Source of the DNA: a virus
Virus record (IMG/VR): IMGVR_UViG_3300024999_000180
Location: 1-44,270 of that record
Strand: one strand, 5' to 3'
Length of the DNA: 44,270 bases
The translations under genes and the position numbers were made by a program. The notes under the pieces were generated by a model. That model saw nothing but the letters and a program-made list of their open reading frames with translations, was not told the origin of the DNA and made no database searches. Shown piece after piece: positions 1-44,270 of this stretch (its first letter is position 1; each line of letters opens with the position of its first letter).

Positions 1-312
1 AGGGTGTCGCCCGGCGATTTCTGTTACGCTGAGGCTGATGTAAGTGCCGCCGATCTATCTGCGTGTATAGGTTACTATATTAGAGCCAGCATGACAAACA
101 CCGATGGATCAATATTTTACTCTACGGCTCCGATGGTTCCGGCATTAGGTGATTTTGATCAAGCCGATTGGAGCGGAGTATTGAAAACTCCTATTTTCAA
201 AATACCTAGTGGCGGCATCACGGCGATGGCTTTCCAGTTTCGCGCTCTTTTCTCCGAAGCAGGTGGAGGAGTCTTTAAAATAGGTCGGGCACAAATTCGC
301 AAAGTTGACTGA
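1..312 (+). CDS. C-terminal part of an unidentified protein (cut by window edge)
   Basis: An open frame runs from the first base to a TGA at 310-312, about 103 residues, with no start codon clearly belonging to it, so this is the tail end of a gene that begins outside the window. I do not recognise the family. The sequence is rich in Gly, Ala, Ser and aromatic residues with alternating hydrophobic positions, which suggests a beta-rich virion or carbohydrate-binding type domain. Codons are more GC-rich than in the head genes from 1490 on, as in the next three genes. Confidence 0.6.
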   Translation, partial: RVSPGDFCYAEADVSAADLSACIGYYIRASMTNTDGSIFYSTAPMVPALGDFDQADWSGVLKTPIFKIPSGGITAMAFQFRALFSEAGGGVFKIGRAQIRKVD

Positions 313-333
313 TTAGAAACTACTATCGAGATT

Positions 334-361
334 TTGACTGACAAATTTAAGAGTTTAAAAT
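334..361 (+). promoter_or_regulatory. Possible sigma-70-like promoter
   Basis: TTGACT at 334-339 and TAAAAT at 356-361 are separated by 16 bases, in the gap after the truncated first gene. Transcription from here would start close to or just inside the tiny reading frame at 363 and give the lipoprotein gene at 469 a leader of about 100 bases. This is a motif match only, in AT-rich DNA where such matches occur by chance. Confidence 0.3.
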
Positions 362-362
362 T

Positions 363-464
363 ATGAAAATATACCTGCTCGCAGCAGCCTGCGTAATCAT
401 ACTGCTCCTGGCAGATGCCGGGGCCTGGGCGCTGTTCAATACACTGACATTATACATGAGGTAA
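363..464 (+). CDS. 33-residue single-pass membrane peptide
   Basis: ATG at 363 to TAA at 462-464 encodes 33 residues, almost all a single hydrophobic stretch (about residues 4-28: leucines, alanines, isoleucines) with a basic residue near each end. No strong Shine-Dalgarno sequence precedes it. It ends five bases before the ATG of the lipoprotein gene and shares its GC-rich codons, so the two may be translated together. Possible roles are a small membrane protein of the lysis or superinfection-exclusion type, but nothing in the sequence decides this. It could also be a chance frame. Confidence 0.4.
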   Translation: MKIYLLAAACVIILLLADAGAWALFNTLTLYMR

Positions 465-468
465 CGTG

Positions 469-1266
469 ATGAAAAAAATGTTCCTTCCCCTCCTCTTGAT
501 TCTCGCCGCTCTCTTATTTTCAGGGTGCGGCAGCAAGCGAACATTCAACACCGAATTTGGCGCTCTGACAACCGAGCAAGTTGGCATGAATCGCAATGAC
601 GCATGGGCCAAAGTGCAGACCAAGAAAGCGGAAGCGGCAATCGAGTGGCTGAAAAAGAACCAGGAAGAGACACGGCTCAAAGTTGCCGAGATGCAGAGTG
701 TAAAGGTCACTCTCGACACGCCCGAAAAGATCATGGCGTACACGAACGCACAGTTGACAAAATCCCTGGGCGATGCTGTCGTCGCCCTCGCCAACCGTGA
801 CAAGCCGAGCGAACTGGAATTTCTCAAATCTGATCCGTTGCCGAAAAGCGAATTTGCCGAAGGGGTCGAGGCTGTCGGCGGTGTCATTCTTGGCGTGGCT
901 TCTTCCCCGGTCGGAGTGGCGTCCTCTGTTGGGTATTTCGTGGGGTCAACTGCTCGGGGAATTGCAAAAGGCAACGGAGATCACAATACCACATACGGGG
1001 ATGATTCCGCGATCAATCAGAATAAGGCCACGGCTAGCAAGTCGTCTACTGCTACGGTGGGCGGCGGTTCGGCTGGCGAGGAAGAAACAGGGCTGACCGA
1101 AGTTAACCCCATTCACTGGAATGAGTGTTCGACGTCTCCAGGCGGAACGCCGACAAGCGCCGAAATCAACGATTGTATGATAGGGTACGGTTACGCCAGC
1201 ACTGAGTGCAACGGCGGAATCTGCCTCGATGGTCAGCCCTACAACGGGCCGGCAGTGGTAAAATGA
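469..1266 (+). CDS. Phage-encoded lipoprotein
   Basis: The 265-residue product starts with two lysines, a leucine-rich hydrophobic segment and a lipobox LFSGC with Cys at residue 20, so it should be exported and lipid-anchored. I chose ATG 469, preceded by GAGG seven bases upstream; GTG 466 is also possible. The middle is helical and charged (about 45-115), followed by a Gly/Val/Ser-rich hydrophobic stretch and a polar Ser/Thr/Asn region. Four cysteines in the last 50 residues could form disulfides. It overlaps the next gene by ATGA. The function is unknown; a second lipoprotein of similar layout lies at 25834. A role at the host envelope is inferred only from the anchor. Confidence 0.75.
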   Translation: MKKMFLPLLLILAALLFSGCGSKRTFNTEFGALTTEQVGMNRNDAWAKVQTKKAEAAIEWLKKNQEETRLKVAEMQSVKVTLDTPEKIMAYTNAQLTKSLGDAVVALANRDKPSELEFLKSDPLPKSEFAEGVEAVGGVILGVASSPVGVASSVGYFVGSTARGIAKGNGDHNTTYGDDSAINQNKATASKSSTATVGGGSAGEEETGLTEVNPIHWNECSTSPGGTPTSAEINDCMIGYGYASTECNGGICLDGQPYNGPAVVK

Positions 1267-1490
1267 TCTATCTAATCGCCGCAGCCATAACCGTCATCGG
1301 CGGGATCTCCTACGCCGGTTGGCAACATGGTTTCTGGGGGTGCCAGGTTGAGCAATACCTTTTCGGCGGGCTCGGCGGCGCTGCGGATTATGGTTCGGCT
1401 GCGGGTCTCGGCTGTTCGACTTCGACTCTTCCGCCCTCGACTACGGGCACGTTTATCGGGTCTGGGTGCGGAGGCATATTAAAAATATGA
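1263..1490 (+). CDS. Small hydrophobic Gly-rich protein with N-terminal membrane segment
   Basis: ATG 1263 overlaps the lipoprotein stop (ATGA) and gives 75 residues. Residues about 2-20 form a signal-like or membrane segment; the rest is rich in Gly, Ala, Ser and Thr with three cysteines. Translational coupling to the lipoprotein suggests the two act together at the membrane. I do not recognise a family. The stop at 1488-1490 overlaps the ATG of the minor head protein gene, and the GC-rich codon use ends abruptly at this point. Confidence 0.6.
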   Translation: MIYLIAAAITVIGGISYAGWQHGFWGCQVEQYLFGGLGGAADYGSAAGLGCSTSTLPPSTTGTFIGSGCGGILKI

Positions 1491-2494
1491 GCAATCAAAT
1501 GGGTAAAACTTTCTTTTTCATCAATTCAATCGACCCTACCCGGACAATTACCATTCGCCAGCGGTTTGTTGCGTCGATGAAATCTCGTTTTGTCCAGTTA
1601 ATGAAGGAAATAAAAGATGCTATTGTTGATCTTGATGTATTCGCCATTGCCGATTCAAATAGGTTGATGTTTAATGCGGCTGGACTATCGGCCAGACAAT
1701 TCAATTTTCCCCGATCAGATCAAAAGATTGAGGCATTCATAAAGTGGCTGCAAGGAAAGAACAAGGAATATATTCTGAATGGAAAACAAACAGGAATTAG
1801 AATCGTAAAAGATTCATTGTTGTCTTCTCCGACAGAAGCACGAGACAGCTGGATGAAAACATATATTGACTCAGCTTATCAGCAAGGAATAAGAAGAGCA
1901 AGACAGGAGTTGAGGAAAAGCGGGATTGAAATTGATGAAGGACAGTTAGGCGGAGAACCAATTCAAGTTGCTTTCAATTCAATGGTTCATGCAGATAGAG
2001 TTGGATTGATATATACCAGGGCTTATTCCTCCTTACAATCAATTACAACCGAAATGGAATCTGCTGTCTCGGATGTGTTAGCGATGGGGATGGCTGATGG
2101 AAAACATCCCAGAGAAATAGCAAGATTGCTAGAGAAAACAATAACAGGGCGGGGAGAAAGCCTTGAGATAGTAGATAGGTTGGGAAGAAAGATCGACAGC
2201 CTGAGAAGGGCAGAGATATTGGCCAGGACAGAAACAATAAGAGCACATCATTCAGCAAATATAGGGGAATATAGGGCAGCAGGATTGATGGGAATAAAAG
2301 TCCAGGTTGAATATTTGACTGCTGGGGACGATAGGGTGTGTTCGAGATGTGCCTCATTAAACGGAAAGATTTATACAATTGATGAAGCTGAAAATTTAAT
2401 TCCTGTTCATCCTCAATGCAGATGTGTTGCTTTACCATATATTCCAAAAGATAGAATATTTCCAGATTTTTCAGAAACAGGAGAACAACAATGA
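1487..2494 (+). CDS. Minor head protein, SPP1 gp7 / Mu gpF-like (MuF)
   Basis: This 335-residue protein shows the MuF C-terminal signature: RTETIRAHHSAN, then an aspartate-rich turn DDRVCSRCASLNGK and, further on, HPQCRC, a Cys/His set typical of the family. MuF proteins sit inside or at the vertex of the capsid next to the portal and are needed for head assembly or DNA delivery. I chose ATG 1487, preceded by GGAGG at 1470; an upstream GTG at 1466 is in the same frame. The following gene starts four bases before its stop (ATGA), as expected for a head operon. Portal and terminase would normally lie upstream but are not in the window. Confidence 0.88.
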   Translation: MSNQMGKTFFFINSIDPTRTITIRQRFVASMKSRFVQLMKEIKDAIVDLDVFAIADSNRLMFNAAGLSARQFNFPRSDQKIEAFIKWLQGKNKEYILNGKQTGIRIVKDSLLSSPTEARDSWMKTYIDSAYQQGIRRARQELRKSGIEIDEGQLGGEPIQVAFNSMVHADRVGLIYTRAYSSLQSITTEMESAVSDVLAMGMADGKHPREIARLLEKTITGRGESLEIVDRLGRKIDSLRRAEILARTETIRAHHSANIGEYRAAGLMGIKVQVEYLTAGDDRVCSRCASLNGKIYTIDEAENLIPVHPQCRCVALPYIPKDRIFPDFSETGEQQ

Positions 2495-3984
2495 AAGAAA
2501 TGAAATTGATGTTGAGCAAAGGAGAGGAGATAAATGTTGCTTTCCGGGCAAGAAAGCAAGGCGGAGTCGATTATCGAATATATCCATGTGTGTTACTTGC
2601 AGAAGGGGTACATCACGGTTCTGGTTCTGAACCCGTATATTATCCCCCCGCTGTTATTCAAGCGAGCGTTTCGGCCTGGAATAACATGCCTGTAACTATC
2701 GGACATCCGGTAAATCAAATCGGGGAATATATCCTTTGCAATAACGATGGAACTATTCGCGCACAGTGGGAAGTGGGTGTTATTAAAAACGCAAGATTTG
2801 AAGATAATAAACTCAAAGCTGATCTTTGGATAAATGTTGCAAGAGCAAATACAACCAATCCACAATTACTTCCGTTTTTACAGAATGGTGGACAACTGGA
2901 TGTATCCACCGGTTTGTTAGCGATGGAAGATGGGGTTGAAGGAACGTGGAACAGTGAAACATTTTCAGCGAGCATTACTGAAATAATTCCAGACCATCTT
3001 GCTTTACTTCCTAATCAGAAAGGGGCTTGCGGATGGGACGATGGTTGTGGAATAAGGGCAAATAGTACTGATAATCAAAAACCAAATCCTGTTTATATTC
3101 AGAACGAACAGGAGATGGGCACAAAAATGGATAAAATTCGTCGCTACGTTGACGGATTAGATATCAGGGATAAGCAACAAGAACGCATGACCAGAGTAAA
3201 TTACCTTCGGGCTGTTTACTCTGATTATTTTATATATTGGCAAGAACAGAGACCGACAGAACAATCAAATACATCAGCACTATTGAAACAAGGATATGAA
3301 TTTGATACATCGGGCAATATTATTCTGAATGGTGAACCAGTTGAAGTAATTGAGGAAATAACTTACCGGCAAAAAGCCGTAACAGCAAACAAATCAATAA
3401 AGGAGAATGGAAAAATGAAATGTAAAGATGCAACAACTCCTACACAAAAAGCAAAGTGTGGGGAAATGATGACGAATGCTCTTATCGAGAATGAGAAAAC
3501 AGCATTCGTGGAAGCTGATCGGGAATGGCTTCTTTCGATGAACTCTCAACAGTTGGAAAAATTGGTTGCTAATATGGGACCGGAAGAAGAGGAGAAAAAG
3601 GAAATCGTGAAAACGAATACAGCTGTACAAGAAACAGGAACAGTTGTCATTCAAAAAACACCGGCAGAAATCCTCAATCAGTATTTGGTCGATGCTCCCG
3701 CCCCTATCCGTTCCGTGCTCAATGCGGGAATGCGAGAATTGGATCGAAAACGTGGGGAAATGATCGGTCAGATCAAAGCGAACGAGCGGAATAAGTTCAG
3801 TGACGATCAGTTAAAAGAGATGGAACTGTCTGTACTCGAATCCATCGTTTCTTTACTTCCTGTTTCTGCTGCAAATAATTATTCCGGGTTATCCCCCGCA
3901 CAGACCCAAATGCTGAATGTAGACGAAGGCGAAGAGCCTTATGTGCCAATGACTCTTTCTGAGAGTTTGGGCCAAAAGAAGTAA
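2491..3984 (+). CDS. DUF2213-like head protein, candidate prohead protease/scaffold
   Basis: The N-terminal 190 residues match the layout of DUF2213 phage proteins: a GHPV motif near residue 72, a VSTG motif near 133, and DHLALLP followed by KGACG around 168. The His-Ser-His spacing resembles the assemblin-fold prohead proteases, but catalysis is not proven. Residues about 200-497 are charged, glutamine- and glutamate-rich and probably helical, as in a scaffolding domain. Length (497) and position between the minor head protein and the decoration/capsid genes fit a protease-scaffold fusion. The start overlaps the upstream stop. Confidence 0.7.
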   Translation: MKEMKLMLSKGEEINVAFRARKQGGVDYRIYPCVLLAEGVHHGSGSEPVYYPPAVIQASVSAWNNMPVTIGHPVNQIGEYILCNNDGTIRAQWEVGVIKNARFEDNKLKADLWINVARANTTNPQLLPFLQNGGQLDVSTGLLAMEDGVEGTWNSETFSASITEIIPDHLALLPNQKGACGWDDGCGIRANSTDNQKPNPVYIQNEQEMGTKMDKIRRYVDGLDIRDKQQERMTRVNYLRAVYSDYFIYWQEQRPTEQSNTSALLKQGYEFDTSGNIILNGEPVEVIEEITYRQKAVTANKSIKENGKMKCKDATTPTQKAKCGEMMTNALIENEKTAFVEADREWLLSMNSQQLEKLVANMGPEEEEKKEIVKTNTAVQETGTVVIQKTPAEILNQYLVDAPAPIRSVLNAGMRELDRKRGEMIGQIKANERNKFSDDQLKEMELSVLESIVSLLPVSAANNYSGLSPAQTQMLNVDEGEEPYVPMTLSESLGQKK

Positions 3985-4033
3985 TCGAAGTTTGATTTGA
4001 AACAAAAACAATAAACGAAAAAGGAGAATAAAA

Positions 4034-4519
4034 ATGGCTTCGACTACACCGAAAACGATTGTTCTTTCTGGATTGGGAATCAGAAAAGAGGCAATTGCAA
4101 ACGCAACAATCACTCCGGGGCATCTTATTGAAAAGATGAGTACCGGAAAAGTCCGTGTTCATGCGACTGCCGGGGGGAATGCACAGCGAATGTTCGCAGT
4201 CGAGGATGATCTTCAAGGCAATACCATCTCTGACGACTATGCTGCTGCATCGATTTGTCAATATAATGTCATGGCCCGTGGTGAAGAGGTACTGGTTATC
4301 ATTGCCGATGGTCAAACTATTGTTATTGGGGATTCTCTCGAATCAGCAGGCGACGGGACATTGAAAAAGCATGTACCTGATGTTGACGACAATGATTCTG
4401 CTGATTCCACCACCATTTACACCGAGTGCATCGTAGCTTATGCTATGGAGGCAATTGACCTGAGTGATTCTTCCGGAGCTGATCCGGCGTTCTCAAGGAT
4501 AGCGGCAGAAGTCGCATAA
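4034..4519 (+). CDS. Capsid decoration (cement)-like protein
   Basis: The 161-residue product sits directly before the major capsid gene, behind a good ribosome site (AAGGAG, about 8 bases upstream). It has the features of small phage head stabilisation proteins: a TITPGHLIE segment near the N-terminus, short beta-strand patterns and an acidic C-terminal half. Such proteins bind the outside of the shell as trimers. The call rests on gene order and overall pattern, not on a decisive motif. Confidence 0.65.
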   Translation: MASTTPKTIVLSGLGIRKEAIANATITPGHLIEKMSTGKVRVHATAGGNAQRMFAVEDDLQGNTISDDYAAASICQYNVMARGEEVLVIIADGQTIVIGDSLESAGDGTLKKHVPDVDDNDSADSTTIYTECIVAYAMEAIDLSDSSGADPAFSRIAAEVA

Positions 4520-4565
4520 GAAAAGCAACCGTTTCAATTTAAAAATAGTTAGGAGGAAGAAACAA

Positions 4566-5639
4566 ATGAAGAAAGGAATGGATCAAGCCACTTTGGATTT
4601 TATCCAGAATGGAGCGGCTCAAGGGCCGGTTGCTCAAAAGCTGCTTGCGAGCAAAATGAATATTAACGTATTGAAACCGTGGATTGGAGTTAACGGGAAA
4701 TCATACATTACCATGCATGTTAATGGGGTAGCAACTGCTATTCCGATCATGAATGCAGCAACACTTCGAAAAGATGAATGGGTACAGTTGGATTCAGCAG
4801 TATTGTTTGCTGCTCAACAGCGACTTATTGGCGTCAAGGATTTGTATGCCAGGAATCTGGTATTCCGGATTGGAAACGGTCTTGGAACTACTGTTCTTGA
4901 GTATGAGGATCTGAACGAGTTCACCGCTGCCGAAATGACGATGGACGCAATTACTCGTACCAAAAAAGACAGGCCTGAATTTGACCTTAAGTATTTACCT
5001 CTGCCGATTGTTCACAAGGACTTCTCTTTCAACATTCGGACATTGACAGCTTCTCGAAATGGCGGTTCTGCAATTGATACCACCTCTGCCGCTATGGCCT
5101 CTCGCGTTGTTTCTGAAAAGGTCGAGGACATGCTGTTCAACGGTACTTCCAGCTATACCTACGGCGGCGGAACTATCTATGGATACATCGATCATCCGAA
5201 CAACAACGATGTTACTCTGACCACTGCTTGGGACGACGCAGCAATGACCGGGGAATTGATTCTGGATGACGTTCGCGAAATGAAGCAGGCTTCTATCGAT
5301 GCTATGCATTATGGTTCGTGGGTTCTTTATGTGCCTACTGCATACGAGACTGTTCTGGACGACGATTTCAAATCCAATTCGGACAAAACTATCCGGGAAC
5401 GTATTCTCGGAATCAGCGGAATTCAGGATGTAAAAGTTGCTGACAAACTCCCGGCAAATACCGTTGTACTTGTTGAGATGAATACTGAGACTGTACGAAT
5501 GGTTGAAGGCCTGGCGATGACTACGGTAGAATGGCAGGAAGGTGGCGGATTTACCACCAACTACAAAGTGATGACAATCATGGTCCCGCAGATTCGAGCC
5601 GACCAGAATGGGAATTGCGGAATAACGGTATTGTCATAA
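4566..5639 (+). CDS. Major capsid protein (HK97-fold candidate)
   Basis: A 357-residue protein behind TAGGAGGAAG, the strongest ribosome site in the region, as expected for the most abundant virion protein. It has a helical N-terminus, a long central beta/alpha region with LYARNLVFRIGNG, and a C-terminal stretch TTVEWQEGGGFTTNY ending in repeated strands, the pattern of HK97-fold coat proteins. It follows the protease/scaffold and decoration genes and is itself followed by a strong terminator hairpin. A second ATG at 4578 is possible. The exact family was not identified. Confidence 0.8.
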   Translation: MKKGMDQATLDFIQNGAAQGPVAQKLLASKMNINVLKPWIGVNGKSYITMHVNGVATAIPIMNAATLRKDEWVQLDSAVLFAAQQRLIGVKDLYARNLVFRIGNGLGTTVLEYEDLNEFTAAEMTMDAITRTKKDRPEFDLKYLPLPIVHKDFSFNIRTLTASRNGGSAIDTTSAAMASRVVSEKVEDMLFNGTSSYTYGGGTIYGYIDHPNNNDVTLTTAWDDAAMTGELILDDVREMKQASIDAMHYGSWVLYVPTAYETVLDDDFKSNSDKTIRERILGISGIQDVKVADKLPANTVVLVEMNTETVRMVEGLAMTTVEWQEGGGFTTNYKVMTIMVPQIRADQNGNCGITVLS

Positions 5640-5665
5640 GCACCTGCCGAAATCAATAATATAAC

Positions 5666-5699
5666 AAAGAATGGCAGGTGCGAGTTCTGCCATTCTTTT
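5666..5699 (+). terminator. Intrinsic terminator hairpin after the capsid gene
   Basis: AAAGAATGGCAG at 5666-5677 and CTGCCATTCTTT at 5687-5698 pair perfectly over 12 bases around a 9-base loop, and the arm ends in a T-rich run (CTTTTCC). This would reduce transcription past the capsid gene. The sequence GCACCTGCC at 5640-5648 can instead pair with GGCAGGTGC at 5673-5681, which overlaps the left arm, so two exclusive structures exist. Confidence 0.75.
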
Positions 5700-5720
5700 C
5701 CTAACCAAGAGGTGTTTTAA

Positions 5721-6194
5721 ATGAGTGAAGTCTGCAAATTTAGAAAAAAGTTGAATTCCGGAAGACATGTTTTCCATTATGATAATAAACGATTCTCAGT
5801 TGTTCCTGGCCAAATCGTTGTATGTACTGAAGAAGCACTTGGAAAGAATCTCAGTACATACGACAGGCTTGGGAATATTTCAGAAACAAAAGAGAAGACT
5901 GAAAAGATAATTGGAAATAAACTTCAACTTGTTCCTCGGGAAGGTGGATATTACGATGTTGTCAATCCTGATAATCCCGAGAAACCTTTGAACGGGAAAG
6001 CATTGAGAAAGTCGGCAGCAAATAAACTGCTTGCTGAATTGTCTTCTTCTGATATTGAAATTGATCCAGCTCTTGAAAGCCTTGAATGGGATTCTTTAAT
6101 CGAGATTGTTGGGAAAGAAGGAATATCTCTTCCGGCCAAATGTGAAACGGCAGAAGAATTGAAAGAAGTAATCACGAAAGCAAGAAAAAAGTAA
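5721..6194 (+). CDS. Unknown protein following the capsid gene
   Basis: 157 residues, with AGAGGTG ahead of ATG 5721. The N-terminal 60 residues are basic with strand-like patterns. The C-terminal 50 residues are acidic and helical (ending with a WDSLIEIVGKEG stretch and a lysine tail) and resemble the small helical SAP/HeH-type modules often found at the C-terminus of phage head proteins. The next gene overlaps its last base. It may be a head accessory protein, or the first gene of the sugar cassette; the sequence does not decide. Confidence 0.5.
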   Translation: MSEVCKFRKKLNSGRHVFHYDNKRFSVVPGQIVVCTEEALGKNLSTYDRLGNISETKEKTEKIIGNKLQLVPREGGYYDVVNPDNPEKPLNGKALRKSAANKLLAELSSSDIEIDPALESLEWDSLIEIVGKEGISLPAKCETAEELKEVITKARKK

Positions 6195-6856
6195 TGGACA
6201 CAAGCCTGTGGGAAATACCGGAACTTTGGCCAGACTCTACCGTGTTTATTCTCGGTGGTGGCCCAAGTTTGAATCAACTGGATTTGACCCTGATTCACGA
6301 CAAGCGGGTGATAGGGGTCAATCAGGCTTTCAAATTAGGAACATGGGTGGACGTTTGCTGGTTTGGTGATAGAACTTGGTATGATGACAAGGCCGGTAAA
6401 GAAATATATCGATATGGTGGATTGATTGTTACTTGTTCTAATCCGGGTGCAAGAGGAAGAAGCAAGCGGGTAAAGTATGTTGGCAGAAGTAATAAGGGAA
6501 TGGATGGAATCGAATCAAAAAGTAGACAACACGTATGTTGGAATAGCAATTCAGGAGCATCGGCTATCAACTTAGCTTATTGGTTAGGGGCAAAAACTGT
6601 TGTGTTGCTTGGATTCGATATGCAGATCCCGAATGATTTAAAAGATCATAAAGACCATTGGCATAATGACTATGAAGCAAAAATTGATAAGAGAACCGGA
6701 AAACTTTACGACCCCTATAAACGATTTATGAAATATTGGCCGAAAGTAGCAAAAGATGCAAAGAATCTTGGCTTGAGGATAATTAATGCTACCCCAGGTG
6801 GATCTTTAAATTGTTTCGAAAGAATGTCATTAGAAGAAATATGCAAAACACTTTGA
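6194..6856 (+). CDS. DUF115/MptE-like (6-hydroxymethylpterin pyrophosphokinase-type fold) protein
   Basis: The 220-residue product has the Rossmann-like signature FILGGGPSLN at residues 18-27, IGVNQAF near 40, the SGASAINLAYWLGAKTVVLLGFDM block around 120-143 and a late cluster of His/Trp. This arrangement is typical of DUF115/MptE-like phage proteins, related to sialyltransferase-like and motility-associated (Maf) glycosyltransferases. A nucleotide-sugar or similar donor is therefore the likely ligand. It is the first clear member of the sugar-modification cassette. The real substrate is unknown. Confidence 0.75.
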   Translation: MDTSLWEIPELWPDSTVFILGGGPSLNQLDLTLIHDKRVIGVNQAFKLGTWVDVCWFGDRTWYDDKAGKEIYRYGGLIVTCSNPGARGRSKRVKYVGRSNKGMDGIESKSRQHVCWNSNSGASAINLAYWLGAKTVVLLGFDMQIPNDLKDHKDHWHNDYEAKIDKRTGKLYDPYKRFMKYWPKVAKDAKNLGLRIINATPGGSLNCFERMSLEEICKTL

Positions 6857-6918
6857 TTGATATAGTGGTTTTCTTTATTGTAGTTGGACTGATAACAATT
6901 TTCTTTGGGACAATATAA
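6841..6918 (+). CDS. 25-residue membrane peptide (doubtful)
   Basis: ATG 6841 to TAA 6916-6918 encodes a short peptide that is one hydrophobic segment rich in Ile, Val and Phe, overlapping the end of the preceding gene and ending one base before the next ATG. The AAGAAAT sequence upstream is a poor ribosome site. It could couple translation between its neighbours; it could also be chance. Confidence 0.25.
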   Translation: MQNTLIDIVVFFIVVGLITIFFGTI

Positions 6919-6919
6919 T

Positions 6920-7642
6920 ATGCTTTCTCTCATTTATTCATATTATGAAAATCCCGGAATGTATCGGCGACAAGTTGAGGAATGGAATCAATATCCTGAT
7001 AAAATAAAGAAACTCATTTCGATATATATAACCGATGATTGTTCTGTTAATTTTCCGTTGAGAGATATTAAAGAAAGTCCTGAAGGAATAGAAATATATA
7101 AATTTGAGATAACAGAAAAAGCAAATTGGAATTGGTTGGCTTGTAGAAATATTGGCTCATATTATTCAAAAAATGGTTGCTTTTAACTGACTGATATTGA
7201 CCATTTGGTGTCTGTAGAAAATATTGAAAAGTTGATGAGGACAATTTCTAAAAACAGATTAAATGATAATTTTGTTTATTTGTTTGAACGTATTGATGCT
7301 CCTTTTAACATTCCGTACAAACCGCATAACGATTCTTTTATGATGACAAAAAGCCTATATTGGAAGATCGGTGGATATGACGAAGAACTTTCAGGCAATT
7401 ATGGAACAAGCGGAAGATATCGTGCAAGAGCGTTTGATATAGCAGAAGGAAACAAAAGATTTCAAATATCCCTTATCAGATACCCCAGGGAAGTAATAGC
7501 AGATGCAAGCACTACAGGAATGATTAGGAAGGGCAAAGGACGAGATCCATTAGCATTGAAAAGGATTGAAGACAGAAAGAAAGCAGAGGGAAGAGAAAAC
7601 GAGATTAAAACATTATCATTTCCGTACCAGGAGATAAAATGA
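6920..7642 (+). pseudogene. Glycosyltransferase interrupted by one in-frame TAA
   Basis: The frame from ATG 6920 stops at TAA 7184-7186 (codon 89) and continues in the same frame to 7642. The upstream part has GT-A features (LISIYITDDCS, then WNWLACRNIGSYY) and the downstream part begins LTDIDHLV, the metal-binding DxD region, followed by YWKIGGYDEELSGNYGTSGR, a typical glycosyltransferase acceptor-side motif. A single A-to-T change would turn TAA into TTA (Leu) and restore a 240-residue enzyme. It is therefore either a recent nonsense mutation, a sequencing error, or a readthrough site. Its 3' end overlaps the next gene by four bases. Confidence 0.75.
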
Positions 7643-8967
7643 AACCAGTAGTCAGAATTAAATTTAGTAACGGGGCAGGCAATAATATATTCCAGTATGT
7701 TTATGCCAGAATGTTGACAGAATCTATCGGAGGGGTATTGAGCCATCCCGCTCTACCCGTTTTGGGAATTAAAGAACATATTGTCAAATTCAATTCTGAA
7801 TATCCTGTTATTGAAATAAATGGAAGTTCGAAAAATCCGGTAAATTATCATCAAATATTGAAAAGCAAAAAGCAGGTGAATTATGATCTCAGAATTTATC
7901 CGGAAGACTTCACATTGTATACCCCGATATTGGAAGAAATTCGTTCATGGTTTCCAATCGTTGAAAGAACTAACGATCTTGATCTTGTTTTACATTTGCG
8001 CCTTGGGGATCGTCTTGTTATGTCGTCTACTTACAAAGAGGAAAATTTTGTAAGTATCCAAGATTTCATGGAAGCAATTAATACATTCGATTTCAGGAAA
8101 CTTCATATTGTTACTGATATGCCGGTTTGGAGGCCGATATTTGCCGGGGATGTAGACAGTTTTGTATTTCATCGAGGGGTGAAACCGGAAAGCAGAATTG
8201 ATTCACAAACTGCAGCGAGTTATTACAATACTCTTTATGATGGTCTTATGTCTTATGATCCGATTGTTCGAGTTGGAAATTCTGTTCAATCTGATTTCGA
8301 ATATATGAGAGGATTCAGCAAAATAATGTTTCAGCATGGAACATTGGGGTGGTGGGCTGCTGCTTTGAGTTATGCTTCTGAGGTTGCTCTTCTTGGCCGA
8401 TGGCGGGGATCAAAGAATATCAATCTTGGTTGGACAGATATTCTCGGGTGGAGGCAATGGGGAAGATTGACAGCTCCATCCCATGAATTGAAAGACAGAC
8501 ATTTGGCTCAACTGGCAAAGCAACATGGATTAAGGACGTTTGTAGAGACTGGAACAAGAGGAGGAGCAGCATTGGAAGCTCTTTCCGGACAGTTTGATAA
8601 AATGTATTCCGTCGAGCTTATTGAGAGTGCCTACAATAAGGTAAAAACAAAACTCAGAAATCATAAGCACATCAAACTTTATTGTGGGGATAGTGCAAAA
8701 GTATTGCCTGAAATAATGAAAGAGATAAAGGAACCCGCATTGTTTTGGCTGGATGCTCATGATGGCCGAAAACACACTCCAATATTGGATGAGTTGAAAA
8801 GTATTCTCCCAACAAAACTTCATCATATAATCGCTATTGATGATTTGAGATATTTTGGAACTGAGAAAGCATATCCGACTGTTAACGAGATTACTGATTT
8901 GGTAAAACAATTACAGCCATCAGCATATATCAGCACTAAGTTTGATTCGATAAGGATAATGTTATGA
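7639..8967 (+). CDS. Fusion of fucosyltransferase-like domain and SAM methyltransferase-like domain
   Basis: The 442-residue protein has two parts. Residues 1-260 begin with NGAGNNIFQYVYARML and carry HLRLGDRL around residue 118, the pattern of GT11/O-fucosyltransferase-like enzymes that use GDP-sugars. After a linker, residues about 290-440 contain FVETGTRGGAALEAL, YSVELI, a CGDSAKVLP motif and LFWLDAHDG, a class I SAM methyltransferase-like order of motifs. Such a fusion could transfer a sugar and methylate it. The gene overlaps its neighbours by four bases on each side. Confidence 0.7.
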   Translation: MKPVVRIKFSNGAGNNIFQYVYARMLTESIGGVLSHPALPVLGIKEHIVKFNSEYPVIEINGSSKNPVNYHQILKSKKQVNYDLRIYPEDFTLYTPILEEIRSWFPIVERTNDLDLVLHLRLGDRLVMSSTYKEENFVSIQDFMEAINTFDFRKLHIVTDMPVWRPIFAGDVDSFVFHRGVKPESRIDSQTAASYYNTLYDGLMSYDPIVRVGNSVQSDFEYMRGFSKIMFQHGTLGWWAAALSYASEVALLGRWRGSKNINLGWTDILGWRQWGRLTAPSHELKDRHLAQLAKQHGLRTFVETGTRGGAALEALSGQFDKMYSVELIESAYNKVKTKLRNHKHIKLYCGDSAKVLPEIMKEIKEPALFWLDAHDGRKHTPILDELKSILPTKLHHIIAIDDLRYFGTEKAYPTVNEITDLVKQLQPSAYISTKFDSIRIML

Positions 8968-9239
8968 GTCATAAAAAATACGCTTTATTTGACCAAAAAA
9001 CCGGACACGTTACTGGAATAAAAGAGACGTATCTTGAAGAAGGACACCCCCCCACTATTTGCGGGGAACATATTATTTTGGCAAATTTGATTGTTGAATT
9101 GGTTGAAGATCCTATTGCCAGGAAACGACTACTTGAAAAAGTCGATATTGTTTATGATATGGGAAAACGAATGGGGGCAAAACTTGTTGAATATCATAAT
9201 GCTTCTGGAAAAGGTGGTGGTTGGCGTGAAGGATATTGA
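8964..9239 (+). CDS. Small protein, first of a tandem paralogous pair
   Basis: 91 residues of no known family. Its centre and C-terminus (IILANLIVEL, then a basic helix with GKRMG and KLVEYHN) match the next gene (IILANFI, then SKRMHLKLVEYKN), so the pair arose by duplication. The ATG overlaps the upstream stop, and its own 3' end overlaps the paralogue. Placement inside the sugar cassette suggests an accessory or partner protein rather than an enzyme. Confidence 0.65.
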   Translation: MSHKKYALFDQKTGHVTGIKETYLEEGHPPTICGEHIILANLIVELVEDPIARKRLLEKVDIVYDMGKRMGAKLVEYHNASGKGGGWREGY

Positions 9240-9507
9240 TACAATACTTGATCCATATAAGGTAAGCATATTTGATACAGATGGAAAACTTCTTCCTGTT
9301 CTCCCAAAGTTTCTTTTACCGAATTTGAGAAACAAAATTTGTGTCCAGAACATTATACTTGCCAATTTTATAAATGATCATCCGGCAATGGAACAAGAGA
9401 TGAAGCAGAAAATCCTGGAACACTTGGATGGAATATACAAGAGCAGTAAGCGAATGCATTTGAAGTTGGTTGAATACAAAAATCAAATGAAAGAGGAAGG
9501 AAAATGA
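9226..9507 (+). CDS. Small protein, second of a tandem paralogous pair
   Basis: The frame is open well upstream, but the region before 9226 overlaps the first paralogue, so I take GTG 9226, preceded by a GGTGGTGG stretch, as start. The 93-residue product shares IILAN, a run of charged helix and the RMxxKLVEY ending with its neighbour, while the N-terminal 40 residues have diverged. A four-base overlap links it to the methyltransferase gene. The function is unknown. Confidence 0.6.
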   Translation: MKDIDTILDPYKVSIFDTDGKLLPVLPKFLLPNLRNKICVQNIILANFINDHPAMEQEMKQKILEHLDGIYKSSKRMHLKLVEYKNQMKEEGK

Positions 9508-10109
9508 TTCAATACAAAAAGTTTGCTGATTATGACGCTTATGTAAAAAAACAAGGAGGCAAAATCTCTTTCAGTTTAGATAAAATTAAAGAAAAGAATA
9601 GTAGTAGACGGATTAAGTTCGAATCGATTTTTAAGAAAGTAAAGAACGACTTTTTGAAGGGAAATATACTCTGTCTAGGAGCGCGTACAGGTTGTGAGGT
9701 AGTAGCGGCAAGAAATTTAGGTTATAAAAACTCATTAGGATTGGATTTATATCCTGTTGGTGATTTGGTAGTTGAAGGCGATTGGCATAAGATGTTATTC
9801 GGCCCCGATAGATTTGATAATGCTTTCTGCAATTCTCTTGATCATTGTTTTGATCTTCCTGTATTAGTTCAGGAGTTGAAAAATGTTCTTAAACCGAATG
9901 GAATTTTTTACTTTATGGTTATGAAAAAAATGGCCCTTTGTACTGTTGAGGGAAGTATTCCTGATCGGATGGCATCAAGGGCATATGATTCAATGTTTTG
10001 GGATACTGAGCAGGATATAATTGATGAGTTCCTTTCTTACGGTTTTGAATTGAAGAAAACATGGACCGACACCAAATGGTTTAATTGTATACTCCGGAAT
10101 ATCAAATGA
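9504..10109 (+). CDS. SAM-dependent methyltransferase (class I)
   Basis: 201 residues. After a basic N-terminal 50 residues come ILCLGARTGCEVVAAR (motif I, SAM-binding glycine loop), LGLDLYPV (acidic residue of motif II), FDNAFCNSLDH (motif IV region) and LKNVLKPNGIFYFMV (motif VI), the usual order for a Rossmann-fold methyltransferase of the Methyltransf_11 type. Within the cassette it probably methylates a sugar or similar small acceptor, but a protein or nucleic acid target is not excluded. Confidence 0.78.
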   Translation: MIQYKKFADYDAYVKKQGGKISFSLDKIKEKNSSRRIKFESIFKKVKNDFLKGNILCLGARTGCEVVAARNLGYKNSLGLDLYPVGDLVVEGDWHKMLFGPDRFDNAFCNSLDHCFDLPVLVQELKNVLKPNGIFYFMVMKKMALCTVEGSIPDRMASRAYDSMFWDTEQDIIDEFLSYGFELKKTWTDTKWFNCILRNIK

Positions 10110-11647
10110 TAAATATTGTCTGCTGGAAATGGAATCCTATTGAAGGAGTTCCCAATACAAAAAAGAATCAGAAATATGATTCCAGGCATGTAAATGCTTT
10201 GTATGAGATGCTTGTTCGCAATGTAACAATCCCTTTCCGGTTAATTTGTGTTACTGATGATTCAAAAGGAATCATCCCTGAAGTTGATATTATTCCGTTA
10301 TGGAATGAGTTTAGAGATAAGGGCGGTTGTTTCGTTCGACTTGTTTGTTTTAAGAAAGATTTCAAATTATTTGGGGAAAGATTTTGGTCAATTGACCTGG
10401 ATTGTTTGATTGTCGGGAATATTGATCATATATTGACTCGACAGGAAGATTTCTTGATTTGGGCTCCAGAAAGATCGAGGATTAGCAAACGAATTACCCC
10501 TTATTGTGGAAGTATGTTTATGTTAAAGGCTGGAAGTCATCCTGAAGTTTATGATTATTTTCGACCGAGTTCTTTTAATGTAAATAGACACAACCAATAT
10601 TTAGGTGGAACTGATCAGAAGCAAATTTCAAAAATGATTCAAAACGGAAAGACAATAGGGCAAGCAGAAGGGGTATACAATTTCATCCCTGACATTTCTA
10701 TTCGTGATAAAGTTCCTGAAAATGCTTGTATCTTGTTTTTTAATGGAAAGTTTCTTCCTGACAGTATTGGATTATTGAGGGAATTTCCATGGATTGGAGA
10801 ACATTATCCAGCAGCAGGAACAGGGGTCAATAGATATAAAAGGCATACCGAAGAAGATTTACTCAGAAGAGAAAGAGTTGCTGCAAACAGACAATTAAAG
10901 AAAGAAGGGATTAAGACACAAAAAGAATTGAAGCCAATAGATCCAAATCCATTAATTAATTTTATTATCTATTGGTGGGGGAATTGGCCGAATGGAAATT
11001 CCCAACTTGGAATTAATTATATAAACAAATTAGCAAAAGGAATTCAAAATAATATTCCGGTTGATTTGAGATACAAGATAGTTTTATTTACCGACGATGA
11101 AAACATTCAAATTGAAAATGTTGAAACAAGAAAATTGGATGTTCCGGTTGATTTGAAGTGGAATCTCAAAAAGATGTTTATGTATTCAAAACAAGCAAAT
11201 TTGGAAGGATATTCCATTTGTTTTGATTTGGATACAGTAATTACCGGAAGTTTAGAACCATTGATAAAAGCGACAATCGAAAACAAGAAACATATTATTA
11301 CATGCCAAGCGGCTTATAAACCAAAATGTATCGGTGGGAGTATTGTTGGATTTAAATCATGTGACAATCTTGAAAAACTTTTGTGGAATCCTATTCTGAA
11401 AAACAGAGATTTAATCGAGAGAAGAACAAAAGGTTCAGAGAGATTTTATTTCCAAATGGTATTGGGAATAAGGAAAGTTTCTTTCTGGGAAAATGTTATT
11501 CCAGGAAAAGTATTGTCATATAAACGAGACTGTAAAAATGGACTTCCTGTTGATTCTGCTATTGTTAGGTTTCATGGAAATCCTCGTCCTCATGAAGTAA
11601 GAGACGGATGGGTAAAAAGATATTGGATAGGTAAAAATGATGATTGA
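10106..11647 (+). CDS. Double-domain glycosyltransferase-like protein
   Basis: I use ATG 10106, which overlaps the upstream stop (ATGA), giving 513 residues. Two related GT-A-like domains follow each other. The first has FWSIDLDCLIVGNID near residue 95 and the second has SICFDLDTVITGSLEPL near 372; both DLD motifs sit before a G, as in the metal-sugar-nucleotide sites of GT8-like enzymes. Each domain starts with an aromatic-rich strand (IVCWKWN and IIYWWGNWPNG). A two-active-site polymerising or sequential transferase is plausible. It is the longest enzyme of the cassette. Confidence 0.75.
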   Translation: MINIVCWKWNPIEGVPNTKKNQKYDSRHVNALYEMLVRNVTIPFRLICVTDDSKGIIPEVDIIPLWNEFRDKGGCFVRLVCFKKDFKLFGERFWSIDLDCLIVGNIDHILTRQEDFLIWAPERSRISKRITPYCGSMFMLKAGSHPEVYDYFRPSSFNVNRHNQYLGGTDQKQISKMIQNGKTIGQAEGVYNFIPDISIRDKVPENACILFFNGKFLPDSIGLLREFPWIGEHYPAAGTGVNRYKRHTEEDLLRRERVAANRQLKKEGIKTQKELKPIDPNPLINFIIYWWGNWPNGNSQLGINYINKLAKGIQNNIPVDLRYKIVLFTDDENIQIENVETRKLDVPVDLKWNLKKMFMYSKQANLEGYSICFDLDTVITGSLEPLIKATIENKKHIITCQAAYKPKCIGGSIVGFKSCDNLEKLLWNPILKNRDLIERRTKGSERFYFQMVLGIRKVSFWENVIPGKVLSYKRDCKNGLPVDSAIVRFHGNPRPHEVRDGWVKRYWIGKNDD

Positions 11648-12311
11648 TCCGATTATTATAACAGGTGCTGCTCGTTCTGGAACTTCAATGACTGCTGGTT
11701 TGATTAATATCTGTGGTGCATTTGGTGGAGATATGTTTGGGCCGAATGAGTTTAACCAGAAGGGTATGTTTGAGAATCGGGAAATTAGGCAGGATATCGT
11801 AAAACCATATTTAAAAAAGATTGGTGTTGATCCATTAGGGCAAAGGCCCTTACCTAATAACAGACAAATATTTGAAGTATCTCCGAGACAAATTGAAGTT
11901 TGGAAAAAGTTGATTACTGAATCGATGATAAAACAAGGGTATAAAGACGGTCCATGGTTTTATAAAGGGGCAAAATGTTGCCTTGTTTGGTATCTTTGGC
12001 ACATGGCTTTTCCTGCTGCAAAATGGATCGTTGTTCGAAGAAACGATAGGGATATTGCAAAGAGTTGTTTGAAAACTCGATTTATGAGGGCTTATAAAGA
12101 TGAACAAGGTTGGATGGATTGGGTTCAAGAACATAAAAAGAGATTCAACGAAATGAAAATTGTTGGGTTGAATATATTTGAGTTTTGGCCATCAACAGCA
12201 ATAAAAGGGGATTTCTCTTCTGCAAAAGAAATGATTGAATGGCTTGAATTGAATTGGCAGGACAAACTTTGCAGGGCTTTTGTCGATCCTAAACTATATA
12301 GCAAATTTTGA
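11637..12311 (+). CDS. Sulfotransferase-like protein
   Basis: The 224-residue product opens with IIITGAARSGTSMTAGLI, the PAPS 5'-phosphosulfate loop of sulfotransferases, and has WIVVRRNDRDIAKSC near residue 133, the region that binds the 3'-phosphate. It would move sulfate from PAPS to a hydroxyl group, here most likely on the glycan made by the upstream enzymes. It overlaps the glycosyltransferase gene by 11 bases and closes the cassette before the neck genes. ATG 11640 is an alternative start. Confidence 0.8.
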   Translation: MMIDPIIITGAARSGTSMTAGLINICGAFGGDMFGPNEFNQKGMFENREIRQDIVKPYLKKIGVDPLGQRPLPNNRQIFEVSPRQIEVWKKLITESMIKQGYKDGPWFYKGAKCCLVWYLWHMAFPAAKWIVVRRNDRDIAKSCLKTRFMRAYKDEQGWMDWVQEHKKRFNEMKIVGLNIFEFWPSTAIKGDFSSAKEMIEWLELNWQDKLCRAFVDPKLYSKF

Positions 12312-12325
12312 TTGGAGAATAGGTA

Positions 12326-12700
12326 ATGGCAAATAGAGTTACAGACGATGAGGTATTTGAGATAATCGAAACCTCATTAACCGATATAGATGTTTTTATC
12401 AATACTGCAAATTTGATGGTAACAGGATATCTTACGGGAAAGGGCTTGTCTGACGCTACAATGAAAGAAATTGAAAAGTATATCTCAGCACACATTTTAT
12501 CTTTACGTGATCCTAGGACGAAATCCGTAGGCGTGGATGTCTTGTCCGAATCATATCAAGGGCAGTGGGGATTAGGATTGAACGGAACTTCTTATGGACA
12601 GACTGCAATACTACTTGATACCAGCGGAACCTTAGCAATGTTGGCAAAAAATGGTGGAGCACAGGCATCATCCATGAATGTTATCGGGTGGCATGAATGA
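12326..12700 (+). CDS. Head-tail connector/adaptor protein
   Basis: 124 residues, with TTGGAGAAT ahead of the ATG. The N-terminal two thirds are helical (including a YISAHILSLRDP segment typical of gp6/DUF4054-type adaptors) and the C-terminus is a Gly/Thr-rich extension. These proteins form the ring that joins portal to neck. It starts the standard neck gene order that continues without gaps, the next gene overlapping by four bases. Confidence 0.65.
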   Translation: MANRVTDDEVFEIIETSLTDIDVFINTANLMVTGYLTGKGLSDATMKEIEKYISAHILSLRDPRTKSVGVDVLSESYQGQWGLGLNGTSYGQTAILLDTSGTLAMLAKNGGAQASSMNVIGWHE

Positions 12701-13056
12701 ACCTCCAAAAGTATTTGAATCAGACAGCGGTTTATTGGGCAAATCCTGTTTCTGATGGATTGGGCGGATATACTTATGATGACCCCGTAGAGGTAAAAGT
12801 CCGATGGTCAGATAAACAAGAAAAGTTCCTTTCTTCCGAATCAACTACACAGGAAGGGGTAGAAGAATTACTTTCAAAATCATTTATTTTAGCCGAATCT
12901 GATTTTGATGTTAACGGGAGAATGTTTCTTGGTTATTTAATTGATTTAGAAAGTGATAATCTTCCAGGATCAGTAAATGCTTTAACAATTAAACTATTTG
13001 AAAAAATACCAAACATAGGGGCAACTCAGTTTTTAAGAAAAGTGTATTTGATATGA
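12697..13056 (+). CDS. Head closure (stopper)-like protein
   Basis: 119 residues of mostly beta-strand pattern with YWANPVSDGLGGYTYDDPV at the N-terminus, the usual opening of phage head-tail joining proteins of the SPP1 gp16 / HK97 gp9-like group. The position between the connector and the gp10-like gene agrees with this. It would plug the capsid after packaging. Four-base overlaps exist on both sides. Confidence 0.62.
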   Translation: MNLQKYLNQTAVYWANPVSDGLGGYTYDDPVEVKVRWSDKQEKFLSSESTTQEGVEELLSKSFILAESDFDVNGRMFLGYLIDLESDNLPGSVNALTIKLFEKIPNIGATQFLRKVYLI

Positions 13057-13565
13057 ACGAATTACAGGGATTGAATGAAGTTCTCCGACGATTGAATAAA
13101 ACGATTGACGATATTGAACTCCATACGAAAGAAGGATTAACAGAAGCTGCATTGGTTGTTAAAGCCGATTCAGTTCGAAAAACTCCAATTGATTATGGAA
13201 ATTTAAGATCAAGTGCCTTTATAATGGTAACTGATAAACCGGCCGATAACACAAGTCCATCTTTTAAGGGACCGGAAGCAGGACAAGCACAGGCTGATCA
13301 TTCAAGAGGACTTTCAGAAGGAAGGGGAATTGTAAACAAAGGGAAACATATTTACAATGCGATTGTGGGGTATACTGCTAATTACGCTTTTTGGGTTCAT
13401 GAAATGCCGATGATTCACCCTGGAGAACCACGGCCATCAAGGGGAGGAAATAAAAAACGGGGTGTGTTTTGGCAAGGTGGTGAGAATCAATTCCTTCTGA
13501 AGTCACTTTTGAAAAATAAAGGTAGAATACTTGGAATTCTTATTAAATGGGCGCGATTGAAATGA
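13053..13565 (+). CDS. HK97 gp10-like neck/tail completion protein
   Basis: 170 residues with the family pattern: a helical N-terminus, then VKADSVRKTPIDYGNLRSS around residue 44-60 (the A..TPIDTGNLR motif of gp10-like proteins), and YAFWVHEMPMIHPG near 116. It belongs to the ring at the tail-proximal side of the neck. The gene overlaps the next by ATGA. Confidence 0.78.
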   Translation: MNELQGLNEVLRRLNKTIDDIELHTKEGLTEAALVVKADSVRKTPIDYGNLRSSAFIMVTDKPADNTSPSFKGPEAGQAQADHSRGLSEGRGIVNKGKHIYNAIVGYTANYAFWVHEMPMIHPGEPRPSRGGNKKRGVFWQGGENQFLLKSLLKNKGRILGILIKWARLK

Positions 13566-13969
13566 ATCCAGCATCAATTGATTTTAAAGATTATTTATTA
13601 ACCTATTCAGCATTATCATCTGCTGAAATTGATTTTGTATTAGGAACAAATCTATTTGTTGGGCTTCTTCCGGATATGTCTTCAGGTATTTGTACCTGCT
13701 TATTTGAGTCTGCTGGAATTACTCCTGAACCAAACGATATACGTCAACCTTCCGTTCAAATTTTAACAAGGGGAATTGCCGGTGGATATATAAACGCTTA
13801 TTCTGAGATAGAAACAATATGCAATCTTTTTCATGAATTGACAAACGAAACAATCAACAGTACGCGATATATCCAGATCAGGAAAATAGGCGATATAGCG
13901 CACGTAGGGAATGACGGAAAAGGGAGGCCAATATTCAGCTGTACGTTAAGCGCGATGCGCACAGAATAA
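13562..13969 (+). CDS. Tail terminator / minor capsid-like protein
   Basis: ATG 13562 overlaps the upstream stop, giving 135 residues. The mix of a helical N-terminus, a central strand set (SVQILTRGI) and a C-terminal IRKIGDIAHVGNDGKGRPIFSCTL pattern fits the tail terminator group (DUF3168 or minor capsid type), which caps the tail tube next to the neck. Gene order (before the tail tube) supports it. Confidence 0.62.
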   Translation: MNPASIDFKDYLLTYSALSSAEIDFVLGTNLFVGLLPDMSSGICTCLFESAGITPEPNDIRQPSVQILTRGIAGGYINAYSEIETICNLFHELTNETINSTRYIQIRKIGDIAHVGNDGKGRPIFSCTLSAMRTE

Positions 13970-13992
13970 CATCCTAATAAAGGAGAATTGAA

Positions 13993-14415
13993 ATGAGTTC
14001 AGAGGCAATCAGTGGTGTAGGAACAATTTTTAAAAGATCGGATATGGAAAGTTCACCGACTTTTAATGCAATCGCAGAAATTAACAGCGTCCAGGGGCCG
14101 GACAAAAGCAGGGCTGTAATCGATGTTACTCATCTTGGAAGTACAGGTGGATATCGGGAATTTATCGCTGCTTTCAGGGATGGCGGACAGGTAGTTTTGG
14201 AAATGAACTATACCAGAGATGGATATCTGGATATGAATGACGACTTTGAGATTGATACCAGGGTTGATTATCAGATTGTTCTTCCAGATACTGGGAATAC
14301 AACAATGGAATTTTCAGGCCTTGTTGTAAATCTTGGTCTTGGAGTTCCTTTGGATAACAAAATTACAGCTCCGGTCACTATCAAGATCAGCGGACCGGTA
14401 ACAATTACCTCATAA
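13993..14415 (+). CDS. Major tail tube protein
   Basis: 140 residues behind AAAGGAG. The pattern MSSEAISGVGTIFKRSD, then AEINSVQGPDKSR, DVTHLGSTGGYREF and a C-terminal strand set resembles lambda gpV-like and TP901-1-like tube proteins: the THLGS motif is characteristic of this fold. Its free-standing position, with gaps on both sides and a good ribosome site, fits high expression. Confidence 0.82.
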   Translation: MSSEAISGVGTIFKRSDMESSPTFNAIAEINSVQGPDKSRAVIDVTHLGSTGGYREFIAAFRDGGQVVLEMNYTRDGYLDMNDDFEIDTRVDYQIVLPDTGNTTMEFSGLVVNLGLGVPLDNKITAPVTIKISGPVTITS

Positions 14416-14461
14416 TCATTAATAAACCAGAAGTACATAAAACCAAGTAACGGAGAAACAA

Positions 14462-14869
14462 ATGGAAAATCAAGAGATGAAAGTACTGACAAAAAAAGAC
14501 ATTCTTCGAATCACTGAATTGAAGAGACAAATGGTCGATGTCCCTGAATGGGGTGGAGCTGTTTGTGTTCAGGAGATGACAGGAGAAGCCAGGGCGGAAT
14601 ATGACAAATGGCTTGTGGAAAAAGGAAATGTTGGGGGGATGAGAATTAGGGTTTTGATTGCTACTGTAATCGACCCCGAAACCGGGAAACCAATGTTTTC
14701 TGAATTGGATATTCCTGATTTACTTTCAAAATCGTCTTTGGCAATTGAAAGAATATCTGATGTTGGCGGGGATCTTTCCGGATTGAGTGAAAAGAAAAAG
14801 GGAGAGCAAATAAAAAACTCCGAAACAGTTCCGAACGTCGATTTGCCTTCCGACTCTGTAGAGAGTTAG
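14462..14869 (+). CDS. Tail assembly chaperone (lambda gpG-like)
   Basis: 135 residues behind ACGGAG. The N-terminal region (VLTKKDILRI through VPEWGG) and an acidic C-terminus are typical of phage tail assembly chaperones. They coat the tape measure protein during tail building. About 50 bases before the stop lies A AAA AAC in the right phase for -1 slippage, giving a longer GT-type fusion with the next frame. Confidence 0.8.
   Translation: MENQEMKVLTKKDILRITELKRQMVDVPEWGGAVCVQEMTGEARAEYDKWLVEKGNVGGMRIRVLIATVIDPETGKPMFSELDIPDLLSKSSLAIERISDVGGDLSGLSEKKKGEQIKNSETVPNVDLPSDSVES
14812..14818 (+). promoter_or_regulatory. Programmed -1 frameshift slippery heptamer
   Basis: A AAA AAC at 14812-14818 lies in frame as X XXY YYZ (codons AAA AAC in the G frame). 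A one-base backward slip joins the G frame to a frame that stays open to 15270 and encodes a lambda gpT-like domain. Short complementary tracts downstream (GTCG/CGAC) could form a stimulatory stem but are weak. Confidence 0.8.
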
Positions 14870-15270
14870 GATATGTACATCCAGATTATTTATTCCAGCA
14901 TCTTACATCAAGTCAATTCTCTGAATGGATGGCTTATGAGATGTTGGAACCGTTCGGGGCTGAACACGAGAGGAATTTAGCAAATTGGCAATGTATGACA
15001 ACTGCCAATTTTTCACAGATGATGGTAAAGGACGAAAAAGGAGAACGAAAGCTTTGGGAACCTTCAGATTTTATCCCGAATCCGATTGAAGAACCAAAGA
15101 AAGTTGAGGTAAAGAAAAAGCAAAGCACTGAAGAATTGAAAACGGCTTTGTTAGGACTTGCATCGAACAGTAAAAGAATCGAAGAGAAGAAAAAGAAAAT
15201 AGCGGATAGAGCAGCAAAAAGAAATCAGGCACGAAAAGTACGGAGAGAAAACAAATGCCACAAGATTTAG
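14818..15270 (+). CDS. Frameshift-dependent T domain of the tail assembly chaperone (GT fusion)
   Basis: This frame has no convincing start of its own. Read after -1 slippage at 14812-14818 it continues the G protein with a FRLCRELGYVHPDYLF segment, then LTSSQFSEWMAYEMLEPFG, a very characteristic conserved stretch of phage tail chaperone C-terminal domains. Residues beyond that are lysine- and glutamate-rich. The total GT fusion is about 270 residues, starting at 14462. The T domain recruits tape measure protein and tube subunits. Its end overlaps the tape measure start by 16 bases. Confidence 0.8.
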   Translation, partial: LRNSSERRFAFRLCRELGYVHPDYLFQHLTSSQFSEWMAYEMLEPFGAEHERNLANWQCMTTANFSQMMVKDEKGERKLWEPSDFIPNPIEEPKKVEVKKKQSTEELKTALLGLASNSKRIEEKKKKIADRAAKRNQARKVRRENKCHKI

Positions 15271-18059
15271 GGTTAATGTACGCAAGAATTCAGGCCGATA
15301 CTTCCCAGTTAAAAAAGGCCGAGGGGGAAATAAAAGCCTTTTCCGGAAATGCTTCCGGCCTATTTTCAAAATCTTTTCTTGGCTTTACTTTAGGTGCTGC
15401 TGCTGCTACAAAATCGATCCAAATGATTAAGCAGGAGTTTATGTTTGGCCTTAAAGCGGTTGAGGATTTTGGAATGACAGTGGCAAAGTCAACCGCTTTA
15501 ATCACTACTTTTTCGGCACGAGCAAAAAAAGGCGATTTGCAAGGAGCATTCATTGAAGCAAATAAATACGCAAAAGATTTATCCCTTACCTTGGAGATAA
15601 TGGATTCACGCACTATTGCTACCGGTAGAGATTTACAGGCAATGAGCGAAACTTTTATTGCTCAAGGAGTATTACTTGATATAAACAACAAAAAGCAGGT
15701 TGATGGATTTACAAGTGTCGCCAATGCTCTTTCTATTCTTACTGAAGGACAAAACAAAGACATTCAAATGCGGCAAGAAATTCGTGGATTGATGGATGGA
15801 AAGATTAGACAAGAAGATAAACTTGGAATGCTGTTAAAAGCGCAAATTCCAGATATTGAAAAGCAATTAAAACTTTGGCAAAAAGAAGGAACGGTCTTAG
15901 AACATTTGGGCGGATTGTTAGAAGGATTTAATGCAATAACTGGATTGCTACAGGATCAATGGGCGACAGTAGGAACAACAATGGAAACTATTCATACTCG
16001 TGTTTTACGTGGTATGATGGAACCTGTTTTCAAAGATTTGATCAAATTGGCAAAAGAATTAAATGCTACATTCATGGATTCGGAGGGAAATTTAACAACT
16101 TTTGCTAGAGGGTTGGTTAAAGTCGCCAACGAAGGATATGATGGAGCAAAAAGAATAGGGAATGCCTATGCTGATATTGCAACAAAATTAGGCCCATTGG
16201 GATTAGTGATAAAAATAGTAGGGGCTGAGGGCGAATGGATAATTGAAAAAATTACAGAAGCAGGAATGACCGGAGTAGAAAAAACAAAAAATGAAATAGT
16301 TTTGTTAGAAAAAGAATTAGAGAGTATGAAATCATTTGGGGAAAAATGGTGGCAGCTTTCTATTTTTAAAGATTCTGTTTCTGATATTGAGGCAAGGAAG
16401 AATAAAATTGCAGAGATGTATTCTTCTATTCGTGATTCTGAAAACGAAATGGCGAGAGAAAAAGGAAGAATGGAAGGAGGAGGAAAAACAACTGTCCCAA
16501 TTCTTGCCCCACCTGCTGATGATACAAAAAGTAAAGGTCGTGCTGAAAACTGGAATGCAGTTCTGAATGCTCAAATTGCCTATTTGAAATCAGCAGAAGA
16601 AAGGAAGATGGCGATTATTCTTGCTTCTAACTCTCTTGAACAAGAATACAATCAAAATGCTTATGACTTAGGGCTTTCCGATTATCAGACATATTTGGAA
16701 AAGAAACAAGCATTAACCGAATCGGCATTGCAAGCAAATTTAGATTCGAAGAAAAAAGAACTTTCTGATGCTGAAGAAGCACTCGGCAAACTTTCCCCAT
16801 CTACAGATAAACAAGGGAATGTTCGTGCCGATAAAGATGCTCAAGCCGAATTCCAGGCATTACAAAAGATCGAAGAAGCAAAACAAGGAGTAATTGAAGC
16901 TGAGAACCAATTAACAATGGCTCGGATTCAAGGAGCAAAAGAAACTGTTGATAAAAACAAGGAAGTACAAAACAGCTACAAGCAAATCGAAATTCAGTTG
17001 TTGGAGATGAGCGGAAAGCCGATTGAAGCCGCGAAACTTCAGGCCCAAATGGACGAAGAATCAATTGAAAGAAAACAATTGATTGAAGCAGCTATTAACA
17101 AAATAGCAGGGGCACAGGAAGCACTTGACAATTTAAGAAAGCAATCCAGTTTAGAAATAAGAAATAAAGAACTGGATGAAATCTCAAGAAAATTACAAGC
17201 ACAACAATCAATTACTGAAATAAATAATGAATATGGAAAATCAAGAGACATACAGATCCAACTTTTAAAAGTAGAAAAGGAAAGAGCAAAATTAAATGGA
17301 GCATTAAAGGAACAAATTGAATTGTTGGATGAACAAAATCAGGCCTTGGAGGATTTAAAAACTCCGATTGGAGCGCTTAATAAAGGTTGGGAAGATGCAA
17401 CAGCAAGGTGGCGTGATCAAGCACTGGTAATGCAGGACATTGCAAGAGAAACCGCCCAGATTATGCAATCCGCATTTTCTGATTTCTTTTTTGACGTTCT
17501 TGAAGGGAAATTGAAAACTGTAGGAGATTATTCTCGTTCGTTTCTTCGTGCGATAAACCAGGAAATTGCCAATACGCTTGCCAAAACAGTTGTATCTAAC
17601 ATGAGCGGCACAGGAAGTGCTATAAGTGGATTGGTGGGAATGTTTGGGGGAATGTTTAGTGGTGGAGGCGGGACTTCAACTTCTGGTGTTAACCAAACAT
17701 GGAGTAATGCCATAGTTGAACATGGGGGAGGTGTTGTTGGTGTAGACAAAACAACGTCCAGGATTCAATCCACAGCGTCTTTTTCAGGAGTGCCTAGATA
17801 TCATCAGGGCTTGGCAAACGACGAATTTAGAGCTATTTTGAAAAGAAAGGAAATGGTATTGACAGAAGGACAGCAGAGTACTCTTTCTTCGATGATTGCT
17901 GATAGAAGGCCTGGAATTGGATTTGAAAACAAAACTTCTAATTCAATTAATGTCCCGATTACCGTAAATAATGCACCTTATTTGTCAAAAGAAATTTCAA
18001 CAGAATTAAAAAGGAAAATTGAAAAACTTATTGTTGAAACAATGAAGGAGCATTCATAA
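15255..18059 (+). CDS. Tape measure protein
   Basis: At 934 residues this long, mostly helical protein directly after the G/GT pair is the tape measure, which sets tail length and is ejected into the host. It starts with the usual LGLMYARIQADTSQLKKAEGEI pattern split over residues 5-26. It has long charged coiled coil about 430-720, a Gly/Ser-rich low-complexity part near 790-815 (GGMFSGGGGTSTSG), and a C-terminal VPITVNNA strand motif seen at the end of many tape measures. A rough 1.5 angstrom per residue rule predicts a tail near 140 nm. Confidence 0.9.
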   Translation: MPQDLGLMYARIQADTSQLKKAEGEIKAFSGNASGLFSKSFLGFTLGAAAATKSIQMIKQEFMFGLKAVEDFGMTVAKSTALITTFSARAKKGDLQGAFIEANKYAKDLSLTLEIMDSRTIATGRDLQAMSETFIAQGVLLDINNKKQVDGFTSVANALSILTEGQNKDIQMRQEIRGLMDGKIRQEDKLGMLLKAQIPDIEKQLKLWQKEGTVLEHLGGLLEGFNAITGLLQDQWATVGTTMETIHTRVLRGMMEPVFKDLIKLAKELNATFMDSEGNLTTFARGLVKVANEGYDGAKRIGNAYADIATKLGPLGLVIKIVGAEGEWIIEKITEAGMTGVEKTKNEIVLLEKELESMKSFGEKWWQLSIFKDSVSDIEARKNKIAEMYSSIRDSENEMAREKGRMEGGGKTTVPILAPPADDTKSKGRAENWNAVLNAQIAYLKSAEERKMAIILASNSLEQEYNQNAYDLGLSDYQTYLEKKQALTESALQANLDSKKKELSDAEEALGKLSPSTDKQGNVRADKDAQAEFQALQKIEEAKQGVIEAENQLTMARIQGAKETVDKNKEVQNSYKQIEIQLLEMSGKPIEAAKLQAQMDEESIERKQLIEAAINKIAGAQEALDNLRKQSSLEIRNKELDEISRKLQAQQSITEINNEYGKSRDIQIQLLKVEKERAKLNGALKEQIELLDEQNQALEDLKTPIGALNKGWEDATARWRDQALVMQDIARETAQIMQSAFSDFFFDVLEGKLKTVGDYSRSFLRAINQEIANTLAKTVVSNMSGTGSAISGLVGMFGGMFSGGGGTSTSGVNQTWSNAIVEHGGGVVGVDKTTSRIQSTASFSGVPRYHQGLANDEFRAILKRKEMVLTEGQQSTLSSMIADRRPGIGFENKTSNSINVPITVNNAPYLSKEISTELKRKIEKLIVETMKEHS

Positions 18060-18427
18060 TGGCTAAAATGGTTATTGGCAGTTATACAATGGAGGACAAC
18101 CCATCGGAAGTTTCTGATTTGATGACTCCTGTACGTCATACTGCTGCTGTAAAGACATATACATCAATTGCTTTCTTTTCATGGGGTAGTTCTATGAAGG
18201 GAAAAGAAATTACGCTTAGATGGCTTGGTATGACAACGGAGCAATATGATATCCATGAAGCTCAATTAGTAAATGATGTTTCACTTGCTTTCAATCCTCA
18301 AGACGGAAGTTCTCAAACTTTTACAGTGGAAATGAGAAGATTGTCAGGAGGAATGCATATGACAACAGATGGAACCCATCGGGTGAATGTTGAAATGGAT
18401 TTACTTTTTATAAGCGAAGGTGCATAA
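18059..18427 (+). CDS. Distal tail / minor tail protein
   Basis: 122 residues; the ATG overlaps the tape measure stop. Its pattern (short strands, SWGSSMKGKEITLRW near residue 42, C-terminal VNVEMDLLFI) resembles small tail-tip proteins that follow the tape measure in siphoviruses. No decisive motif was seen; the call rests on position and size. Confidence 0.55.
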   Translation: MAKMVIGSYTMEDNPSEVSDLMTPVRHTAAVKTYTSIAFFSWGSSMKGKEITLRWLGMTTEQYDIHEAQLVNDVSLAFNPQDGSSQTFTVEMRRLSGGMHMTTDGTHRVNVEMDLLFISEGA

Positions 18428-21400
18428 ATGGCTCTTTCTTTATCAGCCCCATTATTAGCTGCTCAGACTTCTGAATCCCGAAGGCCAATTATGACCATGT
18501 CTTCAGGAAGGTTGAGTTTTGACTTCCCTTTGATCGGTAAATCTTTTGATAATACTGAAGAAGATAATGAGGATTGTTCTTTTGGTTTATTTTTGAATGA
18601 TGGGAGGTTAGGAGTATTTTTTACTATCGATGGAGGAGATGGAACTGATTATTTAAGATATGTTTATACTGATGATGAGGTAACATATTTTAGTGATTAT
18701 GTAAATGTGGAATCGTCAATTGAATCATCTTATGAATATATTGATGGAATTGTAGATACAGATACAGGGAATATATTTCTTGCGGCTCAATATGGTGCAA
18801 ATTATTTAAGGATGTATCGAATTTCCCCTTATGGGGTGAAATTAGGATCTACGGAAATTGGGATAACTGGTTTGTTAGGAGTTTCCGTAGTTGAGACAGA
18901 AACAGGTTATATAGCAATTTATATTCGGTTAGATACCGGTTCATATTCTTTTAATTTGATAACATCGAGTGATTTCATAACTTGGTCTGCTCCTACTGTT
19001 TTATCAATATTTGGGGATATCCCTGGAGATGATGTTTTCGATGATACTTATCCGGTGAAACATCCTAAATTGTTTAAACTGGAAGATGATACATATATTT
19101 TGTTTTTTTCATATGCTTCAATTTTAATTGGAGATTCTGTTTTATACAATATAGCATATTCGACAACAATTGATCTATCGACATTTGAGGACTTTCTTCC
19201 TGTAACGACAAATACTGATATTTACAAAGATTATGTTTATCCTGACGTACAACAAAGAAATGATGGAAGTTTATTTGTTGTGATAGAAGAGGACAATACT
19301 TACTTAACAATGGATAATAGTACATTTGGTTGGTATGGAAATAGTAATTTTCAGCCAACCAATATGTATGTTGATGACATAAATGGTAAACTATATGTAA
19401 CTGCTATTAATTATCAAGCTGGTAGTGGATACCTTCTAAGTGCGTTTGTTCAGATTGACATCGCTACTTGGACGATTGATAAAATGTATAATGATATAAC
19501 AACCCCACCAGTGCCTCCATTTTTCTTTTCAGGTTCTCTTGCTGGTCCACCGGATAAATGTTTAAACGCAACTGAATTATGCTGCTCTTTCATTGAAGGA
19601 ACTTTAGGAATTTGCGTTGCTGATTTTAGCACTGATACAATTCGAGGATTTTATTTAGATGATTATTCTGTTGAATGGGGTTCTTCCGCTGCTCAAAATG
19701 TAAATCATGACCTCTATTCCGACGATTACTGGAATAGCTGGGGAACATGGACTATTCGAAATTTAGCAATCATAGACAATAAACTATATATTGCGCTTGA
19801 GAATGGACATATCTTTGCCTCAAATCAATTTTTAGTTGGATATATAGATTTATCTGACGGTACACCTCCATATGATTTTGTGGTTATTGGGGCATATGGG
19901 GGTGGAGGTGATCCTGTAAGTTCAAAGTTATATCAAACGAAAGCAAAATTTTATCCCAATGATGAAATTATTATTGTAACCAGTGCTTTTTATCCTGTCG
20001 GCGGCAGTCTTCCCGTGCAATTCATCACAATGAGTATGGTGGATGGAGCGGTTCTTTCATTTGAGCAAACCACTTACATTAATTTTCCGTATAAAGGGTT
20101 TTCGGAAGCTGTTTATATCGATGGAATAGTTTATGCGATAGCGGTCTACGATTCAACGATTTATGACGAAAGAAATAAGTGGGGGCTTTGTGAATTAGAT
20201 ACCGCTGATGGACATACTGAATACCATTATCCTCCATGGGAAACATCTCCTGGAAATACCATGTGGGACATGGTTGTAAATGAAGCGACTTATGAAATAA
20301 TGATTCGGACAACCCATGGAGCCAGTATTTTCAACTATGTTTCGAAGACATGGGCAAGGGTTGATAATGAATCTTTAAATGAAATGCCCCCAGATACAAA
20401 CGACAGGGGAATTGCTTATAGCCTTACATATGATGTCTTTTTTTATGGTGGCTCAAATTCCATTTACTATGTTCCAAGAAATGGAGTAATTCAGAAAGTA
20501 AAATATTCGTTAGGAACATTTGGGGTTTCAACTTGGGAATTTGCTTCACTTGAATTATTGGCTCTTGGAAATTCAAATCAAAATCCTTGTGTGATCAGAA
20601 GATCAGACGGACTTTTATATTTCACCTGGACAAATGTTTCTGGTTCATACGATACTATTTACTGGGATAGACAAGAAGCATTTATTTCACTGGATGATTA
20701 TATTGTCGGGGAAATAATGACCCATTTCAATGTTGAAGGAGATCCAAATAAATTAAAATTTACGGTTTCTCATGGACATTTATTTGATCCTCATAATGAT
20801 AATTCTTTACTCCGCCCATTTGTTGAAAAAGGAAAACAAATACAACTACAATATGGGGAAAGAATAAATGATATCAATTATTGGGCATATCAGGGAATGT
20901 TTACAATAACAACTCAAGAAGTTTCGTATGAAAATGGGGTGTATCCTGTAATGGAAATTACAGCAGAAGATATTCGGTCATTATGGGCTTTGAATCAAGT
21001 TCCTGTTGCAAATATTACCTTGAGATCACCTGAAGATGCATTGATTGATATTATTACAGCTGAAACCGAGATTGCAGCAGAAGATATTGACATTCCAACC
21101 ATGGCTTTGAGTTTTGAATTTGATGCACAATGGATTGACGCTTATTTACAGGATATTATTGATGACATCTCCCATAGGTTTCAACATTTCTGTATTATTG
21201 ATATGCAAGGAAATGTTGAATTTCGTCCATTTAATTTTGATTCATCATCGGATAACAATCATTATCCTGCACAGATTAGAAGATTTTTAATTGACAGTAC
21301 ATATTCTGATTTGACAAATAGGTATACCGTTACTGGACAATCTCAATATGATTTTCAGACATTATTTGCAGAGGAACGTGTTGGAAGTTTAAACGGTACG

Positions 21401-22129
21401 GTTGGTTGGTATGGATATAAAAAAGACTTTCAAATATGGTACTCTGAGGATAAATCAAGAAGATGCCAATACCCAAGGCTAGAAGTTTTAGAATCAAGTA
21501 CGTCAATTCTTTTTAAACTTGCCGGGGCAATAGAAGAAGAACTTCTTGACGTAGATCCTGATATGAAATATTGCATTATTGAGGTAAGGGCACCAAATTT
21601 AATCCCGTTCTTAATTGCAGGAATTGCTATTTTTTTGGTAGGGATGGTGATTGGAGATAAAACAACCATGCCATATACCACTCCATATGGGAGGATAATT
21701 GAAGGTTTGGGAACATATATGATTTCAATGACTTTGGGGTCAATCGGAAATTTTCAATACGCTATTCATGCACAACCTGTTGGATATTTGAAAAGGGAAT
21801 ATATTGTATCAGCAAATGACCTTGAATTACAACAAGAATCTCATCAAATTACAGAACAGAAAATAGAAGGATTTATTTGTTATAATACAGATCATTGCCA
21901 GGATGTCGCTGATTTCGAATTGGAGATAGCAAGGGCACAAAGATCAAGAGTAAAGGTTGAAAAAATAACACACCTTCAAGATGAGGCGGGGGATATTATA
22001 TCAATTATTCATCCATATACCCAAAGAGTTAAAAAGATGTTTATTGCCGATCTAACAAGGCGATTTAAGGCATCTGTTGGGAAAGATAACGGATATTTTC
22101 TTGATGAAATAGAAGGGTGGATAATATGA
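18428..22129 (+). CDS. Large tail tip protein: beta-propeller-like N-terminus and hub-like C-terminus
   Basis: 1233 residues. From about 35 to 740 there are repeated four-strand blocks rich in Tyr, Asp and Gly, with sialidase/BNR-like Asp-box traces such as TSSDFITWSAP near residue 180, suggesting one or two beta-propellers. From about 755 the style changes: MEITAEDIRSLWALNQVP, a DISHRFQHFCIIDMQG segment and a DHCQDVADFELEIARAQR region resemble the baseplate hub or tail-associated protein seen after tape measure genes. A hydrophobic stretch (LIPFLIAGIAIFLVGMVIG, about 1058-1076) lies between. It may bind carbohydrate and organise the tail tip. Confidence 0.6.
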   Translation: MALSLSAPLLAAQTSESRRPIMTMSSGRLSFDFPLIGKSFDNTEEDNEDCSFGLFLNDGRLGVFFTIDGGDGTDYLRYVYTDDEVTYFSDYVNVESSIESSYEYIDGIVDTDTGNIFLAAQYGANYLRMYRISPYGVKLGSTEIGITGLLGVSVVETETGYIAIYIRLDTGSYSFNLITSSDFITWSAPTVLSIFGDIPGDDVFDDTYPVKHPKLFKLEDDTYILFFSYASILIGDSVLYNIAYSTTIDLSTFEDFLPVTTNTDIYKDYVYPDVQQRNDGSLFVVIEEDNTYLTMDNSTFGWYGNSNFQPTNMYVDDINGKLYVTAINYQAGSGYLLSAFVQIDIATWTIDKMYNDITTPPVPPFFFSGSLAGPPDKCLNATELCCSFIEGTLGICVADFSTDTIRGFYLDDYSVEWGSSAAQNVNHDLYSDDYWNSWGTWTIRNLAIIDNKLYIALENGHIFASNQFLVGYIDLSDGTPPYDFVVIGAYGGGGDPVSSKLYQTKAKFYPNDEIIIVTSAFYPVGGSLPVQFITMSMVDGAVLSFEQTTYINFPYKGFSEAVYIDGIVYAIAVYDSTIYDERNKWGLCELDTADGHTEYHYPPWETSPGNTMWDMVVNEATYEIMIRTTHGASIFNYVSKTWARVDNESLNEMPPDTNDRGIAYSLTYDVFFYGGSNSIYYVPRNGVIQKVKYSLGTFGVSTWEFASLELLALGNSNQNPCVIRRSDGLLYFTWTNVSGSYDTIYWDRQEAFISLDDYIVGEIMTHFNVEGDPNKLKFTVSHGHLFDPHNDNSLLRPFVEKGKQIQLQYGERINDINYWAYQGMFTITTQEVSYENGVYPVMEITAEDIRSLWALNQVPVANITLRSPEDALIDIITAETEIAAEDIDIPTMALSFEFDAQWIDAYLQDIIDDISHRFQHFCIIDMQGNVEFRPFNFDSSSDNNHYPAQIRRFLIDSTYSDLTNRYTVTGQSQYDFQTLFAEERVGSLNGTVGWYGYKKDFQIWYSEDKSRRCQYPRLEVLESSTSILFKLAGAIEEELLDVDPDMKYCIIEVRAPNLIPFLIAGIAIFLVGMVIGDKTTMPYTTPYGRIIEGLGTYMISMTLGSIGNFQYAIHAQPVGYLKREYIVSANDLELQQESHQITEQKIEGFICYNTDHCQDVADFELEIARAQRSRVKVEKITHLQDEAGDIISIIHPYTQRVKKMFIADLTRRFKASVGKDNGYFLDEIEGWII

Positions 22130-23223
22130 CAATTCACTCTCTTAAAAAGAAAATAATTCGAGTCCAGGCAAAAAGAGCAGCAGCCTTGAGGCAAGAAACT
22201 CGTGATGGGGTATTGTGGGATATAGTTTCTGAGCAAAAACTTTGCCGGGTAAAGGTTCTTGGTTCAAATACTCTAATTGAGTGCAAATATCCTGAGAATT
22301 GGCAGCAAACCCCTATGTGGATGAAACCTCGTACATCGGTAAGAATCGCACATAGAGGAGGGAACAGACATTCTTTTGAGGTTGTTGGAGATGGTTTGTT
22401 TATTCCCACCCCAACAATTGATAGTGAAACTGGAATAAGTAATCCTGCTTTGCCCGATATTCCTCCGGGAGTTGATACGATTCTAACAGGATGTAATGTA
22501 TATTCTCTTGAAATTCCCGGAATGCAAGTTTGGGTAAAAATGGGAACATATCGAATTGATGGAACCCATTATACAACAGATTATATGGAAATGGCTGATG
22601 ATTCTGTTTGTGATATGTCAAGCGGTGTTCCTATGGGACAAACCGTTGGAGTTTATAATATTTCTGCTGCACATGCAACTTTATGGAGAATGGATAGATT
22701 GATTATTGGAACAGATAAAGTTGTTCATGTATTAACCGGGGATAACGCTATTAATTCTCCTGATGCCCCTGAAACAACAGCCAATCACGTTTCTTTGAAT
22801 ACTGTTTTAATCCCTCCTGGGTGCACAGAAATTACCCAAGATTTGATCGGAAGAGAATTCCTTGATCCTTATGCTTCATTAATTGAAGTAAGTTCAATCG
22901 ACGGAAATCTATATTGGGAAGAAGAGTCGACAGCAATTAATTTGACAGTAAAAGATCAATATGGAAATCCGATATTAGGTTCAAGTTTGTATATTGCTTG
23001 TTCTATTACAAGTGGAAGTGGAACACTTTCGACAAGTTTAATAAGTGTAAATCCATTAGCTGGAACAGCATCGTTAACATATACAAGAGAAGAAGGATAT
23101 GCAGAATCGAGTTCTAATATTGAATCTGGACCTGTATTTTTGAATTTTGTATTGTCAAGTAATTCATTAATTTCAATGATTGCTGGAATTGTACTTTATG
23201 ACGAATTAGGAGAACCAATATGA
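22126..23223 (+). CDS. Tail tip protein with OB-like N-terminus and Ig-like C-terminal domain
   Basis: ATG 22126 overlaps the upstream stop; GTG 22117 is also in frame. Of 365 residues, the first 100 are basic with strand patterns (CRVKVLGSNTLIECKYPEN) like an OB-fold. The central part is Gly/Asp-rich, and residues about 265-345 (INLTVKDQYGNPILGSSLYI) look like a bacterial Ig-like (Big_1-type) domain. Such Ig modules occur on exposed virion proteins and bind sugars weakly. The context is the tail fibre region. Confidence 0.55.
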   Translation: MTIHSLKKKIIRVQAKRAAALRQETRDGVLWDIVSEQKLCRVKVLGSNTLIECKYPENWQQTPMWMKPRTSVRIAHRGGNRHSFEVVGDGLFIPTPTIDSETGISNPALPDIPPGVDTILTGCNVYSLEIPGMQVWVKMGTYRIDGTHYTTDYMEMADDSVCDMSSGVPMGQTVGVYNISAAHATLWRMDRLIIGTDKVVHVLTGDNAINSPDAPETTANHVSLNTVLIPPGCTEITQDLIGREFLDPYASLIEVSSIDGNLYWEEESTAINLTVKDQYGNPILGSSLYIACSITSGSGTLSTSLISVNPLAGTASLTYTREEGYAESSSNIESGPVFLNFVLSSNSLISMIAGIVLYDELGEPI

Positions 23224-23414
23224 ACGATGAACTTGCAATTGAAATGGTCACTGCTTTAAAAGGAATTCACGAAGAATTGAAAATACTGAATAGTTATTTT
23301 GGAAAAATTAGACCACCTTCGTATCAACAAACAGATCAAGTAAATGAATTAACTGGATTAGTTACAAATTTATTGAAAGGATTTGTACCTGGAGGAACTG
23401 TAAATGGGAAGTAA
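23220..23414 (+). CDS. Small tail-region protein
   Basis: 64 residues with a helical N-terminal 30 residues of heptad type (MVTALKGIHEELKILNSYF) and a Pro/Gly-rich end. It overlaps both neighbours (ATGA at the start, 11 bases at the end). It may be a small oligomerisation or chaperone partner of the tail fibre genes. No family is recognised. Confidence 0.5.
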   Translation: MNDELAIEMVTALKGIHEELKILNSYFGKIRPPSYQQTDQVNELTGLVTNLLKGFVPGGTVNGK

Positions 23415-24195
23415 TTATCATTCAGCATGGATTGTTGGATCAAACTTTAATCCAACAGAAATGGAAGGCCGATTAGATGATTTGGATTTGGCTATTACTT
23501 ATGCAAGAAAACCTATTGTTGCTTGTGATGGAGAATTGTCTTTCGACTCCAGTACAAATACCTTAACTTGGTCTGATGTTATTCGGATTTGGTTTGTCAG
23601 GGAAGATGGACAAAGTATCCTAAATACAATTGCAGCTGGGAATATTGTTATTACTTCAGGGTATTTCATTTATGTAACGCTGAACGAAACAAATAATACC
23701 GTCTTAACAGTTTCACAAGCAGCAATTACAACTGGAACAGCATCTAATTTCAAAGCAAACACTGTTTTAGTCCTCGGAATTCACAATTCAGTTATTGATG
23801 AATTTTATTGTACTAATTTGTTCCAGGCTTTAAAAAGTAATGAGACAAATCCTTTTGATGTCCATCTTTTTTATCCTGGAATTCCTGAACCAGCAACAAC
23901 AATGCTATACGTTCCTCTTGCGCGTGCTGTTTCTTTTCCAGCAAACTTTTCTGGAAGTTATGCAACGGCTGAATTTGCAGCAACAGCAGAATTTATTTTA
24001 GAAATTGAGAAAAATGAAGTTCAGGTTGGAACAATTACTTTTGCTGATTCTGCATATGTTGGAACTTTTGCTTCATCCGGGGGGAATCCTGTTTCATTTG
24101 TTGCTGGAGATGAAATTGGAATTGTTTCCGAAAGTGTTTCTTCGGCAGATGCTACTTTGGCAAATATTGGAATTGTTTTAGCAGGAACAAGATAA
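23404..24195 (+). CDS. Tail fibre/accessory virion protein, unknown family
   Basis: 263 residues, start overlapping the preceding gene. An N-terminal helix (PTEMEGRLDDLDLAITYAR) is followed by strand-rich sequence: short Thr/Val/Asn blocks such as YVTLNETNNTVLTV. The end (VGTITFADSAYVGTF then VSFVAGDEIGIVSES, about residues 203-240) repeats a pattern of C-terminal fibre modules that bind a ligand or pack as a trimer. No enzyme motif was seen. Confidence 0.5.
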   Translation: MGSNYHSAWIVGSNFNPTEMEGRLDDLDLAITYARKPIVACDGELSFDSSTNTLTWSDVIRIWFVREDGQSILNTIAAGNIVITSGYFIYVTLNETNNTVLTVSQAAITTGTASNFKANTVLVLGIHNSVIDEFYCTNLFQALKSNETNPFDVHLFYPGIPEPATTMLYVPLARAVSFPANFSGSYATAEFAATAEFILEIEKNEVQVGTITFADSAYVGTFASSGGNPVSFVAGDEIGIVSESVSSADATLANIGIVLAGTR

Positions 24196-24205
24196 GGAGA
24201 AAATG

Positions 24206-25183
24206 ATGGCTGTAGATAATTTTTTCACAGGGTTTGAGGGGTGTGGGCAGACGAGTGATATAGTGTCAATGTTCGACTCGACTTATCAGGTCACATATTC
24301 AGCAACGAATGGGTATGATAATGGAAAGTGCATATATCATAATTATACGTACTTTACTAAAAATATAACTGGCAGGAAAACTGTAGTGACAGGATTTCAT
24401 AAAAGGTCGTTGTCAACAGGTAACGATGGAAGCCTTCAACACATGTTGGTGCGATTCAATGCTGGCGGGGTCTATCTAAAACTGTACAACATGGCCACAG
24501 GGCTAGAACTGTATAGGGATGCGACCCTCATTGCGTCATCGGCTACGGTAATAGGTACAGCCCTTACTCATATTGAAGTTGAAATATTATCGGACGCAAG
24601 CGCAGGAACAATCGAAGTACGACTTAATGGATCGGCGGTAACGTTTGACAATCCGACAGGGTTGAACACTGGAGGAGCTGATATCACACAAGTCCTCTGG
24701 GGTGGGGCTGGTACGCACTATACAGACAATGTGTATATAGCTACTGACTTTCAAGGAGAAATGTATTCAGTCCTGTGTAATCCTTCCGCCGATAGCTCAG
24801 TCCAATTTACCCCATCGGCAGGTAGTAATTATACTTGCATAGATGAGGATGCACAGAACGGAGATACTGATTACGTTGAATCTAGTACAGTTGGGCATAA
24901 GGATCTGTATGCGTTTGAGGACATAGCTACTAGTGATATTGTTGTAAAATTTGTATCTCTTGTTACAGTGGCAAAAAAAGATGATGCAGGTGCAAGGACC
25001 CTCACTCCAATAGCAGAGCAAGATGCTTCTGAGTATGATCAGACTACAATAGTATTAGCAACATCCTATCCGGCAACGGCTGGCACTGCGTCAGTAAACA
25101 CATTTGATGTAGCTCCTGATACTCAAGCATGGACTCCTACAATTTTTAACGCAATGACTTGGGGATTTAAGGTGGCAGTATGA
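24206..25183 (+). CDS. Probable host-binding protein with LamG/concanavalin-like domain
   Basis: I prefer ATG 24206 (AGGAG six bases upstream) to 24203. The 325-residue product begins VDNFFTGFEGCG and has the jelly-roll order HIEVEILSDASAGTIEVRLNG around residues 133-152, typical of LamG-like lectin domains. The C-terminal third is a second strand-rich domain (KFVSLVTVAKKDDAG). Base composition differs a little from upstream genes, as is common for exchangeable receptor-binding proteins. Confidence 0.6.
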   Translation: MAVDNFFTGFEGCGQTSDIVSMFDSTYQVTYSATNGYDNGKCIYHNYTYFTKNITGRKTVVTGFHKRSLSTGNDGSLQHMLVRFNAGGVYLKLYNMATGLELYRDATLIASSATVIGTALTHIEVEILSDASAGTIEVRLNGSAVTFDNPTGLNTGGADITQVLWGGAGTHYTDNVYIATDFQGEMYSVLCNPSADSSVQFTPSAGSNYTCIDEDAQNGDTDYVESSTVGHKDLYAFEDIATSDIVVKFVSLVTVAKKDDAGARTLTPIAEQDASEYDQTTIVLATSYPATAGTASVNTFDVAPDTQAWTPTIFNAMTWGFKVAV

Positions 25184-25398
25184 CAGTTGCAAGGGTCACT
25201 CAACAGTATATTGAAGTTGGTATAGAACCTACAACTCGTAATGCACGGGTTACTCAGCAATATATTGAAGTAGGTATAGAACCTACTACGAGAAATGCTA
25301 GGATAACTCAGCAATATATTGAAGTCGGTATGGTAGATATACCTCCTGAACCTCCTGCATTTACAGGGGCTCAGCCTGTAGTTTTTATTTGTATGTAA
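25180..25398 (+). CDS. Short repeat protein with three ARVTQQYIEVG motifs
   Basis: 72 residues: an 18-residue unit beginning ARVTQQYIEVG occurs twice (the linker IEPTTRN is identical), and a third partial unit reads ARITQQYIEVGM. A proline-rich end follows. Short Arg/Thr-Gln-Val-type beta repeats of this kind are common at the C-terminus of phage virion proteins and probably decorate the fibre. ATG 25180 overlaps the previous stop. Confidence 0.6.
   Translation: MTVARVTQQYIEVGIEPTTRNARVTQQYIEVGIEPTTRNARITQQYIEVGMVDIPPEPPAFTGAQPVVFICM
25189..25332 (+). repeat. Three tandem 54-base coding repeats (last one partial)
   Basis: Units begin at 25189, 25243 and 25297. The first two are full length and the third is cut after 36 bases. 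The proteins match almost perfectly while several third codon positions differ (CAA/CAG, GTT/GTA/GTC), so the repeat is under protein-level selection and is not a very recent copy. Confidence 0.85.
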
Positions 25399-25404
25399 AA
25401 AGAG

Positions 25405-25433
25405 TTAATTCAAATATCAAATTTGAATATAAT
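25405..25433 (+). promoter_or_regulatory. Candidate promoter with palindromic operator before the lysis cassette
   Basis: TATAAT at 25428-25433 lies 17 bases after TTAATT at 25405-25410. The palindrome ATTCAAAT (25408-25415) / ATTTGAAT (25421-25428), with a 5-base spacer, fills the gap between the two boxes. The -10 is perfect and the -35 weak, which suits an activated or repressed promoter. Confidence 0.4.
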
Positions 25434-25449
25434 AGTAGATAGGAGCAAT

Positions 25450-25806
25450 ATGAAAATTTCGAGAGAAGAAATCTCCCAAATATATCAAAAGGCAATAAAT
25501 TGTCCTTTTGTTAAAATTCGTCTTCCAGACAGATCATATATTCTTCCTACTGTTAGAGAAGTGCGAGATTGGATGGAAGAATTTGCTGTTGAACCATACA
25601 AAGAAGAAATAAATGATTGTGACAACAGGGCTGTAAAACTTCTTGCTCACTTTTCTGGAAAAGGATATGCTTTTGCATGGGCTTCAATTGGACATCATGA
25701 CATTTGTACTTTCCTTTCAGATCAAAAACAAATTTGGTATGTCGAACCGTCAAATTGTTTGATTTATCCACCCGATGTCGATTTGACTTGGATGGTAATG
25801 CCATAA
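25450..25806 (+). CDS. Papain-like-fold candidate protein
   Basis: ATG 25450, with TAGGAG just upstream, is chosen over TTG 25423. In the 118-residue product, DCDNRAVKLLAHF near residue 57, GHHDICTFLSDQ near 86 and WYVEPSN near 100 give Cys, His and Glu in the order of papain-like folds; small phage proteins with DCDxxA-H-EP are related to the MOA lectin C-terminal domain. If active it would be a cysteine peptidase or amidase. It lies between fibre genes and the lysis cassette. Confidence 0.5.
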   Translation: MKISREEISQIYQKAINCPFVKIRLPDRSYILPTVREVRDWMEEFAVEPYKEEINDCDNRAVKLLAHFSGKGYAFAWASIGHHDICTFLSDQKQIWYVEPSNCLIYPPDVDLTWMVMP

Positions 25807-25833
25807 GGCAAAATAACCAGATGGAGGAAACAA

Positions 25834-26478
25834 ATGAACAGTTTTAATTATGTGGATTGGCGGGCAGGACAGAGAAGGGGTAATCAAATTAAAAAAGAAA
25901 AGACGATTGAGAAAGTGATTATCACATTTATTTTGATTGGATTAACAGGATTGGTTTTGTTTACTTCCGGATGTGCTGTTCATCAACAAACAAATGAATT
26001 GATTGCACAGGCAAATGCAAACAGGCAGGAAGCATACGGAAATTCAATGGTTGCTTGCGGAGATAATGCAGCTTGCCAAGTTGGGGTATCAATGATGTTT
26101 GCTTCTGGGGCAGGTCAACAGCAATTCTTCCGTGAGGATTCCCCGCTTGATTATGTAAAAGTGAGTGGTTTTATTCTTGGTCCTATGGTTGATCTTTTCC
26201 GGTTGTATAAAACCACGACAAGTGGAGATCATGCAGGATTTGTGATTACCGGCGACAACAATCAAATCTCAGGAACGGCCAATAAACTTTCTGCCAATAA
26301 TCAAAGTACCTTGACTGGCACTTTTGATACCAATTCGAGCATTGAACATCTTGTTTATACTCAGGATAGTACACAATCAAGTTCTAACGGGAACGGTTCT
26401 GTCGAAAATGTTGAAAATCAGCAGGATAGACTTCCCGAAGAAACTCAAACTACAGCTCCAGAAACAACTGAAGAGTAA
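25834..26478 (+). CDS. Lipoprotein with long N-terminal extension
   Basis: 214 residues from ATG 25834 behind GGAGG. A basic N-terminus of about 28 residues is followed by a hydrophobic segment and lipobox LFTSGC with Cys near residue 47. If the short signal form is made, an internal GTG near 25915 could be used. The rest has helical AxANRQE repeats, a Gly-rich hydrophobic part and a polar Thr/Asn/Ser tail with a SGDHAGFVITGDNNQISG stretch. It resembles the lipoprotein at 469 in layout. In the lysis cassette it may act like an outer spanin, but its length is unusual for that. Confidence 0.65.
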   Translation: MNSFNYVDWRAGQRRGNQIKKEKTIEKVIITFILIGLTGLVLFTSGCAVHQQTNELIAQANANRQEAYGNSMVACGDNAACQVGVSMMFASGAGQQQFFREDSPLDYVKVSGFILGPMVDLFRLYKTTTSGDHAGFVITGDNNQISGTANKLSANNQSTLTGTFDTNSSIEHLVYTQDSTQSSSNGNGSVENVENQQDRLPEETQTTAPETTEE

Positions 26479-26583
26479 ATGAAGTTTCCTGTTAAAAAGC
26501 CAGTTATTATTTCTGTAACAGTAAAGTTTTCCACTATTTCACGGTGGTGGAAAACTTTACTTCAGCGATTGAGATTAAAGTAA
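26479..26583 (+). CDS. 34-residue basic reading frame (doubtful)
   Basis: ATG 26479 lies one base after the lipoprotein stop and the frame ends at 26583. The peptide is basic (KFPVKKPV, then SRWWKTLLQRLRLK), but the DNA contains a 14-base perfect inverted repeat that dictates part of the sequence, so it may simply be a structured leader before the endolysin gene. Confidence 0.25.
   Translation: MKFPVKKPVIISVTVKFSTISRWWKTLLQRLRLK
26521..26560 (+). promoter_or_regulatory. Perfect 14-base inverted repeat before the endolysin gene
   Basis: GTAAAGTTTTCCAC (26521-26534) pairs fully with GTGGAAAACTTTAC (26547-26560) around a 12-base loop. No T-run follows, so it is not a normal intrinsic terminator. 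It may slow ribosomes or protect mRNA just upstream of the M15 peptidase gene, or bind a protein. Confidence 0.7.
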
Positions 26584-26594
26584 AGGAATGAATC

Positions 26595-26963
26595 GTGGAT
26601 AATTTGAATCAATATTTTAAGAGGTCAGAATTTGAATGTAAATGTGCCCGTAAATGTGGATTTGATACAGTTGATAGCGAATTAATTGCTGTTTTAACTG
26701 ATGTTCGGGTTCATTTTAATCTTCCTGTAATAATCAATAGTGCATGTCGTTGTTTTCTTCATAATCAAGCGATTGGTGGTAGACCTCATTCATATCATTT
26801 ATCCGGCAGAGCTGCTGATATTCGAATTCCTGGGATTCAGCCGGAAAACATTTACCAATATTTAGATAACAGATATCCAGGAATATTTGGAATTCTTTGT
26901 TATAAAACCTTTATCCATATTGATACCCGTTCAAAAGAATCGTTCAGGATGCAAATAAAATAG
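26595..26963 (+). CDS. M15-family peptidoglycan peptidase (endolysin)
   Basis: 122 residues from GTG 26595 (AAAGGA upstream). The metallopeptidase signature is clear: SYHLSGRAADIRI gives His68 and Asp75, and FIHID gives His108, the zinc ligands of the M15_3 / VanY-like fold. It would cut peptide bonds in peptidoglycan stems. Length is normal for a single-domain phage endolysin without a binding domain. Its place before holin-like genes supports a role in host lysis. Confidence 0.85.
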   Translation: MDNLNQYFKRSEFECKCARKCGFDTVDSELIAVLTDVRVHFNLPVIINSACRCFLHNQAIGGRPHSYHLSGRAADIRIPGIQPENIYQYLDNRYPGIFGILCYKTFIHIDTRSKESFRMQIK

Positions 26964-26971
26964 AGGTTACT

Positions 26972-27484
26972 ATGAAAGGATCAAGGACAAAAACATTAAG
27001 GCATATTGAAACGGTAAGGAATTTTATTGGTGGAATAATATGTGAATTGATCAACAGACAACAACAACACGATCAATCAAAGCTCGAAGATCCTGAAGTA
27101 GAAATGTTTGAAAAGTTTACCCCACTTCTTCGCAAATCGACTTTCGGTTCAGAAGAGTACAAGGGACATTTAATGTCGATGCAGGCTGCTGTAGATCACC
27201 ACTATCGAAAGAATCGACATCATCCTGAGTTTCACCTCATGGGAGTAGAAAATGCTGATCCTGTGCGGAATTCGGTGTTTGAGAGAATGAACCTGATTGA
27301 CTTAACAGAAATGGCTTGTGATTGGTATGCTGCATCCTTGAGGCATGATGACGGAGATTATCGAAGAAGTATTGAGATAAATCAAAAGAGATTCGGATTT
27401 TCCGATGAAGTAAAAGACATACTTTTAAACACAATTGAATTCATAGAAGAGAAACAAATTTATCACAAAGCGGAGGAAAGTTGA
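26972..27484 (+). CDS. DUF5662-like phage protein
   Basis: 170 residues, largely helical. HDQSKLEDPEVEMF near residue 32, a VDHHYRKNRHHPEFH histidine cluster near 73, then NLIDLTEMACDWYAASLRH, form the pattern of DUF5662 proteins found in many phages. The His/Asp arrangement (H, HD, HH, D) hints at a metal-binding HD-like fold, which is inference. It sits between endolysin and holin-like genes; the next gene starts at its stop. Confidence 0.7.
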   Translation: MKGSRTKTLRHIETVRNFIGGIICELINRQQQHDQSKLEDPEVEMFEKFTPLLRKSTFGSEEYKGHLMSMQAAVDHHYRKNRHHPEFHLMGVENADPVRNSVFERMNLIDLTEMACDWYAASLRHDDGDYRRSIEINQKRFGFSDEVKDILLNTIEFIEEKQIYHKAEES

Positions 27485-27768
27485 TGTTGAATAAAATGTT
27501 GGTTGCTTTTGGGTTAAAGTACATTGCTGCAAAAACCGATGGGTATAAATCGTATTCAGGGGCAGCAGGAAAGATTATTGGTGGAATTGTTTCTATTCTT
27601 TCCGGGATTGTTGGAGGAATTAGTTATATGTATCCTGATTCTGGATTACCTGAGATGGAGATAGAAGCAATTACTACCCTAATTGGTGCTGGATTCTATG
27701 CTATTTCTTCAGGTATTCAAGGAATTGGAATTGCTCATAAACTCGTAAAAGTTGCTGAGGAGAAATAA
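27484..27768 (+). CDS. Holin-like membrane protein
   Basis: ATG 27484 overlaps the upstream stop (TGATG). In 94 residues there are two hydrophobic segments, about 27-48 (GKIIGGIVSILSGIVGGISY) and 60-82 (ITTLIGAGFYAISSGIQGIG), with a charged C-terminal tail, the form of a class II holin. Proximity to the M15 endolysin supports the role. Confidence 0.6.
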   Translation: MLNKMLVAFGLKYIAAKTDGYKSYSGAAGKIIGGIVSILSGIVGGISYMYPDSGLPEMEIEAITTLIGAGFYAISSGIQGIGIAHKLVKVAEEK

Positions 27769-28122
27769 ATGACAGCCCAGAAAAGAGATTGTGAAGATTG
27801 CGATGAACACAAAGTTTTGATTGAAAGAATAAAAATTCTTGAGAAACTCCCTTCTGTTTTTTCTTGGATGAACATGACAAAAGGAGTTGGATTTTTGCTG
27901 ATCGTTACTCTTACAATATTTTTTGGAATTTTGATGACAACCAGATCAGAATTGTTTGAAAAAAATAAGGATCAAGAAGTAAAGTTGGAAAAGCAAGTTG
28001 AAGTAATAAAAAGTACAGTAAATAAGATCGAAACAAATGTGGCTGTAATGGTAAGGACTTATGAAATGAGTCAACAAACAACCCAAAAAGAACTGGAAGA
28101 GATTAGAAGAAAAATACAATGA
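27769..28122 (+). CDS. Single-pass membrane protein with coiled-coil tail (lysis-associated)
   Basis: 117 residues. An N-terminal CxxCD motif (CEDCDEH) is followed by one membrane segment (about 42-62, GVGFLLIVTLTIFFGILM) and a charged coiled coil to the end (VEVIKSTVNKIETNVAVM...). The layout recalls XhlA-type or inner-membrane spanin-like lysis proteins, though the polarity does not settle which. It follows the holin-like gene by one base. Confidence 0.5.
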   Translation: MTAQKRDCEDCDEHKVLIERIKILEKLPSVFSWMNMTKGVGFLLIVTLTIFFGILMTTRSELFEKNKDQEVKLEKQVEVIKSTVNKIETNVAVMVRTYEMSQQTTQKELEEIRRKIQ

Positions 28123-28292
28123 AACTCTTACTTAGACAATGTTGTGTTTGTAAGAAATATGTAAATGAAAATGGGCAGCATCAGGCATTTCTCCCGACCT
28201 GCCCTTTCATTCCTATTTCACATGGATATTGTGATGAGTGCTTAGGGAAAGCATTAAAAGAAGTGCAATTAGCCAAAAAGAAAATATCATAA
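28119..28292 (+). CDS. 57-residue zinc-ribbon microprotein
   Basis: ATG 28119 overlaps the preceding stop. The peptide has a CCVCKKY motif near residue 8, then FIPISHGYCDECLGKALKE, giving two Cys pairs with a His nearby, as in zinc ribbons. It is the last gene of the plus-strand unit, and its 3' end overlaps the minus-strand HNH gene by six bases. Confidence 0.65.
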   Translation: MKLLLRQCCVCKKYVNENGQHQAFLPTCPFIPISHGYCDECLGKALKEVQLAKKKIS

Positions 28293-28727
28293 ATTATTCC
28301 ATAAAGTCATTTGACCGTTTTCTTCCATTAATTTTTTATTATCTTGCAACTTTCTTATTTGAATTAATCTGTAATTTTGTGTTGGAGTAAGTTGTTGTAA
28401 ATGAGAAGGATTTACACATAATGGATTTCTACATTTATGGTCAATATGCATTTGTTTTTCTATTGGACCATTAAATAAAGCATACGAAATTCTATGTGCC
28501 CATTTTGTCGATCCTCCTGGAGTTAGACAACATGGATATCCATTATGTGTTCTTCCTAACCATTCCCAACAACCACAAATAGATATTTTAACAAATTTTA
28601 AAAATATTTTTTTATATTCATTGTTTAATTCTTTTGGAATAGAAAATGGATTTATAATCATTTTCCCAGAATAACCAAATTTTCCTGCTTTTTGTCCTTG
28701 TTTTGGTTTTATTATTATAGTTAACAT
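28287..28727 (-). CDS. HNH endonuclease (homing-type)
   Basis: 146 residues on the minus strand. CGCWEWLGRTHNGYP, AHRISYALFNGPI, then MHIDHKCRNPLCVNPSHLQ is the HNH pattern with Cys pairs of free-standing phage homing endonucleases (HNH_3 type), with the His-Asp-His core near residues 97-101 and the final Asn-Pro-Ser-His. These nucleases nick DNA and move genes. It stands at the 3' convergence of the two transcription units. The upstream gene overlaps by TAATG. Confidence 0.82.
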   Translation of the reverse strand: MLTIIIKPKQGQKAGKFGYSGKMIINPFSIPKELNNEYKKIFLKFVKISICGCWEWLGRTHNGYPCCLTPGGSTKWAHRISYALFNGPIEKQMHIDHKCRNPLCVNPSHLQQLTPTQNYRLIQIRKLQDNKKLMEENGQMTLWNNL

Positions 28728-29125
28728 TAAAATTCATTATTAAAAGGTTTTGGCAATTCTCCAAATTGATTAAAAAATAGCATTTCATTTTCTGTCAAAT
28801 TTAAATCTTTTTTCATTGATTCAGCTATTTCTTTTAAACAATAGGCATATTTTGATTTAGATTCCTTACCGTTTTTTAATAGATTTAAAATTGATAATAT
28901 CCTTTCTCTTTTAATTATTGTTCTTTTACATTTTCTATTTTGATTTTTTTTTCGTGGATACCTTTTACAAAGTTCAGAATACCATTGAGGATTGTTCGAT
29001 TCAACTTGTCTAATTTTCAATCCATCTTTTTCTTTTTCTTCATTTTTATTTGGAACCAAGCATATTATGAGCCTATTGGAAACAAGGTCATAATACATAA
29101 ATTCATATATTTCCAATAGGCTCAT
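28727..29125 (-). CDS. Unknown basic protein whose start codon lies in a perfect stem
   Basis: I use ATG at 29125 (132 residues); a TTG four codons upstream is an alternative. The sequence is lysine- and arginine-rich in the middle (RYPRKKNQNRKCKRTIIKRER), with a helical C-terminal half (SKYAYCLKEIAESMKKDLNLT), suggesting nucleic acid binding. The first six codons and codons about 15-20 form a 17-base inverted repeat. No family was recognised. Confidence 0.55.
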   Translation of the reverse strand: MSLLEIYEFMYYDLVSNRLIICLVPNKNEEKEKDGLKIRQVESNNPQWYSELCKRYPRKKNQNRKCKRTIIKRERILSILNLLKNGKESKSKYAYCLKEIAESMKKDLNLTENEMLFFNQFGELPKPFNNEF

Positions 29126-29126
29126 A
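29066..29126 (-). repeat. Perfect 17-base inverted repeat covering a start codon
   Basis: 29066-29082 and 29110-29126 are exact reverse complements (core ATGAGCCTATTGGAAA against TTTCCAATAGGCTCAT) separated by 27 bases. On the minus-strand mRNA the start codon of the gene ending at 28727 is inside the left arm, so the stem could block initiation. It is not followed by a T-run, so it is not a terminator. Confidence 0.85.
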
Positions 29127-29130
29127 TTGT

Positions 29131-29322
29131 TTACCAAAATCCGGAATCATCAGAAGTTTCAACAGTAGCATTAATGCATTCTGGGAGTTTTCTAACACTT
29201 GATTTCAATGGCAGTTCAAAAACAAAGCAATAATTCCCTTCAACATACGAATCATCCTCTTTAAATCGACAGTCTTTGCAGTATTCTCCAGCCGGAATTC
29301 TTTCTACCTTAATGCAAATCAC
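29131..29322 (-). CDS. Cys-rich microprotein A (paralogue of the one at 29527)
   Basis: 63 residues from GTG 29322, with the strong site TAGGAGGAAGAA just before it, overlapping the upstream gene. PAGEYCKDCRFKE near residue 10, a later YCFVFELPL and KLPEC give four cysteines, as in a small zinc ribbon. The next copy (29527-29715) has PDGQKCKECFFKE, WCAIM and KLESC in the same order, so the two are paralogues. Confidence 0.65.
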   Translation of the reverse strand: MICIKVERIPAGEYCKDCRFKEDDSYVEGNYCFVFELPLKSSVRKLPECINATVETSDDSGFW

Positions 29323-29512
29323 TTCTTCCTCCTAATTTCGATTTTTTAAGCAGTTCGATATAGACTACATCTAATAGTCTAATCGTCTCAGGGACAGCAT
29401 TTTTGATTGCTAGTTTTCGACATTTGTTGCAGAGATCCCTCCTTTTATAGATTTCTGTATAGATCGACTTTCTTTCTCCGCAGTTTTCGCAATAGTCAAA
29501 TTCTTGGGACAT
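29309..29512 (-). CDS. Zinc-finger microprotein
   Basis: 67 residues with YCENCGERKS and LCNKCRKLA (CxxC and CxxC, 20 residues apart), a treble-clef or ribbon type zinc site, followed by a helix. It overlaps the GTG of microprotein A by 14 bases. The ribosome site is poor, AAGAAAAAG. Such small zinc proteins in phage early regions often bind host polymerase or DNA; no specific function is shown here. Confidence 0.6.
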   Translation of the reverse strand: MSQEFDYCENCGERKSIYTEIYKRRDLCNKCRKLAIKNAVPETIRLLDVVYIELLKKSKLGGRSDLH

Positions 29513-29526
29513 GACTTTTTCTTAAC

Positions 29527-29715
29527 TCAATTTTCCGGATTTACAAAAACAATTTCGCTGTTCAAACAACTTTCCAGTTTAGTTCCATCGTCAGGAAGTT
29601 TTCCTTTCATGATTGCACACCATTTCCAATCCTTGAATTTCCCAACTCCAGGTTCTTTGAAAAAACATTCTTTGCACTTTTGTCCATCAGGAACTTCGAT
29701 TGAAATTATTGCCAT
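29527..29715 (-). CDS. Cys-rich microprotein B (paralogue of the one at 29131)
   Basis: 62 residues; ATG 29715 follows AAGAAGG. Its CKECFFKE, WCAIM and KLESC motifs line up with microprotein A, with five residues inserted between the first Cys pair and the third cysteine region. Sequence divergence elsewhere shows an old duplication. It is probably a zinc ribbon. Confidence 0.65.
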   Translation of the reverse strand: MAIISIEVPDGQKCKECFFKEPGVGKFKDWKWCAIMKGKLPDDGTKLESCLNSEIVFVNPEN

Positions 29716-29739
29716 TTCATTTTTCCTTCTTTGGTGGTT

Positions 29740-29994
29740 TTATTCAAACGTATGGATACACTCTAATTCAAAATCTGTTCTTTCTGTGATTATAGAAATC
29801 CATTTTTGAACTTCTTTTTCAGGAAAAACAAGAGCCTTATCTTTATCTTTTTTATTTACCCATGAGACAAAACATACACCACGAAGTTCAAATATATACC
29901 AATTTCCATCTTTTGTTCTTATCCATACACCCTTTTCTATGGTTTTCTTATTTTTTGGAGCTAGAGATGGTTTATTTAAATTGTTAATTAACAT
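29740..29994 (-). CDS. Small unknown protein with Trp-rich strand pattern
   Basis: 84 residues. A basic N-terminus is followed by GVWIRTKDGNWYIFELRGVCFVSWVNK, repeated strands that suggest a small beta barrel or SH3-like fold, then a helix. It starts 5 bases after the SleB-like gene ends; GAGG lies about 14 bases upstream. No family was recognised. Confidence 0.5.
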   Translation of the reverse strand: MLINNLNKPSLAPKNKKTIEKGVWIRTKDGNWYIFELRGVCFVSWVNKKDKDKALVFPEKEVQKWISIITERTDFELECIHTFE

Positions 29995-29998
29995 ATAT

Positions 29999-30388
29999 TT
30001 ATTTAAACCTCATTTGTTTGTCATCTCGATAAAAAGAATGATTTCCAATTTTACGAACGAATGTCATTGATTTTGTCCATGAGGGGAGAACGACATTTGG
30101 ATTGAAATAGTGATCAGCTCCTTGTAAGCAATGGCCTAACGACCTTTCCTGGATGCAGTTTGCTGCCGAGATAATACATTTTCGAAAAGATTCTGAATCA
30201 AGGATTTTTGATTGTTCAGGAAAAGAAGTTCCGATAGTCCATGAGAATTGTGAAGGGGCAAGGATGATTTCTTTTACGGTTTTGTTTCTGGTGATCACAC
30301 GATTTAAAACAACATGACAAACAGCTATTTGTCCTTCTGTCAATTCTCCTCTTGCTTCATGATAAGTGTTAAGTCCTAACCAATACAA
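29999..30388 (-). CDS. SleB/CwlJ-type cell wall hydrolase domain
   Basis: 129 residues. YHEARGELTEGQIAVCHVVL near residues 9-28 is the Hydrolase_2 (SleB) signature with the catalytic glutamate, and GADHYFNPNVV lies further on. These enzymes cleave peptidoglycan glycan strands. No ATG lies in frame ahead of the domain. The only possible start is TTG 30388, with AGGA directly before it, so the true start is uncertain. It is a second hydrolase, in the minus-strand early-type region rather than beside the M15 endolysin. Confidence 0.8.
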   Translation of the reverse strand: MYWLGLNTYHEARGELTEGQIAVCHVVLNRVITRNKTVKEIILAPSQFSWTIGTSFPEQSKILDSESFRKCIISAANCIQERSLGHCLQGADHYFNPNVVLPSWTKSMTFVRKIGNHSFYRDDKQMRFK

Positions 30389-30408
30389 ATCCTCAGCATA
30401 TCATGAAG

Positions 30409-30723
30409 TCAAAGTTCTCCTTTAATTAAATCAGGACATTCATAACAACGAAATGGAAAATTTTCTTTTACAACACAATTTTCCTGTCCTTTACAAGCGT
30501 ATTCTATATCCGGTTTTGTTTCAAACCAATTTGCTTTCCGTCCACAATAGCAATCAAATGTACGCATTACTTCGCAGTCGGCGGCAACAGTTATTTCTCG
30601 CCCATCAACAAGATTGAATACTTTTCCCTTTAATTGCTTCCAAGGAACATCACAATTTCCCCAGTCGTTTCTGTTTTTGCAATCTTTACAGAATAGTGGT
30701 TTTACTATTATTGGAATTCCCAT
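30409..30723 (-). CDS. Cysteine-rich unknown protein
   Basis: 104 residues with ten cysteines in pairs (FCKDCKNR, then GNC, DCYCGRK, QENC and CYECPD), pointing to two small zinc sites. A central part, VNLVDGREITV-like strands, may form a beta hairpin. ATG 30723 begins just after the upstream stop. No family is recognised; it belongs to the group of zinc-ribbon-like small proteins in this block. Confidence 0.6.
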   Translation of the reverse strand: MGIPIIVKPLFCKDCKNRNDWGNCDVPWKQLKGKVFNLVDGREITVAADCEVMRTFDCYCGRKANWFETKPDIEYACKGQENCVVKENFPFRCYECPDLIKGEL

Positions 30724-30725
30724 AA

Positions 30726-30953
30726 TTAATTACCATACCAAGTTGTACAAATATGATTATGGATTATTCCACTTGTTAATTGTTTTCTTCTCCTGGCACA
30801 TTCTCGTTTTCCTTGATGTGGACGTGAATTGCTTCTTTTATATAATTTACTGAAATTGAAATTCTTCTTTCTTGGTTCAAATAAATGAGAAATAAATTGA
30901 GCAAACAATTTTACGTTTGTTTGATAGCTAAATATAGTAAATGTTTTATTCAT
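30726..30953 (-). CDS. Small basic protein
   Basis: 75 residues, strongly basic (RPHQGKRECARRRKQL), without a clear fold. It has one of the best ribosome sites in the block (AAGGAGAATAACA before ATG 30953), so it is probably made in quantity. The charge suggests DNA or RNA binding; no family is recognised. Confidence 0.5.
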   Translation of the reverse strand: MNKTFTIFSYQTNVKLFAQFISHLFEPRKKNFNFSKLYKRSNSRPHQGKRECARRRKQLTSGIIHNHICTTWYGN

Positions 30954-30981
30954 TGTTATTCTCCTTAAAAAGTTTCAGTTG

Positions 30982-31713
30982 TTATTTTCCGTGTTGAGAT
31001 AAATATCGAATCTTATCCATAGTGACCATTTCATTGATATTAATCTTGTCAACATTGAGCTGATTTACAAGATCAAAGTATTGCTCATAGATATGCAACC
31101 CATCGCTGTAAGCGAAGATTGATCCATCAACAACGGGGAAATACCCGCAAATAGAATCAAGAACATAATCTTTTAATAACTGAAGACCACCTAAATTTTC
31201 GGGAAAACCAGAATAAAGATCCCATGACCGAAAATATAAGGTCATATTCAACTTTCCATTTACTACTTTGAAAGAAATTGAACGAAGGCAAGGAGGATCA
31301 GGCAAAAAAGTTGTTTCAGAATTTCCAATACAAATTGTTGCTTGATTTGTATTTCCTTTTGATACGATTAACAAATCTATTATTCTATCAATTTGTGTTG
31401 TAATAAATTCCCCATACGTATATTCTTCGTTCTCAGCTTTTTCTGATCCCATAATCTGATTCACAAAATAACTTTCAATTTTCTTTTCATCAGTAGGAGC
31501 AGGAATGCCTGCTGGAAGGATAGGGGCAAGTGGACGAGTTTCCGGATTGGTTATTGTGATGAAAACAGAATCAAGTTGTTTTCTGATCTGTCCTTCATAA
31601 CTTCCTTTTTCAACAACAAAATCATATCCGTTTTTAATACACAACCACATTGCGTCTCGCCACACTTCATTGATGTCATATCCACGAACACAATTGAAAT
31701 CAAAGTTTATCAT
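30982..31713 (-). CDS. Thymidylate synthase family protein (ThyA-like, archaeal-type)
   Basis: I use ATG 31713 (AAGAGGAATAAA upstream), giving 243 residues. DPPCLRSISFKV places the catalytic Cys at 142, FRSWD at 161-165 matches the phosphate/dUMP region, PENLGG gives Asn173, and LHIYE gives His207 and Tyr209, the usual nucleotide contacts. The PPCLR and YFRSWDLYSGFP wording is closest to archaeal-type ThyA. Asn in that position argues for dUMP, where dCMP hydroxymethylases have Asp. The enzyme makes dTMP, or by relation a 5-hydroxymethylated uridylate for modified phage DNA; the sequence cannot separate these. Confidence 0.8.
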   Translation of the reverse strand: MINFDFNCVRGYDINEVWRDAMWLCIKNGYDFVVEKGSYEGQIRKQLDSVFITITNPETRPLAPILPAGIPAPTDEKKIESYFVNQIMGSEKAENEEYTYGEFITTQIDRIIDLLIVSKGNTNQATICIGNSETTFLPDPPCLRSISFKVVNGKLNMTLYFRSWDLYSGFPENLGGLQLLKDYVLDSICGYFPVVDGSIFAYSDGLHIYEQYFDLVNQLNVDKININEMVTMDKIRYLSQHGK

Positions 31714-31714
31714 T

Positions 31715-32074
31715 TTATTCCTCTTTAAATAGATTTTCAAGAAATCGACGTAATGAACGATTTGCAACAATTTCCCTTACTTCTTCTGAATAATTAATAT
31801 CAATTTCATCATTTCCTTCAATATCTTTATGGCATTTATCTAATGCTTCTTTTATTCTTCTAATTTTATCAGCATTAGAACTTGAATTACTTATATCATT
31901 AAGATGTCTTGAAGCTATTTTTAAAGATTCTAACCTGCTTTTATTTTCAATATCTTTTATTTCTTGAGTTTTGTGAATATAATCATCACATGATTTATGA
32001 ATATGAATGCTGCATGCTCCTTCATATTCAACATCATTATTCCAACATTTTTCATTATCACAATCTGGTTTCAT
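31715..32074 (-). CDS. Unknown charged helical protein with Cys/His N-terminus
   Basis: 119 residues. The N-terminus (CDNEKCWNN, then CSIHIHKSC) holds four cysteines and two histidines, a likely zinc site; the rest is charged helix (LESLKIASRHL, IRRIKEALDKCHKDI). ATG 32074 follows GTGAGGAAGT. It ends one base before the ThyA-like gene start, so both may be made together. No family is recognised. Confidence 0.5.
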   Translation of the reverse strand: MKPDCDNEKCWNNDVEYEGACSIHIHKSCDDYIHKTQEIKDIENKSRLESLKIASRHLNDISNSSSNADKIRRIKEALDKCHKDIEGNDEIDINYSEEVREIVANRSLRRFLENLFKEE

Positions 32075-32080
32075 ACTTCC

Positions 32081-32299
32081 TCACTTTAAATGCAAAACTG
32101 AATTAACAATAAGATATTTTGCCGCTAGTTTTGCATTACTTTTTGATTGAGCAACAATATTATCTTTGAAATATCGTTGAAAACGAGAATCAGAATCTTC
32201 AGGGATTTTCATCGACAATACTTTTGCTATTTGAACAATAATTGATGCCATAGTTTCAACATCCATTATTTCAACCAGTTGCTTTACTTGTTTGTTCAT
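32081..32299 (-). CDS. Small helical protein
   Basis: 72 residues, alternating hydrophobic and charged (VKQLVEIMDVETMASIIVQIAKVLSMKI), suggesting a small helical bundle or dimer. ATG 32299 overlaps the preceding microprotein's stop. No motif is recognised. Confidence 0.5.
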   Translation of the reverse strand: MNKQVKQLVEIMDVETMASIIVQIAKVLSMKIPEDSDSRFQRYFKDNIVAQSKSNAKLAAKYLIVNSVLHLK

Positions 32300-32424
32300 A
32301 AGAATTTCATGATTTGGGAATTTTCGACAGATTCAAGAACTTTAGTCTGAAGGTACTTTGCCCCAATTGTCAGACATCCGAAAGTAAGAGACATTAAAAT
32401 CAAGGCAGTCACTATGGTTTTCAT
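32296..32424 (-). CDS. 42-residue signal-peptide or lipoprotein microprotein
   Basis: ATG 32424 (AAGGAGTAAAAT upstream) to TGA 32296-32298 encodes 42 residues. There is an N-terminal Lys, a hydrophobic segment with a lipobox-like LTFGC at residues 13-17, then a short helical tail. It may be a small lipoprotein or membrane peptide. It is below usual annotation size but has a clear ribosome site and couples to the next gene (ATGA). Confidence 0.5.
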   Translation of the reverse strand: MKTIVTALILMSLTFGCLTIGAKYLQTKVLESVENSQIMKFL

Positions 32425-32427
32425 ATT

Positions 32428-32637
32428 TTACTCCTTGTAGTTTTTTTGTTCCCAACCTTCACAAATTCCGATTATCATGTTGGGTAAAAATTTTTCTGGA
32501 TAATCACCGGCTGCAGGAACAGTTGGTTTGAGAGTTACAGACAGATTTAACGGTTCTGAACACCGTACATAATTACTGTCTAAAATTAGATGATGTTTAC
32601 AATATAGACATTTCCCCTCCCGTTTGAATTCTTCCAT
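32428..32637 (-). CDS. Cys-rich microprotein
   Basis: 69 residues with CLYCKHH near residue 10, then a C at 26 and another (GICEGWE) near 59, probably one zinc site. A strong site AAAAAGGAGAAC precedes ATG 32637. It is the first gene after a candidate promoter at 32691-32718. Confidence 0.6.
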   Translation of the reverse strand: MEEFKREGKCLYCKHHLILDSNYVRCSEPLNLSVTLKPTVPAAGDYPEKFLPNMIIGICEGWEQKNYKE

Positions 32638-32690
32638 GACAGTTCTCCTTTTTTGAGAATTTTGGAAGCGAATTGAGGTTCTCTCTTTAT

Positions 32691-32718
32691 ATTATAAGCC
32701 TTTTTACTGAAAAGTTAA
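32691..32718 (-). promoter_or_regulatory. Candidate promoter for the small-gene block
   Basis: On the minus strand TTAACT (plus 32713-32718) and TATAAT (plus 32691-32696) are 16 bases apart, in the gap before the microprotein at 32637. The -10 is perfect. It is one of the few real gaps in this tightly packed strand, which supports it. Confidence 0.45.
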
Positions 32719-33111
32719 GATTTTATTTTTTTGTTTGAGGACTTCTTCATCCAGCGGTCCAACCAACCTGAGATGCCAATCGTCAACAATTCCAGATTCA
32801 TAGTCGATGGAATCGGTAATACAATCAATGGTATAGAGTTTTCCATGAACTGCTTTTTCGATATTTTCAATAGGATAGTCGTTTCCAATTTCAGAAAAGT
32901 CTTCGTATTCCCAGTTACATTGAGCACATCCAGGACAGGATAATCTTTTTAATCGTTGTAATCTTGTTTTGAATCCAAAACCTCTTTTGATTTTGAAGTG
33001 CTGAACTTCCGCTCGGAAGATCGATCCTTGACAAGTACTTATTTTAGGTGAATGATCAAATTCAAAAAGATTACCAAATAAAGGATTTTCTAATAAATTT
33101 GTAGGAACCAT
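32704..33111 (-). CDS. Unknown protein with CPGCxxC motif
   Basis: 135 residues with a basic middle (FKIKRGFGFKTRLQRLKRL) then CPGCAQCNWEYEDF, a possible zinc or iron-sulfur-like loop, and an acidic C-terminal half ending VGPLDEEVLKQKN. ATG 33111 follows GAAAGGAGAACG. Unknown family; perhaps a nucleic acid binding protein. Confidence 0.55.
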   Translation of the reverse strand: MVPTNLLENPLFGNLFEFDHSPKISTCQGSIFRAEVQHFKIKRGFGFKTRLQRLKRLSCPGCAQCNWEYEDFSEIGNDYPIENIEKAVHGKLYTIDCITDSIDYESGIVDDWHLRLVGPLDEEVLKQKNKILTFQ

Positions 33112-33123
33112 TTCGTTCTCCTT

Positions 33124-33207
33124 TCAATATTGAGGCATACCAGTAAAATACCAGTATGCAAGCCAAGACAAAGAAGTTGTCCACAATATTATATAAACGT
33201 ATTTCAT
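33124..33207 (-). CDS. 27-residue membrane microprotein
   Basis: ATG 33207 overlaps the preceding stop (ATGA) and ends at TGA 33124-33126. The peptide is one hydrophobic, Trp- and Tyr-rich segment (YVYIILWTTSLSWLAYWYF) with a Lys at position 2. No function is suggested beyond membrane insertion. Overlap coupling makes it more than a chance frame. Confidence 0.4.
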   Translation of the reverse strand: MKYVYIILWTTSLSWLAYWYFTGMPQY

Positions 33208-33497
33208 TCTTTTCTCAATCGGTGATTTTTAGGAAGAAGAGAAATAAGAAATTCAATTTCTCTCTCCGTAGCATCCCAATAACTAGGTGAACGATAATTT
33301 GTATTTGACCATGTCCAAAAGGGAGTTCCGTCACAACCACTCCCTGTTTTTTTTTCAACAGGACATCCTTCGCAATTTTCAGGAGAATTAGCACATAGAT
33401 GACAAATAGGCAATAAGTTAATATTACATCCAGCAGCAATCAAATTCCACCGCTTTTCAATACAGCCTTCAAGGGCCTTTAACATTTCAGCTTTCAT
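33204..33497 (-). CDS. Cys-rich unknown protein
   Basis: I use ATG 33497, behind AAAGGAG, rather than the longer frame from 33539. The 97 residues include ICHLCANSPENCEGCP and SGCDGTPFW, at least six cysteines and a TGSGCDG turn, a common arrangement in phage zinc-binding proteins of unknown function, then a helical, charged end. It overlaps the upstream stop (ATGA). Confidence 0.6.
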   Translation of the reverse strand: MKAEMLKALEGCIEKRWNLIAAGCNINLLPICHLCANSPENCEGCPVEKKTGSGCDGTPFWTWSNTNYRSPSYWDATEREIEFLISLLPKNHRLRKE

Positions 33498-33853
33498 TGT
33501 TGATTCATCTCCTTTAAAGATACCAGTTCTTGATACCAATTTTCCAATACTTTAAACAATTCAGGATGACTTGAAAGTATTCTTCTTCTTTTTCTTAATG
33601 TTTCCCAAAGTAATACTTGAACTTCTTTCCAAGTTGCTGGAATTTTCTTTTCAAAATCTTCTGTTTTGTTGTTCTTGTTTCGTTCGTTGTATTCTCGTTC
33701 TGATGTTTTCCAGCCTTCGATCCAAATTTCTTTTTTCTTTGGATTGTTCTTTACCCAAAGTGGGATGCATGATTCCATTTTTCTACCTGGAAAGAAGTGA
33801 TAATGACCGTTGTTGAAAATTTCTCTTTGATTCGACATAGGATTTATTTTCAT
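33494..33853 (-). CDS. Unknown Lys/Arg-rich protein
   Basis: 119 residues, with Trp and Tyr scattered through charged helix and an ETLRKRRRILSSHPELF segment. The ATG overlaps the stop of the SbcC-like C-terminal half (ATGA) behind GAGGAGG, so it should be translated with it. No known motif. Its link to the recombination genes is by position only. Confidence 0.55.
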   Translation of the reverse strand: MKINPMSNQREIFNNGHYHFFPGRKMESCIPLWVKNNPKKKEIWIEGWKTSEREYNERNKNNKTEDFEKKIPATWKEVQVLLWETLRKRRRILSSHPELFKVLENWYQELVSLKEMNQQ

Positions 33854-34500
33854 TTTAACCTCCTCACTTTTGTTTTCCTTCCGGTCATTGAAAACTCATA
33901 AACACAATCACCAACCTCAAGTAGTTCTTCTCGACTTGCCCTTTCGTCGGCAATCATTATGATCTGTAGTCCTGGCCAGTTTTGTTTCGGTTTCGGCTTG
34001 CAAATTTCAGAAAGAATCATCAATGCCCTTCTGTTTGCTTCTGCTCCCTTCAAATGTTTAAATGGTTCATCCAACCAAATACTGGCTCTGGATTTGGGGA
34101 TTTTCATCGACCATAGAGCAGGACGCAAAGCCATTCCAGCGATGTCTACAGGACCAAGACCAGTGCTTGCCTTTGGATCTATTTTTTCCCCATCGCGAAC
34201 AAACCAAAAATCAACTTCAGTAGTATTCCTTCTAATTTCAATCTGCACGTCGAATTGATAAGGATCGTCAAAAACAGTAGAAAGAGCAAGCTGAGGAAGT
34301 TCTGAGAGTTGATACTTCAATTCGTTTTGGGTCTGCTGAGAACAGATTTGAATTAGAGCATGTGCCTTTTCAGCGTCTTTGTGTTCTCCTCTCAATTTTC
34401 GAAATTCAAGTTTAGCTGAGGACAGTTGCTTTTTTAATTCGTTCTGAGCACCAACTAGATTGTTGTATTTGGCACGAAAGCCTTCAGTTTTCGAATTCAT
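33850..34500 (-). CDS. C-terminal half of a split SbcC/Rad50-like ATPase
   Basis: 216 residues. About 1-70 is charged coiled coil; TVFDDPYQF starts the C-terminal lobe; STGLGPVDIAGMALR (112-126) is the ABC signature region; IWLDEPF (141-147) is Walker B with the catalytic Glu; IADERAS near 183 sits where the switch region should be. No Walker A is present here: it is in the protein ending at 36704. The two halves would need to associate to form one ATPase head. The preceding 82-residue coil gene overlaps by 17 bases. Confidence 0.8.
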   Translation of the reverse strand: MNSKTEGFRAKYNNLVGAQNELKKQLSSAKLEFRKLRGEHKDAEKAHALIQICSQQTQNELKYQLSELPQLALSTVFDDPYQFDVQIEIRRNTTEVDFWFVRDGEKIDPKASTGLGPVDIAGMALRPALWSMKIPKSRASIWLDEPFKHLKGAEANRRALMILSEICKPKPKQNWPGLQIIMIADERASREELLEVGDCVYEFSMTGRKTKVRRLK

Positions 34501-34732
34501 TCAGTTTATCCTCAATTTCTTCAAGAAGAGAATCAAGAGTTTCTTCCAACTGTTCCTTTTCTTTTCCTTTCTTCTTTAAAAATTCTTCAATCTGATCTGA
34601 ATCGGTTATTCCGTATGAGGAAAGTTGTTGTTCAAGCTGCCTGATTTCTCCACTTAGACTTGATTGCTCTAACTGGAGTTCATCCAGGCGTTTTGTTATT
34701 TTCTGAATTTGTGGTTGATAGTTTGTTTTCAT
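34484..34732 (-). CDS. Small coiled-coil protein, possible returning coil of split Rad50-like complex
   Basis: 82 residues that are almost pure heptad coiled coil (LDELQLEQSSLSGEIRQLEQQL, and a C-terminal EQLEETLDSLLEEIEDKL run). The ATG overlaps the upstream stop (ATGA) and the end overlaps the SbcC-like C-half start. In full-length Rad50 the second coil runs back from the hook to the C-terminal lobe; this protein is the right size and place to add to that coil. Such a function is inference. Confidence 0.6.
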   Translation of the reverse strand: MKTNYQPQIQKITKRLDELQLEQSSLSGEIRQLEQQLSSYGITDSDQIEEFLKKKGKEKEQLEETLDSLLEEIEDKLNEFEN

Positions 34733-35145
34733 ATAAATCCTTTATCTATTGCAAGCCATTCCGGAATAATAATTCGAACTAAACCATTTTGAAGAGTTTC
34801 ATATTCATCTTCTAATTGAGATTTTGGAATCCATTCTTCTGTAGTTCCGTCAGAAACTTTAATTGCCCTTTCCGTTTCTGCTATTAATTCAACGTCAAAT
34901 TCAGCATAATTTTTGTCGGTAGATTGAAGTATTTTCATTTCTGGGAGTCCTTTATGTCTTCTTAGTTGTTTGATATATTCTATTTCTTTTTCTGATACAG
35001 CTTTTCTCTGATTTTCAATATCTCTTTTCAACTTTTCTTCTAAACACTTTTTGTGTATGGGATGGTTTTCAAAATATGTCAATTGTTTTTGATATACTCT
35101 ATCTTTGCATTCTAAACAATATACATAATCCCAACCAACCTTCAT
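34729..35145 (-). CDS. Unknown protein with N-terminal zinc-like motif
   Basis: I use ATG 35145 (AAAGGTGAG upstream) instead of GTG 35154. The 138-residue product has YCLECKDRVYQ and IHKKCLEEK at the N-terminus (a CxxC and a later Cys), then basic helix and a strand-rich, acidic C-terminus with IPKSQLEDEYETL. Possibly a nucleic-acid-binding zinc protein. It lies in the split SbcC region, by position a candidate partner. Confidence 0.5.
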   Translation of the reverse strand: MKVGWDYVYCLECKDRVYQKQLTYFENHPIHKKCLEEKLKRDIENQRKAVSEKEIEYIKQLRRHKGLPEMKILQSTDKNYAEFDVELIAETERAIKVSDGTTEEWIPKSQLEDEYETLQNGLVRIIIPEWLAIDKGFI

Positions 35146-35146
35146 T

Positions 35147-35341
35147 TTACTCACCTTTCAAAAAAAGAATAGGTTTTCCACAAATAGGACAGAATGAAGT
35201 TTGATAAATTTTCTTTTTCTCCATTCCCCATACCTTACCGCAACCAGTATTGTAATAGTTATAGTAAAGCCCCATTTGTCTTTTGAATCTCCATTTACAA
35301 TATCTTTTCGGGAAGAGAAAGTCTTTTATGAATTTGAACAT
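35147..35341 (-). CDS. Zinc-ribbon-like microprotein
   Basis: 64 residues: a basic N-terminal helix, then a C at residues 15 and 34 and FCPICGKPILFL near 50, the CxxC half of a zinc ribbon. ATG 35341 overlaps the previous gene's end. It is another member of the tiny Cys-rich group. No function is proposed. Confidence 0.55.
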   Translation of the reverse strand: MFKFIKDFLFPKRYCKWRFKRQMGLYYNYYNTGCGKVWGMEKKKIYQTSFCPICGKPILFLKGE

Positions 35342-35565
35342 ATTTCCTCCTGTTGTGGTTTTGATTCATAATTCAACTTGATTTCTTTTTCTACTTGCTG
35401 ATAAATCCTGTCTTGTTCTCTTCTTCGTTTCTTTACGGTTTCGATCTGTTTGAGTGCTGCTGGCCAATTATTTCTACCAAGAAATTCCCTGAGGAGTTGA
35501 TCAACAAATTCAAGATTGTTTTTCTTCAAAAGGTCGATACATTTATTGTTTGGTATTTGTTCCAT
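35326..35565 (-). CDS. Small helical protein next to the Mre11-like gene
   Basis: 79 residues of charged helix (IDLLKKNNLEFVDQLLREFLGRNNWPAALKQIE). It overlaps the Mre11-like stop by 23 bases at its start, so translation is probably linked. No motif; a partner of the nuclease is possible. Confidence 0.5.
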   Translation of the reverse strand: MEQIPNNKCIDLLKKNNLEFVDQLLREFLGRNNWPAALKQIETVKKRRREQDRIYQQVEKEIKLNYESKPQQEEICSNS

Positions 35566-36499
35566 CGTAGTAACTCCATACCTTATCTATTATACGTTGA
35601 TTTACTTTATTCTTTAAAAGAAATTGTTCAAGGTTCTTTTCGAAGTTGATTCCTTCTACCACTTGTTGTCCCAATTTTTCTACAAAAGCAGAAAGTCTTA
35701 TTTCTTTTTCCTCTGCTTTTTCAAGGTGTTCACGGGAAAGTACATTTTGTTCAATCGGAATAAATTTCTTTTCTACTCGACATTCTTCAGGATACCAAAG
35801 AAAAACACATGGTCTATGTTCTATCTGATCAGCATCATTCCTCATTAAACTTCCAGCATTGACCAAGATTGTATTTTTTCTCTGTCCCGTAAAAGTTTGA
35901 TGGTTGTCTCCTGTTACAATCAGATCGAAATTTGGAAACTTTTTCAGTACTTCATTCTTCTCCCAACCTTCACAACCAGGGAAGGGAGGGTTTCTGTCAT
36001 ATATCATTCCGTGAAAGAGGACTACTTTGTAATCAATTTTACAGTCAATTTTAGGAAATTCGTTTGGTTCTTTTAATTCTTGTCCGTATGGTATTTTGTG
36101 AATATAAACAATTTTATCTTTTATTTTTACAATACTATTATCAATTCCTGAAATAATTCCTGCTGATTCCAAAACAGACATAGATGAATTATGGTAATTT
36201 TCCATTGTTTTTCCGGGCAAATCATGATTCCCTGGAATAGTAAAAAATGGGGTTGGTAAATTTTTAATTGCCCATTGGAGAAGGAAATGAGATGGATATT
36301 GTTTATATCTTTTGTCGAATAAATCTCCGCCATCAAATATAGGACATTGAAGACTTTCAGATAAATCCTTCAACCACTTTATTTTTCGTTGTAATGCTTC
36401 CCAGTAGTTATCAATTCTGGAAACAGGGGAGTACATTCTCAATTCGATATCAGCCGTTATTATCGCACTGGGGATCGATTTATTATTTGATCGTTTCAT
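35543..36499 (-). CDS. Mre11/SbcD-like metallophosphatase nuclease
   Basis: 318 residues of the calcineurin-like family: IITADIEL at residues 13-20 (motif I), FDGGDLFD at 55-62, IPGNHDLPG at 88-96, FHGMIYD near 163 and TGDNHQTF at 196-203 follow the usual order for SbcD/gp47 proteins. Motif I has Glu (D17-x-E19) where the family has His, so metal binding may differ. C-terminal 80 residues are helical, as in the capping part that binds Rad50. Works with the split ATPase halves on each side to process DNA ends. Confidence 0.8.
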   Translation of the reverse strand: MKRSNNKSIPSAIITADIELRMYSPVSRIDNYWEALQRKIKWLKDLSESLQCPIFDGGDLFDKRYKQYPSHFLLQWAIKNLPTPFFTIPGNHDLPGKTMENYHNSSMSVLESAGIISGIDNSIVKIKDKIVYIHKIPYGQELKEPNEFPKIDCKIDYKVVLFHGMIYDRNPPFPGCEGWEKNEVLKKFPNFDLIVTGDNHQTFTGQRKNTILVNAGSLMRNDADQIEHRPCVFLWYPEECRVEKKFIPIEQNVLSREHLEKAEEKEIRLSAFVEKLGQQVVEGINFEKNLEQFLLKNKVNQRIIDKVWSYYDGTNTKQ

Positions 36500-36704
36500 G
36501 ATAACTTATTTTTAAAATAATATTTTTTGTTGGACTAGCAACAAATTGTTTATATCCGGTTATGTTGTTTTCGTCACATACTTCTTTAACTTCTCTTGAA
36601 AATTCCAATGAGCTACCTTCTATTATATTTTCTTTTATGATTGTAATAATATTTTGAAGTTGTTTTAATAAAATCAAATTTTGTTTTTTTATTTTCATAT
36701 TCAT
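36483..36704 (-). CDS. Small unknown helical protein
   Basis: 73 residues from ATG 36704, which overlaps the stop of the SbcC-like N-half (TGATG). Sequence is helical and mixed (LILLKQLQNIITIIKENI then SREVKEVCDENN). It ends inside the Mre11-like gene start. No motif. Lies between the two subunits of the complex. Confidence 0.5.
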   Translation of the reverse strand: MNMKIKKQNLILLKQLQNIITIIKENIIEGSSLEFSREVKEVCDENNITGYKQFVASPTKNIILKISYHETIK

Positions 36705-37771
36705 CAATGTTCATCACAATTCTCTTCTATTGATTTTCCACAAGTTGGGCAATTTTTTGGAATATTTAATTTCTCTGTTTCAATCTGCTTTTTCAAATAT
36801 TCCCTTTTGTTCAAACAGGATTGGATCTTTTTCTTGATTTCAAAAACTGCTGTATATTCAGAATTAACAGATTGGAATAGAATTTGCTTTTCTTTTATTC
36901 TGTCAATCAGCTTTTCAACTTTTACTAATTCTTTTCCTTTTTTGGAAAGTTCTTTTTTTCTTTCTAATTCGTTAAAAATAGTCGAGACGTTACTTATATC
37001 ACGTTTTATATTATCAAACGAATTTGACGTGGTTTCGGCTTCAAGAAATTGATTTTTAATCTCAGGTAAGTTTCTATATTTTTCTATCTCTACCCTTTTT
37101 CTTTCCAACTGATTTTGAATTCTCATTACTCCGGAAATTACAGAGTTCAAATTGATGATCATTCTTTCTGCTTCTTCACACTGGTTCAGAAGATTATTTA
37201 CAGTCGGAAGGTTTACATATTTTTCTAATTTTGTTTCAAGCGATTCAATTATATTTTTCTGATTTCCTTTTTCTTGATTCAGGGATTGGACATCTCTTTT
37301 AGCGGCAGAAAGAGTACTGTCGATGGAATCAAGCCCAACTATTTTGTTTAAAATCCTTCCCCGTTGTCCAGAAGTATCAAACATCAAGAAAGCTCTATCA
37401 ATTTGAGATTGGAAGTTGGTTTCTTCCATGTTGAAAACAGCGGATATTTCTTCAGGAACATCTCTTCCGGCGTTGAATTCTCTTTTTGTTTCTCCTTCGA
37501 TCAAAACATATTTGTTTACTGTTCCACTTTTTATCCTTTGGACTTCTTCACCCGTATCAAAAAACATCTTTACGTTTGTTTCTCCTTCCCAGAATAGCGG
37601 AAGCATGTCTTTTCCTAAAGGGGTATTCGTTCGTGCAAAATTGAAAGCACGAAAAGCTCCTGATTTACCTCTGTCTGATTCTCCGATAAAAACTGTAAGA
37701 CCCGGCGTGGGAAAATTTAGGATAGTTCTTTTATGAGATTCGTAATTCCTGATTTCGATTTTGGTTATCAT
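36704..37771 (-). CDS. N-terminal half of a split SbcC/Rad50-like ATPase with zinc hook
   Basis: 355 residues: ITKIEIRNYESHK and IGESDRGKSG at 29-38 give the ABC N-lobe with Walker A. From about 135 to 335 it is coiled coil, and it ends with CPTCGKSIEEN, the CxxC zinc hook at 341-344, fifteen residues before its stop. A whole Rad50/SbcC or gp46 continues through a second coil to signature and Walker B; here those are in the gene ending at 33850. Likely pairs with the Mre11-like product. The stop overlaps the next gene. Confidence 0.82.
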   Translation of the reverse strand: MITKIEIRNYESHKRTILNFPTPGLTVFIGESDRGKSGAFRAFNFARTNTPLGKDMLPLFWEGETNVKMFFDTGEEVQRIKSGTVNKYVLIEGETKREFNAGRDVPEEISAVFNMEETNFQSQIDRAFLMFDTSGQRGRILNKIVGLDSIDSTLSAAKRDVQSLNQEKGNQKNIIESLETKLEKYVNLPTVNNLLNQCEEAERMIINLNSVISGVMRIQNQLERKRVEIEKYRNLPEIKNQFLEAETTSNSFDNIKRDISNVSTIFNELERKKELSKKGKELVKVEKLIDRIKEKQILFQSVNSEYTAVFEIKKKIQSCLNKREYLKKQIETEKLNIPKNCPTCGKSIEENCDEH

Positions 37772-38298
37772 AATTGCTTCCGTCTCGCATATTCAGCAAT
37801 CAATATTCCATCAGCATCAGGTTTACAAGGAACATTCGGAAATAACCTTTTCCCGATTGATAGGCTTGCTTTTTTCAATTGATCTGTTCCTTTCAATCCT
37901 GACGGAAGCATTACTTTTTGCCATTCTTTGCTGTCGATATATTGTTTTGAAATATCCAACAATTCAAGAACATTTAATGTTGTTTCAAGTGCTCTCGATG
38001 CTGAAATTGATGCTTGAAATCTTGTAGGGTTTACCATCGGCCTTTCAAGAAAAACAGATAATTGATTTTTCTTTATCATAACTTCAAAGAAACATTTCAA
38101 TTCTCTGAAATCAATACGGGAAATATTTCCTTTTGTTTTGGTATAGTTTTGTTCTGAAAAGATAGGGATTTTTATTTGTCCAAATATGTGGTTTCCGTTT
38201 TCATATCCACTCCAGCCGATTGTTCCGGAAACTCCGTTATCTATCCCAATATATATTTTATTTGCAGTAGTAAAGGCAGGGGCTTTTTGTCGTTTCAT
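37768..38298 (-). CDS. RuvC-like Holliday junction resolvase
   Basis: 176 residues with an RNase H-like fold pattern: IYIGIDNGVSGTIGW places Asp20, SVFLERPMV places Glu85, and CKPDADGILIAEYA places Asp161 and Asp163, the acidic set of RuvC-type nucleases. Would resolve branched DNA before packaging. It overlaps the SbcC-like N-half gene by four bases (ATGA). Confidence 0.82.
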   Translation of the reverse strand: MKRQKAPAFTTANKIYIGIDNGVSGTIGWSGYENGNHIFGQIKIPIFSEQNYTKTKGNISRIDFRELKCFFEVMIKKNQLSVFLERPMVNPTRFQASISASRALETTLNVLELLDISKQYIDSKEWQKVMLPSGLKGTDQLKKASLSIGKRLFPNVPCKPDADGILIAEYARRKQL

Positions 38299-38306
38299 TA
38301 TTGTTC

Positions 38307-38588
38307 CTAGAGATAAATTATATCAATCCCAACTTTTGTATTTACCATAACTGGGGTTTCAATATATTTGGAAAATCTTAAATAGTCAGGATAAAACACT
38401 CCAGGTTTTTCTAAATGAATAGGGAGGACCATAATCCAACCTTCGCTTGGAGGACAATTGTTATCAAACATAAATTTTAGAATAGGATTGTTCTCAATTG
38501 ATTCTTTTATTTTTTGAATGGTTTTAATAGAAAAATTCTGATTAATTCTTTCGGGAAGATTCAAACAATGTGCAGACGAATTTATCAT
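38307..38588 (-). CDS. Unknown protein
   Basis: ATG 38588 with GAGG upstream overlaps the previous stop (TAATG) and gives 93 residues; a longer frame from 38606 is less likely. It has CLNLPERINQNF and FMFDNNCPPSEGWIMVLP segments and ends in short strands. No motif is recognised. Ends eight bases before the resolvase start. Confidence 0.5.
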   Translation of the reverse strand: MINSSAHCLNLPERINQNFSIKTIQKIKESIENNPILKFMFDNNCPPSEGWIMVLPIHLEKPGVFYPDYLRFSKYIETPVMVNTKVGIDIIYL

Positions 38589-38824
38589 TAGTATAACCTC
38601 ATCCATGCTATGGCGAAATAGCCAGATTGTTTTAAAAAAGCGATTTCAGAAATATGAACATTCCCAAGTCTTAATTGTTCCTGTTGAGCATTGAATACTT
38701 TCGAATTTGATATTGTAAATCCTCCGCTTTCAAGTTTTATTAATATTGGGAATTCTTCTTTGTTGTCAGGAAGACGTTTCTCAATAGGTACCCAAAGGGC
38801 TTGGAAAAGTTCTTTTTTATTCAT
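38588..38824 (-). CDS. DUF551-like small protein
   Basis: 78 residues with WVPIEKRLPDNKEEFPILIKL, the W-x-x-V-x-x-R-L-P-x start of DUF551 proteins common in phages, and a C-terminal YFAIAWMRLY where that family has a Trp. Function unknown. The ATG overlaps the preceding stop (TGATG). Confidence 0.6.
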   Translation of the reverse strand: MNKKELFQALWVPIEKRLPDNKEEFPILIKLESGGFTISNSKVFNAQQEQLRLGNVHISEIAFLKQSGYFAIAWMRLY

Positions 38825-39009
38825 CAGTTGTATCCGAGGAATTTGTTTATTTTACTTAATGGAACTTTCTTCCCTGATTTCATTTCTGGATCTTTAGAAC
38901 GAAATGAAAAACATTCTTTTAAGAACAATGAAGTTTCAGGATAGATTTTGCATCCTTTGTTGTCCTTATTGTTCTTGCAGAGGGGGTAAAGAAATCTATT
39001 TTCTTCCAT
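38824..39009 (-). CDS. Small Cys-containing protein
   Basis: 61 residues: YPLCKNNKDNKGCKIYP near residue 8 and FLKECFSFRSKDPE give four cysteines, a possible zinc-binding site. ATG 39009 lies one base after the RecA-like stop. No family is recognised. Confidence 0.5.
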   Translation of the reverse strand: MEENRFLYPLCKNNKDNKGCKIYPETSLFLKECFSFRSKDPEMKSGKKVPLSKINKFLGYN

Positions 39010-39010
39010 G

Positions 39011-40177
39011 TTAATACCTTGATTTTCTGTTTAATAAAAGGGAATCTTCAATTTGATTCCAGACTTTTTGAACAACCCTTTTCAATTTTGATTCAAGTCC
39101 TAATTCTTCTATCTTTCTTACCAGTTTGTCTTTTCCATTTTCTCTCAAGTCAAGTTCAGGAGCTTCTATCCAAGAACCGCTTTCCCAATACTTTTCTTTT
39201 AGAAGATAATCCACCATCGCCCCATTGTCGTCAATCCCCAAGTCATAATAAATTGGGAATACAACTTCACGAAGTTTTCCAGTCACGCTATTTTTTTCAA
39301 TTTTAGCTTTTGTTTTAACTCCAATTTGTATCCCTCCTTCTTTTTTGTTTTTAAGCGTTTCAATTTTTGTCAACCAAGGGCGAACATGAGAATAAAAATA
39401 TGGGGCTTCCCCTCCAGAAATTTTCCATGGAGATTGTCCTGGCATAGTAGCTCCGGAATTTTGACGAAGTTGCTGTACCATAATGAAAATTGAATTTGTT
39501 TCTGCCACCAACTTTTTTGTCATTCTAAGAATTTGACCAAGGATTTTGGCTTTTTCCATATGAAAACTTCCTTTTATTTTTATCTTGTCGTCTTCTGTTT
39601 TTGCTCTTTCCAAAGCGGTTTTTAATGATTTTTCTAATTCTTCATCAGTAGTATAAGCGTCCATACTATCTGATATATAGATAAATGGCTTTCCCTTTTT
39701 AGATAATATGGTCATTCGACTTTCAAGCTGTTGAATTGTATTACTAATTCCTGTGTTTTCATAATTTGATTCTAATTCGCTGTAAAGAATCCCAGATGGG
39801 GTTTTTAATCGTTTTACTAAAGGGGGGAACAATTTGCTCATATTAAAATCACATCTTCTTTCGACATCATCATAATATAAATCGTATTCATCAAAAAATG
39901 GATTATTACAAGCTTCTGAAAAACTCGATAAAATCAAAATAGTCTTTCCTGAAGAACTACCTCCAGGCATTGAAGATATTCTTCCACACGGCCAACCTTT
40001 TTTTATATTATCGGTCATGGCTAAATTTACCATCGAACATCCAGTAGAGAGAAAATGTTGATATTCTTTCTCCGCTTCTCTTCTATTCCTGATTCGTTGT
40101 TTCATCTGGTTGACCAGTGGTTGTTCCTGATTCGATTCCTGATTGTTGAATTTCGTTCGTTGCCGTCTTTCCACCAT
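39011..40177 (-). CDS. RecA/UvsX-like recombinase
   Basis: 388 residues from ATG 40177 (GAGGTAT upstream). GRISSMPGGSSSGKTILIL gives Walker A at 72-79; a YDLYYDDVE segment near 97; FIYISDSMD near 176 is Walker B; IFIMVQQLRQNSG near 233 is the region after the nucleotide site. It resembles phage UvsX/RadA-like enzymes more than host RecA. It forms filaments on single-stranded DNA for strand exchange. Its start overlaps the HTH gene by 95 bases. Confidence 0.85.
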   Translation of the reverse strand: MVERRQRTKFNNQESNQEQPLVNQMKQRIRNRREAEKEYQHFLSTGCSMVNLAMTDNIKKGWPCGRISSMPGGSSSGKTILILSSFSEACNNPFFDEYDLYYDDVERRCDFNMSKLFPPLVKRLKTPSGILYSELESNYENTGISNTIQQLESRMTILSKKGKPFIYISDSMDAYTTDEELEKSLKTALERAKTEDDKIKIKGSFHMEKAKILGQILRMTKKLVAETNSIFIMVQQLRQNSGATMPGQSPWKISGGEAPYFYSHVRPWLTKIETLKNKKEGGIQIGVKTKAKIEKNSVTGKLREVVFPIYYDLGIDDNGAMVDYLLKEKYWESGSWIEAPELDLRENGKDKLVRKIEELGLESKLKRVVQKVWNQIEDSLLLNRKSRY

Positions 40178-40355
40178 TGAGATACCTCATAAATTGTTCA
40201 GGAAACAGATACCACTTTCCGCCTTCTCCACCTAATTGAAAACCGAAATTAAAAGTACAAATCCATCTGATTAAAGTTGGCCTGCTGACTTCAATTCCAA
40301 TTTTGTTGGCTTCCTCTATTGATTTTGTAAGTGTCCAAAACTTTTTCGTTTTCAT
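40083..40355 (-). CDS. Helix-turn-helix DNA-binding protein (MerR/excisionase-like)
   Basis: I use ATG 40355 (GGAAAAG upstream); a TTG at 40370 is in frame. The 90 residues hold EEANKIGIEVSRPTLIRWI, a winged-helix pattern, then GGKWYLFPEQFMRYL as the wing, as in excisionases or small regulators. The C-terminal tail is Thr/Gln/Glu-rich. It lies after a terminator and before the recombinase, so may regulate the recombinase operon. Confidence 0.6.
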   Translation of the reverse strand: MKTKKFWTLTKSIEEANKIGIEVSRPTLIRWICTFNFGFQLGGEGGKWYLFPEQFMRYLNGGKTATNEIQQSGIESGTTTGQPDETTNQE

Positions 40356-40369
40356 ACATTTCTTTTCCA

Positions 40370-40397
40370 AAAGTCCGGGAACTTAATCCCGGACTTT
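40370..40397 (-). terminator. Intrinsic terminator between SSB and HTH genes
   Basis: AAAGTCCGGGA and TCCCGGACTTT (11 bases each side) form a perfect stem around a six-base loop. On the minus strand the right arm runs into CTTTTGG, a T-run. This ends the transcript of the SSB-like gene, which stops at 40420, before the HTH gene begins at 40355. Confidence 0.75.
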
Positions 40398-40419
40398 ATA
40401 TTGGAATATTCAAGAGAAT

Positions 40420-41499
40420 TTAAAAAGGTATATCTTCTCCAGTTGATCTTCTGTTTCTTTTCACAGACTTTTTCGATTCTGCTTCTAATCGATCTTTTTC
40501 ATCTCGACAATCATCCCATTTGTCACAGGAATCACATTCATCTTCAGTATCGTTGTCTTTCCCGAAGATGAATCCTGAGGGACATTCATTGTCGTCTTCT
40601 TTTTGCTTTCTGGTTGATGTTTTCTCCTGAGGTTCATCCTCAGGTTCATCCTTTTTTGCAGGCTTCCTTGTTTGTTTTTTTGTATTTTTTGGTTTTTCTT
40701 CCTCCTCTTCAGGTTTATCTTCGGTTCCGTCTTCCAACTCAAAGAATTTCTTTTCCATTTCTTCCGGTGTCAAAATTCTCAGGGCAGCATCAAGATCAAC
40801 CGCTTCTTCCAAAATACTTGCGTCCAAATCATCCCTTTCTTCAAAGTCGATCCTGGCGATTTCTGCAAACTTCCGGCCTTGAAAAGATCCTTCTGAAAAA
40901 CGAGCCTTGATTGACAATCCGTTTTCAAAATCTCCATAGAATCGATCATCAAAATCAGCAGATTGAACCCTGTCCTCATCATCCAACATAAAGCCGAATT
41001 GATGGGGAGAAACTTCATATAGTTGAATCCCTTTATCTTCGTCTTCGTGATCGAGAAGATTGAACAGTTGACGCTGTTTCGGTTTTAAACTTTCGGCCAG
41101 TTCTTTGTCTTCTCCTTTCTTGATGAGTTTTTCCCTATATTCACAAATAGGACACTTTTTATAAGGACTCTGAGCTGTCTTTTTCAAACAGATGAACCGC
41201 TTGGTATCGTCTCCAACACCAACAACGTGCTGCCAGTATGTACATTCATGCCACAATTCATGAGGAGTTTGAAATGGGTGGTTGTCGATTGAAACAACAT
41301 AAGGGATAATCGAAAAATGATTTTTGCCTTTGTCCCCTCTGCCCTTTTTGGGCTTGAAAAATTCAATGTCTTGAGGAAGATTCTGAAGTGTATCTAATCC
41401 ACCTCCACTTCTCTCCCTGGTTTGCGCTGCTTGCCTGGCTTTGTCCCGGATAGATTGACGATCCTTCTTTCCTGGACGTTCTCTTTCGCGTCTTGTCAT
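40420..41499 (-). CDS. gp32-like single-stranded DNA binding protein
   Basis: I use ATG 41499, with AAAAGGAAC nine bases upstream, giving 359 residues. There is a basic N-terminus, a strand-rich core with HELWHECTYWQHVVG and KKCPICEYREKL (Cys/His zinc site as in T4 gp32), a long acidic linker rich in Glu, Lys and Pro, a second Cys cluster (CPSGFI, then CDSCDKW) and the terminal EDIPF tip typical of SSBs. Binds and protects single-stranded DNA and recruits partners through the tail. The hexamer array upstream is in frame but starts with TTG and no ribosome site. Confidence 0.85.
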   Translation of the reverse strand: MTRRERERPGKKDRQSIRDKARQAAQTRERSGGGLDTLQNLPQDIEFFKPKKGRGDKGKNHFSIIPYVVSIDNHPFQTPHELWHECTYWQHVVGVGDDTKRFICLKKTAQSPYKKCPICEYREKLIKKGEDKELAESLKPKQRQLFNLLDHEDEDKGIQLYEVSPHQFGFMLDDEDRVQSADFDDRFYGDFENGLSIKARFSEGSFQGRKFAEIARIDFEERDDLDASILEEAVDLDAALRILTPEEMEKKFFELEDGTEDKPEEEEEKPKNTKKQTRKPAKKDEPEDEPQEKTSTRKQKEDDNECPSGFIFGKDNDTEDECDSCDKWDDCRDEKDRLEAESKKSVKRNRRSTGEDIPF

Positions 41500-41536
41500 T
41501 TTTTTTGTTCCTTTTAGTTGATTAGTTGTATATTTT

Positions 41537-41728
41537 TGACCCTGACCATGACCATGACCTTGACCATGACTTTGACCTTGACCATGACCTTGACCATGAC
41601 TTTGACCATGACCATGACCTTGACCATGACCTTGACCCTGACCATGACCTTGACCCTGACCCTGACCATGACCATGACCTTGACCATGACCTTGACCCTG
41701 ACCATGACCCTGACCCTGACCATGACCA
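41537..41728. repeat. 32-copy hexanucleotide tandem array (TGACCN)
   Basis: Thirty-two uninterrupted 6-base units, TGACC plus A, T or C (twice TGACTT), run from 41537 to 41728, followed by TGACTG. Position six is never G. Units twelve to eighteen and twenty-two to twenty-eight read the same at position six (A A T A T C A), so there is a 60-base higher-order period. Every frame of the tract is open. It lies just upstream of the SSB gene and could be an origin or protein-binding array, or a slippage tract. Confidence 0.9.
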
Positions 41729-41763
41729 TGACTGATCAAAACCAGTTCTTAAAATGGCTTGAT

Positions 41764-42096
41764 TCATTTCTGACTCCGGGGAGATAATTTAATTTTTACG
41801 GCATCAATTATTGATCCTCTACCAATAATAATTTTACCATCTGGAAATGGTTCAACTTCGTTAAATTCAGCCCTTTTTACAGCATCAGCAAAGCGACCTG
41901 TATCGGCAATCCAAGCGGCATCTTCGAGAACTAATTCCTGATTTGTAACCATGACAAGTTTCCCAGTGTCGATCATGGTTACTGTACGGATGAGATATAT
42001 TTCACCGACTTCCCAAGCAGAATTATTTTCGATATTTTCTGAAAATAATTTAGAAAGTTGTTTAATTTCGCCGATTGTTAAATCATCAATTTTCAT
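41764..42096 (-). CDS. Conserved-type phage protein, unknown function
   Basis: 110 residues. EIYLIRTVTMIDTGKLVMV, LVLEDAAWIADTGRFADAV and PDGKIIIGRGSIIDAV make a strand-helix pattern seen in small phage proteins that lie near SSB or recombination genes (DUF6948-like, as I recall it). No catalytic motif. ATG 42096 follows AAGGAAACAAA. It ends just right of the hexamer array. Confidence 0.55.
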   Translation of the reverse strand: MKIDDLTIGEIKQLSKLFSENIENNSAWEVGEIYLIRTVTMIDTGKLVMVTNQELVLEDAAWIADTGRFADAVKRAEFNEVEPFPDGKIIIGRGSIIDAVKIKLSPRSQK

Positions 42097-42123
42097 TTTT
42101 TGTTTCCTTTTGGTTGATGTTTA

Positions 42124-42612
42124 TTATTTTGTTCTCTTGAGCTTTCCTGCCGCCCTATTCCTCACTTGAGTTTCAGTTCGTTCCCGTTTGTTGTCAAGTT
42201 CCTCCCGTATATTCCTTGGTTCAGATGGTCTTGCAAAATAGTCGGCAAGACACAACTTTGTCAATTGTTCCAACATTGATTTTCGTTGGTTGAAGGCAAA
42301 TACAGCAGAGTTGGCAATGTTCATTTCATATTCCGCCTCAATGAATTGCTTCTTTGCCTCAATGTGTTTTGGATGTGTTCTGTAAAATGCTTCAACTTTT
42401 TGAGCATTGGAAAGTTCTTTCATTCCTCCTGCGAGTTGAATTAATTCAGATCTGATTACCTTTACATTTTCATAGGCAATTGCATAATTCCTTTTTGCAA
42501 TTGCTTCTCTTTTTCCGTATTTGGAAAAGAGGGAAGCCTGCCGCAAACATTCAATGTCAAGTTCATCTGGATCGATTTCAATATCCTGTAAGTAGTCGTC
42601 TTCTTCTTTCAT
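42124..42612 (-). CDS. Helical protein, possible recombination mediator
   Basis: 162 residues, nearly all charged helix (IAKRNYAIAYENVKVIRSELIQLAGG, IEAKKQFIEAEYEM) with a C-terminal basic KRERTETQVRNRAAGKLKRTK tail. This length, charge and neighbourhood (SSB, recombinase, clamp loader) recall T4 UvsY-like mediators, but no family motif was identified and the match is inference. ATG 42612 follows AAAAGGAGAAT. Confidence 0.5.
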   Translation of the reverse strand: MKEEDDYLQDIEIDPDELDIECLRQASLFSKYGKREAIAKRNYAIAYENVKVIRSELIQLAGGMKELSNAQKVEAFYRTHPKHIEAKKQFIEAEYEMNIANSAVFAFNQRKSMLEQLTKLCLADYFARPSEPRNIREELDNKRERTETQVRNRAAGKLKRTK

Positions 42613-42623
42613 TTATTCTCCTT

Positions 42624-42860
42624 TTATAGGTTTATGTTTTTTATGTATTCCATAATTTTTTCATCAATTTGTTGTTGTAATCTATAATTATAAATTGGGT
42701 CAAGAAGAATTAAAAATTTTCCTCTTATTACTCCATTTCCGGCAAATAAACTTTCATTTTCACGAAAATTATTTCTTAATTCAGACCACAACCAAGAACA
42801 TTCTTTATCTGATAATTTTATCGTTATTGATTTGTTGGTTTGTATTTCAATTATTTCCAT
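42624..42860 (-). CDS. Small unknown protein
   Basis: 78 residues with ITIKLSDKECSWLWSELRNNF at the start and a helical end. No motif; it may be a small helical dimer. ATG 42860 follows AAAGGAGAAGCAA. Lies between the clamp loader and the helical mediator-like protein, in the replication block. Confidence 0.5.
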   Translation of the reverse strand: MEIIEIQTNKSITIKLSDKECSWLWSELRNNFRENESLFAGNGVIRGKFLILLDPIYNYRLQQQIDEKIMEYIKNINL

Positions 42861-42872
42861 TTGCTTCTCCTT

Positions 42873-43805
42873 TCAAAAAGATTGTATTGATTCATAGCAA
42901 GCCATCAACAAATCGTCGTTAACATTGTCGTAAAAAGGTCTGCGGAATGCGTCCATAATGACGTAGGCTTGTGGGTTGTCTTCTTTGAGTAGAATAGTTC
43001 TGCAATATGACAAAACGAGTTTTCTAATTCCTTCTGCTTCTCCTTTTGGAAGTCCTTTTAAAATCTTTGTAATTGTTAGCCATGAAGCTGGTTTCAACAA
43101 TGCCCGACATAAATCAATTCCTTGAGTTTCGGTTTCGACGTTTTGTTTTGCCGCTCTTAACATTTGTCTTTCGGGAAGATCGATAATCTTTTCCAGAATT
43201 GTAAGCGCTGTCCTTGGCCTTCCCTGACTGTCTTTTGCTATTTGAGTCAATACCTCTTCCGGTATTTCTTTTTCTTCCGATTTTGATACTTTGTTCAACA
43301 GATATACAATTTGCTTTTCAGTCAATGGTTTCAATTCATACTGCAAGCAACGGTCTCGAACTGTTTTCAAAAGCCGCTGTGGATCAGTTGTGCAGAGAAA
43401 AAAATAAACATAGGAAGGAGGTTCTTCGAGAGCCTTTAAAATCGCATTTTGAGGCTTGTTTTTCTCACTGTCGCCACCTTCTCCGAGCATGTGGGCCTCA
43501 TCAATAATCCAACCACGATTACCACCAGATAATCCTTTGCTTGACATTTTTCTGCGGATGTTTTTAATCTGCTCAATATTTCCGAACTGAGCAGAATCTA
43601 ATTCAATAAGATTATGGCCGAAACATCTAGCTAGATTTGCCGATATTCGTGCGATGGTGGTCTTCCCACAGCCTCTTGGGCCGGTGAAAAGAAAGGCATG
43701 ATTTGGGTTCTTTTTAGAAAGATTGCCTTTCAGACTTTCGACAACTGTCTGATTTCCAATAAAGTCTTCAAAACAATTCGGCCTATAGTCTGTATGAAAT
43801 GGCAT
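42873..43805 (-). CDS. Clamp loader ATPase (AAA+; gp44 / DnaX-like)
   Basis: 310 residues: YRPNCFEDFIGNQ at the start, TGPRGCGKTTIAR at 41-53 (Walker A), WIIDEAHML at 99-107 (Walker B), LCTTDPQRLLKTVRDRCLQ giving sensor 1 and the Arg-rich SRC-like box, and a C-terminal helical collar. This is the typical order of AAA+ sliding-clamp loader subunits. It loads the clamp for the phage polymerase. ATG 43805 has no Shine-Dalgarno sequence before it. No second loader subunit was seen in the window. Confidence 0.88.
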   Translation of the reverse strand: MPFHTDYRPNCFEDFIGNQTVVESLKGNLSKKNPNHAFLFTGPRGCGKTTIARISANLARCFGHNLIELDSAQFGNIEQIKNIRRKMSSKGLSGGNRGWIIDEAHMLGEGGDSEKNKPQNAILKALEEPPSYVYFFLCTTDPQRLLKTVRDRCLQYELKPLTEKQIVYLLNKVSKSEEKEIPEEVLTQIAKDSQGRPRTALTILEKIIDLPERQMLRAAKQNVETETQGIDLCRALLKPASWLTITKILKGLPKGEAEGIRKLVLSYCRTILLKEDNPQAYVIMDAFRRPFYDNVNDDLLMACYESIQSF

Positions 43806-43819
43806 GATTTTTATTTTAT

Positions 43820-43849
43820 TTTATATGTTTTGAAAAAGCCTGCCGTCAA
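43820..43849 (-). promoter_or_regulatory. Possible promoter overlapping the terminator
   Basis: On the minus strand TTGACG (plus 43844-43849) lies 18 bases before TATAAA (plus 43820-43825), partly inside the hairpin at 43835-43883. The leader would be only about ten bases. It would provide a separate start for the clamp loader. Confidence 0.3.
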
Positions 43850-43883
43850 ATATAATAAGATTCGATCAGGAACGGCAGACTTT
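43835..43883 (-). terminator. Intrinsic terminator upstream of the clamp loader gene
   Basis: AAAGCCTGCCGT at 43835-43846 pairs with ACGGCAGACTTT at 43872-43883 except for one C/A mismatch, with a 25-base loop. On the minus strand the second arm is followed by GGCTTTTTC, a T-run. It would end transcripts arriving from the XRE-type gene at the right edge. The rest of the gap, 43884-44047, holds AT-rich DNA in which I saw no clear feature. Confidence 0.55.
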
Positions 43884-44047
43884 ATAGAGTATCAATGATG
43901 TTTTGTTTTTTTTTACGGGGGATCTTTGTTTCTCATTTCGGCGCTATGTTGGAGTTGTCAGTTTATCAGTTTAATTCCCCGGCCTTCAACCGTGTAGATT
44001 TACATTTTGTTCCCCTTCCGGTTTATGAAAAATTTTATATACTTTAT

Positions 44048-44270
44048 TTATTTTGAAGTTAATTTTAAAATTTTTCCATTTGAAATCAGCTTTGATACTT
44101 TTTTCCGTACCGGTTTTTTAATTGTTGGGTCGCAAGCTTTCCAATCAATTATAGATATATCTGATTCGGCAATTCCAAGAGCTTCAGATATAGCTAATAT
44201 TCTTTTGTATGTTGGCATCCTTTCCCCCAACTCGTAAAGGCATATCTCCGCTTGAGAACATCCAACTTTA
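44048..44270 (-). CDS. Partial XRE-family (Cro/CI-like) helix-turn-helix regulator
   Basis: The frame is open from the right edge to the stop at 44048, so the start is missing. The visible 73 residues begin KVGCSQAEICLYELGERMPT and continue ILAISEALGIAESDI: the SQAE turn, the Gly-Glu-Arg-Pro-like step and the following helix match HTH_3 repressors. A basic tail (KKPVRKKVSKLI) follows. Probably a phage regulator controlling the minus-strand operon. Confidence 0.65.
   Translation of the reverse strand, partial: KVGCSQAEICLYELGERMPTYKRILAISEALGIAESDISIIDWKACDPTIKKPVRKKVSKLISNGKILKLTSK

Follow-up and report, generated by a model that had tools for sequence, protein, structure and literature searches.

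The window analysed here, a 44,270-nucleotide stretch of virus DNA (IMG/VR record IMGVR_UViG_3300024999_000180), very probably encodes a functional Mre11-Rad50 (SbcD-SbcC) complex whose Rad50 subunit is made up of several chains. Rad50 and SbcC are normally single chains, with a continuous arm that is thought to relay signals from the ATPase head to the zinc hook and back. In the window, the Walker A motif and the hook are found in one open reading frame, and the signature region and Walker B in a second, non-overlapping frame, exactly where the first-pass annotation had placed the two parts of a split ATPase. Many other phages have the split as well, and in Bacillota it occurs as a recA-linked chromosomal operon. 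The genes of the window locus and of the adjoining recombination module are given below.

42873..43805, minus strand: DNA polymerase clamp loader (phrog_5846, E 2e-59)
40420..41739, minus strand: gp32-like ssDNA-binding protein, a weak match (PF08804, E 2e-5, just under the curated cut-off)
39011..40177, minus strand: UvsX/RecA-like recombinase of the same recombination module (RecA match; phrog_97 UvsX-like, E 2e-35)
37768..38298, minus strand: Holliday junction resolvase-like protein (phrog_1770, E 3e-9), just upstream of the N-half and in the same direction
36704..37771, minus strand: Rad50/SbcC N-half, 355 aa, with the N-lobe of the ATPase head (Walker A, Q-loop), a helical arm (148-336) and a terminal CPTC (341-344); assigned from motifs, AAA_23, PHROGs, AlphaFold and dN/dS
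36483..36707, minus strand: small ORF, 74 aa, TTG start, without a family match in Pfam or PHROGs and without a counterpart in the relatives examined
35543..36499, minus strand: predicted Mre11/SbcD-like nuclease, 318 aa (Metallophos in Pfam; phrog_100 SbcD)
35326..35565, minus strand: small gene, 79 aa, kept in the nearest relative (locus L001)
35147..35341, minus strand: small Cys-rich protein, 64 aa, kept in L001
34729..35154, minus strand: 141-aa ORF, represented by two separate ORFs (72 and 69 aa) in L001
34484..34732, minus strand: coil gene (candidate coiled-coil subunit), 82 aa, iterated coil profile E 4e-9; two predicted helical stretches flank a conserved G-I-T-D-type turn
33850..34500, minus strand: Rad50/SbcC C-half, 216 aa, with a helix (2-76, a short return coil), the signature region, Walker B (D144-E145) and the D-loop; assigned from PHROGs, AlphaFold and dN/dS

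The genes for the N-half, Mre11, the coil protein and the C-half are co-directional, and successive genes share a few to about 23 bases, in line with the overlaps recorded in the first-pass annotation. The Walker A motif of the N-half reads GESDRGKS, and the last cysteine of the CPTC hook is followed by 11 residues; the annotated position of the hook at the end of this protein stands, and the fifteen residues counted after it do not. A long helix opens the C-half, whose signature region reads STGLGPVD..ALR and whose Walker B motif is IWLDEP. The N-half matches AAA_23 in Pfam as well as phrog_16465 'exonuclease' and phrog_77 SbcC in PHROGs, while the C-half matches phrog_15167 'ATPase', a PHROGs family that is itself 211 aa long. 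Compared with L001, dN/dS is 0.075 for the N-half, 0.064 for Mre11, 0.033 for the C-half and 0.029, the lowest value, for the coil gene; all four genes are under purifying selection.

Conservation and predicted folds identify the two products as the two lobes of a Rad50 head. The Walker A residues G30, G35, K36 and S37 and the Q-loop residue Q123 are near-invariant in about 200 sequences, and C341 and C344 of the putative zinc hook are invariant across 87 aligned N-halves. G114, G116, D144 and E145 of the C-lobe are likewise near-invariant, the signature being a G-x-G variant (GGG/GLG-VD, against the usual SGG type of SbcCD/Rad50). AlphaFold modelled the C-half as a helix (2-76) followed by a head lobe (pLDDT 94.9), and the N-half as a head lobe, four helices and the hook (pLDDT 86, pTM 0.48). 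In Foldseek searches of the PDB, the top matches of the N-half model were the N-terminal chains of Pyrococcus furiosus Rad50 (1f2u_A/C, 1f2t_A, 1ii8_A, 3qkr_A, 9a9j_A), and those of the C-half model were the C-terminal chains of the same entries (1f2u_B/D, 1f2t_B, 1ii8_B, 3qkr_B, 9a9j_B). Profile searches agree, pairing N with N-terminal and C with C-terminal Rad50 crystal chains. The natural division therefore coincides with the one that crystallographers chose for the Rad50 head, each half pairing with a different chain of the same entries. The two-chain crystals of the P. furiosus catalytic domain share this N/C division but are engineered, whereas the window split is natural and comes with a candidate coil subunit. 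When human Rad50 was produced as two polypeptides, N and C, these formed a complex that could be purified and that, after dimerisation, activated ATM (PMC3642328); this split Rad50-FKBP is divided in the same way and is, again, an engineered counterpart of the natural arrangement with its additional coil gene. With single-chain SbcCD/Mre11-Rad50, the split set shares the head motifs, the CxxC, the helical arm, the Mre11 partner and the profile and fold matches. It differs in the distribution of Rad50 over separate N, coil and C chains, whereas the canonical protein is one chain with an antiparallel return arm.

A search for the same split in other phages, suggested in the first-pass annotation, found it in many phages and in Bacillota chromosomes, with the same layout in more than 190 loci from IMG/VR phages, Bacillus phage vB_BboS-125 and Bacillota. 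The close IMG/VR relatives (L001/L005, L002 and L003) have the same arrangement, with C-half identities of 62-96%. Alignment-based scans located the C-half in 79 viral loci and the N-half in 52; the corresponding genome scan gave 80 loci, the best 80 of 110, all with Bacillota titles, and the chromosomal survey covered Bacillota in depth. When every ORF was classified by profiles, 193 loci contained both N and C, which lie in different frames in all but one; the remaining locus, L130, encodes an SbcC-like protein of the usual single-chain kind. In the classified loci the CxxC hook is always a few to about 40 residues from the end of the N-half. Viral loci are arranged as N-M-C or N-C-M (M, Mre11) and chromosomal loci as M-N-C; the chromosomal set forms a tight operon of Mre11, Rad50-N, coil and Rad50-C. 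Searched against named phages by tblastn, the window proteins gave no matches at a strict cut-off, and vB_BboS-125 and Microbacterium phage Magritte at a looser one. In vB_BboS-125 the N-half (gp32) ends in CPLC and nine further residues; it is followed by an AP2 protein, a coil of 78 aa, the C-half (gp35) and a Mre11 that carries no annotation. The record labels gp32-gp35 as 'exonuclease', 'hypothetical protein', 'ATPase' or 'chromosome segregation protein' and mentions no split Rad50. Magritte has a C-half-like gene, and no N-half was seen in the stretches examined. Its 'ASCE ATPase' and 'nuclease' genes, at the opposite end of the record, were considered as the missing N-half and Mre11 but are clamp-like and Cas4-like by eye, and Magritte is therefore left out of the examples of the split.

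The chromosomal operon has a fixed setting. Upstream lies recA in 65 of the 73 loci whose flank is long enough, in some cases together with recX, and downstream lies rny (RNase Y) in 61 of 69; this recA-rny site is a core-genome position. No full-length SbcC was found in 15 of 18 Bacillota genomes with the split set when 25 SbcC candidates per genome were scored. Among 398 Bacillota genomes drawn evenly from the phylum, with the two best SbcC candidates of each scored, 66 had a split-type C-half, 166 a canonical SbcC and 2 both, against 27.5 expected (Fisher p 1e-14, a value inflated by genome relatedness). Split Rad50 and canonical SbcC are almost mutually exclusive, and in Bacillota the split set seems to stand in for canonical SbcCD. 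Roughly one sixth of the Bacillota genomes sampled have it, as do 29 of 200 genomes of the class Bacilli. An apparent gap is thereby filled, since most of the split-set Bacillota sampled lack a full-length SbcC and would score as SbcC-negative despite carrying a recA-adjoining set.

The metal motifs of the window Mre11 were identified as D17-x-E19, D59, N91-H92, H163 and D198-x-H200. Two positions are substituted, the motif I His by Glu and the first His of motif V by Asp; all motif positions are plausible metal ligands, and the chromosomal copies are canonical. In the ATPase, the H-loop His is replaced by Asp185 in the window clade, while all 80 of the chromosomal sequences, and 92 of the roughly 126 from viruses, have His. 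The motif I Glu of Mre11 goes together with GLG (not GGG) and the H-loop Asp of the C-half in 25 of 25 loci. The Mre11 and ATPase active sites have changed together, which fits one machine, and the activity of the window complex may differ in detail from that of the rest of the family.

N-arm lengths fall into discrete groups (134-149, 175-194, 212-213, 225-250, 286-293 and 335-338 aa), and 26 pairs of arm prolines are 47 residues apart versus 2.1 expected, an excess to which shared ancestry contributes. This pattern, taken with a coil protein of near 80 aa at every arm length, suggests that the arms are built from helical modules of about 47 residues, unmatched by a return strand of equal length. 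Such arms may zigzag, pair with the other N-arm or stay single. For the coil gene, a first-round profile trained on chromosomal coil genes only (E<0.01) matched 33 viral ORFs abutting a C-half and 11 others, most of them within the cluster, with no long N-arm among the matches. The window coil scored E 0.024 in this round and reached its listed value after iteration. The iterated profile, which is partly circular and leaves the first round as the independent test, detects a coil gene at 184 of the 193 loci with N and C; its 211 matches included 3 elsewhere and 18 in the helix of C chains. Judged by linkage, conservation and this partly circular profile, the coil gene belongs to the set as a candidate subunit. 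The first-pass annotation had proposed that it could supply part of the returning arm. Its place in the set holds, but a full return arm is probably not what it provides, its product being about 80 aa while the N-arm spans about 134-338 aa. Between the lengths of coil and arm there is no significant correlation (Spearman 0.09, p 0.25), the coil staying near 80 aa throughout, so the coil protein and the C-half helix together are unlikely to make a complete return arm in the long-armed members. A more detailed model, to which we give somewhat less than an even chance, is a four-subunit, recA-linked Mre11-Rad50 whose arm comes from the N-half only, with the hook at the tip and no antiparallel coiled coil of the usual kind. 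Its helical modules, each of about 47 residues, would be added or removed only as complete units; the arm may pair with the N-arm of a partner or fold on itself, and the coil protein would cap or brace it.

In the proposed mechanism, the N-half and the C-half would associate non-covalently into one ABC-type head, and two such heads with two Mre11 chains would form an ATP-gated DNA-end nuclease. The coil protein would be a fourth subunit, probably packed on the arm or the arm root. The data show the gene content and its conservation, the purifying selection, the complementary folds, the near-exclusion of canonical SbcC and the recA-rny position; from these we infer that the chains associate, that the zinc hook dimerises, that the complex is a nuclease and what part the coil protein plays. 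In the phage, the complex most likely prepares DNA ends for recombination and replication driven by UvsX, the part that gp46/gp47 play in T4. The neighbouring resolvase, UvsX-like, weak gp32-like SSB and clamp-loader genes, together with the T4 analogy, point to this role, and the complex is probably a gp46/47-like resection engine beside UvsX, serving recombination-dependent replication and repair. What the window shares with T4 is a phage Rad50/Mre11 pair encoded with UvsX, SSB-like and clamp-loader genes, a likeness of gene neighbourhood and of PHROG matches to SbcC/SbcD-like families; T4 gp46 is one chain, unlike the window Rad50.

In a tree of both head lobes, built by a quick method and with long branches present, a branch with 99% support divides every split protein from the sampled single-chain SbcC. 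In three genomes there is one chain of 684-700 aa that contains Mre11, the N-lobe and the C-lobe without arm or hook. These Mre11-N-C fusions nest inside the split group and so look like re-fusions. Single-chain relatives, which the first-pass annotation had named as grounds for doubting the split, are limited among close relatives to these three hookless fusions.

These data bear directly on the possibility that the locus is a decaying or mis-assembled single-chain sbcC broken by insertions, which is almost certainly wrong. Homing-endonuclease-like (AP2/HNH) ORFs do lie between the parts in L001 and vB_BboS-125. However, the same split recurs across phages and chromosomes, in complete genomes and in isolates, and it is therefore not an assembly error. 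The dN/dS of 0.03-0.08, the constant position of the hook near the N-half end and the single branch holding all split forms also argue against decay, and this reading is already refuted by the conservation data. The stable split that the first-pass annotation had favoured over decay is borne out by the number of loci with the same set and by the purifying selection.

Two further readings keep the genes functional and assign them differently. It is highly improbable that N and C work in two different machines, with C alone or with another partner and N with Mre11 separately: a few loci in which only one half was found, such as Magritte, are compatible with this, but many such loci are fragments. 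Each half has the motifs that the other lacks, the two correspond to complementary chains of one crystal, Mre11, N and C share one chain in three genomes, and the chromosomal linkage is strict. An equally improbable reading is that the genes serve in defence or counter-defence, as a system of the Lamassu/LmuB or AriA type, and not as a repair nuclease. Both N and C are matched weakly and in part by the PADLOC profiles LmuB and AriA, but these matches are generic to the SMC/Rad50 family; moreover, the chromosomal copies occupy a fixed recA-rny site and are near-exclusive with SbcC, and the genes around the phage copy are those of replication and recombination. A multi-chain Rad50 acting with Mre11 is the reading we prefer.

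We found no description of a naturally split Rad50/SbcC in the open-access literature, and an earlier report in the subscription literature is possible. PHROGs holds the pieces in separate, unlinked families, no protein of the set passed a specific NCBIfam model, and Pfam gave generic AAA and Metallophos matches only. A natural, conserved Rad50 without covalent continuity of the arm would mean that this continuity is dispensable, and the split set, with its small unnamed coil protein as a candidate fourth subunit, is a ready-made system for testing how the Rad50 arm works.

Partial fusions also occur, with Mre11 joined to the N-half in four viral loci (L046, L074, L079 and L129). A Mre11/Rad50 fusion in which one of the SbcC P-loop NTPase segments was not seen has been described in Bacillus phage 0305phi8-36 and was treated together with the Mimivirus fusion R555 (PMC3175470). 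The missing half of the 0305phi8-36 protein is not given there as a separate gene, whereas in L079 that half was found as a separate ORF about 1 kb downstream of the Mre11-N fusion, with the coil gene between them.

The active-site changes of two partner proteins, the Mre11-like nuclease and the C-terminal half of the split Rad50/SbcC ATPase (C-half), covary across 25 viral loci. In every case, the His-to-Glu change in motif I of Mre11 is accompanied by a His-to-Asp change in the H-loop and by the GLG signature variant of the C-half, and the window is of this type (Mre11, 35543-36499; C-half, 33850-34500). In a separate viral subgroup of 29 loci, a motif III Asn-to-Gln change in Mre11 is paired with a motif V His-to-Asp change, and both GGG and the H-loop His are retained.

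Several related loci, among them L001, the nearest relative of the window, have notable gene features:

L225, L226, L227: Mre11-Rad50N-Rad50C single-chain fusion, 684-700 aa, without arm or hook
L001:6199-6768 and L007:5584-6156: AP2/HNH homing-endonuclease-like genes between split-set parts
L066:3197-5554: N-terminal half of 785 aa with an apparent intein-like insert

The fusion is a minimal Mre11-Rad50 protein. The homing-endonuclease-like genes may have caused the initial splitting, or gene insertions that came later. The apparent insert of L066 seems to lie within Walker A, beginning with GKC and finishing with HN-ST.

Where the window has one 141-aa ORF (34729-35154), L001 has a 72-aa and a 69-aa ORF that overlap. 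The difference comes down to about one base at the junction, so that the single ORF is a genuine fusion or else the product of a sequencing mistake. Two other window genes were annotated:

30982-31770: protein distantly resembling thymidylate synthase (PF00303 at E 2.5e-7; match covering its C-terminal part only)
10085-11647: protein of 520 aa whose C-terminal part resembles glycosyltransferases (phrog_1962)

The latter gene is surrounded by structural genes.
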